Origin: Frankia nepalensis
GTDB taxonomy: Bacteria > Actinomycetota > Actinomycetes > Frankiales > Frankiaceae
Length of the DNA stretch: 64,000 nucleotides
Assembly: GCF_016786325.1 (NCBI RefSeq)
Contig: NZ_JADWYU010000199.1
Span: forward strand, 1-64,000
Direction of reading: 5' to 3'
Part shown: piece by piece, positions 1 to 64,000 of the stretch
Layout: every line of letters begins with the position of its first letter
Position numbering within the stretch: position 1 is the first letter of the stretch
The notes under the pieces: model-generated
Databases searched by the model: none
What the model was told of the DNA's origin: nothing
What the model saw: only the letters and a program-made list of their open reading frames with translations
Program-made: the position numbers and the translations under genes

Positions 1-42
1 ACCCCCGCCGAACGCCTCCGTGATCTACTAGCAGCCACATAG
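1..42 (+). CDS. C-terminal tail of a gene cut by the window edge
   Basis: One plus-strand frame reads PAERLRDLLAAT and stops at TAG (40-42). The codons are GC-biased at third positions like real genes here. Only about 13 residues are visible, so no family can be named; it may equally be chance. Confidence 0.25.
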   Translation, partial: TPAERLRDLLAAT

Positions 43-80
43 ACCACCAGGTGTTGCGAGCACCCCTGGAAACCGCCGGC

Positions 81-120
81 CTGTTCACAACCCCCAGAGG
101 GCAGAAACGGCGATCATGCC
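81..120 (+). repeat. half copy of an intergenic hairpin repeat
   Basis: Contains GGGCAGAAACGGCGATCATG (99-118), preceded by a CTGTTCAC-aacccccaga flank. The same core and flank recur at 45900-45936, and the core recurs at 10244-10263. At this locus I do not find the left arm that makes the other two copies hairpins, so this is a half element. It lies outside any gene. Confidence 0.75.
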
Positions 121-201
121 CGGCTTCGAGGCAGGGCCAACCCCGGCGGAGCCGTTGGGCGGGACCGGCTGTGAAGTACGGTTCGGCGGTCGCGGGGCGG
201 T

Positions 202-714
202 TCAGGCCGGGGTCAGCAGGCAGGTGCAGGTGCCGTGGGCGACGAGCTTGCCGTCCGCCGAGGTCACGGTGCTCTCGGCGGTCGCCGTGCGGCGGCCGAC
301 GTGGACGGTCCTCGCCTCGCAGGTCAGCCTGTCCGCGGTGAGACCCACCGGGCGGACGAAATTGACCTTGAGTTCCAGGGTCGTGTAGAACGTGTCGCCC
401 GGGAGCGTCGTGAATACGGCGCTGCCCATCGCGGTGTCCATCAGGGTCGCGATCACCCCGCCGTGCACGATGAACATGGCATTGGCGGCGGCCGGCGAGG
501 GCCGCATGGTCCAGACGGACCGGCCGACCTCCAGGTGCTCGAGCAGGATGCCGAGCGAGCTGCCGACGCCGATGCCGTCGGCCAGGCCCTGCTCCAACAG
601 CGCCCGCAGGTCGGCGATCCGCTGGTCCACCCCGGTCGTCTGGTCCACCTGGGTCGTCGGGCGGGCGCTGGCCTGGCCGGCGCCGTTCTGCTCGGCGATG
701 CTGTCCTGGCGCAC
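202..714 (-). CDS. PaaI-family hotdog thioesterase
   Basis: Protein of 170 aa with a single hotdog domain. The active-site segment HGGVIATLMDTAMG (about residues 84-97) is the PaaI signature, with the Asp of the LMDTA helix as the usual catalytic residue. The family hydrolyses acyl-CoA or acyl-ACP thioesters. Start is GTG at 714 with AAGGGG upstream. It is the last gene of the minus-strand lipid cluster, 158 bp after the SDR, and is one of two hotdog proteins there (the other at 3791-4411). A role in releasing or editing the cluster's acyl product is inferred. The N-terminal 30 residues are Gln/Thr-rich and probably disordered. Confidence 0.85.
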   Translation of the reverse strand: MRQDSIAEQNGAGQASARPTTQVDQTTGVDQRIADLRALLEQGLADGIGVGSSLGILLEHLEVGRSVWTMRPSPAAANAMFIVHGGVIATLMDTAMGSAVFTTLPGDTFYTTLELKVNFVRPVGLTADRLTCEARTVHVGRRTATAESTVTSADGKLVAHGTCTCLLTPA

Positions 715-819
715 GAGGGCACCCCTTCCTGGCGGCGGTGGGTCGGATCGTGGTCGTCGAGGCCCACGCCCGGCACGCCAGCACGCCGGCGGACCGGCGC
801 GGGTTCGGTCAGGCGGGCG

Positions 820-886
820 GGGACTCAGGTGGGCCAGGACCCAGCTGGGCGTGGAGTCAGCTGGGTAGGGACTCAGCCGGGCAGGG
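820..886. repeat. degenerate 16-bp tandem repeat, about four units
   Basis: Units near GGACTCAGCTGGGCAG begin at about 821, 837, 853 and 869, each with a few changes. The array fills part of the gap between the thioesterase and the SDR and runs a few bases into the SDR stop region. It looks like slippage-generated DNA; no function is evident. Confidence 0.6.
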
Positions 887-1739
887 ACGCGAACGCCTCC
901 GCCAGCAGGCGCCGCTCTTCCGCCGCGACCGAGACCGGACGGCCGGCCGCGATCCCGCCGTCGACCCCGATGTCCTGGCCGGTGACGAAAGAGGAGGCGT
1001 CCGAGGCGAGCCAGAGCGCCGCGGCGGCCACGTCCTCGACCCGGCCCACCCGCCTGATCGACTGGTGGTTTTCCAGAGCCTGGAGGAACAGCGGTTCCAG
1101 GGCGGGAGCGGTCCGGTCGGCCCGTTCGGCGTCCACGCCGGCGTTCTTGGCGAAGATCCCGGTCGGGATCGGCCCGGGCGAGATGCTGTTGACCCGGATC
1201 CCGCGCGTGCCCAGCTCGACCGCCGCCGAGCGGGTCAGCTGGAGCACCCCGGCCTTGGCCGTCGAGTAGCTGACGTCCGACCAGCCGGCCCGGTGCCCGC
1301 CGATGCTGGACATGTTGATGATGCTGCCGGCCCCCCGCGGGATCATGGCCCGGGCCGCGTACTTGATGCCGAGCAGCATCCCCCCGGCGTGGACGGCCAG
1401 CGTGTCGAGGAACGCCGCCAGGTCGGCCTCGGGCAGCGGCAGCGGCCTGCTCACGCCCAGGCCGGCGTTGTTGACCAGCGCGTCGAGGCGGCCGAACTCG
1501 TCGGTGGCCGTGGCGATCAACGCCTCGACCTCGCTCTCGACGCGGACGTCCGCCGGGACGAACCGGGCCCGCGGGCCGAGCTCGGCGGCGAACGCCTCGC
1601 CGACGTCCTTGCGCCGCCCGCCGATGATCACCGAGGCGCCGGCCGCGACGAACATCGCCGCCGTCGCGGCCCCGATCCCGCTGGTGGCGCCGGTGATCAC
1701 CGCCACCTTGCCCGCGAGGGCGCCCTCCAGAACGTTCAT
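873..1739 (-). CDS. short-chain dehydrogenase/reductase (SDR)
   Basis: Protein of 288 aa, classical SDR. The Rossmann glycine motif TGATSGIG lies near residues 17-24, NNAG near 89-92, and the catalytic Ser-Tyr-Lys as SSIGG and YSTAK (Tyr about 157, Lys about 161). It ends with the usual DGG before a short tail. Such enzymes oxidise or reduce a hydroxyl/keto group with NAD(P)(H). ATG at 1739 has GAGGGG upstream. It sits 13 bp after the di-iron gene in the lipid cluster, so a role on a beta-hydroxy/keto acyl or hydroxylated intermediate is likely, though the substrate is unknown. Confidence 0.9.
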   Translation of the reverse strand: MNVLEGALAGKVAVITGATSGIGAATAAMFVAAGASVIIGGRRKDVGEAFAAELGPRARFVPADVRVESEVEALIATATDEFGRLDALVNNAGLGVSRPLPLPEADLAAFLDTLAVHAGGMLLGIKYAARAMIPRGAGSIINMSSIGGHRAGWSDVSYSTAKAGVLQLTRSAAVELGTRGIRVNSISPGPIPTGIFAKNAGVDAERADRTAPALEPLFLQALENHQSIRRVGRVEDVAAAALWLASDASSFVTGQDIGVDGGIAAGRPVSVAAEERRLLAEAFASLPG

Positions 1740-1752
1740 CTTTGCCCCTCGC

Positions 1753-2652
1753 CTACGACGCCTGGCTGGCCGCGGGCGTGCGGCACGCGGCGACGAACCT
1801 GGTCAGCTCGTCGACCCGGTCGGTGCGGGCGTCCACCGCGCGGTTCACCACCCGGATGAGGTGCTCGTAGGCGTCGGTGTGGTCGTAGTGGGCGGCGTCG
1901 GCGATCTTCAGCGCCCAGCGCCAGTAGCCGCGCATCGTGTCGGCCAGCGGCATCCGGAAGCCCGCGACGACGTCGCGGATCGGTTCGACCACGCGGTCGC
2001 CGTGGCGGCGCAGGCTGCGTTCGACCAGGTCGGCGAAGAACGTGAAGTGCCGGGCCTCGTCCCGGCTCAGCCGGCCCAGCACCTCCACGAGCACCGGCTC
2101 GTCGACGACGGCCCGCAGCTGCTGGTAGTAGATCTGGGTCGCCTTCTCCTGGACGAGCGCGTAGGCGAACAGCGAGACCGCGTGCTCGTGGGGCAGCGTG
2201 AACGGCTTGCGCCCCTCCCGGCCCAGCTCGGCCCGCAGTCGGGCGGACTCGGACAGGCCGGCCGCGACCTGGTAGGAGAACAGGGCCCTGGCGTGGGTGT
2301 CCTCCTCCTCGGCCCAGCGCACCGTGAAGTGGTACAGCTCGCGGTTGTGGACGAAGGTGTCGAGGTCCACCGACTCGTCGAGCGGGAACCGTCGGCTGTA
2401 GAGCCCGAAGTACCCGGGCAGGTGGTCCTCGATGTAGGTGATGAAGGCGACCGCCGAGCGCTGGCCCTCGGTGAGCCGGTCGGCGTCGGCGGCCGCCCAG
2501 TCGAAGGCCGTCTCGACGTCCCAGCGCCGCCCGGCCGGCGACGAGCGCAGGAACGTCCCGACGGCGTCCGCGACGTCGCCGGGCGGCAGCAGCGGCCCGG
2601 CGGCCTGGCCCACCGGTTCCGCCGCCGCCCGTTGGGTGCTGTCCGTTCTCAT
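1753..2652 (-). CDS. acyl-ACP desaturase-like di-iron protein (first copy)
   Basis: Protein of 299 aa, all helical, in the ferritin-like fatty-acid desaturase 2 group. Four ligand elements can be seen in order: a Glu in ITYIEDHLP, EEDTH (ExxH), a Glu in QEKATQIYY, and DEARH (ExxH), which gives the full Glu/ExxH/Glu/ExxH set. The family uses a mu-oxo di-iron centre and O2 to desaturate or hydroxylate acyl-ACP. ATG at 2652 follows GGGAGG. It is distinct in sequence from the second di-iron protein at 4408-5193. With an ACP and an acyl-AMP ligase in the same run, an ACP-bound fatty acid is the likely substrate. Confidence 0.85.
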   Translation of the reverse strand: MRTDSTQRAAAEPVGQAAGPLLPPGDVADAVGTFLRSSPAGRRWDVETAFDWAAADADRLTEGQRSAVAFITYIEDHLPGYFGLYSRRFPLDESVDLDTFVHNRELYHFTVRWAEEEDTHARALFSYQVAAGLSESARLRAELGREGRKPFTLPHEHAVSLFAYALVQEKATQIYYQQLRAVVDEPVLVEVLGRLSRDEARHFTFFADLVERSLRRHGDRVVEPIRDVVAGFRMPLADTMRGYWRWALKIADAAHYDHTDAYEHLIRVVNRAVDARTDRVDELTRFVAACRTPAASQAS

Positions 2653-2689
2653 CGCTGAGCCTCCCGGAGGGGCGTTCGGGTCGGCGGCC

Positions 2690-3547
2690 TCACCGGGACC
2701 GCTGGCAGACGAGCGCGTAGTGCTTGGTCGTGTAGCCCCAGCCGGCGTTGGCGACCTCGAGGTACCGGCGCAGGGTCGCGGCCATCCCCGGCGCGATCCG
2801 GTCGATGCTTTCGGCGTTGGCGTCGACGTTGACGATCCAGTCGTCGATCGTCTGCCGGTAGTCGTCGGTCAGGTCGTCCACGCTGATGACGGAGAACCCG
2901 GCGTCCTCGGCCGCGCGCACGAGGTCGGACAGCGGGCGCATGTCGCCCCAGCCGAAGATCGACTGGCGGACGAACTCGGTTCCGCTCCGGCGGTCGAACT
3001 CGTCGCGGGCCGCCGCGTTGCGAAAGCAGCTCTCGGAGACGTAGTACCGGCCGCCCCGGCGCAGCAGGGACCGGGCCCGGCGCATCACGTGCCCGAGGTC
3101 GGGCATGTGGACGATCGAGCCCAGCATCGTCACCGCGTCGAACGGGCCGTCGGGGAGCGCGGCGTGCTCGAAGTGGCCCTGGACGGTGCTGACCCGGTCG
3201 GCCACGCCCAGCTCGGCGGCCCGGCCGGCGATGTAGGCGTGCTGGTTGCCGGCGGGGCTGATCCCGACGACCCGCGCGGAGTACTCCTGGGCCATGAAGA
3301 GGATGAGCGCGCCCCAGCCGCAGCCGACGTCGAGCAGGCGGTCACCCGCGCGCAGGCCCAGCCGGTCGGCCACGAAGTGCAGCTTCGCGGTCTGGGCCTG
3401 GGCCAGGGTCAGGCCGGGCTCGCGGTAGTAGCCCGACGAGTACTTGCGCCTCGGGTCGAGGAACAGCCCGAAGATCCGCGGGTCGAGGTCGTAGTGCTGG
3501 TTGGTCTGCGCGGTCTCGGGCGCCGCGCTGTCGACGACGGCGCTCAC
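2690..3547 (-). CDS. cyclopropane-fatty-acid-synthase-like SAM methyltransferase
   Basis: Protein of 285 aa, class I methyltransferase. Motif I LLDVGCGWGALI (about residues 70-81) is the SAM site typical of the CFA synthase/mycolic acid methyltransferase group, and the upstream segment (YDLDPRIFGLFLDP, SSGYY) also matches that group. A MLGSIVHM segment and a C-terminal YYVSESCF segment follow. The family methylates or cyclopropanates double bonds of lipids. GTG at 3547 overlaps the ACP stop (GTGA), so translation is coupled to the ACP. Acting on a double bond made by the neighbouring di-iron enzymes is a reasonable inference; small-molecule methylation is the alternative. Confidence 0.88.
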   Translation of the reverse strand: MSAVVDSAAPETAQTNQHYDLDPRIFGLFLDPRRKYSSGYYREPGLTLAQAQTAKLHFVADRLGLRAGDRLLDVGCGWGALILFMAQEYSARVVGISPAGNQHAYIAGRAAELGVADRVSTVQGHFEHAALPDGPFDAVTMLGSIVHMPDLGHVMRRARSLLRRGGRYYVSESCFRNAAARDEFDRRSGTEFVRQSIFGWGDMRPLSDLVRAAEDAGFSVISVDDLTDDYRQTIDDWIVNVDANAESIDRIAPGMAATLRRYLEVANAGWGYTTKHYALVCQRSR

Positions 3548-3807
3548 ACCGCCGCCGTCTCGGTGAGGGCCTGCTTCAGGACCTCGGCGACCTCGCGGAT
3601 CGTCGAGGCGCCGAAGACCTCCTCGTCCTCGAGCTCGACGTCGTGGGAGCGCTCGATGCGGGCGACCACCCGCAGCACCTTCACCGAGTCGGCGCCCTCC
3701 ACCGCGCGCAGGTCGGCGTCCGGCGACACCGCGTCGGGGGAGAGGCCGAGCTCCTCCGCCACGATCCCGGTGATCTCGCTGATGAGCTCGTCAGTCGACA
3801 CTGACAT
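3544..3807 (-). CDS. free-standing acyl carrier protein
   Basis: Protein of 87 aa. The phosphopantetheine motif reads GADSVKVL (Ser about residue 41), a variant of GxDSL, with the expected four-helix spacing and an acidic second helix (LEDEEVF). ATG at 3807 follows GGAGGAAC. The start overlaps the thioesterase upstream by 17 bp and the stop overlaps the methyltransferase start, so the three are translated together. It probably receives the fatty acid activated by the acyl-AMP ligase at 5236-6918. Confidence 0.93.
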   Translation of the reverse strand: MSVSTDELISEITGIVAEELGLSPDAVSPDADLRAVEGADSVKVLRVVARIERSHDVELEDEEVFGASTIREVAEVLKQALTETAAV

Positions 3808-4411
3808 GGGGTTCCTCCGAAAGGGTGCCGGGGCTGGTGGCGGTAGTGGCGGTTCTCGCGGCGAGCGCCCGGCGCAGCCGGTCGATCTCCGACGTGTCGA
3901 GCGACATGCGGGCGTGGGCCGCGTCGAGCGAGACGGTCTGGTAGCTGGCGGTGGCCGTGGCGACCAGGGCGCCGCCGTCCTCGCGGATCTCGGCCTCGGT
4001 GTGGACGAGCTGGCCCCCGCCGTCGCGGACCTTCGCGACGCAGTCGTAGCCGCCCCCGACGATCACGGGCAGGACGTAGCGCAGCCGCATCCCCGTGGTG
4101 AACGGGATCAGGCCGGTCCGCAGGACGACCAGGTTTCCCATGATCTCGTCGGCGATCACCCCGAGCAGCCCGCCGTGGACCACCCCCGGGTAGGACTCGT
4201 GCGCGCGGCCCAGGGAAAAGGCCGTGCGCAGGCCGTCGCCGTGGTGGGTGAACCGCAGCTGGATGCCGTGCGGGTTGTGCGGCGAGCAGCCGAAGCACCG
4301 GTAGTCCTCCAGGACGTACCAGGGCAGGCCGATGTGATCTTCGACGGTTTGGTCCTGGGCGGCGGGGTTCTCGATGACGTGGTGCTTGACGAGGTGGTCC
4401 TCGACCGTCAT
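3791..4411 (-). CDS. PaaI-type hotdog thioesterase (second copy)
   Basis: Protein of 206 aa. A CFGCSPHNPHGIQLRF segment (about residues 39-54) precedes the hotdog core, whose helix reads HGGLLGVIADEIMG (about 79-92). This is the layout of PaaI/YbgC-like thioesterases that start with a CFxCxxxNPxGL element. The start ATG at 4411 overlaps the stop of the di-iron gene (ATGA), and the frame is open much further upstream, but only as an antisense-type extension. It is expected to hydrolyse an acyl thioester, probably on the neighbouring ACP. Confidence 0.85.
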   Translation of the reverse strand: MTVEDHLVKHHVIENPAAQDQTVEDHIGLPWYVLEDYRCFGCSPHNPHGIQLRFTHHGDGLRTAFSLGRAHESYPGVVHGGLLGVIADEIMGNLVVLRTGLIPFTTGMRLRYVLPVIVGGGYDCVAKVRDGGGQLVHTEAEIREDGGALVATATASYQTVSLDAAHARMSLDTSEIDRLRRALAARTATTATSPGTLSEEPHVSVD

Positions 4412-5193
4412 GCGAGCGCTTCCGCGAGCCGCCGGCGGACGCGGGCGTTGGAGCTGACGTCCATGCCGGTCAGGGCGGAGAACGCCCGGCGGATGTTGTC
4501 CTGGAGCTTCTCCAGCTCGCCGGTGCCGGCGACCTTCTCCAGGAACATCTCGAAGGCGGTGTCGATGGTCTCGTGGTCGCGCAGGGCGACCAGCTCGCTC
4601 TTGAACACGCCGACCGGGTGCTTGATCCGCTGTTCGCTGGTGTAGACGTGCAGCGTCTCCAGCACCGAGGGCAGCTCCTCGGGGTGCTGCTCCAGCCGTC
4701 GGCGGGCGAAGTGCAGGAACTCCCGTGCGTGCCCCGCCTCGTCCCGGCTGGCGTCGGTCATGATGCCGCGCAGCACCGGCTCCTCGACCCAGGCCGCGAC
4801 CGCGCGGTAGACGTGGTTCACCGTGAGCTCGGAGATGATGTTCGTCGCGAGCGTGGCGCACGGCGTGGTGCCCGGGGCGTACGGCGCGCGCATCGCCTCC
4901 ACCGCCGTGGTCCTGACCTGCTCGCCGACCGCGTCGAGCCAGGTCCGGAACGCGAAGTGGTGCTGGAGCTCCTCGTAGCCCCAGATCGCCACGAACGCCG
5001 AGAAGTCGTAGTCGTCGAACTCGTTGAGGAAGCCGTGCTGGGCGGCGATCGAGTTGGCCTCGCCCATGACGGCGCTCTTGGCCATGGTGACGTACTCGGG
5101 CCGGACGAGGTCCTTGCGCACCGAGTCCCACGGCACGTCGCTCAGCCGCCAGTGCTTGCGCTCGTAGTGGTGGAAGACGTCCAGGCTGTGCAT
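4408..5193 (-). CDS. ferritin-like di-iron acyl-ACP desaturase-type protein (second copy)
   Basis: Protein of 261 aa, helical. Ligand elements in order are a Glu in MGEANS, EELQH (ExxH), a Glu in ISELTVNH, and DEAGH (ExxH), a complete di-iron set. It is shorter than plant-type acyl-ACP desaturases (about 330 aa) and closer to the small actinobacterial ones. ATG at 5193 is preceded by AGGAGA. It lies 42 bp after the acyl-AMP ligase. It may desaturate, hydroxylate or otherwise oxidise the ACP-bound chain; two non-identical copies in one operon suggest two oxidation steps. Confidence 0.82.
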   Translation of the reverse strand: MHSLDVFHHYERKHWRLSDVPWDSVRKDLVRPEYVTMAKSAVMGEANSIAAQHGFLNEFDDYDFSAFVAIWGYEELQHHFAFRTWLDAVGEQVRTTAVEAMRAPYAPGTTPCATLATNIISELTVNHVYRAVAAWVEEPVLRGIMTDASRDEAGHAREFLHFARRRLEQHPEELPSVLETLHVYTSEQRIKHPVGVFKSELVALRDHETIDTAFEMFLEKVAGTGELEKLQDNIRRAFSALTGMDVSSNARVRRRLAEALA

Positions 5194-5235
5194 CGGGCGA
5201 TGTCTCCTGTCGATCGGGTCGGGTGGCGGGTGGGG

Positions 5236-6918
5236 TCAGGCGTCCAGTCGGGCCTCCCGGCCGAGCTCCCGGGCGGCCAGTCGCTGGAACTTCCCGCTCG
5301 ACGTGCGAGGCAGGTCGTCGGGAGCGACGAGGTGGACGGCCACCCGCGCCACGCCGAGCGCGCCCGACACGGCGGCGAGCAGGTCGGCGGCGAGGCGCGC
5401 CCGGTCGGCCGGGTCCGCCAGCGCGCTCTCGCCGACGATGGTGATGCGCTCGGCGCCGTCGGCGGCGGTGTCGGCGAACGCGACGCAACGCCGGCGGTGC
5501 AGGCCGGGAAAGTCCCGGATCACGCTCTCGGCGTCCTCCGGGTAGAAGTTCGCCCCGCGCACGATGATCATTTCCTTGCGGCGTCCGGTCACGTACAGCT
5601 CGCCCGCGTGCTGGAAGCCGAGGTCGCCGGTGCCGAGCCAGCCGTCCGCGTCGGGCACCGGCGCGGGCGGGGCGCCGGGGGAGGTGAGGTAGCCGGCGGT
5701 GATCGGATCGCCGGCGATCTCGATCTCGCCGACCGCCCGTTCGGCGGCCTGGCCGCCGCGCTCGTCGACGACCCGGACCCGCACCCCGGGGACCGGTCCG
5801 CCGAGCGACGGAAGCCCGCGTGCCCGCGGGTCGTCCCTGGCCACCTCGACCGCGACGGCGCCGGCGGCCAGCCGGTCGCGGTCCACCCACAGCGCCGTCG
5901 GAGCCCGGCCCAGGGGCGGGAAGGTGACCGCGAGCGTCGCCTCGGCCATGCCGTAGACGGGCAGCATCGCGCTCGGCGCGAAGCCGGCGGGGGCGAAGTG
6001 CTCGAGGAACTGCTCGAGGCCCGCCATCGGGATCGGCTCGGCCCCGTTGAGGGCGACCCGCCAGCGGCTCAGGTCGAACCGGCCCACCTCGGCGCGCGGG
6101 ACCGCCTCGGTCAGGGCCTCGTACCCGAAGCTTGGCGCCGGGGAGATCGTCCCGCCGCGGGCCGCGAGCTCGGCCAGCCAGCGGGCCGGGTCCTTCACGA
6201 ACGAGCCGGGTGACCACACCGTCATGGGGATCCCGGCGAACATGCCCGCGAGGGTGCCGAACAGGCCCATGTCGTGGAACATCGGCAGCCACAGGGCGCC
6301 GTGGTCCTCGCGCGGACGGATCTCGAGCCCCGTGGCGATCGCGGCCAGCCCGGCGAGGACGTTGCGATGGGTCAGCCGCACCCCCTTCGGGGCCGCCGTG
6401 CTGCCCGAGGTGAACTGGACGACCGCGAGATCGTCGGGCCCGGCGGCGGGCAGCCGCGCCGGGCCGGACGGGCCAGCGCCGTCCGCGAGGCTCCCGACCG
6501 GGATCAGCTCCACGTCGGGAAGCGCCCCGGCCAGCCGGCTCGCCATCCCGCCGAGGCCGCCGTCCACCAGGATTCGGCGGATGCCGGCGGCCGCGACGAT
6601 TCCGGACAGGCGGGCGGCGTAGCCGGACAGGTCGCGGGCCGAGGTCGGCAGCGGAAGGGGGCAGGCCGCCGCGCCCGCGCCCAGGGCCGCGAACAGCGCG
6701 ACCAGGAAGTCCGGGCCGTTGCGGCTGAGCACCCCGATCCGGTCGCCGCCCTCGACCCCGCGACCGGCCAGCGCGACGGCCGCGGCGCGGGCCGCCGCGT
6801 CCAGCTCGCGGACCGAGAGGTCCCGGCGGACGGAGGGGAACGACAGGGGGCACTCGGGATCGGCGGCGACGGCCGCCGCCAGGGCGTCGGTGAGGGTACC
6901 GACCCGACTGGCGAGCAT
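5236..6918 (-). CDS. fatty acyl-AMP ligase (FAAL)
   Basis: Protein of 560 aa, adenylate-forming family. The P-loop reads QFTSGSTAAPKGV, followed by LPMFHDMGL, PSFGYE, NGAEPI, YGMAEATLAVTFPP, TGDLGF and GRRKEMIIVRGANFYPED; the C-terminal catalytic Lys lies in PRTSSGKFQR. MFHDMGL and the RG-N-x-YPED block are typical of FAALs, which make acyl-AMP and pass the chain to an ACP instead of CoA. I chose ATG at 6918 because AAAGGAA lies 6-7 bases before it; an in-frame ATG at 6948 is less supported. The ACP at 3544-3807 is the likely partner. Confidence 0.9.
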   Translation of the reverse strand: MLASRVGTLTDALAAAVAADPECPLSFPSVRRDLSVRELDAAARAAAVALAGRGVEGGDRIGVLSRNGPDFLVALFAALGAGAAACPLPLPTSARDLSGYAARLSGIVAAAGIRRILVDGGLGGMASRLAGALPDVELIPVGSLADGAGPSGPARLPAAGPDDLAVVQFTSGSTAAPKGVRLTHRNVLAGLAAIATGLEIRPREDHGALWLPMFHDMGLFGTLAGMFAGIPMTVWSPGSFVKDPARWLAELAARGGTISPAPSFGYEALTEAVPRAEVGRFDLSRWRVALNGAEPIPMAGLEQFLEHFAPAGFAPSAMLPVYGMAEATLAVTFPPLGRAPTALWVDRDRLAAGAVAVEVARDDPRARGLPSLGGPVPGVRVRVVDERGGQAAERAVGEIEIAGDPITAGYLTSPGAPPAPVPDADGWLGTGDLGFQHAGELYVTGRRKEMIIVRGANFYPEDAESVIRDFPGLHRRRCVAFADTAADGAERITIVGESALADPADRARLAADLLAAVSGALGVARVAVHLVAPDDLPRTSSGKFQRLAARELGREARLDA

Positions 6919-7039
6919 GCGGGGTTCCTTTCTCGTGAGGACCGGCACGCGGATCTCATGCGGACCGGCACGCGACGGGCTCGGGGCGACGGGCGCGGCC
7001 GGCGCGGTGTGGGGCGCCGCCGGCCGCGCGGCCCGGGCG

Positions 7040-8338
7040 TCAGCCGGCGGTGCCTGGCGTGTTCACCAGCAGGGCCCGTGGGCCTCGCAACGCCGCGTTC
7101 GGCCGGTACTCGATGTCCTCGGTCACCAGCGACAGGTCCCCGCCGCGCCGCGCCAGGGCGCCGATGGCGGCCTCCGCCTGGATCCGGGCGAGCGGCGCGC
7201 CCAGGCAGTAGTGCGTCCCGAGCGCGAAGCCGAGGTGGCGGCGCGCCGGTGGGGACGCCGCGTACCGGGTGACGTCGAACCGGTCCGGGTCGGCGAAGGC
7301 CGTGGGGTCGCGATGCCCGGAGGCGCTGAGCACGACCACGCCGTCGCCGCGCCGGAACGGGCGCCCACAGACAGTCGTGTCGGCCAGCGCCACCCTGGTG
7401 ACGAACTGGGACGGCGGGTCGAAGCGGATCATCTCCTCGATCGCGGCCGGAAGAATCTCGGGCCGCTCCCGCAGCAGCGCCAGCTGGTCGGGGTGGCGCA
7501 GCAGCGCCAGCACCCCGTTCGCGATCAGGTTGGCCGTGGTGTCGAGCCCGGCCGCCAGCAGCAGCCCGCACAGCTCGATGACCTCCCGCTCGGTCAGGAC
7601 CTCCTGGTCGCGCTGGCTGGTGACCAGCCGGCTCAGCAGGTCGTCGCGCGGCAGGGCGCGCCGCGTCGCGGCCAGCTCGAACAGGTACCGGCCGAGGTCG
7701 CGGGCGGCGGCCGTGCGGACCACGATGTCCGCCGGCGTGAGCAGGTAGTCGGGGTCGGTGCCGCGGGCGATGCCCCCTATCCAGCTCACCAGGGACGGCC
7801 CGTCGGCGGTCGGGACGCCGAGCAGGCGGCACATGACGGCCAGGGAGAGCGGCCTGGCCAGGTCCTCCACGATGTCGAGGCCGCCGGCGGCGACCGCCTG
7901 GTCGAGCAGCCGGTCGACGACCAGGCGGACGAACGGCGCCTCGGCCAGGCTCGCCCGCGGGGTGAACGCCCTGCTGACCAGCCCGCGCAGCCGGGTGTGC
8001 TCGGGCGGGTCCATCCCCAGGAACGAGCCGCCGGGCACCTCGCCTGGGGCGACGCCCGGGCGGAACGGGTTCAGCCCCTCGGTGTATCCCCGCCCCCACT
8101 CGGCGCCCTGCAGGACGGCGGAGCAGCCCTCGTACGTGGTCGCCACCGTCACCCGGGCGGCGCCGAGGCGGACCGGGCAGAACGGCGCCGTCTCCCGCAG
8201 CACCCGGTACCGCGGATAGGGGTCGGGCCGGTGCTCCAGGTCGAAGGCGTCGAACTCCACGATGTTCTCGTCGAGGGCGACGTCTCCGTCGAGGGCGGCG
8301 CTGGCCCCGACGGGGACGTCGGTCTCGGTGCTCGTCAC
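7040..8338 (-). CDS. cytochrome P450 (first of a pair)
   Basis: Protein of 432 aa, bacterial class. The I-helix oxygen-binding motif is AAGLDTTANL, the K-helix ExxR is EMIR, and the heme loop is FALGTHYCLG (Cys about residue 379). GTG at 8338 follows GGAGA. It sits 51 bp after the second P450 and 121 bp before the acyl-AMP ligase, all in the same direction, so it is likely transcribed with the lipid cluster. It probably hydroxylates or epoxidises the acyl product; a ferredoxin gene is not seen nearby. Confidence 0.92.
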   Translation of the reverse strand: MTSTETDVPVGASAALDGDVALDENIVEFDAFDLEHRPDPYPRYRVLRETAPFCPVRLGAARVTVATTYEGCSAVLQGAEWGRGYTEGLNPFRPGVAPGEVPGGSFLGMDPPEHTRLRGLVSRAFTPRASLAEAPFVRLVVDRLLDQAVAAGGLDIVEDLARPLSLAVMCRLLGVPTADGPSLVSWIGGIARGTDPDYLLTPADIVVRTAAARDLGRYLFELAATRRALPRDDLLSRLVTSQRDQEVLTEREVIELCGLLLAAGLDTTANLIANGVLALLRHPDQLALLRERPEILPAAIEEMIRFDPPSQFVTRVALADTTVCGRPFRRGDGVVVLSASGHRDPTAFADPDRFDVTRYAASPPARRHLGFALGTHYCLGAPLARIQAEAAIGALARRGGDLSLVTEDIEYRPNAALRGPRALLVNTPGTAG

Positions 8339-8389
8339 CGCGTGTCTCCTTCTGCTGGTGGCGCTGCTGGCGGCGTGCCGACGCGGTGG

Positions 8390-9652
8390 TCAGACCTCGA
8401 AGCGGACCGGCAGTTCCGCGATGCCGCGGACGACGATGTTCGGCCGGTAGGGCGGCGGGTCGGCCAGCAGCGTCATGACCGGGGCGCGGCGAGCGAGCTC
8501 GCGCAGCATGCACTCCATCTCCAGGCGGACCAGCGGCGCGCCGATGCAGTAGTGCAGGCCGACGCCGAAGCCGAGATGGCGGGGGACGGACGCCGACTGG
8601 GCGTAGCGGGTGAGGTCGAGCCGCTCCGGGGTGTCGAAGGCACGCGGGTCACGGTTCGCCGAGGCGAGCAGGATGAGAACGCCGTCGCCCTCCTTGAAGC
8701 TGTGGCCGGCGATCTCCATGTCCTTGACGGCCATGCGGGTCGTCGCGTGCGACGGGCCGTCGTAGCGCATCAGCTCGTCGACCGCGGGCAGCGCCAGCTC
8801 GGGGTTCGCGCGCAGCAGCGCGAACTGGTCCGGGTTGCGAGCCAGCGAGAGCACGCCGTTGGCCAGCAGGTTCACCGTGGTCTCGTGCCCGGCGACCAGC
8901 AGCACGGTGAGCGTGGCGATCATCTCGCCGGTGCTCAGCCGGTCGCCCTCCGCCTCGACCTGGGCTAGGGCCGTGACGAGGTCGTCCTTCGGGCGGGCCC
9001 GCCGCTCGGCGACCAGCTTCTCGAAGTAGTCGCGGAAGTGCGCGGCCCCGTCCACGCGCGCCTGCAGCTCCTTCGGGGTCAGCAGGGTGTCGGGGTCCAG
9101 GCCGCGGGCGATGCCGGCGGACATGGCGCGCACGGAGGCGTGGTCCTCGGGCGGCACCCCGATCAGCTCGGCGATCATCGTCAGCGGCAGCGGGTAGGCG
9201 ACGTGCTCCACCACGTCGGTCTCGCCCGCCCGGATCGCGTCGTCCACGATCTCCCGGGCGACCTCCTCGACCCGCGGGCGCAGGGACTCCAGTCCACGGG
9301 CCGTGAACGCCTTGGTCACCAGGCGGCGCAGCCGGGTGTGGTCCGGCGGCTCCATCCACAGGAAGGACGCGGGCAGGTCCGAGCCGTCGCTGTCCGGGTG
9401 CAGGAACGCGGGCTCGTTGGCGTGGCTCCACGCGGAGTCCTGCAGGATGGCGTCGGCCTCGGCGTACCGCGAGACGATCTGAAGGCTGAACGGCCCGGGC
9501 ACGAACGGCCCCGCCTCGCGCAGCACCTCGTAGGCGGGGTACGGATCGTGCCGGGTCTCCGGCACGAACGAGGCGAGGATCGCCTCCTCGACGGAAAGCG
9601 GGCCGGCCGGGTCCGGCGTGGCGGTCGGCGCCACCGTGGCGTGCGTTGTCAT
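8390..9652 (-). CDS. cytochrome P450 (second of a pair)
   Basis: Protein of 420 aa. The I-helix reads VAGHETTVNL, ExxR is ELMR, and the heme loop is FGVGLHYCIG (Cys about 369). It resembles the P450 downstream and the two are probably an old duplication. ATG at 9652 is chosen over the far longer open frame because GAGAGGAA precedes it and the P450 N-terminus (ETRHDPYPAYEVLREAGPF) begins soon after. It is the first gene of the minus-strand cluster, so the main promoter should lie within 9653-10184. Confidence 0.92.
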   Translation of the reverse strand: MTTHATVAPTATPDPAGPLSVEEAILASFVPETRHDPYPAYEVLREAGPFVPGPFSLQIVSRYAEADAILQDSAWSHANEPAFLHPDSDGSDLPASFLWMEPPDHTRLRRLVTKAFTARGLESLRPRVEEVAREIVDDAIRAGETDVVEHVAYPLPLTMIAELIGVPPEDHASVRAMSAGIARGLDPDTLLTPKELQARVDGAAHFRDYFEKLVAERRARPKDDLVTALAQVEAEGDRLSTGEMIATLTVLLVAGHETTVNLLANGVLSLARNPDQFALLRANPELALPAVDELMRYDGPSHATTRMAVKDMEIAGHSFKEGDGVLILLASANRDPRAFDTPERLDLTRYAQSASVPRHLGFGVGLHYCIGAPLVRLEMECMLRELARRAPVMTLLADPPPYRPNIVVRGIAELPVRFEV

Positions 9653-10184
9653 GAGGTTCCTCTCGTGCGGATCAGCCGACGAAACAGACCGGGTTGACGG
9701 CGGAGTCCCCGCGCCGGGAACTCGTCGTACATTTCGCGCGAGTGTGTGGGAAGGTTTATGCCGTTGATGCGGGCGGGTCGCCGGTCGAGGTGACGGCGGA
9801 ACGGTTGACTCCGGGCGCGGCGGACGAGAAATAGCCGGCCGCCGCGAGATGGAGCCCAGGGCCGAATGTCGCCGCGGCCTGGGGCGCGAGCGCCGGTTTG
9901 GCACCCGTAGAATCTGGTTCGAGTCTCTGTCGCGTCCCTGACGTCCGTCAAGCCCGATGGGATCGATGCAATAGATCCATCGCCGCCGCGGCCGTCGCCC
10001 GGAAAAGTGGTGCACGGATTAAAGGAATGTGTCGGCGCACGGCAACGGAGAATTTCCCTCCGGGAAACCGGCGGGTGTGCCGTCCGTGTGCCGAGTGCCC
10101 GGTCTCCTCGCCCGACCGAGCCGCCCGGTCGGCCCGCCCGGGGCGCCCCGGCCGCGCCGAGGTTCGCCCCCGCCCGGCATCGAG
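9653..10184. other. gene-free upstream region of the P450/lipid cluster
   Basis: No convincing gene. GC is locally lower (AT-rich patches near 9730-9760 and 9910-10065), as expected for promoter DNA of the minus-strand cluster. A perfect inverted repeat lies at 10053-10067. A TTCGAGTC string near 9918 does not fold into a tRNA arm. Confidence 0.55.
10053..10067. promoter_or_regulatory. inverted repeat TTTCCC-TCC-GGGAAA, possible operator
   Basis: A perfect 6-3-6 palindrome in the gap upstream of the P450 gene, about 400 bp from its start. It could bind a regulator dimer, but no regulator gene is adjacent and no second site was found. Confidence 0.3.
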
Positions 10185-10263
10185 CATGATCGCCGTTTCT
10201 GCCCTCGGGAGGTCGTGGACGAGGCCTGGTCACGACACCGCGGGGGCAGAAACGGCGATCACG
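10185..10263. repeat. hairpin-forming intergenic repeat (full copy)
   Basis: The left arm CATGATCGCCGTTTCTGCCC (10185-10204) and a right arm ending in GGCAGAAACGGCGATCACG (to 10263) are near-perfect reverse complements. Inside them a second stem pairs GTCGTG (10212-10217) with CACGAC (10231-10236). It lies between the P450 promoter region and the 3' end of the ABC ATPase gene. Related copies are at 45858-45936 (full) and 81-120 (half). This is the layout of a REP- or MITE-like element. Confidence 0.8.
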
Positions 10264-10293
10264 CGTGGCGGGCCGACGCTGGCGGTCGCGGCA

Positions 10294-11625
10294 CTAGCGT
10301 TTCGAGATGCCCCGGTCCGCGTCGTCGGCGCCCGGCTCGCCGGTCCGGGGGCCCAGCCGGCGTCCCCCGTCCGCGTCGAAGAGATGGACCCGCGCGGCGG
10401 GGACGCGTACCCACAGCACGTCCCCGACCGCGGGCACGTGGTCGCCGCCGCGGATGCTCACCGCCCACTGGCCGCCCTCGGGGCCGACGCAGGTCACGAC
10501 GGTGCCGTCGCCGGTGAACTCGACGACGTCCGCCACGCCGCGCAGGAGGGCTCCCGGTTCGGCGGGGGCCTCGGGGTCCCCGTTCCCGCCCGCGGTGACG
10601 TCCGCGTCGTCGCCCGCGGTGGCGTCGGGCGGTGCGCATACCACCCCGTCGGCCGGTCGCCAGCCCAGCAGGACCGGCTCGGGCGGGGGCGTACCGGGCA
10701 GCCGCGCCGCGAGGCCCTGGCCGGCCAGGACCCGCCCGTCACCGGTCGGCGCGACGGCATGCAGGTTCATCGGCGGGCTGCCCAGGAAGGTCGCCACGAA
10801 CGTGTCCGCCGGGTACCGGTACACCGCCTCGGGCGGGCCGGTCTGGACCACCCTGCCGTGGTTCATGACGACCAGGTTCGTGCCCATCGACAGCGCCTCG
10901 AGCTGGTCGTGGGTGACCAGGACCGCGGTGTTGCCGAGCTCCCGGTGCAGCCGGACCAGCTCGGCCCTGGCCCGCTGGCGCAGCTGGGCGTCGAGGCTCG
11001 ACAGCGGCTCGTCGAGGAGCAGGACCGCCGGGCGGCGCACGATCGCCCTGGCCAGCCCCACCCGCTGGCGTTCCCCGCCGGACAGCTGCCGGGGCAGCCG
11101 CCGGCGCAGGTCGCTCAGCCCGAGCATCGCGCAGACCTCGGCCACCCGGGTCGAGATCTCCGCCCGGCTCGGGCCGGAACGCCGGTCGTGCCTGGCCGCG
11201 AGCCTCAGCCCGAAGTCGATGTTGCGTTCCACCGTCATGTGCGGGTACAGCGCGAAGTCCTGGAAGACCAGGGCCACCCCGCGCTGGCCCGGCTCCAGGC
11301 CGGTCACGTCGACGCCGCCGAGCAGCACCTGTCCCTCGTCGGGCCGCTCCAGCCCGGCGACGACCCGCAGCCCGGTCGACTTCCCGCAGCCCGACGGGCC
11401 GACCACGACGGTGAAGGAGCCGGCCGGGATGTCCAGGCGCGGCACGTCGAGCGCGAGGTGGGTGCCGTAGCGTTTCACGACGCCCGCGAGCGTGATGCCG
11501 CCCGGCGCGGCGCCGGCCGGGTCGGCCTCCGGCCGGGACGGCGCCGCGGGCCTCGGGGCCGGCGGCGGGATCGGGGCGGGGACGTCGTCCCGGCCGGAGG
11601 TGGTCGTCTCGACGATGTGCGTCAT
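10294..11625 (-). CDS. sugar-type ABC transporter ATP-binding protein (MalK/UgpC-like)
   Basis: Protein of 443 aa. After a 45-residue Pro/Ala leader come Walker A GPSGCGKST, Q-loop FQDFALYPHM, signature LSGGERQRVGLARA, Walker B LLLDEPLSSLD and the switch THDQLEAL, then a C-terminal regulatory (TOBE/OB) half typical of the MalK/UgpC/MsmK group. It energises import of a sugar or glycerol-phosphate-type solute. ATG at 11625 overlaps the permease stop (ATGA). It is the last gene of the five-gene importer operon. Confidence 0.9.
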   Translation of the reverse strand: MTHIVETTTSGRDDVPAPIPPPAPRPAAPSRPEADPAGAAPGGITLAGVVKRYGTHLALDVPRLDIPAGSFTVVVGPSGCGKSTGLRVVAGLERPDEGQVLLGGVDVTGLEPGQRGVALVFQDFALYPHMTVERNIDFGLRLAARHDRRSGPSRAEISTRVAEVCAMLGLSDLRRRLPRQLSGGERQRVGLARAIVRRPAVLLLDEPLSSLDAQLRQRARAELVRLHRELGNTAVLVTHDQLEALSMGTNLVVMNHGRVVQTGPPEAVYRYPADTFVATFLGSPPMNLHAVAPTGDGRVLAGQGLAARLPGTPPPEPVLLGWRPADGVVCAPPDATAGDDADVTAGGNGDPEAPAEPGALLRGVADVVEFTGDGTVVTCVGPEGGQWAVSIRGGDHVPAVGDVLWVRVPAARVHLFDADGGRRLGPRTGEPGADDADRGISKR

Positions 11626-12548
11626 CTGAGTCCGCTGTGCATGAAGGCGTCGGTGACGCGGCGGGAGGCGAGGAGATAGGCGGCGACGACGGGCAGGGTG
11701 GCCAGCATCGAGCCGGCGAGCAGGGGGCCGTACGCCGAGCCCTCCTGGGTGAGGAAGAAGGCGAGGCCCGGCTGGATTGTCGTGTCCTCCATTCCCGGCG
11801 CGATGAGGCTCGGCCACAGGTACTCGTTCCAGGAGGTGATGAACAGCAGGATCGACACCGCGCCCAGGGCGGGCCGCAGCAGCGGCAGGACCACCATCCG
11901 CAGCGCCTCCCCGGGCCGGGCGCCGTCGAGGACGGCCGCGCCCAGCACCGTCGCCGGGACGGCCCGGATGTGGTCGCGCAGCAGCATCACCGCCAGGCCC
12001 GTGCCGACCAGCTGCGGCAGGATCAGGCCGGGGTAGGTGTTGCGCCAGCCCAGCTCGGTCACCATCAGGAACAGCGGGATGATCAGCGACTGCGGCGGGA
12101 CGAGCAGGGTGACCACGATCAGCGCCTCCACGGCCCGGTGCCCCCGGGGCGGGAAGCGCGCCAGTGCGTAGGCGCCGGGCACGGCGAACAGGAGCTGCAG
12201 CAGCGTCGCCCCGGCCGCCATCACGGTGGTGTTGAGCAGCAGGCGCCAGACCGGGAAGTCCTGGGTCGCCACCCGGTAGTTGTCCAGGGTCGCCGGCCAG
12301 GGCAGCGGGTTCTCGTCGAAGACGCCGCCCGGGGTCTTGAACGACACCGCGAGCGCCCACAGCACCGGCAGGACCATGACCGCCACGGCGGCGAGCAGGA
12401 AGGCGTGGTGCGCGACCGTCCGGGCGATCCGGCGGCCGGTCCCGCGCCGGGCCGGCACCGGCGCGGGGGCGAGCTGCGTGGGGGCGACCAGGGTGGGGGC
12501 GACCAGGGCGGGCGCCGGTCGCGCGTCGGTTCGGCTAGGTGACGACAC
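11622..12548 (-). CDS. sugar ABC transporter permease, MalG/UgpE-like
   Basis: Protein of 308 aa with about six membrane helices. The EAA loop reads AAVLDGARPGEALRMVVLPLLRP, and the helix SWNEYLWPSLIA is characteristic of MalG-type permeases. The N-terminus carries a repeated VAPT motif (ALVAPTLVAPTQLAPAP), encoded by a tandem repeat of the string gtgggggcgaccag. The start overlaps the partner permease by 14 bp and the stop overlaps the ATPase start, so the subunits are translated together. Confidence 0.9.
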   Translation of the reverse strand: MSSPSRTDARPAPALVAPTLVAPTQLAPAPVPARRGTGRRIARTVAHHAFLLAAVAVMVLPVLWALAVSFKTPGGVFDENPLPWPATLDNYRVATQDFPVWRLLLNTTVMAAGATLLQLLFAVPGAYALARFPPRGHRAVEALIVVTLLVPPQSLIIPLFLMVTELGWRNTYPGLILPQLVGTGLAVMLLRDHIRAVPATVLGAAVLDGARPGEALRMVVLPLLRPALGAVSILLFITSWNEYLWPSLIAPGMEDTTIQPGLAFFLTQEGSAYGPLLAGSMLATLPVVAAYLLASRRVTDAFMHSGLR

Positions 12549-13473
12549 GCTGCCTCCGTCCGGTCAGGAGCAGCCCGAGTCCCAGCACCACAGCGAGCCC
12601 GGCGGTGATGACGACCGCGGCGGCCGAGGCCGTGCCCGCGTCGAAGAAGGCGAACGCGTAGAGGAACATCCGGTAGTAGACGTTGTCGGTCGAGCCGTCG
12701 GGGCCGCCCTGGGTCAGCACGGCGACGTTGGAGAAGATCCACGGCCAGGTCACGACGAGGGAGAGCAGGCCGAGCAGGACGAGGGCGCGGCGCAGGTGCG
12801 GCAGCACGAGATGCCGGGTGATGTCCCACTCGGTCGCGCCGTCCAGCGCGGCCGCCTCGAGCAGGCCGCGGTCCAGGGTGGCCAGGGCCGCGCCGAACAG
12901 CAGCGTGTTCAGGGCGACGACCTTCAGCGCGGTTATCAGGACGATGACGTAGAGCGCGCTGGACGGGTCGCCCAGCCAGTTGCGCGGGTCGAGGCCGAAC
13001 CAGCCCAGCGCCACGTTGACGAGCCCGGACAACGGGTCGAGCAGGAACTGCCAGACGACGGCCGTCGCCACCGGCGCCAGCACGACCGGCAGGAACAGCA
13101 AGGTGCGGTAGACGTTGCTGACCCGGCCGGGCCGCTTCCACAGGGCGACGGCCAGCGCCATCGGCACCAGCGTGGCGAACGGCAGCATCGCCGCCGCGTA
13201 GACGAGGGTGTTGCGGACGGCTTCGCCGAACCGCGGATCGTCCGTCAGCAGGGTGTAGTTGTCCGTACCCACCCAGGACGGGTGCGGCGCGGTCAGGTTC
13301 CAGTCCATGAAGCTCAGGACGCCGGTGAAGACGAGCGGCCCGTACACCCAGACGAGCAGCGCGACGATCACCGGGGCCAGGTAGAGCCAGGGACGGGCGC
13401 GGTCACGCAGACGGCCGGACGGGGGAGCGTGGCTGACGCCACGCCCCCCCGCGACCTGCGACAGCTGGGTCAT
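12535..13473 (-). CDS. sugar ABC transporter permease, MalF/UgpA-like
   Basis: Protein of 312 aa with a first helix WLYLAPVIVALLVWVYGPLV and a VLSFMDW segment typical of MalF/UgpA-type partners. The EAA loop reads EAAALDGATEWDITRHLVLPHLRR. I chose ATG at 13473 (MTQLSQVAG), just after the stop of the binding protein (13478-13480); the longer open frame would run back through that gene. It pairs with the MalG-type permease to form the membrane channel. Confidence 0.9.
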   Translation of the reverse strand: MTQLSQVAGGRGVSHAPPSGRLRDRARPWLYLAPVIVALLVWVYGPLVFTGVLSFMDWNLTAPHPSWVGTDNYTLLTDDPRFGEAVRNTLVYAAAMLPFATLVPMALAVALWKRPGRVSNVYRTLLFLPVVLAPVATAVVWQFLLDPLSGLVNVALGWFGLDPRNWLGDPSSALYVIVLITALKVVALNTLLFGAALATLDRGLLEAAALDGATEWDITRHLVLPHLRRALVLLGLLSLVVTWPWIFSNVAVLTQGGPDGSTDNVYYRMFLYAFAFFDAGTASAAAVVITAGLAVVLGLGLLLTGRRQRVVT

Positions 13474-13477
13474 TCGG

Positions 13478-14836
13478 CTACTTCTGGGCGAGGAAGCCGC
13501 GGATGTCGCCGGCGACCGCCGACAGGGTCGCCGCCGGGTCGGCCCCCCGCAGGACGATCGGCTCGATCGCCTCGTCCTGGAGGGTGACGACGGCCTTGCT
13601 CGCGTTCTTGCCGGTGAACGACTGGTAGGGGCTGACGTCGTCAAGCTGCGCCAGAGCCGGCGAGAGCAGGTCGTTGGACGCGAAGTACGGCGCGAGGTAC
13701 TTGGGGTCCGTCGCGAGCGCCGGTCGCAGGGGCAGGTAGCCGATCTGCGACGTGATGATCGTGAATCCCTCGGCCGAGGTCAGGAACTTGATGAACTCCC
13801 AGGCCGCCTGCTGGCGCGCCGGGTCCTTGGCCAGGACGGCGAGCCCGGCGCCGGAGTAGGTCGGGGCCGCCGGCTTGTCCCCGAAGCTCGGGAAGCCGGT
13901 GGTGGCCAGCTCGAACTTGCCGTCGGCGGCCTTCTGCAGGCTGGCCGCGATCGCGGTGCTGCCGATCAGCATGGACAGCTTGCCGGCGGAGAAGGCGGCG
14001 ACGGCGTTCGTCGCCGCGATCGCGGGCTGGGCGCCGGACGAGGTCAGGTCCGCCACGGTGGCCAGGGCGCTGACGGCCGCGGGCTGGTCGAAGGCCGGCA
14101 TGCCGTCGGCGCCGACCTCGCGTCCGCCGTTGCTGGCGATCACGGACTGCGTCATGTAGTCGGACTTGCCCGGGTCGGCGACGGCGAGGTAGACGCCCTC
14201 GGCGTCGGTCTTGTCCGTGACGGCGAGCGCTGCGGCCTTGACCTCGGCGATGGTCGTCGGCGGCTTGGCCGGGTCGAGGCCGGCCTGGCGGAACAGGTCC
14301 GCGTTGTAGAAGATCACCGGGATCGAGATGGTGTAGGGGACCGCCTTCACCTTCCCGTCCACCGCGACGGCGGACAGCAGGTTCTCGGAGAACCCTTCCA
14401 TGGCGGCGTCCCAGTCGGCCGCCGGCGGGATGTCCTGCACGGGCACGATGGGCAGCAGCTCGTAGGCGGCCGCCATCTTGCTCCAGCCGATCTGGGCGAC
14501 GTCCGGCGGGGAGCCGGCCGCGGTGTCCGTCTGCAGCCGCGTCAGCACGTCGGCCACCGCCACGCCCTGGGGCTTGATGGTGATGTTCGGGTGCGCCTTC
14601 TCGAACGCGTCGATCAGGGCCTGCGTCCCCTGGCCGCCGATGTCCGGCGTCCCGTAGTTGTACGAGAGGAAACTGATCGTGATCGGCTGGTCCGAGCTGG
14701 AATCCGTGCCGGCGTCGGCGGCGGGGGAGTCCGCTCCACCGCAGGCCGTCAGCGCGGCCAGCGTCGTCGCGGCGATCAGGGCGATACCGGCTCTGGGCGA
14801 GCGCCGCAGGCGCGTTGCCATGCGTACCGGGTTCAT
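13478..14836 (-). CDS. extracellular solute-binding lipoprotein of the sugar ABC importer
   Basis: Protein of 452 aa. A basic start (TRLRRSPRAG), a hydrophobic stretch and the lipobox LTAC (Cys about residue 33) mark a type II signal peptide. The mature part is a family 1 solute-binding protein (FEKAHPNITIKP near residues 78-89; AAWEFIKFLTSAEGF near the end). ATG at 14836 follows GGGAGGGA and overlaps the hydrolase stop (ATGA). The substrate is probably a carbohydrate or glycerol-phosphate ester; the sequence alone does not decide. Confidence 0.9.
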   Translation of the reverse strand: MNPVRMATRLRRSPRAGIALIAATTLAALTACGGADSPAADAGTDSSSDQPITISFLSYNYGTPDIGGQGTQALIDAFEKAHPNITIKPQGVAVADVLTRLQTDTAAGSPPDVAQIGWSKMAAAYELLPIVPVQDIPPAADWDAAMEGFSENLLSAVAVDGKVKAVPYTISIPVIFYNADLFRQAGLDPAKPPTTIAEVKAAALAVTDKTDAEGVYLAVADPGKSDYMTQSVIASNGGREVGADGMPAFDQPAAVSALATVADLTSSGAQPAIAATNAVAAFSAGKLSMLIGSTAIAASLQKAADGKFELATTGFPSFGDKPAAPTYSGAGLAVLAKDPARQQAAWEFIKFLTSAEGFTIITSQIGYLPLRPALATDPKYLAPYFASNDLLSPALAQLDDVSPYQSFTGKNASKAVVTLQDEAIEPIVLRGADPAATLSAVAGDIRGFLAQK

Positions 14837-15684
14837 CGGTAGTCCCTCCCTGGGGACGAGATTTCGTAGGTTCGGCCGGGAGCGGCCAGGTGCACGGGAC
14901 CGTGGAAGGAGCGTTCGGCGTCGGCCTTGCGCGCCTTCAGCCAGGTCTCGTCGGCGGTGATGAAGTGGGTCAGCACGAGCTGCCGCGCGCCCGCGTCGGC
15001 GGCCGCCCGGCCGGCCTCGGCCGCGCACAGGTGGCCGTGCGAGGTCACCTCGGGCAGTTCGAGGGTCGCCTCGGACAGGAACAGGTCGACGCCCTGGGCC
15101 AGCGGCACGAGGTCGGGTGTGTAGGCGGTGTCGCCGGTGAAGGCGAGTGATCCTTCCGGGCTCTCGATGCGCGTCCCGCAGTTGGGCAGCGAATGGTTGA
15201 GCGCGTGCATGCTGATCTCGCAGTCACCGACGGTGAACGTGTCGCCGGGCTCGTACTCACGGACGTCGAAGGCGACGTCGAACGACCGGTCCAGCATCGG
15301 GAACGACGGGACCGGAAAGGCCGAGGCGAGAATGTCGAGCCTGGCCCGGCCCCCCTTCGGGACGTAGAGGGGAACCGGTGGCCACTCGACGCGGGCCGCG
15401 TCTGGCAGGGTGGGCAGGTTTGCTGGGTCGCGGAGGCGGCCGGAGAGCAGGGTCTTGCCGACGGTCAGCAGGTCGTAGCAGTGGTCCGCGTGCAGATGAC
15501 TGATTATTATCGCGTCGAGGTCGCTCGGGTGCGCGACGGAGCTGAGTGCCGTGGCCGCCCCTGGGCCGCAGTCCAGCAAAATACGGGCCGACGTGGTCGA
15601 GACGAGGTAGCTGGAGCTGGCCTGGCCATCCGCGGGCATTCCCTGACGGCAGCCAAGAACGGTTAACCGCATGCGTGATCCCAT
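14833..15684 (-). CDS. metallo-beta-lactamase-fold hydrolase
   Basis: Protein of 283 aa. The metal motif SHLHADH (about residues 62-68) is followed by downstream ligands in NHSLPNCG, AFTGDTAYT and LVLTHF, the pattern of RNase Z/phosphodiesterase-like MBL proteins. It is first in the importer operon, and its stop overlaps the binding-protein start. An enzyme that cleaves an imported or extracellular phosphodiester or lactone would fit, but that is inference. The start may be ATG at 15684 or, more like relatives, ATG at 15672 (MRLTVLG). The 150 bp upstream (15685-15834) are AT-richer and likely hold the operon promoter. Confidence 0.85.
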   Translation of the reverse strand: MGSRMRLTVLGCRQGMPADGQASSSYLVSTTSARILLDCGPGAATALSSVAHPSDLDAIIISHLHADHCYDLLTVGKTLLSGRLRDPANLPTLPDAARVEWPPVPLYVPKGGRARLDILASAFPVPSFPMLDRSFDVAFDVREYEPGDTFTVGDCEISMHALNHSLPNCGTRIESPEGSLAFTGDTAYTPDLVPLAQGVDLFLSEATLELPEVTSHGHLCAAEAGRAAADAGARQLVLTHFITADETWLKARKADAERSFHGPVHLAAPGRTYEISSPGRDYR

Positions 15685-15834
15685 TTCTCCGGGCGCGGCG
15701 CCGGTCGATGTCGACCGGCTGACTCCGGGGAAATGGTCCCAGTGTGGAAACTAGCCTTCAATCACGATCTGGCGATGGATCGATTGTATGTCGGATTTCG
15801 TGTGTCGCCGGATACGCCCGGTCGTCCGTGGGCG

Positions 15835-16809
15835 TTACTGTTGGTGGTCATGCTCGGTCGGCCCGTCTCCGGTGGGCTGGGCGGGTATGCGCACCGCCCG
15901 GTCACGCGGTGGCGACGGGAAGGGGGCGGCCGCCGCCAGGCTGTTGAGGAACGCGCCGACGGCCGGCCGCGGGTCCGGGCGCCACACGGCCCACACGCCG
16001 ACCTGGGGGACCGGGTCGACGACGCGCACCGAGACCAGGTCCTCGGTCGGCCGCCGGGGCCGGGCGTCCGAGATGAACGCGACGGCCTGCAGCGTCTCCA
16101 CCATCACCGCGGTGGCGCCGCTGTCCTCCACCTCGGCCACGACCGTCAGCGGAACCTCGCAGCGTTCGGCCGCCGCGAAGACGGCGTCATGCATGGCTGG
16201 GCTTCGTTCCCGGCGCAGGAGCACGATCGGCTGGTCGACCAGTTCGCGGAAGGAGACCTGGTCGCGTCCGGCCCAGGGGTGGTGGCGGGCGACCATCGCG
16301 GCGAGCGCGGCGGTCGACACCCGCTGGGACAGTAACGGCCTGGGGGGAACGCCGGAGAAGACGAGCGCCACGTCGATCTTGCCTTCCGACAAGGACGACA
16401 GGTGCTGACCGCTCAGGCCCTCCCACAGGGTCGTCGACAGCTCTGGGCAGTCGGCCCGCAGACGCCGCAGGGTCGGCCGGAGAACCTGCTGCCCGGCGGC
16501 GAAGTTGAAACCGATATTGATCGTTCCGAGCCGGCCGGCCGCGGCCTCGCGCGCTGTCTCCACGGCCCGCTGGGCGTGTTCCAGCACCTGCTCGGCCTCG
16601 ACCCGGAATGCCTGCCCGGCCTGGGTCAGCCGTACCTCGTGCGAGGTCCGGGTGAACAGCGCCACGCCGAGCTGGCGTTCGAGGCGCTGCAGCTGCTGAC
16701 TCAGCGAGGGCTGTCCGATGAACAACTTGGCGGCGGCGCGTCCGAAATGTTGCTCCTCCGCCAGTGCCAGGAAGTAGACCAGATGTCGGAGTTCGAGCTT
16801 GGTCTCCAT
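15835..16809 (-). CDS. LysR-family transcriptional regulator
   Basis: Protein of 324 aa. The N-terminal winged helix (LRHLVYFLALAEEQHFGRAAAKLF, recognition helix QPSLSQQLQRLE) is typical LysR, followed by the two-lobed effector domain. ATG at 16809 is preceded by GGGAGGT. It lies upstream of and in the same direction as the importer operon, so it may control that operon or the exporter gene behind it; LysR proteins usually also regulate themselves. The C-terminal 40 residues are Pro/His-rich and not part of the fold. Confidence 0.9.
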   Translation of the reverse strand: METKLELRHLVYFLALAEEQHFGRAAAKLFIGQPSLSQQLQRLERQLGVALFTRTSHEVRLTQAGQAFRVEAEQVLEHAQRAVETAREAAAGRLGTINIGFNFAAGQQVLRPTLRRLRADCPELSTTLWEGLSGQHLSSLSEGKIDVALVFSGVPPRPLLSQRVSTAALAAMVARHHPWAGRDQVSFRELVDQPIVLLRRERSPAMHDAVFAAAERCEVPLTVVAEVEDSGATAVMVETLQAVAFISDARPRRPTEDLVSVRVVDPVPQVGVWAVWRPDPRPAVGAFLNSLAAAAPFPSPPRDRAVRIPAQPTGDGPTEHDHQQ

Positions 16810-16915
16810 GACACCTCCCGGCCCAACTGTAGGCAGGGCGGCACAACCGCGGGTGAAATGGACATGGAGAGAAGTTGGCTTCTGCCACGGAACCCCGCGT
16901 GCTCCGTCACGGAGC

Positions 16916-18385
16916 TCATCCGGCGGCCTGCCGCGTACTTCGCCGCGAGCCGGAGTCACGGGGGAGCAGCTGGGCCAGGCCGGCGACGAGCAGGCTGATC
17001 GCCGCGAGGACGAGCAGGCTGGCCTCGAAGGCGTCCGCCACCGACCCGCCCCCCTGGCGAACCGCGAAGAACACGGCGCCCAGCACCGCCGCGCCGACGG
17101 AGTTCCCGACCTGTTGCGCGGCCGCGAGCACGCCGGACCCGGCGCCGGCGATCTCCGGTCGCACCCCGAGCAGGACCGAGGAGATCAGCGGGCCGGTCAC
17201 GAGGCCCTGACCGGCGCCGTCGAGGACCAGCGCCACCGCGACCCAGCGCAGGTCGCCGCTGGTCCCGTGCTCGCGGACGACCACCCACAACATCATCAGG
17301 CCCAGCACGCGCAGCCCGGCACCGAGCGCCAGCCCCTGGCGCCCGAGGCGGGCCGACAGCCGGCTCGCGGCCAGGGAGGTCACGAGGAAACCCCCGCCGA
17401 GGGCGCTGAAGACGAGGCCGGCGCGAAGCGGGCTCAGGTGCCGGCCGTCCTGCAGGTACAGCGCCAGGACGAAGAACCACGACGCGACGCTCGCGTAGAA
17501 CGTCACGACGTTGACCAGCCCGGCGACGAAGGCGCGCTCGGCGAACAGCGCGGGCGGCAGGATCGGGTTCCCGCCGCGGGCCGCGGCCCGCCGCTGCGTC
17601 CACGCGAGGACCGCGAACAGCCCGGCCGCGCCGGCCAGGCATCCCCACGTCCACGGCGGCCAGCCGTCGTGCGGGCCCTCGACGAGCGGCAGCACGACGG
17701 CGACGAGCGCGACGGTCACCACCGCGGCGCCGGCGAGGTCCAGGCGAGGCGGCGCGCCCCGGACCCGTCCGGCCGGCACCCGGCGCCGGGTGAGGGCGAG
17801 CGCGGCGAGCCCGATCGGCACGTTGACCAGAAAGCAGGTCCGCCAGCCGAGACCGGCCGGGTCGGCGGCTATCAGGCCGCCGCCGACGATCTGCCCGGCG
17901 ACCGCGCCGCCGCCGAGCGTCAGGGCATAGGCGGTGTAGGCGCGGGCGCGCGCGGCGCCCTCGTAGGCCAGGTTGATGATCGCCGTCACCTGCGGGACCA
18001 GCGCCGCCGCGGCCAGCCCCTGCCCGACCCGGGCGGCGATCAGCGTCGTCATGTCGGCCGCCACGCCGCACAGGACCGACGCCGCGGTGAACAGCGCGAG
18101 GCCCCACGCGAACACCCGGCGCCGCCCGACGCAGTCGCCGAGCCGGCCAAAGGTGATCATCGCGGCCGCGAACGCGAGGCTGTACCCGGTGACGAGCCAT
18201 TCGAGGCCGCTCGGCTGGGCGTGGAACTCGCGCTCGATCGCGGGAATCGCGGCGTTGACGATGAAGACGTCGAGCACCACCATGCCGACGCCGGACAGCA
18301 GGACGGGCAGCACCGCTCGGCCGGCCGGCGGGTCGTCCGGACGCACCGTGCGCGAGGCCGGAGCTTCGGACGCAGTGGCGGACAT
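16916..18385 (-). CDS. MFS drug exporter, EmrB/QacA (14-helix) type
   Basis: Protein of 489 aa with about 14 membrane helices. The family motifs are visible: VVLDVFIVNAAIPAI in helix 1 (LDxTIVNVALP-like motif), GRLGDCVGRRR in the 2-3 loop, and a long second half including LGGGFLVTSLAASRLSARLG. These proteins expel drugs or metabolites using the proton gradient. I chose ATG at 18385 because helix 1 begins about 25 residues later; the longer frame is basic and repetitive. It lies 106 bp upstream of the LysR gene in the same direction. Confidence 0.9.
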   Translation of the reverse strand: MSATASEAPASRTVRPDDPPAGRAVLPVLLSGVGMVVLDVFIVNAAIPAIEREFHAQPSGLEWLVTGYSLAFAAAMITFGRLGDCVGRRRVFAWGLALFTAASVLCGVAADMTTLIAARVGQGLAAAALVPQVTAIINLAYEGAARARAYTAYALTLGGGAVAGQIVGGGLIAADPAGLGWRTCFLVNVPIGLAALALTRRRVPAGRVRGAPPRLDLAGAAVVTVALVAVVLPLVEGPHDGWPPWTWGCLAGAAGLFAVLAWTQRRAAARGGNPILPPALFAERAFVAGLVNVVTFYASVASWFFVLALYLQDGRHLSPLRAGLVFSALGGGFLVTSLAASRLSARLGRQGLALGAGLRVLGLMMLWVVVREHGTSGDLRWVAVALVLDGAGQGLVTGPLISSVLLGVRPEIAGAGSGVLAAAQQVGNSVGAAVLGAVFFAVRQGGGSVADAFEASLLVLAAISLLVAGLAQLLPRDSGSRRSTRQAAG

Positions 18386-18566
18386 GTTCGCATCATGCGG
18401 GCGGGGCGCCGCCGGGCCAGCCATCCCGAGCCACCAGATCGGACTGGATCGATCGCAGGTTGACCGGGGCCGCGCGGTGGCAATCCAGGCTGTGGCCGGC
18501 CTCGCCCAGGTCGGCGGCTGAAACAGCCGGGCCGGCTCGGCTTTCCCGGGCAAGGAGATGGCAGGT

Positions 18567-19958
18567 TCAGGGGCTGCGAATGGCGAGCAGGCAGAGGTCG
18601 TCCTCGCGCGCCGCGGAGCCGGCCACGTCGGTGACAAGCCGGTCGCAGAGCTCGTCGAGGCCGCCGGTGCTGGCTGTCAGGCCCGTGGCCGCGGCCGCGG
18701 CGAGGGTTTCGAGCCGGTCGGTGAGCGAGACGTCGCGGCGTTCCACGAGCCCGTCGCTGTAGAACAGGAGGCGGCTGGCGGGCGGCAGGGTGATGGTTCT
18801 CTGGCCGTATCTGTGCCCGGGTTCGACGCCGAGCATCGGGCCGTGCACGTCGTCGAGGTAGCGGGCGTCGGTCTCGGTGAGCAGCAGCGGCGGTGGGTGG
18901 CCGGCGCATGACCAGGTAAGTCGCCGGGTGCTCGAGGCGAGTGTGGCGACGATCGCGGTGGCGAGGGTGTCGTCCTGCGCGGTGAGGAGGTTGGCGGAAA
19001 GCTGCGTGGTGATGGCGGCCGGGCTGCGCCCCTCGAGGGCGTAGGCGCGGGCGGCGTGCCGCAACTCGGCCATGGCGGAGACGGCGGGCAGGCCGTGGCC
19101 GCCGACGTCGCCGATGACCAGGGTGAGGGTGCCGTCGTGGCGCACGGCGGCGTCATACCAGTCGCCGCCGATGTCCGCGTCGGGGCCGGCTGGCAGATAC
19201 CGGGCGACGATGTCCATCCCGGGCAGGTCGGGCAGAGTGCGCGGCAGGATCGCGCGTTGCAGGGTTTCCACGATGGAGCGTTGCCGTTCGTGCAGCGTGG
19301 CCCGTTCGACCGCCTGGGCGTAGACGCTGGCCAGGGTGCGCAGGTAGGCGCGTTCCCCCTCGTCGAAGGGCCGCGGCGTGGACCAGCCGAGTGACAGGAC
19401 GCCGATGATGCGACCGGACACGATCAGTGGCAACGTCGCCGTCGCGTCGATGCCGATCGCGGCGAAGACCTCGCGGCGGTCTGGATAGTCGGTGAGGTAG
19501 GTGGTTCTGGTCGGGTCGAAGCGCGGCCGCCCGGTCCGTAGGATCTCGCCGGCCGCCGCCGGGCCGGGATTGCGGGCGCGTACCCATATGTCGGTGAATA
19601 CCGGCTGGTTCAGCGTGGGCCAGGCCAGGACGCGGCTGGGCGACCCGTCGTCGTTGAAGAGGACAAATCCCGCGAAGGTGACGGCCGCGTCCGCGGCGGC
19701 CGTCCGGAAGGCCACGTCGGCCACGTCGTCGACCGTCAGCACCGTGCCCAGGGCGCTGGTGGCCGCGAGCAGCCGGCGTGACCTCACCAGCGCCTGTGAC
19801 AACGACGAGATCAGCTTGTTGGAGGTAGGCGTCCGCGCCTGTTCGGCGGAGGCCTCCGTGGAGACATCGCCGCCGGATGCCTCCACGCGGCCGACCGCGC
19901 GGCCGGGTGCGGGCCGGTCGGGTGCCACGGGCCACCTGGCCCGCCTTGGTTCCCCCAT
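18567..19958 (-). CDS. GAF-domain PP2C/SpoIIE-type serine phosphatase
   Basis: Protein of 463 aa. A GAF sensor domain covers about residues 60-220, then a PP2C-SpoIIE domain covers about 230-460. Metal-binding blocks are visible: GGDWYDA, VIGDVGGHGLPA and AREDDLCLLA near the C-terminus. Such proteins usually act on anti-sigma-factor antagonists or other signalling partners. No kinase or STAS gene is beside it, so the partner is elsewhere. The AT-rich stretch near 20030-20060 probably carries its promoter. Confidence 0.9.
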   Translation of the reverse strand: MGEPRRARWPVAPDRPAPGRAVGRVEASGGDVSTEASAEQARTPTSNKLISSLSQALVRSRRLLAATSALGTVLTVDDVADVAFRTAAADAAVTFAGFVLFNDDGSPSRVLAWPTLNQPVFTDIWVRARNPGPAAAGEILRTGRPRFDPTRTTYLTDYPDRREVFAAIGIDATATLPLIVSGRIIGVLSLGWSTPRPFDEGERAYLRTLASVYAQAVERATLHERQRSIVETLQRAILPRTLPDLPGMDIVARYLPAGPDADIGGDWYDAAVRHDGTLTLVIGDVGGHGLPAVSAMAELRHAARAYALEGRSPAAITTQLSANLLTAQDDTLATAIVATLASSTRRLTWSCAGHPPPLLLTETDARYLDDVHGPMLGVEPGHRYGQRTITLPPASRLLFYSDGLVERRDVSLTDRLETLAAAAATGLTASTGGLDELCDRLVTDVAGSAAREDDLCLLAIRSP

Positions 19959-20472
19959 GACCTGCCCTCCTCGGGAGCGAGGTCGGCACGGACGCGGACG
20001 ACAAGCCGTCCGGACGACACGAACAGTGACTCATGATAACAATGGGTTACGATAGTCGGTCTGTGTGAGCGTCGCCTCGCCGCCACCGTCTCGGTACCCG
20101 AGGTCCCGGCGGACGCCGTCTCGATCATGATTTCGTAGCGGCCACCGCTTGATGTTCTCGATGCCAGGCTGGTGGTCCTCGGCGCGGGGAGTGTCGGTCG
20201 TCAGTGCGGCTCGGACGACGATCAGCGCCTACCGGCCGACAACGCCCGTGGTGCCTGCTGGAAGGTACGTTCACGCAGGCTCGAGGCGGCGCTCGCCGGG
20301 CTCGCCCACGCCATCTGGCACTAGGCCGGCCGCGGCACCGCCCGCCCTGGCTCGCCGCGACGCAACGGGCCCCGGAGCTGCGCGGACTCGTCGGACCCGC
20401 GGCGGTCGCCAAGTCGACGCCAGAAAGATCGACCGCACCAGAGGGTGACTCTTCGCGGCGTGACAGTCCCGT
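19959..20472. other. intergenic region without a convincing gene
   Basis: The first 100 bp (19959-20060), including the AT-rich string ATGATAACAATGGGTTACGATAG, look like promoter DNA for the phosphatase gene. The remaining 400 bp has interrupted frames on both strands and may be a decayed gene, but I recognise no family in it. Confidence 0.5.
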
Positions 20473-20889
20473 TCAGCGGTTCTCGATGAATGCCTTGAAC
20501 CGCTTCAGATCGGCCTTGACCCGCCACTCGTCGGCGCCGATGGCCGAACCGACCTTCTCGGCGACGCCTGCGGGCTGCCAGTCCAGCTGGATCGTTACCC
20601 GGGTCTCGTCGGCATCGAGCCGGTGAAACGTCACTGCTCCGGCGTGGGTAGGACCCTCGGTGCTCCTCCAGGCGACTCTTTCGTCCGGCAGCTGCTCGGT
20701 GATGACCGCGTCGAACTCACGACGCTGAACGCCCGCCGTGATGCGCCAGCGCAGGTGGGTGTCGTCGAGCTGCTCGACGGACTCCACCCCCTTCATGAAA
20801 CGCGGCAAGGACCCGAACTGGGTCCACTGGTCGTAGGCGGTACGCACCGGCACGGCTACGTCGATCGACGCCGTGACTGTGCTGGCCAT
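20473..20889 (-). CDS. SRPBCC/polyketide-cyclase-like protein
   Basis: Protein of 138 aa in the START/SRPBCC fold: VDVAVPVRTAYDQWTQF-type first strand and helix, FPRFMKGVE-like loop, and a C-terminal long helix (LKRFKAFIENR). ATG at 20889 follows GGAGGAG. This subgroup binds hydrophobic ligands in a deep pocket; stand-alone members in actinobacteria are often stress-linked and of unknown ligand. The 227 bp to the next gene (20890-21116) contain nothing clear. Confidence 0.85.
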   Translation of the reverse strand: MASTVTASIDVAVPVRTAYDQWTQFGSLPRFMKGVESVEQLDDTHLRWRITAGVQRREFDAVITEQLPDERVAWRSTEGPTHAGAVTFHRLDADETRVTIQLDWQPAGVAEKVGSAIGADEWRVKADLKRFKAFIENR

Positions 20890-21116
20890 CAGCTCACTCC
20901 TCCGGCGCTCACATGACCACCACGACCTCCCCGCCCCGCCACCGACAACACCGGCCGCCATCGATCGACCAGGTGACGCGACGTGGCACCCGACCGCAAC
21001 GCGACCGCGGGCGCTGGTGCACGGGCGGATGCCATGGTGCGCGCTGGTGGCCGAGGCATGATCGAATGATGCCTCGGTGGTGCAGCCGCACGACAGCCAG
21101 CACAGTCGGCGTGTGC

Positions 21117-22052
21117 TCAGAGGAGGGCGACGAGGCGGCCGGTGACCTTGTTGGCGGCCAGGTCGGCGAGGCCGCGGGGGATGTCGTCGAACGTGATCTC
21201 GGTGACGGCGGGGTCGAGACGGCCGGCGGCGACGAACTGGTAGAGCTCGGCGATGTCATCCTTGGTGCCGCCGCGGGAGGCGAGCAGTCTGGACTTGCGG
21301 CCGACCATGTCGGCGAGCGGGATCATCGCCTCGCTGACGCCGAGGCCGACCTGGACCACGGTTCCGTCGAAGCCGACGGCGCGCAGAGCGCCGGCCGTCG
21401 TCGTGCCGAATCCGGCGTAGTCGACGATGAGGTCGAAGTTCTGGTTCTCCCACTCGGCAACGTCGGCGACGACCTGCGTGACGCCGAGGCGTTCGGCGAG
21501 CGGCCAGACGTCCTTCTTCGGCTCGGCGACGTGCACGTCGGCACCCAGGACGACGGCGACCCGGGCGGCGATCTGGCCGAGGCCACCGAGGCCGATCAAG
21601 CCGACTTTCATACCGGCGGTCGCCCCGCCGCGGCGCACGAGCGCGTGGTACGACGTCATGCCGGCATCGGTCATCATCGCGCCGAGGGCCCAGCTGACCG
21701 TGTCCGGGACCGCGACCAGGTCGTCCGCCGGCGACAGGTGCTTCGTGGCGAAGCCGCCGTCGTAGTGGAAGCCCGGGCAGCGCATCGTGTTCGATGGGCA
21801 GACGGCCACCCGGTCACCGATCTTCCACTCGGTGACGTCGGGACCCACGGCGGACACGAAGCCAGCCAGCTCATGGCCCATGATCGTCCCGAGCAGCCAG
21901 TCGGCGCCGTGGCTTTCGATCTCCATGATGTCGGAGTGGCACAGCCCTGATCCCTTGACGTCGAGGACGACCTCGCCCGGGCCGGGCTCGGGATCCTCCT
22001 TCTCGACCAGCCGCGGTGGTTTGCCGAACTCGACGAGTTGCCATCCCCTCAC
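21117..22052 (-). CDS. zinc-type alcohol dehydrogenase-like protein
   Basis: Protein of 311 aa. The catalytic-zinc region is present (GLCHSD, GHELAGFV) and so is a Rossmann NAD(P) site (GLIGLGGLGQIAARV). The structural zinc loop with four cysteines is absent; in its place is a short VCPSNTMRCPG segment with two. I prefer GTG at 22052 because GAGG sits 5 bases upstream; an ATG at 22076 has no good ribosome site. It oxidises or reduces an alcohol/aldehyde and probably works with the SDR and EthD-like protein next to it. Confidence 0.87.
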   Translation of the reverse strand: MRGWQLVEFGKPPRLVEKEDPEPGPGEVVLDVKGSGLCHSDIMEIESHGADWLLGTIMGHELAGFVSAVGPDVTEWKIGDRVAVCPSNTMRCPGFHYDGGFATKHLSPADDLVAVPDTVSWALGAMMTDAGMTSYHALVRRGGATAGMKVGLIGLGGLGQIAARVAVVLGADVHVAEPKKDVWPLAERLGVTQVVADVAEWENQNFDLIVDYAGFGTTTAGALRAVGFDGTVVQVGLGVSEAMIPLADMVGRKSRLLASRGGTKDDIAELYQFVAAGRLDPAVTEITFDDIPRGLADLAANKVTGRLVALL

Positions 22053-22222
22053 AGGTGCCTCATCTCCTCTCGCCATGCGTCTTCGCGAACTTTTCGCCTC
22101 CGTGGTGCCTACGGGTGGCCCTGCTGGGCGGCATCACGGGCCGTGCGGCGCCGTCCTCTTGACGAGGAACCGGGTCGTCAGGTCGTCAAGGTTCATGACG
22201 GTCCCCTGCGGCTCCGATGTGA

Positions 22223-22240
22223 CCGTGTCGCGCGACACGG
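22223..22240. promoter_or_regulatory. perfect 18-bp palindrome upstream of the dehydrogenase
   Basis: CCGTGTCGCGCGACACGG reads the same on both strands. It lies in the 200-bp gap between the EthD-like gene and the dehydrogenase, about 170 bp before the latter's start, so it may be an operator or the stem of a weak terminator. No T-run follows it on either strand. Confidence 0.45.
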
Positions 22241-22273
22241 CGAGGTGACGGTCCGAAACGGTTCCGGGGCCGC

Positions 22274-22627
22274 TCAGCTGTCCGCCCCTGGCTTGACGTA
22301 TTCGAAGGAGACTCGCATGAGTCGCATCGTCGGGGTCGGGTTCATCCGCAGGGTCTCGGACATTTTTAACTCGCCGGCGGCGGAGGCGGCCTTCACTCGG
22401 CCGAGGATTTCTTCCGGGTCTCCCTCGATCACGTACTGCGCGATGTACGGTCCGTCATCGTCGACCGGCTCGAGCCGGCGACCCGAGAGGTAGCCATCGA
22501 AGGCGACCATCTCAGGGACGTGCACCTCGTTGTACCAGCGGTTGAACTCGGCCACAATTGCCGGGTCGCGGCTCACAGGGCCTGACTCCACGTGCAGGAT
22601 CCAGCGCGGGAGCTGATTGTTCGCCAC
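22274..22627 (-). CDS. EthD-like alpha/beta-barrel protein
   Basis: Protein of 117 aa. The segment FNRWYNEVHVPEMVAF resembles the dimeric alpha-beta barrel proteins (EthD/stress-responsive barrel) found beside degradation genes. Two starts compete: ATG at 22648 without a ribosome site, and GTG at 22627 with GAGGAG just before it; I prefer the latter. It lies between an SDR and a zinc dehydrogenase in the same direction. A role in a degradation pathway is inferred from context only. Confidence 0.7.
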   Translation of the reverse strand: MANNQLPRWILHVESGPVSRDPAIVAEFNRWYNEVHVPEMVAFDGYLSGRRLEPVDDDGPYIAQYVIEGDPEEILGRVKAASAAGELKMSETLRMNPTPTMRLMRVSFEYVKPGADS

Positions 22628-22729
22628 GATCTCCTCGTTTCTTGGCATCTGTTGGTCTGCCGTCGCTCGCCCGACGCCAGGTCGCCGACGGTCGCGTCGG
22701 TGGCCGTCGGGGCGCGGGCGATGGTTGCG

Positions 22730-23491
22730 TCAGGTGCGCGGGATCCAGCCGCCGTCGATGTTGAGGGTGTGGCCGGTCACCCAGTCGCTGCCGGGGCCGA
22801 CCAGGTAGAGCAGGCCGGGGACCAGGTCCTCCGGGTCACCGAACGGGAACGGGATCGACTTCTCGATCATCGCTCGAAGCGCCGGCGGCGCGGCGACCGC
22901 TCCGGCCTCGGTGTTCACGTAGCCCGGCGCGATGGCGTTTACCCGGATGCCGAACGACGCCAGTTCACGGGCCAGCGACAGCGTCATGCTCACGATGCCG
23001 AGCTTGCTGATGCCGTAGGCGTTGGCTCCCATGAAAGCGCCGCCCGAGGACTGGTTGACCACCTTTCCATAGCCCCTTTCCCGCATGTAGGGCACGACCG
23101 CGCGGACGCACAGCAACGGTCCGGTGAGGTTCACGGCCATCGTGCGGTTCCACATGTCGATCGACATGGTGGTAAGCGTTCCCTGGCCAACGATCTCGGC
23201 CATCAGCGCCGCATTGTTCACCAGGATGTCCACCGACCCGAACTGCTCCGCCGCCGTGGCGGCCATCGCGTTCGCGCTCTCCTCGTCGGAGACGTCCGTA
23301 CGCACCGCGAGCACCTGATGCCCCGCGTCGGTCAACTCCTTCGCGGCGGCCTGGGCGCCATCGATGTTGATGTCGGCCAGGACCACCGCGGCGCCGGCCT
23401 CGGCGAGTCCCTTCGCGTAGGCCCTGCCAATCCCGCCACCCGCCCCCGTGACGATGGCGACCTTTCCCTCCAACATGGGGCTGCCTGACAT
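22730..23491 (-). CDS. short-chain dehydrogenase/reductase
   Basis: Protein of 253 aa, classical SDR. TGAGGGIG (about residues 16-23), NNAA near 92-95, catalytic Ser in SSGGAF and the Tyr-Lys pair in AYGISKLG; DGGWI close to the C-terminus. ATG at 23491 follows GGAGG. It heads a three-gene minus-strand set with the EthD-like protein and zinc dehydrogenase. The substrate is unknown. Confidence 0.92.
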   Translation of the reverse strand: MSGSPMLEGKVAIVTGAGGGIGRAYAKGLAEAGAAVVLADINIDGAQAAAKELTDAGHQVLAVRTDVSDEESANAMAATAAEQFGSVDILVNNAALMAEIVGQGTLTTMSIDMWNRTMAVNLTGPLLCVRAVVPYMRERGYGKVVNQSSGGAFMGANAYGISKLGIVSMTLSLARELASFGIRVNAIAPGYVNTEAGAVAAPPALRAMIEKSIPFPFGDPEDLVPGLLYLVGPGSDWVTGHTLNIDGGWIPRT

Positions 23492-24728
23492 TGCGGATCC
23501 TCCTCGCGGGCCGCGACTGAGAGAAAGTCAGCCGGCGAGACGCGAACGACCGTGGTCGATCCGCCTGCCGCTGAGGGCTGTTCGGTGGCAGTCGGAACGG
23601 GCGTCCTCGACGCGCGGTGAAGACCGGCGCCTCGGCTGAAGGCAGGCTGCCGCCGAGGGCGCTGGCGCCACGGTGCTCATGCCCTGCTCCGGCCCGGCGG
23701 CGGACCAGAGCTGATGGACCGGGCGCCTGGTACGAAGTCGGGCCGGGCCGCCGGTCCGATCCGGTACTCGGGGATTCGTGCGGGCCAGGCACGCGGCGTG
23801 CTGTCGCGCCCGGACGCCTCGGCCATTCTCTGCTCCCTGCCTACCTGTCTGCTGCTCGGACGGGTCCCACCGCCATGGCTCGACCGCCCGCGTCGGCCCG
23901 CGGATCTCCATCGACGTCGCCATCGGTTCGGCCGCCACGACCGACCCGTGCCGTGGCCGCGGGGCCGGACGGCCGTGGCCGCGTGATCCCGGCCGCGTGA
24001 TCCCGGCCACGGTGGGTCAATATAGTTGACCTGGTCAGGTGTCTACTGATGCTCGGGACCGCCGGTGGCGGCGCCGAGGGATTGACGGGAGGAGGGGTTC
24101 CTATTGGCTGAACTGCTCCTGGCGATGCTGTTGCCGCGCTGATCTCATGGGTCTGGGGTGACGGTCCGACCGGGTCCGGCGTGACGATCGGCCTGCTCCG
24201 CACCCCAGCGGTCCTGACGTGGAGGCGACGCGCGCCGACTTCTCGGATCTTCGTTGTGCCTCGCGGAGGCAAGACGGGAAAGATCGATCCACCAAACAGT
24301 TGACTAGGTGGTGTCTCGCGGCCAGGGCACGCCGACGAGGGCGAGCGGTGGACCACGCGGGTCTGAGCGGACTCGTAGTTCGACCGGGACACGATCGTCG
24401 GCTGGTGACCGTTGACTGGCCGTGGCGTGGTGCGGCTTCGCTGCCACCGCTGATCAGGTGGCGGGCCCTTTCGCTCAGCCCACCTGCGACTTCCCAGATC
24501 TCTGGCCAGCGGTGGGCCTCAGCGAAAGCGCGGACCGCGCGGGGTCGGCGAGACTCTGGCCAGATCATCGAGTCGATCGTGGCGACTTTTCTCGAGGCGG
24601 TGCCACGCGTGACGGCGGACATGCGCCTCGGCGGCCGGTCTCACCTCCGCCGCCCCCGCGGATCCGTCGTGGAATATGGCGCGTGGACCTGGCGTTGGCC
24701 AGCGGCGAGATGACCGACAGGAGGCCGG
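23492..24728. other. 1.2-kb region without a recognisable gene
   Basis: Frames on both strands are long only because GC is high; none has family motifs or a ribosome site. Its one clear landmark is a promoter-like AT-rich island with a palindrome at about 24017-24052. It may be the remains of a lost regulator or other gene. Confidence 0.5.
24017..24052 (-). promoter_or_regulatory. promoter-like island with TGACC-T-GGTCA palindrome
   Basis: On the minus strand a TAGACA box is followed about 15 bases later by TATATT, and the perfect palindrome TGACCAGGTCA (24027-24037) lies between them. That is the classic placement of a repressor site. The first gene downstream on this strand is the SDR, with its start at 23491, over 500 bp away, so the served gene is uncertain. 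Confidence 0.4.
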
Positions 24729-25133
24729 ATGACAGCCGCGACCGAGATCGTCCCCGACGAGGTGCGCGACTTGCTGGAGCGGCCTGTGATCGTGAACCTG
24801 GCGACGGTCCGTGAGGATGGCACCCCGCAGGTCAACCCGATGTGGTTCGCGTGGGACGGCGAGTTCATCCGGTTCACGCACACGAACTTCCGCCGCAAGT
24901 ACCGGAACATCAAGGCGAACCCGGCCGTCGCGATCTCGATCGTCGACCCGGAGAACCCGTACCGGTACGTCGAGGTGCGCGGCGTCGTCGAACGCATCGA
25001 CCCGGACCCCACGGGAGCCTTCTTCGTCGAGCTGAACAAGCGCTATGACGGCCCGTTCGGCCCCGGCGACCCGACGGACGCCGCCCACCGAGTCATCTTC
25101 GTCGTCCGCCCCACGGCCGTCGGCAAGCGCTGA
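24729..25133 (+). CDS. PPOX-class (pyridoxamine oxidase-fold) F420/flavin-dependent protein
   Basis: Protein of 134 aa, split-barrel fold. LATVREDGTPQVNPMWF (about residues 25-41) is the family start; RRKYRNIKANPAVAISI and RYVEVRGVVERI follow. Actinobacterial members bind F420 or FMN and reduce or oxidise small molecules. ATG at 24729 follows AGGAGG. It stands alone on the plus strand. The 310 bp after it hold nothing recognisable. Confidence 0.9.
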   Translation: MTAATEIVPDEVRDLLERPVIVNLATVREDGTPQVNPMWFAWDGEFIRFTHTNFRRKYRNIKANPAVAISIVDPENPYRYVEVRGVVERIDPDPTGAFFVELNKRYDGPFGPGDPTDAAHRVIFVVRPTAVGKR

Positions 25134-25447
25134 GCGGTGCCAACCACGTCGTCGAGTGACGACGCGAAAGTCGCACACCCGTGGCGGACCGGGCGCTTGG
25201 GCTCAGCGCCGTGCGGGATCTTCAAGGTAGGGATCTGGCTCCGCGGCGCGGAGCGTCGTTCAACCTGACCTTGCGGGGCGATGACGGTGGGGTCCAAGTC
25301 CGAGCGGGCTTGGCCAGCACGACTGGTCCGACGGGTGATGTGGGTATCGTCGGCGGGAGCCGGCCTTTCGGTATTTTACCGGATCGGTGTCACTGGCCTC
25401 GCACAATTGCACGTTGTGGACGACTCCGCCGCGACTGCGTGATCTGA

Positions 25448-26125
25448 GGTGGCGGGGGCGCGGCTGGCGGCCGGGCGGACTTCTATGTTTCGCATACCCA
25501 CGCCGACCGGGAATGGGGCTCCTGGATCGGTAGCGTGCTGCTCGACGCCGGCTACCAGGTCCTGATCGACGCGTGGGAAGTCGTGCCGGGTACGAACCAG
25601 GTCCAGGTGGCCGACCGCGCGGTCCGCGAAGCGGACCGGACGCTCGTGGTGCTGTCCGCGTCGTACGGCGAGGAACTGCTCACGGGGGCGATCTGGCGCA
25701 CGGTGTTCTCCGCCGATCTGGCCGGCCGGGGCCGGCGGCTTCTCACGGCCATGGTCGACGACACCGAGGTCACCGGCCTGCTGGCGCACACCGTCCCGAT
25801 CGAGCTCGCCGGACTGGACGAGACGGCCGCCCGTGCCCGCCTGCTGACCGGCGTCGCCGCGGCCGTAGCCGGCACAGCGGCCCCGCGCGGACCGGCGCCG
25901 TTCCCGGCGGCGGGCGTGACGGGCCGTCACCGCCGCCCGGTAGGCGCGGGCGACCGGATCTGGGTTGAGGCCCTGCCGGCGCCGCCGTCGGCAAGGTTCG
26001 TTGAGCGGCCTGGCCTGACCAGGGCGGGCCATCGCGTTCGCGACGTCGGCCTCCCGCGTCGCGGGCCCGCGCTGGGCGCCGTTCTGGCGTCCGGCCCTGA
26101 AGGCCGCGGCCGGCGAGGGGCGTGA
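25448..26125 (+). pseudogene. remnant of a TIR-domain protein gene
   Basis: From 25475 the frame reads DFYVSHTHADREWGSWIG, then GYQVLIDAWEVVPGTN, a TLVVLSASYGEEL strand and PIELAGLDE: a TIR domain of the actinobacterial type that normally heads large TIR-NB-ARC/TPR proteins. An in-frame TGA (25445-25447) lies 10 codons before the homology, no start codon precedes it, and after the TIR domain the frame dissolves into Arg/Pro-rich sequence instead of an NTPase. So only the TIR part survives and it is probably not expressed. Confidence 0.6.
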
Positions 26126-26240
26126 CCGTGTGCTCGACGCCCTCTACGAGGCCGCCGCCGACCTCGCGCGCCTCGGCGGGACCGAGGTCATCACCCGCGC
26201 TGTCACCGCGGTCACCGCCATCCAGCGAAACTGGCCCTGA
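26040..26240 (+). pseudogene. short coding relic of unknown family
   Basis: In a second plus-strand frame, overlapping the end of the TIR frame, the sequence reads LDALYEAAADLARLGG and then TEVITRAVTAVTAIQRNWP before TGA (26238-26240). The regular helix pattern looks like the true C-terminus of some protein, but there is no start and a stop lies upstream. I do not recognise the family. Confidence 0.3.
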
Positions 26241-26296
26241 CCCGACGCCGACCTGTGGGGGAGATGCCGCACCGGTCGAAGGCACAGCTCGTGGCT

Positions 26297-26389
26297 GGTT
26301 GGGCCGCTCGGATCGGCCGGCGTCGCCGGGCAGGTGTCGAGGTCGGGGCCGCGGTGGGGTCGGGCGGTGTTGTAGCGCTCGACGTAGGT
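26297..26389 (-). mobile_element. scrap of an integrase-type (rve) transposase C-terminus
   Basis: The minus strand encodes TYVERYNTARPHRGPDLDTC, matching the conserved YN-x-x-RPHR-x-L end of IS481/IS3-group transposases. Only about 30 residues remain, without DDE residues, start or inverted repeats. It marks a past insertion in this islet. Confidence 0.6.
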
Positions 26390-26525
26390 TGGCCGGCACG
26401 ACCTCACAAGGTGCTGTGTCACCGGATGCGAAAGCGGGCCGTGGCGGGCCGCGTTTTTTCACTGCTCCAGCCCGCTGAGCTGGTTGGAACTTCTTCATTC
26501 CTATACATCGCCTGCCACGGCGAAA

Positions 26526-27134
26526 CTATGGCCGTCGCGTGGGATCGAAGGTCCAGGTAAGCCAGCCATCGCCGAATACCGGGACCCACTGACCCGCGGT
26601 TCGTCCTTCAAGGAGGTCAAGGATTTCTTGGAGGTACTGGGCGAGCCCTGGCGCTATCGGAGGCAGCAGCGCGCCTTCATCGCGGTCCCAGACCTTCAGA
26701 CACCCGTGCTTCTCCCCGGCGCGAAGGTCGAGTGAAAGCACACAGCCTGTGGGATCTTGGGCCAGTGGGATGAATGACCGAGGGAAATACCAGGCATGGT
26801 CCCCTGCCGGAAGACTCTCGCTACGCGCCTGGATTTCAAGTCGCGATGGATCCTCGACGTGGACCACGCGTCCCTGCCGGGATTCGATCATTTCGCGGAT
26901 TCCCAGCGGCCAGAATGCCCCAGGGAAGATCTCAACGCCATGGGTGCGAGGGACGCCGTCGTGCAGCGACCACCACTCCGAAACATACTCGGGGAACGAG
27001 ACACCCAGATTCGCCAAGGCGTCCGTGACCACAGCTGGAGACTCCGGTCCTCTGACGGCGGCGTGACAAAGCGGAGCCTCGGCCTCCAGCCATCCGACAA
27101 TCCTGGTCCATGTCGCGCGAACGCCATCTTCCAT
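26526..27134 (-). CDS. SMI1/KNR4 (SUKH) domain protein
   Basis: Protein of 202 aa. The N-terminal part carries the SUKH pattern: LANLGVSFPEYVSEWWSLHDG (LP-x-x-Y-x-x-x-x-x-x-NG-like helix and turn) and later WYFPRSFIPLAQDPTGCVLSLD, followed by a C-terminal helix (LAQYLQEILDLLEG). SUKH proteins are common immunity proteins against polymorphic toxins and also serve as generic binding domains. ATG at 27134 follows TAGGAGG. No toxin gene lies beside it, so it may be an orphan immunity gene. The 320 bp to the next gene hold only divergent promoter space. Confidence 0.82.
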   Translation of the reverse strand: MEDGVRATWTRIVGWLEAEAPLCHAAVRGPESPAVVTDALANLGVSFPEYVSEWWSLHDGVPRTHGVEIFPGAFWPLGIREMIESRQGRVVHVEDPSRLEIQARSESLPAGDHAWYFPRSFIPLAQDPTGCVLSLDLRAGEKHGCLKVWDRDEGALLPPIAPGLAQYLQEILDLLEGRTAGQWVPVFGDGWLTWTFDPTRRP

Positions 27135-27456
27135 CGACCGTTGCCTCCTAAGCGAGACGACGCGGAACCCTTCCCCCGTGCTCGAACTGCCGAAGGTGCT
27201 GTCGACGGGCATGACGACTGTAGCGTCGTGCCTGCCGAAAAGCACGTCCGGGCAGCTCGGGCGGCATGTTCGTACTCGTGGCGGACGCCGCTTCGGGCCA
27301 GCGGGCTGGTGGGGTCCCTCAGCTGGTCGCCAGTACTCTTCCCCGATGGGGATAGACGAGGTCCAGCCACGGGTGTTTTCGAACCGGTTCGCGGACGCGG
27401 TCGGGCCCAGGTCGGATGTCCCGGACCGGGACCAGTGCCGATGTGTTGGCTACTCG

Positions 27457-28146
27457 ATGAAGACGCGGCCGGCGACCGTCACGTTTCACGGTGAGGAGCA
27501 GGACACCGAGGCGGCGGGCTGGCTGCGGCTGCTCGCGTTGGTTGAGGAGGCGGCCGCGGACCGGCGGACGGTGTTCAAGCCATTCGTGGAGCTGAGCGGC
27601 GCCGAACGGCGCCAGGTCATCACGCTGCCGCCCACGATCGCGAAACTGACCTCCGTCGAGCATCTGGTCCTCTACGGCACCAACCTGGTACGCATCCCAC
27701 CCGAGATCGGAGCCATGACCAGCCTCGAGGTCTTCGAGCCCTACACCTCGCACCGGTTGCACTGGTATCCGTACGAGCTCACCAGGTGCGCGCGGCTCAC
27801 CCACAGCACGGTGAGCACACGGGCCCTCTACGGCAACTTCAAGTTCCGACCGCCCTTTCCCGAGCTACGGCCGGTGACGACCGCTGAGAACGCGGATTTC
27901 AACGCGCTCGCCCCCGGCGTGTGGGGCACGGACGCGGTGCGGAGCTGCTCCGTCTGTGACGGGCCGGTGGACCGGGAGCTGCGGCAGGTATGGATCTCCG
28001 GCGACGTCGGTACCGACGTGCTCCCGCTCCTGGTGAACGCGTGCTCCGCGGCCTGCGTGGCGGCGCTACCCGAGCCCTACCGCGGCTACATCCCGACGCC
28101 GCACACGGGCGGCCCGGGCATCGTCCAGCCACCCGGCCGGTGGTGA
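27457..28146 (+). CDS. leucine-rich-repeat-type protein with cysteine tail
   Basis: Protein of 229 aa. Residues about 45-95 read as two to three LRR units (ITLPPTIAKLTSVEHLVLYG, TNLVRIPPEIGAMTSLEVF). The C-terminal part has CSVCDGPVD and NACSAACVAAL, a possible zinc-binding pair. I chose ATG at 27457 (MKTRPATVTFHGEEQ); an in-frame ATG at 27346 would add 37 residues of less regular sequence. It is probably a cytosolic protein-binding module; its role is unknown. Confidence 0.75.
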   Translation: MKTRPATVTFHGEEQDTEAAGWLRLLALVEEAAADRRTVFKPFVELSGAERRQVITLPPTIAKLTSVEHLVLYGTNLVRIPPEIGAMTSLEVFEPYTSHRLHWYPYELTRCARLTHSTVSTRALYGNFKFRPPFPELRPVTTAENADFNALAPGVWGTDAVRSCSVCDGPVDRELRQVWISGDVGTDVLPLLVNACSAACVAALPEPYRGYIPTPHTGGPGIVQPPGRW

Positions 28147-28309
28147 GGCCCGGGCGCTGGCGTCTACTGACGAGAGGCGACCCGTCACTAGATCTACCCG
28201 GTGGCGGGTTCGTTCGACTCCGAACGGTCATGTCGCGCAGTCCAGACACTGCCGCTACCATTGACGCAAATATTCCCGAGCTCAACATCAGGAAGTTGAA
28301 GTACAACCC

Positions 28310-28639
28310 ATGGCCAGCGACGAGACGACGGTGGCCGTATCGGTGGTGATGCTGATTCGCCGGGAACTCGAAGATGACTACGTCGGAATTTGGAAGGTTC
28401 CGTGGCACATTCGACGGGCGTTGCCAAATGCGGGTGACGACCAGGTGCAGAAGATTGCAGCTTCGATCTTGGGGGATCTGGTGGCGGCGGACGTGGCTCT
28501 TGGGGACCTTGACGAGGAGACGGGTACCTTTCTGCCGTGGCTGGCGACAGGAGCCGCTGAAAAGGTGATGGCCGCATGGCGAGACCTTGGTCGCGATCCC
28601 AACATCGGGGACGTGGCGTGGCTCGCGAAAAACGGATAA
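28310..28639 (+). CDS. small hypothetical protein of lower-GC character
   Basis: Protein of 109 aa, mostly helical (IWKVPWHIRRALP, KIAASILGDLVAADVALGDLDEE, AAEKVMAAWRDLGRDPNIGDVAWLA). The codons use more A/T at third positions than the genes around, which suggests recent transfer. I do not recognise the family. Size, isolation and neighbours (SUKH and LRR proteins) suggest an immunity-type gene, but this is inference. The 163 bp before it are AT-rich and can hold its promoter. Confidence 0.6.
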   Translation: MASDETTVAVSVVMLIRRELEDDYVGIWKVPWHIRRALPNAGDDQVQKIAASILGDLVAADVALGDLDEETGTFLPWLATGAAEKVMAAWRDLGRDPNIGDVAWLAKNG

Positions 28640-28936
28640 CGCAATGAGTAGCGCCTTCACTGTTGCGTCCGGCGACAGCCGGACTCCGCGTCGGCGGTAG
28701 GCGTGATCAAGTGATGAATCGAGGCTTGGTCTCTCCGCTCGCAAACTGAGCTGCCAAATGCAGATCGGGTCGTCTTGGCTGACGGCCTGCGAAGTATGGT
28801 TTTGCAACCACGAGATGGGGAACTCGCCGGCGAGGCCCCATTTCCGCGAGGAGGCAGGGAGTTTTGACTCGGCAGCCAACGTCTGGAATGTAGACAATAT
28901 CATAGTTGGAATTTCGTCTCCGAAGGGGTCGTAGTG

Positions 28937-29317
28937 ATGCGTGCAGTAGCACTGAACGACGCCGACGACGCGCACCCGGACCTGAACATCACGACTGAGG
29001 CTGGGAGGATCCATGGAAGGTGGCAAGGCGCGGCTCCGATCCGCGCCGGCGATGTTCTCGATGTCGAACTTGAACTGATGCGTCCTCGACGCTGGTCCGA
29101 GGTCGTCTTTGACGGGGACACGGCGTTCGGAGGTCCTGTCGGACCAACGATGATCCGAGGGCGGATCCTTGCGGTCTATGAGGACGGCGTCACGATTCTC
29201 CAGGTCGGCAGTGCCGTCATGCAGCTTGAGATGCTTGACGATCCGTCGACCAAAACTCTCGGCCAGACGGTGTCGATCGCCGCTGACGACCTTAAGTTCT
29301 ACCCGACTGGCATCTGA
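28937..29317 (+). CDS. small hypothetical protein, mostly beta-structured
   Basis: Protein of 126 aa from ATG at 28937 (a GTG lies one codon earlier), with GAAGGGG upstream. Alternating hydrophobic strands (VLDVELELMRPRRWSEVVF, MIRGRILAVYEDGVTILQVG, VMQLEMLD) suggest a small beta-barrel. Codon use is less GC-biased than the surroundings. Family not recognised. It may be an immunity or accessory gene of the islet. The 297 bp upstream show no gene. Confidence 0.55.
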   Translation: MRAVALNDADDAHPDLNITTEAGRIHGRWQGAAPIRAGDVLDVELELMRPRRWSEVVFDGDTAFGGPVGPTMIRGRILAVYEDGVTILQVGSAVMQLEMLDDPSTKTLGQTVSIAADDLKFYPTGI

Positions 29318-29393
29318 CCTCCGAGAGGAAATGCCAGTTTGGCGGGGCAGGCTCGTATTCACCAGCGTCCTTGCGCGCTGGCGGCGATCGGGC

Positions 29394-29573
29394 CCCGGCG
29401 TTGGCAAGGATCCCGGCGTGGGTGCCCTCGATGGCCAGGGTGTTGACCAGGCCGGCGAGGCCGAGTTTGGCGGTGGCGTAGTTGGCCTGGCCGAAGTTGC
29501 CGTACGGGCCGCTCATCGACGTGGCGACGACGACCCGGCCGAGCCGCTGTTCGCGAGAGTACGGCCAGGCGGC
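29394..29573 (-). pseudogene. internal fragment of an SDR gene
   Basis: The minus strand encodes AAWPYSREQRLGRVVVATS, then SGPYGNFGQANYATAKLGL and VNTLAIEGTHAGILANAG. This is the catalytic Ser...Tyr-x-x-x-Lys region of the SDR half of multifunctional hydroxyacyl-CoA dehydrogenases. The N-terminal Rossmann part and the C-terminus are missing, and the flanking frame is unrelated. It is a deletion scar. Confidence 0.7.
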
Positions 29574-29720
29574 CCGTGGACGACCTGGCCGGAGGCCGGC
29601 CAGCCAGAACCGCTCGCATGGCAGGGCAGGTCGCGCGGTCGCCGTCTCAACCTCTTCGTGAGATACCGCTTCTGGCGTGCCCGTCATCTCCGCTGGCGCC
29701 GCGGCGCGATCGTCAGCCGG

Positions 29721-30707
29721 TCAGCGTCCGGCGCCGACGGGCGCGGCGGCGGCGCGGGACCGCAGTGGCTCCGCGAGTTCGGCGCGGAAGAAGTCCAGGA
29801 ACTCGTCCGGGTCGGGGCCGGCGTTGAGCAGCGCCAGCCGGTCGAATCCCGCGTCGACGAACCGGTCGGCGACCGCGAGGTGGCGGGCCGGGTCCGGGCC
29901 GCAGGCGAACTGCTCGGCCACGTCCCGCTCGGTCACGGTCGTCGTCGCCGCGGCGAAGTTCACCGGGTTCGGCAGCTCGCTCATCACCTTCCAGCCGGTC
30001 AGCGCCCACCGGGTGGTGTTGACCACGGCGCGCGCCGCGGTCGCCTCGTCGGGGGCGTACGCCAGGGGAACCTCGGCGTAGCAGGGCCCGGTCCCGCCGG
30101 CGGCGGCGTAGTGCTCGACGATCGCCGGCTTGGGCTCGGTGGCGAACAGCGCGTCGCCGCACTCGGCGGCCAGCCGGGCGGACGGTTCTCCGCTCGCGGC
30201 GACCGCGATCTGGGGCGGGGTCCGCGGCAGGTCGAAGATCCGGGCGTCCTCGAGGCGGAGATAGCGTCCGTCGTAGGACTGGTAGCCGCCGCTCCACAGC
30301 AGCCGGATGATCTCGATGGCCTCGCGCAGCATCGCGTGCCGCTGCGTCACCGGCGGATACTCGCGGCCCACCACGTGCTCGTTGAGCCGCTCCCCGGAGC
30401 CGAGACCGAGCGTGAAGCGGCCGTCGGAGAGCAGCGCGACGGTGGCGGCGGCCTGGGCGATCACGGCCGGGTGGTAGCGGATCGTCGGGCAGGTCACGCC
30501 GGTCGCGAGCTCGATGCGGTCGGTGCTCTGCGCGATCGCGCCCAGCATCGACCAGGTGAACGCGGAATGCCCCTGGTCGTCGAGCCAGGGGTGGAAGTGG
30601 TCGCTGAGCTCGACGAAGTCGAAGCCCGCCGCCTCGGCGGCCACGGCCTGCCGGATGATCTCTTTGGGTCCGAACGCCTCGGTCATGAGCTTGTAACCGA
30701 TCTGCAT
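29721..30707 (-). CDS. LLM-class F420-dependent oxidoreductase (G6PD-like subgroup)
   Basis: Protein of 328 aa, TIM-barrel luciferase-like. FDFVELSDHFHPWLDDQGHSA, ELATGVTCPTIRYHPA and GRFTLGLGSGERLNEHVVG match the actinobacterial F420 subgroup that includes F420-dependent glucose-6-phosphate dehydrogenase. ATG at 30707 (MQIGYKLMTEAFG) follows GGGAGA; the frame is open beyond but without support. Substrate not determined. It is divergent from the enoyl-CoA hydratase gene across a 313-bp control region. Confidence 0.88.
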   Translation of the reverse strand: MQIGYKLMTEAFGPKEIIRQAVAAEAAGFDFVELSDHFHPWLDDQGHSAFTWSMLGAIAQSTDRIELATGVTCPTIRYHPAVIAQAAATVALLSDGRFTLGLGSGERLNEHVVGREYPPVTQRHAMLREAIEIIRLLWSGGYQSYDGRYLRLEDARIFDLPRTPPQIAVAASGEPSARLAAECGDALFATEPKPAIVEHYAAAGGTGPCYAEVPLAYAPDEATAARAVVNTTRWALTGWKVMSELPNPVNFAAATTTVTERDVAEQFACGPDPARHLAVADRFVDAGFDRLALLNAGPDPDEFLDFFRAELAEPLRSRAAAAPVGAGR

Positions 30708-31020
30708 CGCGGAATCTCCCTTCGCCCCACGTGTCCGCGCCCTTCCTCCGGGCACCCTGCCCAGACGGCGGCCGTGAAATCGCGCCGGGAGAGGACGCGG
30801 CGAAGAGCCATCGCGAACCGGAGCCATGGCCGGTCCCGCTGGTTCGCGGGCGCGGCTGCGGCCGGCGCCACCGGCAACGAGGCCCCGAATCCCGCCGCGA
30901 CGCGCCTGTTCTGGGGGTGGCACGCCGCTACCGCCCTCCGCGAGCACCAGATATTGACACATGTTGCCAGATGGAACAACGTGTCAGTTGGTACATCGGT
31001 GCAACATTGTGGAGGCGGCG
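30708..31020. promoter_or_regulatory. divergent control region with imperfect palindrome
   Basis: The 313 bp between two divergent genes. Near its right end TTGACA (30954-30959) starts an imperfect palindrome: TGACAC at 30955-30960 pairs with GTGTCA at 30981-30986. A second pair TTG/CAA flanks GTACATCGGTG just after. These lie 35-65 bp before the hydratase start, where a TetR-type repressor would act; the TetR gene is one gene downstream. The left 240 bp show no clear elements. Confidence 0.45.
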
Positions 31021-31863
31021 GTGCTGGCCAACAGCGAGCTGTACCTGCGGAGCACTCCGGAGCCGGAGCGGACCGTACGGACTGAGGTCCCGGCCCCGGG
31101 GGTGCGGCTGGTGACGCTCAGCCGGCCGGAACGCCTCAACGCGATGTCGGGCGACCTTGTTCGGGATCTGCATGCGGTGCTCGACGAGGTGTCGATGGAC
31201 GACGACTGCCGGGTGGTCGTGCTGACCGGGGCCGGCCGTGGCTTCTGCGCGGGCCTCGACCTGCACGATCCGCCGAGGCCCGGCCGGGCGGGCTCCAGCC
31301 CGCAGGCGGCGATGCGGGTCCAGCAGGCCATCGCGTCCCTGGTTCCCAAGCTGCGCAACCTTCGTCAGCCTGTGATCGCGGCGGTGAACGGCGCGGCCTC
31401 CGGTGGAGGTTTCGCGCTGGCGCTCGCCAGCGACGTACGGGTCGCCGCGCGGTCGGCGAGGTTCAACGCCGCGTTCGTCCGGGTCGGCCTGTCGGGCTGT
31501 GACATCGGGGTGAGCTGGCTGCTTCCCCGGTTGATCGGGGCCGGGCGCTCGCATGAGCTGATGCTCACCGGCCGGTTCGTCGAGGCGGACGAGGCGCTGA
31601 GCATCGGCCTGGTCAGCCGGGTCGTCGACGACGGCGCGGTGGTGGACGCGGCGCTGGAGACGGCCGCGCTGATCTGCGCCAACAGTCCCATGGGGGTGTG
31701 GATGACCAAGGAGGTCAGCTGGAGCCAGCTGGAGGTCGGCAGCCTACAGGCCGGTATCGACCTGGAGAACCGCACTCAGGTCCTGACCTCCTACAGCCAG
31801 GACCAGAAAGAACAGATCAGCGCGTTCCTACAGCGGCGTACCCCGCGCTACAGCGACTCCTGA
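31021..31863 (+). CDS. enoyl-CoA hydratase/isomerase
   Basis: Protein of 280 aa, crotonase fold. VVVLTGAGRGFCAGLDL gives the first oxyanion-hole element and AAVNGAASGGGFALALASDVR the second; the usual catalytic acid region (VRVGLSGCDIGVSWLLPR) has Asp where many hydratases have Glu. GTG at 31021 is chosen because GGAGG lies 5 bases before it. It leads a set with a TetR regulator and an LLM oxidoreductase, suggesting acyl-CoA degradation of a fatty, terpenoid or steroid-like compound. Confidence 0.9.
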   Translation: MLANSELYLRSTPEPERTVRTEVPAPGVRLVTLSRPERLNAMSGDLVRDLHAVLDEVSMDDDCRVVVLTGAGRGFCAGLDLHDPPRPGRAGSSPQAAMRVQQAIASLVPKLRNLRQPVIAAVNGAASGGGFALALASDVRVAARSARFNAAFVRVGLSGCDIGVSWLLPRLIGAGRSHELMLTGRFVEADEALSIGLVSRVVDDGAVVDAALETAALICANSPMGVWMTKEVSWSQLEVGSLQAGIDLENRTQVLTSYSQDQKEQISAFLQRRTPRYSDS

Positions 31864-31887
31864 CCCCGGGGCGAGGGGAGAGCCGGC

Positions 31888-32604
31888 ATGGCAGCCGACG
31901 TACCAGGGCCTGGAGCGGTGGACAGGCCGAAGCGTTCGCTTCGTGAGCGGAAGAAGGAACGCACCTTCGATCACGTCGCCCATGTCGCGCTGCGTCTCGT
32001 CACGGAACGCGGCCTGGCGGCGGTTCGGGTCGAGGACATCTGCGACCAGGCCGAGATCAGCCGGTCGACGTTCTTCCGCTACTTCGACTCGAAGGAGAGC
32101 TGTTTCGTCGCCGGCGTGCGCCAGGGCCACCTCACGGCGATCCTGGCCGCCATAGAGGCCCGCCCGGCGGAGGAGGGGCCGTTCACCGCGTTGTGTAACG
32201 CCCTGCTCGCGATCCAGGAGGGCTGGCGCAGACACCGCGACGTCCTGATCCTTGATGCCCGCCTGCGGGCCGAGGTGCCCGCGGTGCGGGCGCACTCCAG
32301 CGCAACGCAGTTGGACTGGGAGACCGCCATCGCCGAGGCGATCGCGCCCCGGTTCGCCGGCTCGGACGTCGATCTCTTCCAGGCGCGTGTCCTGGCCGGG
32401 AGTGCGCTGTGCGCCGCGCGGGTGGGTACGGAGAAATGGTTGGCCGCGGGCGCGGACTACCCCTCCGCCACGGACGTCGCGGCAGCTTTCGCCGTGCTTC
32501 GCCGTCATCTGGCGGGCGAGCCCGCCGAGCCCGGCGGCGATCCGAAAAATTCAGGCGGTCCCTCCGGTCGTGTCGTTGGAAAGAGGAATCAGTATGAAGA
32601 TTGA
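31888..32604 (+). CDS. TetR-family regulator
   Basis: Protein of 238 aa. The N-terminal helix-turn-helix is clear: ALRLVTERGLAAVRVEDICDQAEISRSTFFRYFDSKE (shown in part; about residues 32-70). The C-terminal ligand domain is typical. ATG at 31888 follows GGGGAGAG, 24 bp after the hydratase. It probably represses its own operon through the palindrome at 30955-30986, with an acyl-CoA-like ligand as inducer (inference). Confidence 0.92.
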   Translation: MAADVPGPGAVDRPKRSLRERKKERTFDHVAHVALRLVTERGLAAVRVEDICDQAEISRSTFFRYFDSKESCFVAGVRQGHLTAILAAIEARPAEEGPFTALCNALLAIQEGWRRHRDVLILDARLRAEVPAVRAHSSATQLDWETAIAEAIAPRFAGSDVDLFQARVLAGSALCAARVGTEKWLAAGADYPSATDVAAAFAVLRRHLAGEPAEPGGDPKNSGGPSGRVVGKRNQYED

Positions 32605-33709
32605 CGCGATCGTGCAGTGCGATCTGACGAATGCCGTCGACGTCGCCCGCCGGGCCGAAGCAGCCGGCTTCGACGGCATGCTGCACGCCGAGGTCGCGCA
32701 CGACCCCTTCCTGCCGCTCACCCACGCCGCCGCGGCGACAAAACGGATCACGTTGGGCACGGGCATCGCGGTCGCCTTCGCGCGCAGCCCGATGACCGTG
32801 GCGGTGACGGCCGCGGACCTGCACCGCCAGTCCGAGGGCCGGTTCGTGCTCGGCCTCGGCAGCCAGATCCGGGCCCACATCACCCGCCGGTTCTCGATGC
32901 CCTGGTCGAGCCCGGCCCCGCGGATGCGCGAGTACGTCGCCGCGCTGCGCGCGATCTGGGATTCCTGGCAGAACGACTCGCCCCTGACCTTCGAGGGTGA
33001 CTTCTACCAGCACACGCTGATGACCCCGATGTTCAACCACGGGCCAAGCCCGCACGGCGCCCCGAAGATCTTTCTTGCCGGCGTCGGCCCTGTCATGACC
33101 ACCGTCGCCGGCGAGGTCGCCGACGGCTATCTCGCCCATGGCTTCACCACGCCTGACTACCTACGCGACGTGACGCTCGTCAACCTCGCCCGCGGCCTCG
33201 AGCGGGCCGGGCGCTCCCGGTCCGAGATCGAGGTCAGCGTCCCGATCTTCAGCGCGCTCGGGCGAAACGACGCCGAGGTCGAGGCGAACATCAAGAGCGT
33301 CCGGCACACCCTTGCCTTCTACGCCTCCACTCCCGCCTACCGCCCCGTCCTGGAACACCACGGCTGGGCAGACCTGGGAGCCGAGCTCACCCGGCTGTCG
33401 AAACAGGGACAGTGGCACGCGATGGGCGACCTGATCGACGACGACGTGCTGCGCACCTTCACGATCGTCGGTAAGACCGAGGACTTCGCGCCCGAAGTCC
33501 TCCGCCGCTATGGAGACCTGGTCGACCGGATCCAGATCGGCCTGCTGTCCGGCCCGGACGACGAGGAGGCCCGGGAATCCGTGCGAGCCCTCCAGAGGGC
33601 GGCGACCGCCCATGAAGCCCGGGGACGCGACAGCCTCGTCAGCGCCACCCTCGACAGTGGCGCCCTCGACCGGCACTCGCGGGACAGGGCGGCCGGTCCT
33701 CCGGCGTGA
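32594..33709 (+). CDS. LLM-class F420-dependent oxidoreductase
   Basis: Protein of 371 aa, luciferase-like barrel. AEAAGFDGMLHAEVAHDPFLPL, TKRITLGTGIAVAFARSP and EGRFVLGLGSQIRAHITRRF match an actinobacterial F420 group. ATG at 32594 follows AAAGAGGAA and overlaps the TetR stop by 11 bp, so the two are co-expressed. The last 40 residues are low-complexity. The likely role is a redox step in the acyl-CoA pathway headed by the hydratase. Confidence 0.88.
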   Translation: MKIDAIVQCDLTNAVDVARRAEAAGFDGMLHAEVAHDPFLPLTHAAAATKRITLGTGIAVAFARSPMTVAVTAADLHRQSEGRFVLGLGSQIRAHITRRFSMPWSSPAPRMREYVAALRAIWDSWQNDSPLTFEGDFYQHTLMTPMFNHGPSPHGAPKIFLAGVGPVMTTVAGEVADGYLAHGFTTPDYLRDVTLVNLARGLERAGRSRSEIEVSVPIFSALGRNDAEVEANIKSVRHTLAFYASTPAYRPVLEHHGWADLGAELTRLSKQGQWHAMGDLIDDDVLRTFTIVGKTEDFAPEVLRRYGDLVDRIQIGLLSGPDDEEARESVRALQRAATAHEARGRDSLVSATLDSGALDRHSRDRAAGPPA

Positions 33710-33830
33710 CGGGTGCGCGGTCCTCGCGCCCTGAGCGGGTCCGAACAGGGGGGACCGATGAGAAAGGGCGGCGGCGTGGGTCTGATTATGGTCCGCCAGA
33801 TGTCCGCGACCGCGGCAAGGAGAGCAACCT

Positions 33831-34397
33831 GTGAGACCGCTCCGATACTCGATCAACATCACCCTCGACGGCTGCTGCGACCACCGGGTGGGCATTCCGG
33901 ACGAGGAGTTGCATCGCCATCACGCCGCCGGTCTGGAACGAGCCGATGCCCTCCTCTTCGGCCGGGTGACCTACGAGATGATGGAGGAGGCGTGGCGGAA
34001 GCCGGCGACGGGAACATGGCCGGACTGGATGGCTGACTGGACGATCCCCTTCGCCGAGACGATCGACAGGGCAAGGAAGTACGTCGTGTCGGGCACGCTC
34101 GACCAGGTCGACTGGAACGCGGAGCTCGTACGGGGCGACCTGGGGAAAGCCGTTCAGGAGCTCAAGCAGGAGCCCGGCAGGGGCCTGTTCGTGGGAGGCG
34201 TGACCCTCCCGCTGGCCTTGGCGGACCTGGGATTGATCGATGAGTACGAGTTCGTCGTGCAGCCCGTCGTGGCGGGTCACGGGCCGACGTTGTTCGCCGG
34301 CCTGAGCGAGCGGCTCGAGCTGAAGCTCGTGGGGCGCCAGGAGTTCCAGTCGGGGGCGGTCGCCCTGCGCTACCAGCCCGGCCACGTCACCGCCTGA
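33831..34397 (+). CDS. dihydrofolate-reductase-like (RibD C-terminal domain) protein
   Basis: Protein of 188 aa. ADALLFGRVTYEMM (about residues 38-51), KYVVSGTL and GLFVGGVTLPLALADLGLIDEY are the hallmarks of this NADPH reductase family. GTG at 33831 follows AAGGAGAG. It stands alone; the 243 bp after it (34398-34640) show no gene. Function beyond a predicted NADPH-dependent reductase is not known. Confidence 0.9.
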   Translation: MRPLRYSINITLDGCCDHRVGIPDEELHRHHAAGLERADALLFGRVTYEMMEEAWRKPATGTWPDWMADWTIPFAETIDRARKYVVSGTLDQVDWNAELVRGDLGKAVQELKQEPGRGLFVGGVTLPLALADLGLIDEYEFVVQPVVAGHGPTLFAGLSERLELKLVGRQEFQSGAVALRYQPGHVTA

Positions 34398-34640
34398 AGG
34401 CCGGCTGCCCCTGGGCGCGCGGGCCCGGCGACTCCGCCACGACGCCGAGGCCGGCGCGTACCCGGGACGCGAAACGGAGAGGAATTTCCGGAAAAGGCGG
34501 CATCGCGCCGTTTTGGGCGCGCCCGGGCCGGAAAACGGCGGTGCTCTCCGCGCGTTGGGGACCTGTTCCGCTTGTGGGCCGCCGGCGCGTGGTAAAAAGT
34601 CGAAAAGTCGGTCATGTGACGGCGATTTTTCGGGGGAAGA

Positions 34641-35939
34641 GTGCGCGCGAGACGGCTCGCCTGTTCGCCTTCCGGCGCGTCCATGCTTTTCTGCGTCATG
34701 GCGGCGGCGGTCGTCGGGACGCTGCTCGGTTATCCGTCCCTCGTCGCGGTGGCGGCGGGCGGCGCGGCCGCCGCCATCATCGCCGCCGCCTTCGTCGTGG
34801 CCCGGCCTGTCACCGTGGACGTGACGCTCGCGGTCGTACCGGCCGTGGTCCGCCGAGGCGAGGCGACGACACTGGAGCTGCGCGCGCACGCCGCGCGCGG
34901 CGGCTCGGCCCCCTGCCGGGTCGTCGTCGCGGCACTCCCGGGTACGAGGCGGCTCGAGATCGCGACCCCCCGGCTCGCGCGCGGCGACCTGACCGCCCGG
35001 TCCATCAGCCTGCGGGCGCCGCGCCGGGGCTACCACCGCCTGGGGCCGGTCGAGGTGTCGCGAGCGGACCCACTCGGGCTCCTGCGCACCAGGAGAACGC
35101 TCGGAGAGCCGACGGCGCTGCGGGTATGGCCACGCGAGGTGGCGCTCGCGCCGCTGGGCCCGCCCGACGCCCGGCACCTGGACGGGTCCGTCGCGCGCGA
35201 GCTGCCGGACGGCGTCGTGACGGTCGACCGGCTGCGCGAGTACCGTCCCGGCGACGACGCGCGGCGCATTCACTGGCCGTCGCTCGCGCGGACCACGAAG
35301 CTGATGGTCAAGACCTTCGTCGACCCGGCGGTCTCGGCCTGCGTCGTCGGGCTCGACACGTCGCCGTCCGCCTACGGGGCGTCGAGTCGGCGTTGGTGGG
35401 CGGGCACCCGGGGTGCCCGCGAGGCCGTCGCGGACCGGTTCGAGCGGGCGGTCGACGTCGCCGCCTCGGTGGTGGTCGGGCACCTGGCCGGCGGCTGCCC
35501 GGTGCGGCTGTACGCGGACGGCGAGTTGCTGTGGCCCGCGCCGGGGACGCCCGAGACGCCGTGGACGGCGCGCGACGTGCTCAGCGAGGTGCGGCTCGCC
35601 GCTCGGCGGGCGCCGCGACCGGGGGCGGCCGTGCCTCCGGACGCCCGGGGCAGCGCGCTGATCGTCGTCACCGGCCCGCACGGGGCGGGCTCCCTCCCGG
35701 ACGACCGCCCCCACGCCGGCCAGTTCGCGCGCGCGCTCACGCTCCAGGTGACAGGCCCCGGCCGGGCCCGCCGGACCGGCGGCCCCGGGGGACGGCGCCG
35801 GCCCTGGACGCGGCGCGCAGCCGGCGGGCCGAGCGTCCCGGCCGGCGGCCGGTTCGCCGAGACAGTCGAGATAGCCGACGCCGAGAGCCTGGAACTGATC
35901 TGGCCCGAGCTCGCGCGCGAAGAGCGGCCGCGCCGGTGA
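34641..35939 (+). CDS. DUF58-domain membrane protein
   Basis: Protein of 432 aa. Two N-terminal membrane helices (about residues 15-53) precede the DUF58 signature LREYRPGDDARRIHWPSLARTT-KLMVK region (about 198-225) and a von Willebrand-like domain. GTG at 34641 follows GGGGGAAGA; an ATG at 34683 is an alternative. It is first in the classical actinobacterial set DUF58, transglutaminase-like, MoxR, a chaperone-type complex thought to mature membrane or metal-binding proteins. The stop overlaps the next start (GTGA). Confidence 0.88.
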   Translation: MRARRLACSPSGASMLFCVMAAAVVGTLLGYPSLVAVAAGGAAAAIIAAAFVVARPVTVDVTLAVVPAVVRRGEATTLELRAHAARGGSAPCRVVVAALPGTRRLEIATPRLARGDLTARSISLRAPRRGYHRLGPVEVSRADPLGLLRTRRTLGEPTALRVWPREVALAPLGPPDARHLDGSVARELPDGVVTVDRLREYRPGDDARRIHWPSLARTTKLMVKTFVDPAVSACVVGLDTSPSAYGASSRRWWAGTRGAREAVADRFERAVDVAASVVVGHLAGGCPVRLYADGELLWPAPGTPETPWTARDVLSEVRLAARRAPRPGAAVPPDARGSALIVVTGPHGAGSLPDDRPHAGQFARALTLQVTGPGRARRTGGPGGRRRPWTRRAAGGPSVPAGGRFAETVEIADAESLELIWPELAREERPRR

Positions 35940-38419
35940 AGACAACGCGGACGCCGCCGGGCGGGGATACCGGCGCCGCGCGGCGGCGGGGCGACGGCGC
36001 GCCGGGACGCTGGCCGACGGGGACGCAGGCGTTCTGCCAGGCCGTCGTCGCCGCGTCGGTCGGGGTCTGCGTCGTCGTCTCCTTCTGGCCGGCGGTCGAC
36101 GGCCAAGGACTCATCGTGGCCGTCGGCGTCTGTTCCGCGGCCCCCGCGGCGCTGGCCGCCGTCTGCCACCGCCTGCGCTGGGGGGTCGGCCCGGCCGCGC
36201 TGGTGTCACTGCTGGGCTTCGCGCTGACGGGCCTCGGCCTGCTGATCGGCCGGGCCGGCGTCGGCGGCGGTGTCGTCGACGAGCTCTCGGCTGTTCCCAG
36301 TGGGGTGACCGACGGGGGGACCCGCCTGCTGGAGTACCTGCCACCGGCCCCCGACCACACCTATGTGCTGATCCTGCCGGCGCTGCTGGCCTGGCTCGCC
36401 GCCTGGACCGGGGCCGAGCTGGCGCTGCGCACCGGCCGCGGCCCGCTGCCGGCCCTCCCGTCCCTGTCGGCGTGGGTGCTCGCGCTCGCGCTGTCGACAC
36501 CCGGCGACGACCGGCACCTTCTGTCGGGCGCGGCCGTGGTGGGGGCCGTGGCCCTGCTCGCGGTCGCGCGGCGCGAGCCCGGCGCGCGACCGGCCGGGGC
36601 GGCCGGGGCCGACAGCGGCTGGCACGGGGTGCGCGCGTCGAGCGCCGCGGGCGATGCCACGGCAGCCGGGACATCCGCGCGGCGAGCGGCCCGTGGCCTG
36701 TCACGGCTCCCGTCCTTCGTCGTCGGCAGGGCGCTTCCGCTGGTGGTGGTCGCCGCTGTGACCGCCGTGGCGCTGACGGCCGGCGGCGCCGCCCGCGATC
36801 CGCTCGGCGACGCCCACGACATCCGGGACCGCGTCCGGCCGCGGCCGCTCGACCTGAACTTCGACGTGCTCGGCGCCTACGACCAGTGGCGCGCCGCCCC
36901 CGACAGCCGGCTGTTCACCGCTGACCCGTCCGGCGGCCGGTGGTGGCGGCTGGCGACGCTCGACAGCTTCGACGGTGTCCGATGGGCACCGGCCGGGTCG
37001 TTCCGCAGGATGGGGCGCCACGTCGACCCGCCCGGCCTCGCGCCGCGGCGGGACACGACCGTGCGGGTGGCGGTCGACCTGATCGACCTCGGCGGCGTGT
37101 TCCTGCCCACCCTCGACCAGGCGACCGAGATCCGCGGCCTGGAAGTCTGGATGGACCCGGACGTGGGCCTGCTCGTCCGCGACGACGCCGAGCCCGGCCC
37201 CGGCGGCGGCTACACCGTGACGGCGAAGGTCGCCCGGCCGCTGGGAACCACCGCGGCCCCGGTGCATCCCGCCGGGGGTGACCCGAAGCGCGCGGACACG
37301 GGGTACATCCCCCCGGGTTGCGCGCGGGCCGCGGCGTCCCTGGTGAGCGCCGCCGGGGCGACGTTCGCCGGCCGGGGCGACGCCGACTCCGTCAGGGAGT
37401 GGGCGCTGGGGCTCAGCGACCGGATCGCCGCCCTGCTGAGCCCGGTGCCCGACGCCCCCGCCGCACCGGCGCCGGCCACCGCGGCACCGGCGGCGGCGAC
37501 GCCAGCCGTGGCGGTGCCCACGCCGGCCACGGCGGCTGCCGGTGGCCGTTATGGCTGCGCCGCGCTGACCGCCGTCGCGCTGGACGGCGCCACCGCGAGT
37601 CAGGGACAGGCCGTGGCCGCGTTCGTGCTGGCCGCCCGCGCCGCGGGGCTGCCGGCGAGGATCGCCGTCGGGTTCACGCCGACCGGGGACCGGGACGAGG
37701 ACGAGGGGGCGCGCGCCGGCGGGCGAGACACGGTCACGGGCCGGGACGCCCGGCTGTGGGCCGAGATCTACGTCTCCGGGACGGGATGGCTACCGTTCTT
37801 CGTCGGCACGTCGGAGCGGTCCGAGATAACGACCAACGAAGCGGCCGGAGGCCGCCTCCCCGAGGAGCCGCCGCTGACCGGCGGCGGTGGGCCCGCGCCC
37901 GGCCGGCTGCCGACGGCGACGCCCCCGGTCCGGGTCGAGGATCCGGCGGTCGGCGCGGCGCTGTCGGTGTCCCGTGATGTGCTGTCCGTCCTCGTGCCGT
38001 TGTTCCTGCTCGTCCTGCTCGCCATGTTCCTGATCGTGATGTGGCGCGTTCTGCGGCGGCGGGCGCAGGCACGCCAGGCCGCGCGGGAACGGGAACGGGC
38101 GGCCGTCGCCCCCAGCCCCGCGGATCGGGTGCTGGCCGGCTGGTACGGGTCACTCGACGCGCTGGCGGCCGTCGAGCCGTCCGCCGTCGACGCGCCGTCG
38201 ACCGCCGCCGACGCCGTGCGGCGAGCCGAGTCTGTCCTCCCGCCGGCCGCCGGCGAGCTGCACGCGCTGCGCGTCGCCGCGGGCCAGATCCTCTACGCCG
38301 GGCTGACCGATGTCACCGCGGCGCAGGCGCTGCGCGCGGAGCAGTACCGGAGCCACTTCGCGACCGCCGCGCGCCAGGCGGCCACGCCGAGCGCGGCCAG
38401 AGACCCAACACAGCACTGA
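35936..38419 (+). CDS. transglutaminase-like membrane protein (TgpA-type), probably catalytically degenerate
   Basis: Protein of 827 aa. About five N-terminal helices (residues 35-215), a further helix near 270, then an extracellular region, a transglutaminase-like core (AARAAGLPARIAVGFTP, ARLWAEIYVSGTGWLPF), a C-terminal helix (SVLVPLFLLVLLAMFLIVMW) and a cytosolic tail. In active relatives the core has a Cys about 15-18 residues before GLPAR and a His in D-A-H-A-W; here the first is not visible at that place and the second reads DARLW. The protein may be a structural scaffold. Start is GTG at 35936, overlapping DUF58. Confidence 0.82.
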   Translation: MKTTRTPPGGDTGAARRRGDGAPGRWPTGTQAFCQAVVAASVGVCVVVSFWPAVDGQGLIVAVGVCSAAPAALAAVCHRLRWGVGPAALVSLLGFALTGLGLLIGRAGVGGGVVDELSAVPSGVTDGGTRLLEYLPPAPDHTYVLILPALLAWLAAWTGAELALRTGRGPLPALPSLSAWVLALALSTPGDDRHLLSGAAVVGAVALLAVARREPGARPAGAAGADSGWHGVRASSAAGDATAAGTSARRAARGLSRLPSFVVGRALPLVVVAAVTAVALTAGGAARDPLGDAHDIRDRVRPRPLDLNFDVLGAYDQWRAAPDSRLFTADPSGGRWWRLATLDSFDGVRWAPAGSFRRMGRHVDPPGLAPRRDTTVRVAVDLIDLGGVFLPTLDQATEIRGLEVWMDPDVGLLVRDDAEPGPGGGYTVTAKVARPLGTTAAPVHPAGGDPKRADTGYIPPGCARAAASLVSAAGATFAGRGDADSVREWALGLSDRIAALLSPVPDAPAAPAPATAAPAAATPAVAVPTPATAAAGGRYGCAALTAVALDGATASQGQAVAAFVLAARAAGLPARIAVGFTPTGDRDEDEGARAGGRDTVTGRDARLWAEIYVSGTGWLPFFVGTSERSEITTNEAAGGRLPEEPPLTGGGGPAPGRLPTATPPVRVEDPAVGAALSVSRDVLSVLVPLFLLVLLAMFLIVMWRVLRRRAQARQAARERERAAVAPSPADRVLAGWYGSLDALAAVEPSAVDAPSTAADAVRRAESVLPPAAGELHALRVAAGQILYAGLTDVTAAQALRAEQYRSHFATAARQAATPSAARDPTQH

Positions 38420-38432
38420 CGGGGGACACACC

Positions 38433-39596
38433 ATGGACGTCGAGGGGTTCGCGGCGGACGTCGCGCTGGTCGCCGAGAACGTCAGGCGGGTCGTCCGCGG
38501 GAAGGACGCCGCCGTCGACCTCGCGCTGATCTGCCTGTTCGCCGGCGGGCACCTGCTGGTCGAGGACCGGCCGGGGGTCGGCAAGACGCTGCTCGCGCGG
38601 TCCATCGCCGCGTCGTTGCGCGCCGACATGAAACGCATCCAGTTCACTCCCGACCTGCAGCCGACGGACGTCACCGGAATGACCGTGTACGACCAGTCGG
38701 CCACGGCGGCAGCCGACCGGTTCCCCTTCCACAAGGGGCCGCTGTTCACCAACGTCGTCCTCGCCGACGAGATCAACCGGGCCTCGCCGCGCACCCAGGC
38801 CGCGCTGCTCGAGGCGATGGAGGAACGCCAGGTCAGCTTCGACGGCCAGACCCACCCCCTGCCGGACGAGAAACGGTCCGGGCCGTTCTTCGTCGTCGCC
38901 ACCCAGAACCCGCTGGACGCCGCGGGAACCTACCCCCTGCCGGACGCGCAGCTGGACCGGTTCCTCATGCGGCTGTCGATGGGGTATCCGGCCGAGGCCG
39001 ACGAGCTGCGGATCCTGCGCGACGACGCCGCCGGAGCCGGGCCGGACGACCTGTCGCCCGTGCTGGACGGCCCGCGCGTCCTGGAGATGATCGACTGGGC
39101 CCGGGCTGGCGTTACGGCCTCGGACCTTGTCTACCGCCGCGCGCTCGAGATCGTCGACAAGACCCGCAAGCTCGCGGAGGGCACGGAGCTGCCGGACGGC
39201 TGGCGGGGCGAGCGGATCACCGCCTCGATGCCCGGGCCCTGGCTGCGGTGCGGGGCCAGCCCGCGGGCGGCCGTGGCCCTGATGCGCGCCGCCCGGGTCG
39301 CCGCCGCCTGCCGCGTCGACGAGCCCCCGAAGGCCGGGACGGCCCCCGGCCCGGAGCCGATCGTCGCGCCCGCCGATGTCCGCAGGGTCGTCGAGCCCTG
39401 TGACCTCACGAAGGTCGCGGTCGCGGTGCTCGCGCATCGGCTCCAGCTCGCGCCGGTGCTGCTCAGAAGCGGGGTGACCAGCGAGGACGTCGTGAACGAC
39501 GTGCTGCGCAGCATTCCCGGCGCGCGCGACCAGGCCCCGCCACCGGCGGCGCCGCCAGCGCGCGACCGGGGCCGGAGCCGGGGCCGGTCGAGGTGA
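38433..39596 (+). CDS. MoxR-family AAA+ ATPase
   Basis: Protein of 387 aa. Walker A RPGVGKTLLA (about residues 47-56), Walker B LADEINRASPRTQAALLEAMEE and sensor ATQNP are typical MoxR. It acts with DUF58 proteins as a chaperone-like complex. ATG at 38433 follows GGGGGA. The C-terminal 25 residues are Arg/Pro/Ala-rich, and the stop overlaps the next start (GTGA). Confidence 0.95.
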   Translation: MDVEGFAADVALVAENVRRVVRGKDAAVDLALICLFAGGHLLVEDRPGVGKTLLARSIAASLRADMKRIQFTPDLQPTDVTGMTVYDQSATAAADRFPFHKGPLFTNVVLADEINRASPRTQAALLEAMEERQVSFDGQTHPLPDEKRSGPFFVVATQNPLDAAGTYPLPDAQLDRFLMRLSMGYPAEADELRILRDDAAGAGPDDLSPVLDGPRVLEMIDWARAGVTASDLVYRRALEIVDKTRKLAEGTELPDGWRGERITASMPGPWLRCGASPRAAVALMRAARVAAACRVDEPPKAGTAPGPEPIVAPADVRRVVEPCDLTKVAVAVLAHRLQLAPVLLRSGVTSEDVVNDVLRSIPGARDQAPPPAAPPARDRGRSRGRSR

Positions 39597-40651
39597 GCGG
39601 CCGGCCTGGGGTGGCGCGGGCCGCCGCGCTGGCCACGATCTGCCCGCTCGTGGTGACCGCGGCACTGGTGGCCGCCGTGACCCGGACGGACTCGACGACG
39701 ATGACCCGGACCGACGTGCCACGGGCACTGCCCGTGGCGGTCGCGCAGACGACGCCGGCGCCCTCGGCCTTCCCCTCCGCGTCGGCGTCCCCGCCGCCGG
39801 CGCTGACCGCGTCCGCGCCCCCGCCCACCGGCCCGGCCGGATCGACCGGGCCGACCTCCACCCCCGCGGCCTCGGCCGTGGCACCCACCCCCGCGCCGCC
39901 GCCGTCGACGCCGCCTCGGCGGACGGCCCCGGCCCCGGCGCCGGAGGGCTCGCTCGCCCCATCCGCGTCGCCGCTACCGGGTCTTCCCCCGTCGAGCCCG
40001 ATCAGCGCGGCGCCGTCGGCCGCCGGCCAGCCACCCCCGGCCGCGCCGACGCTGAACCCCACCACGGCCCCGCCCGAGACGGCGCAGCCGGCGGGCCAGC
40101 CGGGTCCGGGGAACGGGGACACGACGGGGGAGGCCACCGGCCCTCCGCCGCCCTCCGGCGCGCCGCCCTCCGGCGCGCCGTCCTCCGCCGCGCCGACCGG
40201 CGCCGAGCCAGGGACCGTCCCACCGCCCTCGAACCAGCCGCCGTCGCCGCCCGCGGGGCCGCCCTCACCTGTCTCCACGCCGTCGCCGTCGGCCAGCCCG
40301 ACGACGGCGCCGAGCACGGCACCGACCTCGACACAGGAGCCCAGCCCGACCACCGGCCCGTCCCCGGTGCCCGAGCCGACGGCGACGCCTTCCGAGGAGC
40401 CGGAGCTCACCGACCTCGGCGGGTTCAGCGGCGACCGCAGCCTCTCGGCCTACTGCCAGTCACTCGGATTCGCCGACGCGGTCCCGACCCAGGGGCTGGA
40501 CGGCCCGGCCGAGGGCAACTGGAGATGCTGGACCGACGAGGCGAACAACCAGCCGATCAACTTCGGCGCCGCCTGTGGCTGGGCCTACGCCGGCAGCGTC
40601 CGAGCCGCCTCACCGAGCGGACGCGCCTACGGCTGGCGCTGCTACGGATAG
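39593..40651 (+). CDS. proline-rich secreted protein with C-terminal four-cysteine domain
   Basis: Protein of 352 aa. A signal-like helix (ALATICPLVVTAALVAAV) is followed by about 240 residues of Pro/Ala/Ser/Thr, then an 80-residue domain with four Cys: YCQSLGF, NWRCW, GAACGWAY, GWRCYG. The same domain ends the convergent EAD protein (40779-42044). GTG at 39593 overlaps the MoxR stop, so it is translated with that operon. A role outside the cell as a wall-spanning stalk with a compact disulfide tip is inferred; it may be a client of the MoxR complex. Confidence 0.8.
   Translation: MSGRPGVARAAALATICPLVVTAALVAAVTRTDSTTMTRTDVPRALPVAVAQTTPAPSAFPSASASPPPALTASAPPPTGPAGSTGPTSTPAASAVAPTPAPPPSTPPRRTAPAPAPEGSLAPSASPLPGLPPSSPISAAPSAAGQPPPAAPTLNPTTAPPETAQPAGQPGPGNGDTTGEATGPPPPSGAPPSGAPSSAAPTGAEPGTVPPPSNQPPSPPAGPPSPVSTPSPSASPTTAPSTAPTSTQEPSPTTGPSPVPEPTATPSEEPELTDLGGFSGDRSLSAYCQSLGFADAVPTQGLDGPAEGNWRCWTDEANNQPINFGAACGWAYAGSVRAASPSGRAYGWRCYG
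40148..40192 (+). repeat. 15-bp in-frame repeat in the proline-rich gene, three units
   Basis: CCGCCCTCCGGCGCG occurs at 40148-40162 and 40163-40177, with a variant at 40178-40192. It encodes PPSGA units and shows how the stalk may lengthen. Confidence 0.8.
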
Positions 40652-40694
40652 CGCGTTGGGCACGCGCGGGGCCGGACCCGCCCGGGCGTCGCCG

Positions 40695-40726
40695 CCACCG
40701 GCCACGCCCGCCGGCGCGGCCGGTGG
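40695..40726. terminator. hairpin between convergent genes
   Basis: CCACCGGCC (40695-40703) pairs perfectly with GGCCGGTGG (40718-40726) around a GC-rich loop. It lies between the stops of two converging genes, where a two-way terminator would be. No T-run follows, as is common in very GC-rich actinobacteria. Confidence 0.5.
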
Positions 40727-40750
40727 CCGGCCAGCCCAGGCCCGTCCCGG

Positions 40751-40788
40751 CCCGGCGCGTCACTCCAGGCCCGGCGGGTCACTCCAGG
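40751..40788. repeat. 19-bp tandem duplication across a stop codon
   Basis: CCCGGCGCGTCACTCCAGG (40751-40769) is followed at once by CCCGGCGGGTCACTCCAGG (40770-40788), differing at one base. The second unit contains the stop of the EAD gene (TCA at 40779-40781, read on the minus strand). Confidence 0.75.
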
Positions 40789-42044
40789 GCGTAGCACTTC
40801 CAGCTCTGGGCGTCGTTCTCGTCGTCCGGCCTCGCGTCGGCGATGGGCAGGTCCGGGTGGGCCCACTGGCACGCCTGCACCATGTTGATCGCGGGGTCGC
40901 CGTCGTTGACGGCGGGGTCGCCGTTGCGTTCGCAGCGCCAGGTGTCCCAGGCGACCTGGTACCCCTGGGCCGGATAGGCTTTCTGGTCGCCCAGCCACTG
41001 GCAGAAGTGGTCGAGGTCCCTGTCCCCGGTCGGCCCGCTCACCGGTCGCAGCCGCGGGGACGTGGCGTCGGGCCCGCGGGTTATCCGCACCGAATCGACG
41101 ACGCGCATGTCCGCCGACATCTGGTTGCTCGCGATCCCCACGACCGCGTCGGACGCCCCCTGCCGCCGGTAGTAGTCGTCGATGGCGGCGAGCCCGGCCG
41201 GGGTCAGCGCGACGAGGCTCAGCTCACGGGACGTCCCGTCGTTCGCACCCCCGCCGACATAGATGACGCCCTTCCAGCTCCCGTCCGGCTCCACGACGAG
41301 CGGGTGCCAGGGGTAGTACGTACCCAGGTCGACGACCAGCATCATCAGCATCAGCCCATGACCGGTCTGGAGGCCTCGCGAGGTGCCGGACGCCTGGATC
41401 CAAGGCCCCACGGCCGCGCCGTCCGCGGGCGAGGTGATCGAGTCCTGGACTCCCGACGCCGCTGTGCCGCCCTCGCCGCCGGTTGTGCTGGTCGGCGGCC
41501 CCCCCACCGGCGGCCCGCTGGGTGACGGCGCTCCGGTGGACGGCCCGCCCGTCCGCGGGCCGGGGTCAGGCCCCTCCCTCGTGTTGAACACCGTCACGAG
41601 AACGATGACGCTCACCAGGACCACCACGGCCCCCGCCAGCCAGCGACCGCGCGGATGCTCCCAGCTCCAGTGCTTCATCTGCTTCGGCGAGGTCGGGTTC
41701 GGATCGGCCTGGTAGGGCGAGCTGGGCCGATCCGCCTCTTCGGCGTCCTCGGCCTGGCTGGTCGGCACCGTCAGATGTCGGCTGGCGCCGGCGCCGCCGT
41801 CTCCGAAGACAGTGTTATGTGGATACCGACGTCTTACGGCCTGCCGGATGGCGTCGGCACCGTTCGGCAGCAGACCCTTGCCGAGCTCCCTGTTCACCTC
41901 GCCCCAGTACATGAGAGCGCTCAGGGCTCCCAGACCGCCGGGGGCTTGGCCGGGAGTCAGCCCGATCTGGTCAAGAAGGGCTCGAATCTCTTCCGGACGG
42001 CTGAACGTTTCGGCGAGCTCCGCGACCTCCTGTTCGGTCAGCAT
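40779..42044 (-). CDS. EAD-type membrane protein with extracellular sensor region
   Basis: Protein of 421 aa. Residues 1-80 (LTEQEVAELAETFSRPEEIR ... RRRYPHNTVF) match effector-associated domain 1, an adaptor of bacterial conflict and programmed-death systems. A linker, one membrane helix (about 134-154, LAGAVVVLVSVIVLVTVF) and a Pro/Gly stalk follow. A beta-rich domain starts at SITSPADGAAVG (about 205-325), and a four-Cys domain ends the protein (FCQWLG, TWRCE, QACQWAH, SWKCY). The EAD is therefore cytosolic and the rest outside. It may pass an outside signal to an effector with a matching EAD elsewhere; no effector is adjacent. Confidence 0.8.
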   Translation of the reverse strand: MLTEQEVAELAETFSRPEEIRALLDQIGLTPGQAPGGLGALSALMYWGEVNRELGKGLLPNGADAIRQAVRRRYPHNTVFGDGGAGASRHLTVPTSQAEDAEEADRPSSPYQADPNPTSPKQMKHWSWEHPRGRWLAGAVVVLVSVIVLVTVFNTREGPDPGPRTGGPSTGAPSPSGPPVGGPPTSTTGGEGGTAASGVQDSITSPADGAAVGPWIQASGTSRGLQTGHGLMLMMLVVDLGTYYPWHPLVVEPDGSWKGVIYVGGGANDGTSRELSLVALTPAGLAAIDDYYRRQGASDAVVGIASNQMSADMRVVDSVRITRGPDATSPRLRPVSGPTGDRDLDHFCQWLGDQKAYPAQGYQVAWDTWRCERNGDPAVNDGDPAINMVQACQWAHPDLPIADARPDDENDAQSWKCYALE

Positions 42045-42751
42045 GTCAACGAGCCGTCACCAGAATTGACGGCGGTAATCGCCGGCCAGGTGTACCGCGC
42101 TATGCCACGCGCTATGCCCCGCACCATGTCCCCCGCTTGCACGACGACAGCGTGACACATCCCGCTGTCGTCTTGGATGGCAGCGTGCCGGACCAGAACC
42201 GAGGCGATGGTCAGGCACGCTGGCTGTCAGCGGCCAGCCTGTCCTCGCGGAGATCGGCGACCTCCACGTCGTACCAGACTTTGATCATTTGCCGGCCTTA
42301 CCCGGCTGTCACGCTCCAATGCGTTGAGAGGCATCGCGCTCCCTGTTCGGTCTCCTGGAGGCCCGAAAGCGTCCCGGAGCCGGGCGGGGATCGGACCTGA
42401 GCCCGGGGCGCGATGGTCCCCGGTTCCTGTCTCGGGTGGACCGTGGCGCGATGCGGTCGGTGGGGGTGCGTGGTCTGCTCCCGTCGTCGTTGTTTGGTTC
42501 GTTTGGCGAGGAGTACGCCAAACCGATCACGGCCTCCCGGGCACTCGGCCCGCCGATCGGCTGACCACGACTGTGACCTGACGCCGACGCTGGGATCGGG
42601 GGTCTCTCCCTCAGCGGGGCGCGGGTCGTCGGTCTGGCACGGACGTGTCGTTCCTGGCGGGGCACGTCTCGTCGCTGGCCACGAGCGTGTGGACGGTGCC
42701 GAGCACGGGGTGGGCCCAGCTGGGGGACCTCGTCGCCGGCGGCCGTCTCCG
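42045..42751. other. 700-bp region without a convincing gene
   Basis: No frame has family motifs. A minus-strand peptide MIKVWYDVEVADLREDRLAA (ATG near 42286) stops after 25 residues and may be a gene relic. The part next to 42044 should hold the EAD gene promoter. Confidence 0.45.
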
Positions 42752-43918
42752 TCAGCCGCCCGTTGCCTGGTCGGTCTGGGCCTCTCCGCCGCCGAACAGC
42801 AGCCCGATCTTCGCCGCGAGGTAGTCGCCCGCCGTCCATCCCGGGGTGCCCGCGCGAGCCGACGCGCACTGGCCCACGACCGGAGCGCGGTGGTCGGGGA
42901 ACTGGAAGTAGCTGAGGCTGGTCCGCGCCGGCTGCCGGCCGGGACCGGCCGGCGCGACCACGCGGTGCCAGGTGCTGTTCCACCGGTCGCCACTGGTGGC
43001 CGCGAGCAGGTCGCCCACGTTGACGACGAATCCGCCGGCTGGCACGTCGACCGGTAGCCAGGCGCCGTTCCGGAAGATCTCCAGACCGGGCTGGCCGTCG
43101 ACCGCGACCAGTGTCAGAAATCCATAGTCCGTATGCGGACCTGCTCGCCAGACGCCCGGTTTCACCGGTCCTTCGAACGATGGGTAGTGATTTACCCGCA
43201 GCCCGCCGAGCGGTCTCCGGAAGATCTCGTCGAACGCGGTCGGATCGTCGCGCAGGGCGGCTCCGCACACCCGCAGCAGCTGCCGGCCCAGCTGGTCGAC
43301 GGCGGCCCGGAACGGCTCGAGCGCCGCCCGGAACCACCACAGGTCCTGATCCGGCCACACGTCGGCGGCCGACCATCTGTCCGTGTTCGCGGGTCCGCCG
43401 TGCGGGGCCAGGCAGTAGGTCTCGGAGAGATCCGGAACGCGGGCGCCGCCCGCCGCGGCCGGGCCGCGGCCCGCGCCCGGCCCGGTCGACGCCGCCCTGG
43501 CGGCGGTCGCTGCCGGTCCGCTGGCGGCGTGCGTCGTTCCGGCGGCGCCCGGCGTTGACCTGGGCGTGACGGCCGTCGCGGCGGCCTGACTCTCGCCGCC
43601 GAGCCGGACGTAGCCGCGGCGAAGGGTCGGGTGGGCGCGCGCCCGGCTGCGCTCCTTGACCTCCTGTGGCAGCTCGAAGAACCGCGCCGAGGCGGTGATG
43701 GCGGCGGCTGTCGACGCCGCCGGAACCGTGTGGTCGACGACACAGAAGAATCCCGCGTCGCGGCAGGCGTCGTCGACCGCCGTGACGATGGAGCGGAACG
43801 CGGAACTCGACTCCCTGGTTATTCCACGCAGTGACAGTGTGGGTGCGGCGAGTCCTTTCCGCGCGGTCGGCGCGGAACTCTCCCGATCGGTCCGGCGCGG
43901 CCGGTCGATGTCTCCCAC
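42752..43918 (-). CDS. isopenicillin-N-synthase-like Fe(II)/2-oxoglutarate oxygenase (first copy)
   Basis: Protein of 388 aa. The iron ligands are visible in HTDYGFLTLV (H and D) and STWHRVV (distal H), and the 2-oxoglutarate-binding Arg in PARTSLSYF. NHYP and VNVGDLLAATSG are further family marks. Between the N-terminal domain and PDLSETYC there is an Ala/Thr-rich insert of about 55 residues. GTG at 43918 is the given start. It ends the minus-strand oxygenase/ABC module; a paralogue with a similar insert begins the module at 54347-55462. Confidence 0.88.
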   Translation of the reverse strand: MGDIDRPRRTDRESSAPTARKGLAAPTLSLRGITRESSSAFRSIVTAVDDACRDAGFFCVVDHTVPAASTAAAITASARFFELPQEVKERSRARAHPTLRRGYVRLGGESQAAATAVTPRSTPGAAGTTHAASGPAATAARAASTGPGAGRGPAAAGGARVPDLSETYCLAPHGGPANTDRWSAADVWPDQDLWWFRAALEPFRAAVDQLGRQLLRVCGAALRDDPTAFDEIFRRPLGGLRVNHYPSFEGPVKPGVWRAGPHTDYGFLTLVAVDGQPGLEIFRNGAWLPVDVPAGGFVVNVGDLLAATSGDRWNSTWHRVVAPAGPGRQPARTSLSYFQFPDHRAPVVGQCASARAGTPGWTAGDYLAAKIGLLFGGGEAQTDQATGG

Positions 43919-43947
43919 GCCACGATTCTGACATGGACCGTGTTTCA

Positions 43948-43962
43948 GATCGAATATCGATC
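43948..43962. promoter_or_regulatory. palindrome GATCGA-ATA-TCGATC before the oxygenase
   Basis: A perfect 6-3-6 inverted repeat 30-45 bp upstream of the oxygenase start, in a locally AT-rich stretch. Its position suits an operator or promoter element of that gene. It differs from the palindromes at 47882 and 55442. Confidence 0.45.
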
Positions 43963-44149
43963 AGAAGTCGTTCTATGAACGTGCGCGGCTGGGCCGAAAC
44001 ATCTAGGACACCGGAGTGTGCGGAGACCGCGCGGTCGAAAGGCGGTCACGTCGCGCCGGCGGCCCCGGCCGGGAAATGACCGGCGAGCCGGCAGGGGAAT
44101 GCCGGCTCGCCGGATACCGCGGGCGCCGGTCAGGCGGGCGCGGCCGGGT

Positions 44150-45592
44150 TCAGCCCGACCCCGGGATGCCGACGGCCTTGGTCTCCAGGTAGAGGCGCAG
44201 GCCCGCCGTGCCGCACTCGCGGCCGATGCCCGAGTTCTTGAAGCCGCCGAACGGCGCGTCGGACGCCTGGCTCGCGCCGTTGACGCTGACCATCCCGGTC
44301 CGCACCCGGCGGGCGATGTCGACGCCCGCGGCCACGTCCGCCGTCCACACCGAGCCGGACAGCCCGTACTCGGAGTCGTTGGCGATGGCGACGGCCTCGT
44401 CGGGATCGTCGTAGTCGAGCACGCAGACCACCGGCCCGAAGATCTCCTCCCGCGCGATCCGCATGCTGTTGTCGACGTCGACGAACAGCGTCGGCTCGAC
44501 GAACCAGCCGCGCGGCTGGGACGCGGGCCGGCCGCCCCCGACCACGATCTTCGCGCCCGCGTCCCGGCCGAGGTCGAGATAGCCCTCGACCCGGTCCCGC
44601 TGGCGCCGGGCGAGCAGGGGTCCGATCTGGGTGCCGAGGTCCGCCGGGTCCCCGATCGTCATCGCCGTCATCGCCTCGGCGAACGCGTCCACGAACTCGT
44701 CATGGCGGCGGCGCGAGACGAGGATCCTGGTCTGGGCGACGCACGCCTGGCCGGAATTCAGGAACGCCATCGGCAGCAGATCGGCGACGGTGCGCTCGAG
44801 CGGCGCGTCGTCGAGGATGATCGCGGCCGACTTGCCGCCCAGCTCCAGGCTCACCCGGGCCAGCCGCTCGCCGCACCAGGAGGCGACCTGCCGGCCGACG
44901 GCGGCACTGCCGGTGTAGGCGACCTTGTCGACGTCCGGGTGCCGTACCAGGTGGGCGCCGGCGACGCTGCCGCCCGGCACGATGTTGACGACGCCGGGAG
45001 GCAGTCCCACCTCGCGCAGGATCTCGGCGAGCACATAGGTGTCGAGCGGGCTTTCCGGCGCCGGCTTGAGGACGACGCAGCAGCCGGCGACGATCGCCGG
45101 CGCGAGCTGCGCCGCGGCGAGCAGAAGCGGGAAGTTCGACGGGACGACGCACGCGACGACGCCGACCGGCTCCTGCAGCACCAGGGTCTGTCCGCCGTCG
45201 CCTCCCAGGTACTCCTCGAACGGGAACTCCCTGGCCAGCGCGGCCGCCGCCCGCAGGAACGCGATCGGCGCGGGCACCTGGCCGGCCGCGACGAACGAGG
45301 CCGGCGAGCCCATCTCGGCGATGATGAGCGCGCCCACCTCGGCGGCGCGCCGCTCCAGCAGGTCGGCGGCCCGGTCGAGCAGGTCCGCGCGGTCGGCGAC
45401 GGGCAGCCGCGGCCACGGGCCGGTGTCGAACGCGGCGCGGGCGGCCGCGACCGCTCGCTCGATGTCGGCCGGTGTTCCGTCCGGGACCCGCCCGACGATC
45501 TCCTCGGTGTACGGCGAGATGACGTCGATCGTGCCGTCGCCCAGCGGGTCGAGCCAGTCGCCGTCCGTGTAGAGACGGGTGTGGATGTGCAT
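44150..45592 (-). CDS. aldehyde dehydrogenase (NAD-dependent)
   Basis: Protein of 480 aa. Cofactor and catalytic motifs are visible: PSNFPL, LELGGKSA (catalytic Glu), NSGQACVAQTR (catalytic Cys) and EEIFGPVVCV. ATG at 45592 follows GAGGTGG; an in-frame codon 18 bases earlier is less likely. It oxidises an aldehyde to an acid, probably one released by an oxygenase of the same module. The 230 bp after the previous gene start (43919-44149) contain no gene. Confidence 0.95.
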   Translation of the reverse strand: MHIHTRLYTDGDWLDPLGDGTIDVISPYTEEIVGRVPDGTPADIERAVAAARAAFDTGPWPRLPVADRADLLDRAADLLERRAAEVGALIIAEMGSPASFVAAGQVPAPIAFLRAAAALAREFPFEEYLGGDGGQTLVLQEPVGVVACVVPSNFPLLLAAAQLAPAIVAGCCVVLKPAPESPLDTYVLAEILREVGLPPGVVNIVPGGSVAGAHLVRHPDVDKVAYTGSAAVGRQVASWCGERLARVSLELGGKSAAIILDDAPLERTVADLLPMAFLNSGQACVAQTRILVSRRRHDEFVDAFAEAMTAMTIGDPADLGTQIGPLLARRQRDRVEGYLDLGRDAGAKIVVGGGRPASQPRGWFVEPTLFVDVDNSMRIAREEIFGPVVCVLDYDDPDEAVAIANDSEYGLSGSVWTADVAAGVDIARRVRTGMVSVNGASQASDAPFGGFKNSGIGRECGTAGLRLYLETKAVGIPGSG

Positions 45593-45857
45593 GGTGCCAC
45601 CTCGGTTCACGATGGTTGGCCGCTCACGATGGTTGGCCGCGCCGGCGCGTCGCGGCGTGCGCGACTTCCGGGCACGGTGGGGCTGCCAGGTTCCGGCCGC
45701 CCGGAGCCCGCGCCGCGCCGCCAGCGGCGCGCGGTCCGCCGGGCCGTGGCACGCGGCGGCTCGCCAGGCTCGGCCGCGCGGCCCGGCGCGGGCCCGACGG
45801 GCCCTGTCTGGCCCGGCGGTCCCCCAGTGCCGTGACCGCCGACGTCCGCCCGCTCCG

Positions 45858-45936
45858 CATGATCGCCGATTGTGCCCCGACGGGGTTGTGATGAGGCCCT
45901 GTTCACGACCCCCAGAGGGCAGAAACGGCGATCATG
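45858..45936. repeat. hairpin-forming intergenic repeat (full copy)
   Basis: The left arm CATGATCGCCGATTGTGCCC (45858-45877) and right arm GGGCAGAAACGGCGATCATG (45917-45936) pair at 18 of 20 positions. It shares the right arm and its left flank (CTGTTCACGACCCCCAGA) with the half copy at 81-120, and both arms with the copy at 10185-10263. It fills the gap between the aldehyde dehydrogenase and the XRE-cupin gene (45593-45994). Confidence 0.8.
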
Positions 45937-45994
45937 TCCGACGTCGACATAGGGCGAACCTTGGCGGGGCCGGCACTAGCCCGACGGTCCTTGC

Positions 45995-46651
45995 CTAGTT
46001 CGACAGGTCGCCGCAGGATCTGTTGATCGCGCGCGAGGCGGGCGTGCTCAGGCTCGCCAGCTGGTCGCCGCGCGCGACGACGTCGAACTCGTCGCCGACG
46101 ATGGCGGCGAGGAACCGGTGCGGGCCGGCGCCGACGATCCGGTAGCGGTGCGGTATCCCGCCCGCGTAGGACACGGCGTCGCCGGGGCCGAGCTCGTAGT
46201 GCGTCCCGTCGACGTCGGCGACGTACTCACCGGCCAGGATGAGGACGAACTCGTCGTTGTGATGGACGGAGTACGGCTGGAACTCCCGCCAGCCGCCGGT
46301 GAACTCGATCGCCCGCAGCTGCCGGTTCGCGGGGGTGAGGGCCGAGGCGTTCGAGCCGGGGTCGAGCTCGTCCTGCACCAGGCCGACCCGCTCGGTGACC
46401 CGGACCACGTCGGCGTGGCCACCCGTCTGCCCGCTGGACAGCAGCGACACCGCGCTGGTGCCGAGCGCGTGCGCGATCCGGTCGAGCGACCGCATGCTCG
46501 GCAGGGCGAGGCCTCGTTCGATCTGGGACAGGAACGGCTGCGAGAGACCCGCCTCCTGCGCCACGTCCTGCATCGTCCGTTCCAGCGCCTTGCGCCGGCG
46601 CCGGATCGCGACGCCGACCTGGGCGCTCAGCTCGCTGCTGGACTCGCCCAC
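45995..46651 (-). CDS. XRE-cupin transcriptional regulator
   Basis: Protein of 218 aa. The N-terminal helix-turn-helix (TMQDVAQEAGLSQPFLSQIERG, about residues 26-47, in part) is XRE-type; the C-terminal half is a cupin (HHNDEFVLILAGEYVADVDG ... GDAVSYAGGIPHRY). This PuuR-like layout usually senses an amine, amino acid or similar catabolic substrate. GTG at 46651 follows GAGGGGTGAGG. It sits inside the oxygenase/ABC module between the binding protein and the aldehyde dehydrogenase, so it is the likely regulator of the module. Confidence 0.9.
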   Translation of the reverse strand: MGESSSELSAQVGVAIRRRRKALERTMQDVAQEAGLSQPFLSQIERGLALPSMRSLDRIAHALGTSAVSLLSSGQTGGHADVVRVTERVGLVQDELDPGSNASALTPANRQLRAIEFTGGWREFQPYSVHHNDEFVLILAGEYVADVDGTHYELGPGDAVSYAGGIPHRYRIVGAGPHRFLAAIVGDEFDVVARGDQLASLSTPASRAINRSCGDLSN

Positions 46652-46769
46652 ACCTCACCCCTCTTCGACGGTGCCCCGGGCGGATCGACTCCGGCGAACA
46701 TACCCGCCATGATCCGTTACCGGGCGGCCCGGGCACGAGCGCCCGCGGCCCACGGTGACCTCGCTGTCG

Positions 46770-47858
46770 TCACGCGGAAAGCAGCGTCGTCTTCCCGTCG
46801 TACGCCTCCGTCAGGAACGAAAGGTCGACCAGCTTGTTCACGTCGGGCAGCTCGGTGCGGCCGGCGGCCCGGATGCCCTCGTACACCGGACCGGCGATGT
46901 AGTCCTTGTCCATCCAGAGGACGCCCTTCTTCCGGGTCACGTCGCTGACCCACAGCTCGATCTGCTTGCGGTTCTCGGTGAGCTGGCCGTCGTAGTCCAG
47001 CGCGAGGTCGACGCCGTACTTCTCGGTGGCCAGGCGGGCGCCCAGCTCCGGGTCCTGGATGTTCTTCTCGTGTCCCTTGATCGTCGCCCGCAGGAACCGG
47101 ACCACGGCTTCGTGGTTGGCGTCGAGGAAGCTGCGCTTGGCGATGAGCGCGTCGGCGTAGAGCGGCACGCCGAACTCGGTGAGCGTCGCGGAGAACACCG
47201 TGAGGCCCTGCGCCTCCAGCACGCTGACCTGGTTCGTGGTGTAGCAGAGGATGGCGTCGACCTGGCCGTTGGCCAGCGGCGCCGGGTCGGCGCCGATCTG
47301 GATGAAGTTGTAGTCGTTCGCGATGCCGTTCACCTTGAAACAGGCGTCGATCATCGAGGGCGAGGAGCTGTCCCCGCCGAGCGTCTTCCCGACCAGGTCG
47401 TGAATGCTCTTGATGTTCGGGTCCAGCCAGGCGAAGCCGACCGGGGACTCCTGCAGGGTCGCCGCGAACATCACGAAGTCCGCGCCCTGCGCCGCCGCGT
47501 CGATGATCTTCAAGGTGTCGGAGGCGAGGCCGATCCCGGCCTTGCCCGCCTCCAGGACCTGGACGTTCTCCGGCGCGTTGGGGCCGCCGCCGATCCAGTC
47601 CGGCGCGATGCCCTCGTCGGTGTAGTAGCCCTGGTCGTCGCCGACCCAGAAGCCGGCCCACTCGACGTTCTTGACCCAGGAGAACACGGTGCTGACCTTG
47701 GTACCCGACGCGGCGGCCGCGGTCGCCCCCGCGTCGTCGTCGCCGCACGCGCTCAACACCGCCGGTCCGAGCAGCGCGGCGCCGCCGAACAGGGCGGACC
47801 GGCGCAGCAGCGAGCGGCGGGACAGCTGGGCGGACGAGACCGCCCCTGGCTTGGTCAT
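46770..47858 (-). CDS. NMT1/SsuA-type substrate-binding lipoprotein
   Basis: Protein of 362 aa. SRRSLLRRSALFGG is a twin-arginine signal and VLSAC a lipobox (Cys about residue 38), so it is a Tat-exported lipoprotein. The mature part is of the NMT1/THI5-SsuA group (EWAGFWVGDDQGYYTDEGI, LEAGKAGIGLASD). This group binds aliphatic sulfonates, nitrate, pyrimidines or related molecules. ATG at 47858 follows AAGGAGT. It is the receptor for the fused permease at 48130-49776 and ATPase at 53352-54350. Confidence 0.9.
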   Translation of the reverse strand: MTKPGAVSSAQLSRRSLLRRSALFGGAALLGPAVLSACGDDDAGATAAAASGTKVSTVFSWVKNVEWAGFWVGDDQGYYTDEGIAPDWIGGGPNAPENVQVLEAGKAGIGLASDTLKIIDAAAQGADFVMFAATLQESPVGFAWLDPNIKSIHDLVGKTLGGDSSSPSMIDACFKVNGIANDYNFIQIGADPAPLANGQVDAILCYTTNQVSVLEAQGLTVFSATLTEFGVPLYADALIAKRSFLDANHEAVVRFLRATIKGHEKNIQDPELGARLATEKYGVDLALDYDGQLTENRKQIELWVSDVTRKKGVLWMDKDYIAGPVYEGIRAAGRTELPDVNKLVDLSFLTEAYDGKTTLLSA

Positions 47859-47881
47859 GGTCTGACTCCTTCGCAGGCAAG

Positions 47882-47896
47882 ATTGATCAGATCAAT
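47882..47896. promoter_or_regulatory. perfect palindrome ATTGATC-A-GATCAAT upstream of the binding protein
   Basis: It lies 24-38 bp before the binding-protein start in the only AT-rich patch of a 270-bp gap (47859-48129), which suits an operator. A close relative, ATTGAT-GGG-ATCTAT, is found at 55442-55456 at the head of the same module. Confidence 0.5.
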
Positions 47897-48129
47897 ATCT
47901 GGGGAGAGGCGCGGCGGCGGGCGTCGGCGCGCGCCCGGGACGCCGGCGCGGTGACGCGCGCGGCGGCGGGGAATGGGCGGCGGGAATGAAGGAAGGAGGA
48001 GGTGGCGGGCGACGCGGGGTGGGGAGGGCGGCGCGGGGATCGAGAAGCCGGGAGCGTGGTGGTGGGTGGGACAGCGGGCGCGAGGGCGTGCGCAGAGGCG
48101 CGGGGGTCAGGACAGCGGGGGCGCGCGGG

Positions 48130-49776
48130 TCAGGACATCCGGGCCGACACCGCCCGGCCGATCCGGTCGGCGGCGGCGAAGGCCACCATCGACAGCAGCA
48201 CGATCGACAGCGCGACCGCCCACGCCCGGCCGATGTTCTGGCGCCCCATCGCGTCCGCGAACAGCCGGCCGAGCCCGCGCTGACCGATCAGGTACTCGCC
48301 GACGACCGCCGCGATCACGCAGACCCCGGCGGTGAGCCGCATGGCGACGACCATGTCGCGCAGCGAGGCCGGCAGCACGACGAACAAGAACCGGCGGGCC
48401 CGCGGCGCGCCGACGGTGGCGAGCAGGTCGAGCGCGCCGTCCGCCGACATCCGCAGGCCCTTGAGGGTGTAGGCGAAGGCGGGGAAGAAGGTGATCAGCA
48501 CGCAGATGGCGACGATGCTCCAGTCGTTGTAGCCGATCACCGCCGCGACCGCCGGCAGCAGCGCCAGCGTCGGCGCGGTCCGCGCGACGATCACCATCGG
48601 GGTCAGCAGGCCGCGCAGCAGGCCCGACCACCAGGTCGCGACCGCGAGCAGCGCGCCGACCGCGAGCCCGATCAGCCAGCCGCCGAGGCCCAGGCGCAGC
48701 GTGTAGAGCGCGCTGCGCAGGAACAGGCCCGGGGCGTCGGCCAGCTCGTTCCAGACCCTGCCCGGCGCCGGGACGAGCAGCGGGCTCACCCCGCTCACCC
48801 GGACGTAGGCCGCCCAGCCGGCCACCGCGACGACGGCGAACGCGAGCCAGCCGACGATCCCCCGCCAGCCGGCGCCGGAGCGCGGCGGCAGCGCGACGGT
48901 GTCGGTGGCGCGCAGCGCGAACCGGCGTTCGACGCCCAGCTCGATCAGGCTGAGCAGGCCGAACCCGACCATCGTCACCGCGGCGATGAGCAGGCAGACC
49001 GACCACAGCAGCGCCGGCCGGTAGTTCTGCATCGAGGTGAGCAGCAGCAGCCCGAGCCCCCGGCTCGCCCCGAACCACTCGCCGAACACCGCGCCGATGA
49101 TCGCCGATGGCAGGGCGAGCTTCACCGCGAGCACGAGCGAGGGCGTCGCGGTCGGCAGCCGGACCAGCAGCCAGTGCCGCCGCCGGGGCGCGCCGAGCGC
49201 GCCGAGCAGGTCCTCCTGCCCCCGGGTGGCGCCGGCCAGCCCCGCGCTGACCGTGACGAACACCGGGAAGAACACGGCGAGCCCCGCGATGACGACCGGC
49301 GTCCGGTCCCGCGGCACGACGATCATGAGAAGCGGCGCGAGCGCGATCCACGGGATCGAGTTCAGCGCGATCGCGGCGCCGCCGATCGCGCTGCGCGCCC
49401 GCGGGAGGATCGAGCCCAGCGACGCCGCCGCGACCGCCAGCGCGAAGCCGGCGCCGAAGCCGAGCGCGGCCCGGGAGAACGTCGCGCGGGCCGCCCGGCC
49501 GATCAGCTCGGCGCGGCCGGGCCGGCTGAACTCGTCCAGGATGGTGGTCAACGGAAGCCAGGTCTTCCCGAACACGCCGGCCCGCCCGGTCCACTCCCAC
49601 AACGCGACGAAGGCGATCGCGCCGAGCACGGGCAGCAGGGACGACCCGCCGGCGCGCGCGAGCCGGGACGGTCCCCGCCGGATCGCGCCGACGGCGGCCC
49701 CCAGGTGGCCGGACGACGCGCGCTCGGACGACGCGCGCTCGGACAGAACCGGCTCGGACAGGACGTGCTCAGACAA
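48130..49776 (-). CDS. fused double-domain ABC permease (SsuC/TauC-type twice)
   Basis: Protein of 548 aa with two complete permease domains in one chain, each of about six helices. The first has its loop at LLGALGAPRRRHWLLVRLPT (about residues 193-212), the second at LLATVGAPRARRFLFVVLPA (about 438-457). Most nitrate/taurine importers use two identical single-domain subunits. The start is uncertain: TTG at 49776 overlaps the previous stop, and the N-terminus has a short repeat (SERASSERASS) encoded by a duplicated 15-mer. It forms the channel for the binding protein downstream. Confidence 0.85.
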   Translation of the reverse strand: MSEHVLSEPVLSERASSERASSGHLGAAVGAIRRGPSRLARAGGSSLLPVLGAIAFVALWEWTGRAGVFGKTWLPLTTILDEFSRPGRAELIGRAARATFSRAALGFGAGFALAVAAASLGSILPRARSAIGGAAIALNSIPWIALAPLLMIVVPRDRTPVVIAGLAVFFPVFVTVSAGLAGATRGQEDLLGALGAPRRRHWLLVRLPTATPSLVLAVKLALPSAIIGAVFGEWFGASRGLGLLLLTSMQNYRPALLWSVCLLIAAVTMVGFGLLSLIELGVERRFALRATDTVALPPRSGAGWRGIVGWLAFAVVAVAGWAAYVRVSGVSPLLVPAPGRVWNELADAPGLFLRSALYTLRLGLGGWLIGLAVGALLAVATWWSGLLRGLLTPMVIVARTAPTLALLPAVAAVIGYNDWSIVAICVLITFFPAFAYTLKGLRMSADGALDLLATVGAPRARRFLFVVLPASLRDMVVAMRLTAGVCVIAAVVGEYLIGQRGLGRLFADAMGRQNIGRAWAVALSIVLLSMVAFAAADRIGRAVSARMS

Positions 49777-51490
49777 GCGCCACCGTCCGGGTGTCGCGGC
49801 CGCCCCGCAGGAGGTGACCGGCGCGCGCGGCGGTGAACTCCCCGTCGACGACGATGTCGACGCCGCCCACCAGCACGCGGTCGATGCCGGTCGCCTCGGC
49901 GTACAGCCGGCCCGCCCCGCCGGGCAGGTCGAACCGGGTGTGGACCGGTCCGGCGCCCACCGTCGCCGGATCCAGGATGACGATGTCGGCCCAGGCCCCG
50001 GCCGTGAGCCGGCCGCGCCCGACCAGCCCGTACAGGTCGGCCGGCACGGAGGTCAGCATCGCCACGCCCTCCTCGAGCGAGATCACGCCGTGCTCGCGGA
50101 CGCCCTGCGCCAGCAGCACCGTCGTGTACTGGAAGGACGCGAACAGGTCGAGGTGGGCGCCGGCGTCGGAGGCGCCGACGACCGCGCGCGGATCGCGCCA
50201 GACCCGCGCCCGCGCCGTCCAGTCGGACTCGCTCTCCTCCACGACGGAACCGAACGTGGTCCGCAGGTCGTCGGCGACGACGACGTCGAGCAGCGCGTCG
50301 AACGCCGTCGTGCCCGCCTCGGCGGCGAGCTCGGCCGCGCTGCGCCCGACGACGCGGCGCAGCGCCGGGTCGAAGACCTCCAGGATCTCCTTGCGGTCCC
50401 AGTCGGTGATGTGCGGCAGCGGGTTGTCGGCGCTGGCCGCGCCGGCGAGCAGCGCCGCCCGCACCGACGGGTCGGCCAGGGCGCGCAGCTTCTCGTCGTG
50501 CGGGAGCCAGAGCACGTCCGCCCAGCCGGGGATCGCGTCGAGCATGAAGCCGCTGTGGAAGCTGAGGCGCAGCGCGGTCGTCATCGGCGCGGTCAGCGCG
50601 ACGACCCGGCCGCCGCGCCGCGCGGCGTGGCTGCCGGCGGCCAGCTTCGCGGCGGCGTCGCCGGCGGTGCCCGCGGTGACCGGCAGCACGTTCCAGTTCA
50701 GCGGGCGCTGCGCGGCCACCGACATGGCGGCCATCAGGTCGAGGATCTCCTCGTCGAACGACGCGGTGACGTGCGGGATGAACTCCAGCGACGTGCCGGG
50801 GAAGTCCCGGCACACCGCGCACAGGGCGAGCACCTCGTCCCGGGTCGCCACCCGGGAGGGGACCCGGCCGCCCTCGGCGTCGTTGTGGGTCCGCGACCAG
50901 GACGACGAGAAGCCGAGCGCGCCGGCCCGCAGGCCGTCGGCCAGCAGCTCGCACATCGCGGTGATCTCCGCGGCGGTCGCGGCGCGCTCCAGCGCCTCGG
51001 CACCCATGACGACCCGGCGCAGCGCCGAGTGGCCGACCATGAACCCCGCGTTGACGGACAGCGTCCCGTCGAGCCGGTCGAGATACTCGGACGTCGAGCG
51101 CCAGTCGAACGGCACCCCCAGCTGAAGGGTCTCCAGCGGGATGCCCTCGACCCTGGCGAGCATCCGCGTCAGGTAGGCGCCGTCGGCCGGGTCGTCCGAC
51201 AGCGGGGCGATCGTGAACCCGCAGTTGCCGCCGACGACCGTGGTCACCCCGTGCAGCGGCGACGGGCTGAGCGTCGGGTCCCAGAACGCCTGGGCGTCGT
51301 AGTGCGTGTGCAGGTCGATGAACCCGGGCGCGACGACCCGGCCGGACGCGTCGATGGTCCGGTGGGCCGGCTGGCCGCGCAGGTCGCCGATGGCCGCCAC
51401 CCGCCGGTCGGTGATCGCGACGTCGGCCAGGCGGCGGGGTGAGCCGGTGCCGTCGACGAGCGTGCCGCCGACGATCAGAAGGTCGAACAC
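49769..51490 (-). CDS. D-aminoacylase/dihydroorotase-like amidohydrolase
   Basis: Protein of 573 aa. The N-terminal FDLLIVGGTLVDGTG and APGFIDLHTHYDAQ (HxH metal motif) mark the amidohydrolase superfamily, subgroup of N-acyl-D-amino-acid deacylases; GGNCGFTIAPL and SDAGAHLDLF (late Asp) also fit. GTG at 51490 follows AAGGAG. It hydrolyses an amide, probably of the imported compound. The stop overlaps the permease start region. Confidence 0.9.
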   Translation of the reverse strand: MFDLLIVGGTLVDGTGSPRRLADVAITDRRVAAIGDLRGQPAHRTIDASGRVVAPGFIDLHTHYDAQAFWDPTLSPSPLHGVTTVVGGNCGFTIAPLSDDPADGAYLTRMLARVEGIPLETLQLGVPFDWRSTSEYLDRLDGTLSVNAGFMVGHSALRRVVMGAEALERAATAAEITAMCELLADGLRAGALGFSSSWSRTHNDAEGGRVPSRVATRDEVLALCAVCRDFPGTSLEFIPHVTASFDEEILDLMAAMSVAAQRPLNWNVLPVTAGTAGDAAAKLAAGSHAARRGGRVVALTAPMTTALRLSFHSGFMLDAIPGWADVLWLPHDEKLRALADPSVRAALLAGAASADNPLPHITDWDRKEILEVFDPALRRVVGRSAAELAAEAGTTAFDALLDVVVADDLRTTFGSVVEESESDWTARARVWRDPRAVVGASDAGAHLDLFASFQYTTVLLAQGVREHGVISLEEGVAMLTSVPADLYGLVGRGRLTAGAWADIVILDPATVGAGPVHTRFDLPGGAGRLYAEATGIDRVLVGGVDIVVDGEFTAARAGHLLRGGRDTRTVALV

Positions 51491-51599
51491 GGGTGGCTCC
51501 TTGGCACTGACGTTGGTGAGGTCGCCGTTCCCGCCCGGGCCGCCGGCGCGGGCGCTGGCGCCCGGTGCCGCGCGAACGCCGGCGCGTCGGCGCGCCGGG

Positions 51600-52499
51600 T
51601 CACGGCCGGTCCGGATCGGGGCTGGCGGCCGGCCGGGGGCTGCCGGCCGGACCGACGGGACCGGGGCGGGTCAGGAACGTCTCGACCAGGCACACGGTGT
51701 CCTCGAAACGCTCCCAGGCGACCATGTGGCCGCAGTCGAGGGTCGTGACGAGGAGCTGGTCGCCGAGCTGCCGGCGCAGCTGGGCGAGGACGCCGGGGGT
51801 GACGACGCCGGCCTGCCCGGCGACGACGACCAGCGTCGGGCGGGCCACCGGGATCTCGGGCACCGGCCGGCACAGCTCGCCGAACCCGGCGATGACCGCC
51901 GGCCGGCTGAACCGGAACCGGTACCGGCCGTCGGCTCCCTCGAACAGGTGGTGGTCGATCTCCGTCCGGATCGCGGGGTGCACGCCGTCGCCCGGCGCCG
52001 AGGCGCCGACCCGCAGGGCCCCGGCGAGCGCGGAACTGTCCGGCGAGGACTTCAGCCAGCCGGCGCTGCGGGCGACGATCGCGGCCTCGAGGTCCGCCCA
52101 GCCGTCGTTGCCCAGCAGCGCCTCGGCCTCGGCGGCCATCAGCGCCGACGGCCGGGCGAGCCCGGGGTCGAGCAGCACGAGGCGGCGCAGCCGGTCGGGC
52201 GCGCGGGCGAGCAGCCGAAGCCCGACCGCGCCGCCGTAGGAGTGGCCGACCAGGTCGACGGTCGGGGCACCGAGCGCGTCGAGGGTGTCGAGGACGTCGT
52301 CGACGAGCTGGTCCAGCGACCAGGGCGGCTCCCACGGCGAGAAGCCGTGCCCGCGCAGGTCGACGGCGAGGGTTCGCCTGGCCGGCCAGCCCTCGCCAGC
52401 GAGCCGCTCCCAGCGGCGGGCGTGGCCGGTGATCCCGTGGATCGCCAGCAGCGGCGGCCCGTCCGGGTCCCCGTACCGCTCGACGTTGAGGACGGCCAT
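51600..52499 (-). CDS. alpha/beta hydrolase
   Basis: Protein of 299 aa. The oxyanion segment is AIHGITGHARRW, the nucleophile elbow GHSYGGA (Ser about residue 94), and the late catalytic His lies in DCGHMVAWERF; the acid is likely in the segment TLVVVAGQAG or nearby. ATG at 52499 lies one base after the previous stop. It probably cleaves an ester, lactone or C-C bond of an intermediate in the same pathway. Confidence 0.9.
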   Translation of the reverse strand: MAVLNVERYGDPDGPPLLAIHGITGHARRWERLAGEGWPARRTLAVDLRGHGFSPWEPPWSLDQLVDDVLDTLDALGAPTVDLVGHSYGGAVGLRLLARAPDRLRRLVLLDPGLARPSALMAAEAEALLGNDGWADLEAAIVARSAGWLKSSPDSSALAGALRVGASAPGDGVHPAIRTEIDHHLFEGADGRYRFRFSRPAVIAGFGELCRPVPEIPVARPTLVVVAGQAGVVTPGVLAQLRRQLGDQLLVTTLDCGHMVAWERFEDTVCLVETFLTRPGPVGPAGSPRPAASPDPDRP

Positions 52500-52500
52500 G

Positions 52501-53355
52501 TCAGCGCCCGCTGGCCCGCGTCGCCGAGTTGTCGAACCGGCCGTCCCAGGCACCGGCGGCGATGGGCGCGCCGGAGCACCACTTGCCGCGCAGGTGCCGG
52601 CGGATCGCCTCGTCGTTGCTGGGCCGGCTCGCCGCGTGCCACAGATGGCTGTGGTGGAACAGCAGGTCGCCGCGCTGGCAGTAGACCGCGACCTCGCCCG
52701 GCACCTTGCGGTACCGCTCCGGGCGCTCGGCGGGCGGGGTCCGGTGGCTGCCCGCCAGCATCCGCAGGAAGCCGTTCTCCGGCGAGGTGTCGTCCAGGTT
52801 GATGGTGAACGCGACCGCCGGCCAGATCGGCAGGTTCGGCGTGGACTCGTAGTCCGGGTGCCAGACGAGGCCCTTGTAGAGCGACGCCCCGCGGGCGTCG
52901 AGGTACATCACGCCGTGCCGGTCGTAGTCGTAGAAGAAGGACTCGCCGCCGAGCAGCCGGGGCGCGAGCGAGCTGATCAGCGAGCCGTGGATCACCCGGT
53001 CGACCAGCGCCGAGGCCTGGTTGACGTAGACGACGTAGTTGCGGAACGGCAGGCCGTCGACCAGCACCTCGCCGGGTGGCTCGAGCTCGGCGGCGCCGTG
53101 GCGCGGGTCGAGCTCGCCCCGCATCAGCGCGCGGTGCAGCCGGACCAGCTCGTCGTCCAGTTCGTCGACCTCGGCCGGGCGCAGCGCGCCGCGGACGAGG
53201 ACGAACCCGAGCTCGTCGAAGATCCGGGCGATCTCCTCGCCGAGCGGCTCCCCGGCGACGGCGCCGCCCGCGGGCACCTCGACCAGCCACGGCTCGAGGG
53301 TCGCGGCGAACCGCTCCCACGGTGGCTGCTCGGTCCGCGGCCGTGTGTCGGTCAC
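52501..53355 (-). CDS. phytanoyl-CoA dioxygenase-family Fe(II)/2-oxoglutarate oxygenase
   Basis: Protein of 284 aa. The iron motif HPDYES (H and D) and the distal His in HHSHLWHAASR are visible; PENGFLRMLAGSHR is a family mark. I chose GTG at 53355, which has GGAGGAG 5 bases before it and overlaps the ATPase stop (GTGA). It hydroxylates a substrate using 2-oxoglutarate and O2, and differs in fold subgroup from the two isopenicillin-N-synthase-like enzymes of the module. Confidence 0.9.
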   Translation of the reverse strand: MTDTRPRTEQPPWERFAATLEPWLVEVPAGGAVAGEPLGEEIARIFDELGFVLVRGALRPAEVDELDDELVRLHRALMRGELDPRHGAAELEPPGEVLVDGLPFRNYVVYVNQASALVDRVIHGSLISSLAPRLLGGESFFYDYDRHGVMYLDARGASLYKGLVWHPDYESTPNLPIWPAVAFTINLDDTSPENGFLRMLAGSHRTPPAERPERYRKVPGEVAVYCQRGDLLFHHSHLWHAASRPSNDEAIRRHLRGKWCSGAPIAAGAWDGRFDNSATRASGR

Positions 53356-54350
53356 GATGACTCCTCCAGGTCTGCGTCGGTGGCGCCGGCACGGGTGGCG
53401 GCGGGGCCGTCGGCCTCGGCGGCCTCGGTGGCCGCGGCGCCCGGCGCCGTGGTGAGCAGGGCGCGGGTCAGCCTGTCCTCCAGCTCGTGGAAGGCAGGGT
53501 CGGTCAGCAGCTCCAGGCCACGGGGGCGGTCGAAGGGCACGGTGACGACGTCGACGACCCGGGCCGGCCGGGCGCTCATCACCACGACCCGGTCGGACAG
53601 CAGCACGGCCTCGTCGACCGCGTGCGTGACCATCAGGGTGGTGATCCGTCGCTGTGCCCAGATCCGCTGCAGCTCGAGGTTGAGCCGGCGGCGGGTGACG
53701 GCGTCCAGCGCGCCGAAGGGCTCGTCCAGCAACAGGACGTCGGGCCGCAGGACCAGCGAACGCGCGATCGACACCCGCTGGCGCATCCCGCCGGACAGCT
53801 CGCGCGGGCGCAGCCCGGCCGAGGCCGTCAGGCCGACCAGCTCGATCAGCTCGTCGACGAGGTCCCGGTCGACCCGCCGGCCGACGGCCCGGAACGGCAG
53901 CGCGATGTTGCCGCGCACATCCAGCCAGGGCAGCAGCGCGTGGTCCTGGAAGGCGATCCCCAGCCGGTGCTCGGACACCACCTCGGCCGGTGGGCGGCCG
54001 AGCACCCGGACCTCGCCGCCGGTGGGCGCCTCGAGGCCCGCGACCATCCGCAGCGCCGTCGACTTCCCGCATCCGGACGGGCCGAGCAGGGAGACGAACT
54101 CGCCGCCGCCGACCTCGAAGCTGACCTGGTCGAGTGCCCGCAGGGCACCTCGGCGGCCGGCGTCGAAGGTCTTGGAGACGGCGGCGAACCCGATACCGGG
54201 GCCGGTAGGGGAGCGGGGCGCGGGTACGGCGGGTTTCCCGGCGGTGAACGTCCCGGCGGTGGCCGACACGGCCGGGGCCGTGCCGCCGGCCGCGGCGGTC
54301 CCAGCCGGGGCGGCCGCGCTGGTGGCGGCCGTGCTCGGGGCGGCGGTCAT
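53352..54350 (-). CDS. nitrate/sulfonate/taurine-type ABC transporter ATPase
   Basis: Protein of 332 aa. After a 55-residue Ala/Pro/Thr leader come Walker A GPSGCGKST, Q-loop FQDHALLPWL, signature LSGGMRQRVSIARS, Walker B LLLDEPFGALD and switch THAVDEA, the standard SsuB/TauB order. ATG at 54350 overlaps the oxygenase stop (ATGA). It drives the fused permease. Confidence 0.93.
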   Translation of the reverse strand: MTAAPSTAATSAAAPAGTAAAGGTAPAVSATAGTFTAGKPAVPAPRSPTGPGIGFAAVSKTFDAGRRGALRALDQVSFEVGGGEFVSLLGPSGCGKSTALRMVAGLEAPTGGEVRVLGRPPAEVVSEHRLGIAFQDHALLPWLDVRGNIALPFRAVGRRVDRDLVDELIELVGLTASAGLRPRELSGGMRQRVSIARSLVLRPDVLLLDEPFGALDAVTRRRLNLELQRIWAQRRITTLMVTHAVDEAVLLSDRVVVMSARPARVVDVVTVPFDRPRGLELLTDPAFHELEDRLTRALLTTAPGAAATEAAEADGPAATRAGATDADLEESS

Positions 54351-55462
54351 GCAGTCACCTCGTTGCGGTGGCGCACGGTCGTGGCGCGTGGCGCGACCCG
54401 GCCGAGCTGGGCGAGTTTCGTCGTCAGATAGGCGCCGGCGGTGATCGAGACCGGTCGGCCGGCCGGATCGACACCGTCGATCACGGCGTCGTGGTTCGGG
54501 AACTGGAAGTGGGCGATGCTGGTCCGGGCCGGGTAGGGCGGCCGGCCGGGCGGCACCGCGACCCGGTGCCAGGCCGACCGCCACCGCGCGCCGCTCAGCA
54601 CGGCCAGCAGGTCGCCCACGTTGACGACCAGGCCGTCGGGCGGGCAGGTGACCGGGACCCAGGCCTCGCCGACCCGGACCTCCAGCCCGGGGTGGCCGTC
54701 GACGGCGAGGACGGTCAGCGTCCCGTAGTCGGTGTGCGCGCCACCGCGCCGCTGACCGGCCTCGGGGGGCGCGGCGAGCGCCGGGTAGTGGTTCGCCCGG
54801 GTGGTACCGATCGGGCGGGTCACCAGGGCGTCGAAGGCGCGCGGGTCGTCACGCAGGGCCAGCGCGGCGACCTGGAGCAGCCGGTGCGCGAAGGCCTCCA
54901 TGGCCCGCCGGTAGGCGATCCAGGTCCGCTGGAAGCCGGGGAGGTGGGGCGGCCAGACGTTGCCGGCCGTGAACGGCCCCGCGTCGACGGGCGGCTCCGG
55001 CCCGATCGCGAACGTCTCGGAGAGGTCGGGCCGATCCGCCGCCGGATCCGCTGGCGCGGCCCGCCCGGCGGCCGTGGCCGGATCGGCTGGCCCGGAGCCG
55101 CTGGCAGGGTTTGTCGGGGGCGCGGCGGCGAGTGCCTGGGCCTCGGCGCCCAGGCCGTAGTAGCCGCGCTGCACACCGGGCGGACACTGAAGGCGCAGAC
55201 CGTCCTTGGTGACGCCGTCGGACCTGAAGAGATCGTTCGCGGCGGCGAGCGCGGCGGCGGTCAGCGACCGGTCGACGCCGTGACCGACAGCGACGAAGAA
55301 CCCGGTCGCCGTGCACGCGGCGTCGACCCGCGCGGCCACGTCCGCCAACGCAGCGGCATTACCTCTTTCAATATCGCTGACATCGATCACCGCCAGACCC
55401 TGGCTGCTCGGCTCTCGCGCTCCCGCTCCCACGGGCAAAATATTGATGGGATCTATTTTCAT
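54347..55462 (-). CDS. isopenicillin-N-synthase-like Fe(II)/2-oxoglutarate oxygenase (second copy)
   Basis: Protein of 371 aa. HTDYGTLTVL (H, D), SAWHRVAVP (distal H) and PARTSIAHFQFPNH (Arg) give the active site; NHYP and VNVGDLLAVLSG match the copy at 42752-43918. An Ala/Pro-rich stretch sits just before PDLSETF, as in that copy. ATG at 55462 lies on an AT-rich palindrome; GTG codons about 10 and 23 residues later are alternatives. It is the first gene of the minus-strand module. Confidence 0.88.
   Translation of the reverse strand: MKIDPINILPVGAGAREPSSQGLAVIDVSDIERGNAAALADVAARVDAACTATGFFVAVGHGVDRSLTAAALAAANDLFRSDGVTKDGLRLQCPPGVQRGYYGLGAEAQALAAAPPTNPASGSGPADPATAAGRAAPADPAADRPDLSETFAIGPEPPVDAGPFTAGNVWPPHLPGFQRTWIAYRRAMEAFAHRLLQVAALALRDDPRAFDALVTRPIGTTRANHYPALAAPPEAGQRRGGAHTDYGTLTVLAVDGHPGLEVRVGEAWVPVTCPPDGLVVNVGDLLAVLSGARWRSAWHRVAVPPGRPPYPARTSIAHFQFPNHDAVIDGVDPAGRPVSITAGAYLTTKLAQLGRVAPRATTVRHRNEVTA
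55442..55456. promoter_or_regulatory. near-palindrome ATTGAT-GGG-ATCTAT at the module head
   Basis: It falls within the first codons of the annotated oxygenase, in an AT-rich patch. It shares arms and spacing with the perfect site at 47882-47896. If it is an operator, the true oxygenase start may lie downstream. Confidence 0.4.
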
Positions 55463-55829
55463 CGAGATGACTGCTCCGTTACGGTCCCGCGTCGACCGCC
55501 CGGCCGACCCGGCCGACCCGGCCGGCCTGACGCCAACGAAGTAGCGACATCACCCACGGTGACCACTGGGGGAGCGCCCCGGCCCGCGCGCCGGAGCGCG
55601 GCGGGTCGCGCCGCCGCTCGCCGAGACGCCTCGGCCGTGCCGGCGTTGCCGGACCTGTCGGATACTGTCTGTCAGCGGGGGCGGGCCGATCCGGCGTCAC
55701 GGGGGCGGCGTGCGGTGATGGACCTTCCCTGTGTGGACACGGTCGGAAGCCCGGGAGTTCTCCCTGGATGACGACGGCGAAATAGCTGGATGTTTGTGTC
55801 AGACCTGTTCGGGCCGCGAAGGGAACGTG
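55463..55829. other. divergent intergenic region between the oxygenase module and the SMC operon
   Basis: About 370 bp separating a minus-strand and a plus-strand operon, so both promoters should be here. A plus-strand frame is open from 55731 (GTG) into the first SMC gene but lacks a ribosome site. No clear operator is seen. Confidence 0.5.
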
Positions 55830-57425
55830 ATGGCGGAGGGGTGGGCGCCTTCCGGTGAGCCCGCCGACTGGGGCATCGCGATCCCGACGGATGACGTATC
55901 GATTGCCCGGCGGCGGCGCGCCCTGGCGCCGATACAGGTGCTTACCGACATCGAACGGACCAAGTCGAGCCTGGACGGGGACTTCTGGCATCGCTACGAC
56001 CTGTTCAACATCGCGCTTGCCGTCATCGACCAGGTCGCGCTCGCGATGGGAATCTCGGCCGGTCGTACCTGGGACGAGACCGTGGACTATGCCGGCGGGC
56101 AGGCCGCCCGCCAGGTGCCCGACGCCGCGCCCACGCAGTGGCGGGCGGTCGCGGAACGGGTGGTCGTCTCCCTCGTGACGACCGACGTCGAGACCGTCCC
56201 CTATCTCGTGCACAGTGACGAAGGCCCGAAATGGCTCGCGCAGCGATTCCGGCTGCTCTATGCGCACGCGAGCCCGGATGGCGGGGAGCACCTGCGCGCG
56301 TCGGAACAGGCCATCAACATCTTCATCGACGCGCTCGACCTGGAGATCGAGGCGGCGCAGGTCGCCAATGAGGCACAGTTGCGCGCCCTCATCGCGCGGG
56401 GCGCGATCGAGTCCGCCGTCGCGATCGCGCGCCATGCCCGTTACCGGTCCATCCAGCTGCAGGAGAAGGTCCGCCGGATCGTCGCGGACACGCTGATCGA
56501 CCCCGACACCCATGACTGGGTCGACGACGTCCCCGCGGTCCTCGACACGGCGCTGACCCATGTGGCGGAACGCCTCGCCGCGGAGACGGAACTGCTCGAC
56601 GCGGTCGCCGATCGGCGCGGGGACCTGACCGACTCCGTCCGGCTCGCCTCCGCCAACCAGCTCGTGGAGATCCTCCGCGAGTGCCGACATCGGCACAACG
56701 AGCTGCACGGGCATCTGATCGGGGCCCGCGGCCGGCTCCGCGACGCCCTCGACGACCGGTTCGGCCGCCCGGTGGGCGCCGCGCACCTGGCCAACATCGG
56801 CTCGGACCTGCTGGATCCGTACCTGCTGCGCCCCACCGGGCAGGCGGCGGCCGTAGCGCCCCGGCTGCTGGCGGCCGTGGGCGGGATCGCGGCGCGCTGG
56901 TGGCCGTCGCTGGCGACGCTCGTCGACGAGCTCTGCGCGCCGCCACGCCAGCCCGGGCAGGGCGAGGAGGTGGAGGAGCCCGAGTTCGCCGACTCCACCG
57001 AGCGGGCCTGGTGGGAGCCCTACGAGGACACCGTCGCGGCGATGCTCGACGCGCTGGAGGAGCCGATCCGGCTGTCCCAGCTGCTCGCCCGGGTCGAGGA
57101 GACCGCGGCCGGGGCCCAGGACGACGACGGCGAGCCGCTCGACCCGTCGGCGCTGGCCGCCGCGGTCGTGCACGCGGCGCACCGGGCGTGGACGACCCGC
57201 CTGGCCGGGCGCACGAGCGGCGAGCGGGTCGTGGTCGGCGTCGACACGGGCGCCGCGCTCGACACGGGCCAGGTCCGCTCGGCCGACCTGCTGCTCGTCC
57301 CGGCGACGGTGACGGCGGACATCGACGCCGCCGCGCCGACCCGGCCCGCGGCGCGCGACGTGCCCTGGCAGCGGGACGACGCGTCCCACGAACCCGGCGA
57401 CCTCGAACCGGAGCTGGCTGGATGA
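55830..57425 (+). CDS. jetA: JetA-like (MukF-type kleisin) subunit of a Wadjet-like SMC system
   Basis: Protein of 531 aa, almost all helical. An N-terminal winged-helix-like segment (DLFNIALAVIDQVALAMG, about residues 62-79) is followed by long helices and an acidic middle (EEVEEPEF), with a predicted C-terminal winged region. ATG at 55830 follows GAAGGGAAC. Sequence identity to MukF is not obvious by eye; the call rests on its size, first place in the operon and the clear JetC and JetD downstream. The stop overlaps the next start (ATGA). Confidence 0.7.
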   Translation: MAEGWAPSGEPADWGIAIPTDDVSIARRRRALAPIQVLTDIERTKSSLDGDFWHRYDLFNIALAVIDQVALAMGISAGRTWDETVDYAGGQAARQVPDAAPTQWRAVAERVVVSLVTTDVETVPYLVHSDEGPKWLAQRFRLLYAHASPDGGEHLRASEQAINIFIDALDLEIEAAQVANEAQLRALIARGAIESAVAIARHARYRSIQLQEKVRRIVADTLIDPDTHDWVDDVPAVLDTALTHVAERLAAETELLDAVADRRGDLTDSVRLASANQLVEILRECRHRHNELHGHLIGARGRLRDALDDRFGRPVGAAHLANIGSDLLDPYLLRPTGQAAAVAPRLLAAVGGIAARWWPSLATLVDELCAPPRQPGQGEEVEEPEFADSTERAWWEPYEDTVAAMLDALEEPIRLSQLLARVEETAAGAQDDDGEPLDPSALAAAVVHAAHRAWTTRLAGRTSGERVVVGVDTGAALDTGQVRSADLLLVPATVTADIDAAAPTRPAARDVPWQRDDASHEPGDLEPELAG

Positions 57426-58222
57426 CCCTCGCAGGCGACGCCCTCGACCTCGGCCGGCTGCTCGCGTGGGCCGCGCGCCCCCGGGAGACCCCCGCCCGGC
57501 ACGACGACTACCACCAGGTGGTCACTCGCTACCTCCAGGACCCTGACTTCGCGAGCGCGGCCGACGCGATGTTCACCGGCGCCGGCCTGCGGGTGGTCGT
57601 CACCGCGACGGACGGGGTGATCGTCACCGCCGAGGCGACGTCGTCGCTGCGCCTCACCGCCGGCGACGTCATGAAGCGGGCACAGCCCCAGCACCGGGCG
57701 GTCGTCGGGGCGGTGGTGCTCGCGGTCGCCCGCACCGCCTATCCCGAGCCGTCGATGCTCAACGACCCCGACCGGGTCGCGGTCTTCACGGCGCAGACGG
57801 TCGTCGATACCCTCGACCGGGCCGCGCAGGCCCACGAGGAGCGCAGCGAGCGCGACGGTGACCTCGACGACGACAGCGTCGAGATGTGGCGCCGGTGGCA
57901 GGCGATCGCGCCCGCCCGCCCGAACGCGCGCCGCAAGTCCGTGAGCGACCGCCAGGGCGTGGTCGCGCGGGTGTGCCGGATCCTCGCGGACGCGGGCTAC
58001 CTGACCGCCCGCGGCGAGACCGACGGCGGTACCTGGATGAGCCGGCCGCGCTTTCGCTACGCGGTGGCCGAGCTGTGCGCGGACTCGGAGCTGTACGCGC
58101 TGGTGAACGGGATCGCCGAGCACCCGCCGGACGAGCCGGGCACCGGCCGGCCGGGCGGCGAGGGCGAGACCGACGGCGGCAACGACAGCGGGACCGACCG
58201 CGACCATGACGGGCAGGGGTAG
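57422..58222 (+). CDS. jetB: JetB-like (MukE-type) subunit
   Basis: Protein of 266 aa. Several winged-helix elements are likely: YHQVVTRYLQDPDFASAADAMF near the start and SDRQGVVARVCRILADAGYL (about residues 178-197) with a following strand, typical of MukE/DUF4194-like proteins. The last 30 residues are acidic and Gly-rich. It starts inside the JetA stop (ATGA) and ends 3 bp before JetC. MukE-type proteins bind the kleisin and DNA. Confidence 0.7.
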   Translation: MTLAGDALDLGRLLAWAARPRETPARHDDYHQVVTRYLQDPDFASAADAMFTGAGLRVVVTATDGVIVTAEATSSLRLTAGDVMKRAQPQHRAVVGAVVLAVARTAYPEPSMLNDPDRVAVFTAQTVVDTLDRAAQAHEERSERDGDLDDDSVEMWRRWQAIAPARPNARRKSVSDRQGVVARVCRILADAGYLTARGETDGGTWMSRPRFRYAVAELCADSELYALVNGIAEHPPDEPGTGRPGGEGETDGGNDSGTDRDHDGQG

Positions 58223-58225
58223 CCG

Positions 58226-61200
58226 ATGAGTTCCGCCCGCGGGCTCCAGACCGGTCTCGCGTGGGACGAGCCGGCGGCGCCGAGTAGCCCGGAGGCGCTG
58301 CCGACCCCGCCGCTGCGGCTGCGCCGCGTCCACCTGCGCGGCGTCGGCCCGGACGGCGCCCGGTTCGACCCACTGGACCTCGACTTCACCGCGCGCGACG
58401 GGGCGGCCTCGCGGGTCCTGCTCTCGCTGACGAACACCGGCGGCAAGTCGACGCTGATCACCCTGGTGTCCAGTCTCGTCGTGCCGGCGGCGCGCGCCCA
58501 GGTCGGCGGCAAGAACCTCGGCGACTACGTGCTGACCGGGGACACGTCGCATGTGGTCTGCGAGTGGGAGGACGCGGCCAGCCGGACCCGGACGGTGACC
58601 GGGACGGTGATGGAGTGGAAGGACGGCCGCCGCCAGCCCGGCCATCGGCAGCGGTCGACGACGAACATGCGCCGCGCCTGGTACCTGTTCCGGACCGGGC
58701 CGGGCGACTACGGCGTCGACGACCTGCCGTTCGTGTCCGAGGGCCGGCGGACGACGTTCGAGGCGTTCGTCGGCCAGGTGTCGAGCGCCCTGTCCGCCCG
58801 GCCGCGCTCCCAGTGGGCGATGACGCAGACCCAGCAGGAATGGACCGAGACGCTGGAGCGGCTCACCAGCATCGACCCGGTGCTGTTCGGCTACCAGATG
58901 CGGATGAACGACTCGGAGGCCGGCGCCGAGAAACTGCTCGCGACGTTCGACTCGCCGGACAACGTCGTCCGCTTCTTCATCGCCGCCCTCAACGACGACC
59001 GCGAGCTGGCCGACTTCACCGCGAAGCTCGGGCCCTATGCCGCGCTCGCCGTCGCGCGGCCCGGGCTCGCGGCGCTGGCCGAGTTCGGCGCCCAGGTCGG
59101 CGCGCGGCTGGAAGCCGTCAGCGCGCGGGCGCGCATCGCGGACGACGCCGGCGGGCAGACGGTGCGGGCGCGGCTCGGGGGCGGGGAGCACGCGGCGGCG
59201 CTCGACAACCGGGTCAGCCGCGACCAGACGTCGCTGCGGGATCTGGAGCAGGCGGCGCAGGCCGCGGCGCTGGCCTTCCAGACTGCGCGCCGCGAGTACG
59301 GCCAGATCAGCGACATCCGGCTCCAGCTGCTGCTCGAGGACGCGCGGGCGCGCCTCACCGCGGCCGAGGCGGCCGTCGGGCGCGCCACGGCGGACGCGCG
59401 CGCCACCGCCGCCGAGTCGGCGGCCTGGGAGGCGGTCGACCTCGTCCTCGACATCGACCGGGCGCGGACCGACCGCGACGCGGCCCGGGCGGCCTACGAG
59501 GCCGCCGACGCCGGGCTGGAGCCGCTGCGGGCCAGGGCGCGAACAGCCAGGGCCGCGCTGGCGGGACGCCTGCAGGCGCTCGCGGACGAGGCGGAGGCCG
59601 TCGCCGCCGTCGCCAGCGACGAGGCGGCGACCGCCGAGCGGGCCGCCGACGAGGCCGTGGACCGGCGCTCCCAGGCCGACGGCCGGGCGCATGACGCCCG
59701 GCGGGAACTGGAGTCGATCGACGCCGCCGTCGCCGCGGCGGACGCGGCGGCCCACGCCGCCGTCACGGCCGGCTGGCTGCTCGACGGGGAACGCCCAGAG
59801 CCGTGCCAGCACCGCTGGGCGCTGGCCGCCACGGCCGCCGACGACGAGGCGGACGCGCACGGCACGGCGGCCGACGAGGCGGACGAGGCCCACCAGGCCG
59901 CGGTGCGCGCGCTCGACCTGCTCGACGGCCAGCTCACCGGGCTGCGGGCCGCCGCGGGCGACGACGAGCGCGCGCGCCGGGCGTTCGACGACGACGTCAC
60001 GGCCCTCGCCGGCCACGAGACTCTCCGGTCGCGGCTTCCGGACGGGCCCCGCGACGCCGCGGAGGTGGGGCGCGCCGCGGACGCGGCCGACGAGGAGGCC
60101 CGCGAGGCCGACCGCCGCGCCGCCGAGCACGAGCAGGTGGCGAAGATCGCGGCGGACGAGCTCAACCACCTCGACGGGACGGGCACGGCGCCCGGCGCCG
60201 CGGACGCGCTCGCGGTGCTCGCGGTCCTGGTCGACGCCCGGCTCGGCGCGGTCACCGGCCTGGAGTGGATCGAGCACAACGTCGTCGACGCGGCGGCGCG
60301 GCCGGCGTTCATCGGCGCGCGTCCCGAGCTCGCCGGCGGCGTCGTCGTCACCGACCCGGCCCGCTTCGACGCCGCCGTCGCCGTGCTCACCGACGCCGAG
60401 CTCATGACGCGGTCGCCGGTCGCGCTCGTCACCCCGCCACCGGCGCCACGGCCGGCCGAGGCGGCCGGCCCGGCCGAGCCTTCCGAGCCTTCCGGGCCGG
60501 CCGGGCGCGACGGGGCGCGGCGGCACGTTGTCCTGCCGCATCGGGCTACCTGGGACCGGGCCTGGGCGGCCACCCGGCGTGACGAGCTCGACGCCGCCCG
60601 GTCCGCGGCGGCCGCCGTCGCCGCGGCGGCCCGCGCGGCCGCCCTGGCGCACCGCCGTGCCTCGGCGGCCTGCGCGCAGTTCGTCGCCCGCTGGCCAGGA
60701 GCGAGCCGGGACGAGCTGGTGCGGCGCTCACGCGCGTCCGCCGACCAGGTCGCCGCCGCGGAACGCCGCCAGGAGACGCTGCGCGCGCAGCGGGACAGCG
60801 CGCGTGCCCAGGTCGCCACCGCGCGGCGGGAGCGGGATCTGGCGCTCGCGCGCTCCGCCGGCGCGCGGACGAACGAACAGGCCGCGCGCGGGCTCACGCC
60901 GGTGGTCGCGGCGGCGGAGCGGGCCGCGGACCGCCGGGCCGGCGTCGAGCGGGACCGCCAGCGCGCCCTGCGCGACGCCGAGGAGGCCCGGGAGGCCGAG
61001 TCGAGCGCCCGCGCCCGGGCCAGGGCAGCCCACGGGCGCGCCGCGCGGACGCTGGCGAACCGGGAGCCGTGGCTGCGGGAACGCGACGAGCTCGGCGTCG
61101 ACGTCGCCGGGCCGGACCCCGGAGGCAGCCTCGACGTCGCGCGCCAGGCGTGGACCTCGGTGCGCGCCGAGCTGGCCAGCGCTGAGCAGGGCATGGTCGA

Positions 61201-62779
61201 GGCCGAGACGCTCGCCCGGGCCGAACGCGTTCTCGGCGACCTGCGCGGCCGGCTGCCGCGCTACCCGCAAGCGGCGGTCGAGCGGGCCCGGGTGCTGGCG
61301 GGGACGATCGAGGCCTCGTCGGCGCAGCTGCGGACGGGCGCCCAGCGGCAGGCCCGGGAGGACGCCGCCGCCGCGGAGGCCGGCCGGATCCATGCCGAGG
61401 CGGAGCGGCGGGCGGCCGACGCCGCGGAGCGGTCGGCACGGCCTGCCGACCGGCCCAACCACGTCGACCTGGCGAACATCCCCGAGTGGCGACCCGCCTC
61501 TCCCGGTGAGATCCCCGCGGTCCTGGAACGGCTGGAGGCCCGCAACGCCGAGCTGCTCGCCCGGCGCGACGAGGCGGAGCGGGCTGAGACCGAAGCCCGC
61601 CAGCTGCACGAGCTCGTCGCCCAGGACGTGATCGCGCTGTCGGACACCTCCGGGATGTGGACCGCGGACAAGCCGCCGACCGACTCCGTCTTCGACGGGA
61701 CCAAGGAGGCCGCCCGCACCCGGATGCGAGAGCTGATCACCGCCCTGAACCAGGCGGAGAAGGCCGAGCGAGCGGCCCGCGACGCGCTGCGCGACGCGGT
61801 CGCCGACGCCCGCGCGGTCGCGACGGACCCGCGCTGGCGCGAGCTCGACGCGCCCATCGCCGTGCGGCTGCGCTCGCTGCGGGAACCCGACCTGGTGGCG
61901 GAGGCGGCGCTGCTCGCCCGCCGGATCGACGCGATGACCCGGTCCGCGCGCGCCGACCTCGACCAGATGGACACCCACCGGGAGCTGATCCGCGACGGGC
62001 TGGTCTCGCTGTGCCGCGACCAGCGGCGCCTGCTCAAGGAGGTGTCGCGGACCTCCAGGCTTCCCGGCGGGCTCGGCGATCTCTCCCACCGGCCCGCGGT
62101 GAAGATCGTGTTCGAGGAGGCGCCGGAGGACGCCGCCGTCGCGCGGCTCGCCGCGCGGATCGACGCGTGGGCGGTCGAGCTCGCCGCGAACCCGAAACGC
62201 GCGTCGTCGTCGGAGGCGCGGACCCGCTGGCTCGCGGATGCCGTCCGCGACACGGTCGTGGACCGGCCGCGGGCCGGCGCGTGGACCGTGGAGATCCTCA
62301 AGCCGCGCATCGACGGCAAGGTGATGTACTGCCCGCCGGACCGGATCCCGCACGAGTTCTCCGGCGGGCAGGTCCTGACCCTCGCGGTGCTCGTCTACTG
62401 CGCGCTGTCCGGAGTCCGGTCGGCCCACCGCGCGGGTGGCGCCCGGCCACCGGGAACGCTGATCCTCGACAACCCGTTCGGCGCGGCCTCGGCCGAGGCG
62501 CTGATCGCGATGCAGCACCGGCTGGCGGCGCACACCGGCCTGCAGCTGGTGTGCGCGACCGGGCTCAACGACGCCGGCGTCGACGCCGCGTTCACCGGTG
62601 AGGGATCGGTCATCGTCAAGCTTCGCAACGACGGCGACCTGCGGCGCAACCTGTCGTTCCTGCGGCTGCGCGCGGCCGTCGTCGACGGTGTCGACGTCAC
62701 CGCCGCCCTCACGTCGGGACGCGACCCTGACTCGCAGCGGAACTGGGTCGACGCGAGCGCCTACCGGATCGGCGAGTGA
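58226..62779 (+). CDS. jetC: JetC-like MukB/SMC ATPase
   Basis: Protein of 1517 aa. The N-terminal head has LLSLTNTGGKSTLI (GGKST about residues 72-76). Very long Ala/Arg/Glu coiled coils fill about 290-1300, with a likely hinge region near 680-790. The C-terminal head has HEFSGGQVLTLAV (1376-1388) and Walker B TLILDNPFG, where Asp is about 1415 and Asn 1416 replaces the usual Glu. SMC motors of this kind extrude DNA loops. ATG at 58226, no overlap. It is the largest gene of the window and the centre of the four-gene operon. Confidence 0.85.
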   Translation: MSSARGLQTGLAWDEPAAPSSPEALPTPPLRLRRVHLRGVGPDGARFDPLDLDFTARDGAASRVLLSLTNTGGKSTLITLVSSLVVPAARAQVGGKNLGDYVLTGDTSHVVCEWEDAASRTRTVTGTVMEWKDGRRQPGHRQRSTTNMRRAWYLFRTGPGDYGVDDLPFVSEGRRTTFEAFVGQVSSALSARPRSQWAMTQTQQEWTETLERLTSIDPVLFGYQMRMNDSEAGAEKLLATFDSPDNVVRFFIAALNDDRELADFTAKLGPYAALAVARPGLAALAEFGAQVGARLEAVSARARIADDAGGQTVRARLGGGEHAAALDNRVSRDQTSLRDLEQAAQAAALAFQTARREYGQISDIRLQLLLEDARARLTAAEAAVGRATADARATAAESAAWEAVDLVLDIDRARTDRDAARAAYEAADAGLEPLRARARTARAALAGRLQALADEAEAVAAVASDEAATAERAADEAVDRRSQADGRAHDARRELESIDAAVAAADAAAHAAVTAGWLLDGERPEPCQHRWALAATAADDEADAHGTAADEADEAHQAAVRALDLLDGQLTGLRAAAGDDERARRAFDDDVTALAGHETLRSRLPDGPRDAAEVGRAADAADEEAREADRRAAEHEQVAKIAADELNHLDGTGTAPGAADALAVLAVLVDARLGAVTGLEWIEHNVVDAAARPAFIGARPELAGGVVVTDPARFDAAVAVLTDAELMTRSPVALVTPPPAPRPAEAAGPAEPSEPSGPAGRDGARRHVVLPHRATWDRAWAATRRDELDAARSAAAAVAAAARAAALAHRRASAACAQFVARWPGASRDELVRRSRASADQVAAAERRQETLRAQRDSARAQVATARRERDLALARSAGARTNEQAARGLTPVVAAAERAADRRAGVERDRQRALRDAEEAREAESSARARARAAHGRAARTLANREPWLRERDELGVDVAGPDPGGSLDVARQAWTSVRAELASAEQGMVEAETLARAERVLGDLRGRLPRYPQAAVERARVLAGTIEASSAQLRTGAQRQAREDAAAAEAGRIHAEAERRAADAAERSARPADRPNHVDLANIPEWRPASPGEIPAVLERLEARNAELLARRDEAERAETEARQLHELVAQDVIALSDTSGMWTADKPPTDSVFDGTKEAARTRMRELITALNQAEKAERAARDALRDAVADARAVATDPRWRELDAPIAVRLRSLREPDLVAEAALLARRIDAMTRSARADLDQMDTHRELIRDGLVSLCRDQRRLLKEVSRTSRLPGGLGDLSHRPAVKIVFEEAPEDAAVARLAARIDAWAVELAANPKRASSSEARTRWLADAVRDTVVDRPRAGAWTVEILKPRIDGKVMYCPPDRIPHEFSGGQVLTLAVLVYCALSGVRSAHRAGGARPPGTLILDNPFGAASAEALIAMQHRLAAHTGLQLVCATGLNDAGVDAAFTGEGSVIVKLRNDGDLRRNLSFLRLRAAVVDGVDVTAALTSGRDPDSQRNWVDASAYRIGE

Positions 62780-62785
62780 GCCCCG

Positions 62786-63829
62786 GTGCTCGTCCGCCAG
62801 ACCGAGGTCGACGCGTTGCGCGCGGCGCTCGTCGGCCGCGGCCAGGTCCGGGTGGCACTCGACGTGCTGTGGCCGCTGTGGGCGGCGGCCGCGCCGCGCC
62901 TGGTCGGGACCGTCCACCAGGCCGAAGGGCTGCTCACCGCGCTGAAGGCCCTCGAGGGGGCCGGCGTGCTCACGCTGCCGGTTGGGGCGTGGGACGCCTC
63001 CACCGTGCCGGCGCTGCCGAGATCCGTCAGCGTTCCGAGCGCGCGGCGGGCGGCCCGGGAGCGGCCCTGGACGCGGTTCCCGTGGTGTGCGCGGATGGGC
63101 TGGGCCGCGTCGCTGGCCACCCTGTCCGACGCCCAGTTCCGCGACCTCGTCGCCGTCAACGACTGGCTGGTCCGCGCCGCGGGTGCGCCGGGGCGTGTAC
63201 CCGTGCGGTACCGGTCGGTCGAGCTGTTCGGCGACGAGAAGCGGCTGGAGGCGCTGGCCAGGACCGGGCTGTTTGGGCAGGGGCGACTCAGCCTGGACCT
63301 GCTGGGCTGCGCGCGGATCCCGGCGCCGCTGCCGGCGGCGCCGGTCGGGGCGGGGCCGGACCTTTTGGTCGTGGAGAACAGTGACACCTACTGGGTCGCG
63401 GCCGAGATGCTCGCCGGTTTCGGCGGCCATCCGGTCGGGGCGGTCGCCTGGGGATCGGGGGCGACCTTCCCGTCCCAGGTCACCGCGCTCGCGGTCGACG
63501 TCGCCGGGCGCGGCCCGGTACGCGGCGTCGTCTGGTACTGGGGCGACCTTGACCCGGCTGGCCTGATGATCGCCGTGGGCGCCGCCACCGCTGGCGCCGC
63601 CGAGGGCATCCCCGTCCGCCCGGCCGCGGGCCTCTGGGCCGCGATGGTCGACCGCCCGCTCCAGGACCCCGGGACCGTCACCTGGCCCGTCGGCCTGGGC
63701 CGCGACTGGCTGGGGCCCGAGCTGTGGGACCGTCTCGGTGCCATCCGGGACGGTCAGGGCCGGATCGCGCAGGAGTCCGTTCCGCCGGCGGCGCTCGCCA
63801 GTTGGGCCGCGGATCTCGCGGCGGCCTGA
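62786..63829 (+). CDS. jetD: JetD-like Toprim nuclease subunit
   Basis: Protein of 347 aa. The Toprim elements are visible: LLVVENSDTY (Glu about 197) and WYWGDLDPAGL (Asp 254 and Asp 256), the DxD pair. The C-terminal domain matches the DUF2220 part of Wadjet JetD, which cuts DNA held by the JetABC loop extruder; the N-terminal part should be the arm that binds JetA/C. GTG at 62786 lies 6 bp after JetC. In known systems this subunit makes the complex destroy small circular plasmids. Confidence 0.85.
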   Translation: MLVRQTEVDALRAALVGRGQVRVALDVLWPLWAAAAPRLVGTVHQAEGLLTALKALEGAGVLTLPVGAWDASTVPALPRSVSVPSARRAARERPWTRFPWCARMGWAASLATLSDAQFRDLVAVNDWLVRAAGAPGRVPVRYRSVELFGDEKRLEALARTGLFGQGRLSLDLLGCARIPAPLPAAPVGAGPDLLVVENSDTYWVAAEMLAGFGGHPVGAVAWGSGATFPSQVTALAVDVAGRGPVRGVVWYWGDLDPAGLMIAVGAATAGAAEGIPVRPAAGLWAAMVDRPLQDPGTVTWPVGLGRDWLGPELWDRLGAIRDGQGRIAQESVPPAALASWAADLAAA

Positions 63830-63853
63830 GATAGGCCGGTCGGGCACCGCCGC

Positions 63854-63880
63854 CCCAGCGAGGGCGACCGCTGGGTTTTC
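63854..63880 (+). terminator. rho-independent terminator after the SMC operon
   Basis: CCCAGCG (63854-63860) and CGCTGGG (63869-63875) form a perfect 7-bp stem with an 8-base loop, followed by TTTTC. It lies 24 bp after the JetD stop and is the clearest terminator in the window. The remaining 120 bp to the window end hold no gene I can support. Confidence 0.8.
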
Positions 63881-64000
63881 TTGCCGCACGGGGCGTCCGG
63901 AAACCACCTGATGTGGCGGCACCAGGTCGACCGTCGAGTGCCGATGCCGACCGGTCTTTGATCGTCGGTTCCCCTTGACGCGCGACGGGTGACGCGGTTC

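What the first reader, a model, noticed from the sequence alone, without database searches (positions are those of the whole stretch)
55830..63829. Four-gene SMC operon of the Wadjet (JetABCD) plan, possibly a divergent subtype
Seen: four tightly packed plus-strand genes (ATGA overlap, then 3 and 6 bp gaps) coding a 531-aa helical protein, a 266-aa winged-helix-like protein, a 1517-aa SMC/MukB-type ATPase and a Toprim protein with E197, D254 and D256, closed by a terminator. Known: Wadjet systems use a MukBEF-like loop extruder plus the JetD Toprim nuclease to destroy plasmids. Inferred: this is such a system. The JetA and JetB parts are weakly conserved by eye and JetC is large, so it may fall outside the described subtypes.
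Basis: partly seen in the sequence, partly recalled or inferred. Interest (0 to 1): 0.78.

Follow-up and report, generated by a model that had tools for sequence, protein, structure and literature searches.

The report
Type III Wadjet plasmid-defence operon
A soil actinobacterium carries a complete four-gene Wadjet type III operon, a known kind of system thought to destroy incoming plasmids; its motor protein, like the other type III motors examined here, lacks the acidic residue that motors of this kind normally use to split ATP.

Summary
The four genes are real, at the stated coordinates and spacing, and end in a terminator-like hairpin. They form a JetABCD operon of the already described Wadjet type III. 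PADLOC models name JetA3 (2e-91), JetC3 (6e-134) and JetD3 (9e-84); JetB matches no model directly but is related to the gene before jetC in other type III operons. JetC at 1517 aa is near the type III norm (matched profiles 1451-1486 positions). A JetD3 profile finds only MksG and JetD in the PDB, weakly; the predicted JetD fold ranks the same two first. So "Wadjet" holds and "outside the described subtypes" does not, although the window belongs to a deep actinobacterial branch of type III. Against a congener, homology covers just 55829-63849, in another context. The least expected result is family-wide: in 36 of 36 distinct type III JetC rows that cover the site, the Walker B catalytic Glu is Asn (DNP) and the D-loop Asp is Ser/Asn/Thr, whereas four type II JetC and the solved one keep an acidic residue (Glu, once Asp) and the D-loop Asp. 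How type III powers plasmid destruction is an open, testable question. Most likely role: restriction of circular plasmids, inferred from homology, not shown here.

The parts
55830..57425 (+). jetA: JetA3-type protein (kleisin role by analogy), 531 aa
   Evidence: PADLOC PDLC00567 JetA3 E=2e-91 over residues 21-503
57422..58222 (+). jetB: JetB-position protein (KITE role by analogy), 266 aa
   Evidence: no PADLOC hit itself; phmmer matches E 1e-18 to 1e-26 to the ORF just before jetC in other type III loci, and far stronger to its four close relatives; three JetB3 models match 3, 1 and 1 members of its 18-row alignment, weakly (best 7e-5)
58226..62779 (+). jetC: type III SMC/MukB-like ATPase, 1517 aa
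   Evidence: PADLOC PDLC00588 JetC3 E=6.1e-134 over 32-1483 of 1517
58427..58453 (+). JetC Walker A region LTNTGGKST (residues 68-76)
   Evidence: N70, G73 and K74 invariant in 13 of 13 JetC rows
62360..62371 (+). JetC signature motif SGGQ (residues 1379-1382)
   Evidence: S1379, G1380 and G1381 invariant 13 of 13
62465..62491 (+). JetC Walker B and D-loop LDNPFGAAS (residues 1414-1422): Asn1416 at the place of the catalytic Glu, Ser at the place of the D-loop Asp
   Evidence: DNP in 36 of 36 distinct type III rows that cover it; type II contrast
62786..63829 (+). jetD: Toprim nuclease of the JetD3 family, 347 aa, GTG start
   Evidence: PADLOC PDLC00594 JetD3 E=8.7e-84; only MksG and JetD found in the PDB by profile, E 0.027 and 0.21
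63374..63376 (+). JetD catalytic Glu197
   Evidence: Aligned with residue 248 of E. coli JetD (E248A in entry 8q72) and with a Glu of MksG 8b7f whose spacing to the aligned Asp (43) equals that of the published E236 and D279
63545..63553 (+). JetD D254-x-D256 metal-binding motif
   Evidence: Invariant in 17 of 17 JetD rows
63854..63875 (+). terminator-like hairpin followed by TTTTCTT
   Evidence: 3 such sites in the scanned stretch against 0.7 expected; this one starts 25 bases after the jetD stop
55829..63849 (+). operon as a transferable unit
   Evidence: blastn homology to a congener's copy (split over two contigs) covers 55829-59723 (83%) and 59784-63849 (77%) and stops at the operon ends

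Best explanation
A complete Wadjet type III anti-plasmid operon. By analogy with types I and II, JetC dimers with JetA (kleisin) and JetB (KITE) form an SMC motor that binds DNA without sequence specificity and reels in a circular molecule. When a small circle is fully extruded, the JetD Toprim nuclease is engaged and cuts it, so incoming plasmids are lost. Shown here: the four genes, family membership of three of them, JetD active-site residues, the JetD fold (partial model), and the operon standing as a unit in different contexts. Inferred: complex assembly, extrusion, cleavage and the protective effect. Unexplained: how ATP is hydrolysed with Asn in place of the usual Walker B glutamate.
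For: PADLOC JetA3, JetC3 and JetD3. JetB shares sequence with JetB-position proteins of other type III loci. The same four-gene order occurs in Polaromonas, Rhodococcus and three Streptomyces plasmid records; a Microvirga plasmid record has JetA, JetC and JetD homologues in that order, its JetB not identified. The JetD3 profile finds only MksG and JetD among 177,635 PDB sequences up to E 10, with E197 at the catalytic Glu. The JetD model (mean pLDDT 73) has as best fold matches C. glutamicum MksG (Z 14.0, 2.9 A, 146 aligned) and P. aeruginosa JetD (Z 11.7, 3.5 A, 148 aligned). A JetD of this close kind is found in 2 of 58 genomes searched, own included, and the operon sits in different contexts, as expected of defence genes. 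Passages of PMC12647877 say that Wadjet cleavage is sequence non-specific, by extrusion followed by JetD activation, and that type II nvJET cleaves naked circular DNA; they also say that Wadjet-III lacks a hinge channel and, a few cases excepted, tends to have longer coiled coils.
Against: JetB matches no PADLOC, Pfam or NCBIfam model above cut-off, and its predicted structure is unusable (pLDDT 44), so the KITE role is by position and sequence kinship only. JetC lacks the catalytic Glu and the D-loop Asp, which argues against a conventional ATP cycle. The PDB profile matches of JetD are weak (E 0.027 and 0.21), and over the whole chain Foldseek TM-scores are low (0.30-0.33); the good match is the Toprim half only. 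No function was tested. The neighbouring genes that Pfam named (6 of 9 ORFs given) are metabolic or transport genes, not defence genes.
Confidence: 0.85

Rival explanations
1. A divergent fourth Wadjet subtype, outside types I-III.
For: The window clade (4 sequences) sits on a long internal branch (2.87 changes per column, 94/99 support) in the JetC head tree. JetB escapes all models. JetC scores 446 bits with PDLC00588 where another member scores 1709.
Against: Three of four proteins match type III models at 1e-84 to 1e-134 with near full coverage, and match type I or II models weakly (JetD1 7e-7) or not at all. Walker B DNP and the JetA-B-C-D order are shared with other type III. The tree uses only 141 columns and warns of long-branch joins.
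Confidence: 0.1
2. A chromosome-organising MksBEF-like SMC complex, with JetD a secondary or non-defensive nuclease.
For: A related type III JetABC lineage, mostly without JetD, is widespread in the same bacterial family, and MukBEF, which lacks the nuclease, folds the E. coli chromosome (PMC7617805, passages).
Against: The window operon has an adjacent jetD with intact active-site residues. It is patchily present (JetD of this close kind in 2 of 58 genomes searched, own included; any JetD match to it in 6 of 58) and stands as a unit in different contexts, unlike a housekeeping complex.
Confidence: 0.1
3. A decayed, non-functional operon.
For: Loss of the catalytic Glu could be read as decay.
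Against: All four frames are intact, and the DNP motif is conserved in 36 of 36 type III JetC rows that cover it, from Actinomycetota and Pseudomonadota, so it is a family trait and not damage.
Confidence: 0.03

Closest known systems
Wadjet type III (PADLOC JetA3/JetB3/JetC3/JetD3)
   Same: Gene order, JetA3, JetC3 and JetD3 profile matches, JetC length, DNP Walker B
   Different: Deep actinobacterial branch; JetB below model detection; Walker A reads NTGGKS in the window clade where most others read NGGGKS
Wadjet type II (N. vireti nvJET, PDB 9qe0; own-genome copy on contig C340)
   Same: SMC motor of similar length (1371 aa in 9qe0, 1411-codon open frame in C340)
   Different: Type II JetC keeps the acidic Walker B residue and the D-loop Asp (LDEAFAGVD in both)
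Wadjet type I / MksBEFG (C. glutamicum, P. aeruginosa, E. coli GF4-3)
   Same: JetD/MksG Toprim nuclease with aligned catalytic Glu and DxD, same Toprim fold
   Different: JetC is shorter (JetC1 profile 1093 positions) and MksB uses a catalytic Glu (E1042Q is impaired; PMC10123090 passages)
Lamassu LmuB
   Same: A defence SMC-like ATPase whose Walker B Glu is generally replaced (Glu to Gln; PMC10586767 passage)
   Different: A different family and substitution; E=0.13 match only
Topoisomerase VI A subunit / Spo11
   Same: Toprim fold (Z 10.4 and 8.0)
   Different: TopoVI-A ranks below MksG and JetD in fold (by 3.6 and 1.3 Z), and is not found by the sequence profile

Membership tests
Wadjet type III | Four co-directional adjacent genes in the order jetA-jetB-jetC-jetD | tested here: met
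   same order in L058, L059, L061-L063
Wadjet type III | JetA of the JetA3 family | tested here: met
   PDLC00567 E=2e-91
Wadjet type III | JetB of the JetB3 family | tested here: inconclusive
   No direct model match; homology to JetB-position ORFs of type III loci; three JetB3 models match 3, 1 and 1 of the 18 members of its alignment, weakly
Wadjet type III | JetC of the JetC3 family | tested here: met
   PDLC00588 E=6.1e-134, PDLC00579 4.2e-129, PDLC00589 1.7e-75; no JetC1 or JetC2 match listed at E up to 1
Wadjet type III | JetD of the JetD3 family with Toprim catalytic residues | tested here: met
   PDLC00594 E=8.7e-84; E197, D254, D256
Wadjet type III | Reduces plasmid transformation or cleaves circular DNA | not testable with these tools
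   Needs a bench assay
Wadjet type I or II | JetC1/JetC2 profile match, acidic residue after the Walker B Asp, D-loop Asp | tested here: not met
   No JetC1/JetC2 hit for P0003; window motif LDNPFGAAS against LDEAFAGVD in type II
Canonical SMC ATPase | Catalytic glutamate after the Walker B aspartate | tested here: not met
   Asn1416; Asn in 36 of 36 distinct type III rows that cover the site
Topoisomerase rather than JetD | Closest sequence and fold match is a topoisomerase | tested here: not met
   JetD/MksG are the only PDB sequence matches and rank above TopoVI-A in fold
OLD nuclease | Closest fold match is an OLD Toprim | tested here: inconclusive
   None among the 50 rows shown, which does not exclude it

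The most novel reading that the evidence does not exclude
Type III Wadjets are SMC machines that work without conventional Walker B glutamate catalysis and without the D-loop aspartate. They would be either slow, ATP-locked DNA clamps that sense small circles by entrapment instead of processive loop extrusion, or motors with a relocated catalytic base (E113 and E231 of JetC, invariant in the 13 rows, are candidates).
Probability: 0.25. Interest if true: 0.75.

Novelty: new member of a known kind. Interest (0 to 1): 0.42.

Why it matters
The operon itself is one more type III Wadjet, on a deep actinobacterial branch that profile libraries detect only in part. The loss of the catalytic glutamate and D-loop aspartate in every type III JetC sampled matters more. 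Current models of Wadjet action rest on types I and II and need ATP hydrolysis for loop extrusion. If type III hydrolyses ATP differently, or hardly at all, it tests whether processive extrusion is needed to recognise small circular DNA. The genome also holds a type II JetC locus and a second type III JetABC locus without adjacent jetD, so plasmid restriction by Wadjet may bear on how hard such bacteria are to transform (the difficulty is recalled, not from a call).

Tried and rejected
Pfam and NCBIfam gave nothing above cut-off for any of the four proteins; the best was JetD_C at 17.4 bits against a cut-off of 22. JetC as a single sequence found no relative in the PDB up to E 0.1, JetD only a chance match at E 0.66, and the JetC C-terminal profile only chance matches. 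The JetB structure prediction from 5 rows failed (pLDDT 44) and was not searched. No related loci were found in viral contigs. No tRNA lies in the window or in the 8 kb of contig after it as an insertion site. OLD nucleases do not appear in the rows shown, which proves nothing. One row of the first JetB alignment (L060) was in the wrong frame and was dropped in A6. Genome G010, with a single weak JetC3 match (1e-4), was left out of the JetD census; in that census only about 100 first-look candidates per genome were scored. No Bacillota JetC3 was sampled; plasmid searches returned none, so the DNP count covers Actinomycetota and Pseudomonadota only, and many of its rows are close kin. The rows were gathered by a profile built from type III heads that read DNP; a head with Glu at that one place would still score, but far relatives could be missed. 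Two of the 38 distinct rows do not reach the motif and are not counted. The type II contrast is not perfectly uniform: one of four type II JetC (L076) reads LDDAFAKVD, Asp in place of Glu. The type I contrast rests on one weak match (L065, E 2.8e-4) plus the published MksB E1042Q.
Full report
Observation. The four plus-strand genes exist as described: jetA 55830-57425, jetB 57422-58222, jetC 58226-62779 and jetD 62786-63829, with a 4-base overlap and gaps of 3 and 6 bases. Third-position GC is 0.92-0.96. A terminator-like hairpin follows at 63854-63875. The window is contig C286 of a draft 10.7 Mb genome in 398 contigs. The genome-collection scan with JetC returned five loci: two contigs of Pseudofrankia sp. 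BMG5.36, and one each of Paractinoplanes pyxinae, a Mycobacterium MAG and Amycolatopsis nivea.

Identity. PADLOC names JetA3 (2e-91), JetC3 (6.1e-134) and JetD3 (8.7e-84); JetB matches nothing. The JetC3 profiles that match the window's JetC or three other type III JetC proteins are 1451-1486 positions long, so 1517 aa is ordinary. JetB is related to the ORF immediately before jetC in other type III loci (E 1e-18 to 1e-26, and stronger to its four close relatives). Three JetB3 models match 3, 1 and 1 members of its 18-row alignment, the best at 7e-5. Its structure prediction failed, so its KITE role is by analogy.

JetD. In a 17-row type III alignment D254 and D256 are invariant, and E197 is Glu in 14 rows; L038-L040 lack it. 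The profile searched against 177,635 PDB sequences returns only C. glutamicum MksG (8b7f, E 0.027) and E. coli JetD E248A (8q72, E 0.21). E197 falls on residue 248 of JetD and on a Glu of MksG; that Glu and the Asp under D254 lie 43 residues apart, as do the published metal ligands E236 and D279. These E-values are weak on their own, but they were the only two matches up to E 10. The AlphaFold2 model has mean pLDDT 73, with residues 87-113 and 122-179 poor. P. aeruginosa JetD and MksG are its only Foldseek matches below 0.001, with low whole-chain TM-scores (0.30, 0.33). VIA-align, over the Toprim half, gives MksG Z 14.0 (2.9 A, 146 aligned), JetD Z 11.7 (3.5 A, 148) and TopoVI-A Z 10.4 (3.8 A, 161), the last 1.3 below JetD.

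JetC motor motifs. In 13 type III JetC proteins aligned over their length, the Walker A N70, G73 and K74, the signature SGG and the residues D1415-N1416-P1417 are invariant. Over all fetched loci, 38 distinct rows match the C-terminal head profile. Two do not reach the site; 36 of 36 that cover it read DNP, and the D-loop position is Ser 23, Asn 12, Thr 1, never Asp. Many rows are close kin. The set includes members of reference type III clusters: Polaromonas with PDLC00578 at 2163 bits and E. coli with PDLC00587 at 3367 bits; a family relative scores 1709 bits with PDLC00588. By contrast, type II JetC of the same genome reads LDEAFAGVD, as does the solved N. vireti type II JetC (9qe0), whose complex cleaves circular DNA (PMC12647877 passages). 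Two other type II copies read DE and one reads DD. A weak type I match reads FLDEALIKAD. In C. glutamicum MksB the residue is E1042, and E1042Q impairs ATPase activity (PMC10123090 passages). So the Glu-to-Asn change marks the type III sequences sampled, in Actinomycetota and Pseudomonadota; Bacillota were not sampled.

Is this in print? Passages of PMC10586767 note that LmuB generally has Glu-to-Gln, and say that most research so far was on type I and that type II/III remain to be characterised. PMC12647877 (passages) says that Wadjet-III lacks a hinge channel and, a few cases excepted, tends to longer coiled coils. Searches for type III Wadjet, Walker B, catalytic glutamate and DUF3584 listed no paper that, by title and abstract, treats the type III ATPase site. 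Most subscription papers are not held, including the original Wadjet paper, so I cannot claim that it is unpublished.

Mobility and relatives. Against congener G006 the left flank matches, in order, up to 55521 and no listed match lies beyond. Against congener G005, whose copy is split over two contigs, homology covers 55829-59723 (83%) and 59784-63849 (77%) and nothing outside on those contigs. A JetD of this close kind occurs in 2 of 58 genomes, the window's own included, and any match to it in 6 of 58. The Paractinoplanes copy lies beside two tyrosine integrase genes, with a serine recombinase-type gene upstream. In the JetC head tree the window, G005, Paractinoplanes and Amycolatopsis form one group (94/99) on a long branch; the tree has only 141 columns and warns of long-branch joins.

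Mechanism. Shown: genes, family of JetA, JetC and JetD, JetD active-site residues and Toprim fold, the operon as a unit in different contexts. From published work on other Wadjet systems: a JetABC dimer extrudes DNA and JetD is activated once extrusion is complete (PMC12647877 passages). Inferred: that this operon does the same. Open: how ATP drives it without the usual Glu. I hold ordinary Wadjet function at 0.85 and a non-conventional ATP mechanism in type III at 0.25.

Verdict. The motor change shared by the type III JetC sampled is what deserves a second look.

Noticed in passing
G000 contigs C23 (L074) and C216 (L075); L079, L080: A related type III JetABC lineage, mostly without JetD, is widespread in the same family. 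In 16 of 21 JetC3-bearing genomes searched no JetD3-profile match was found anywhere (about 100 candidates scored per genome), including single-contig genomes G012, G029 and G051, the last of another family; type I/II JetD were not sought. One JetD-bearing row, L008, falls inside it in the tree. In L079 it lies near lycopene cyclase and thiamine phosphate synthase genes. It may be a nuclease-free, housekeeping SMC complex.
   Followed up: partly
G000:C340:43713-47690 (L072): The same genome also carries a type II JetC (PDLC00553, 1282 bits), so with the window and the C23/C216 pieces it seems to hold three Wadjet-group loci.
   Followed up: partly
L038, L039, L040 (JetD rows of alignment A2): Three type III JetD proteins lack the catalytic Glu of the VVEN motif and have Ser there, with a Glu three residues on.
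   Followed up: no
L108 (Salmonella plasmid pRM11065-2): The type III jetC is annotated as two overlapping CDS, so this copy may be broken; not examined further.
   Followed up: no
window 42797-43858 and 54347-55462: Two related 2OG-Fe(II) oxygenase genes (45% identity), the second beside an ABC transporter ATPase gene, perhaps a small uptake or tailoring cluster unrelated to the finding.
   Followed up: no
L076 (genome G096), type II JetC: Walker B reads LDDAFAKVD, with Asp at the place of the catalytic Glu.
   Followed up: no
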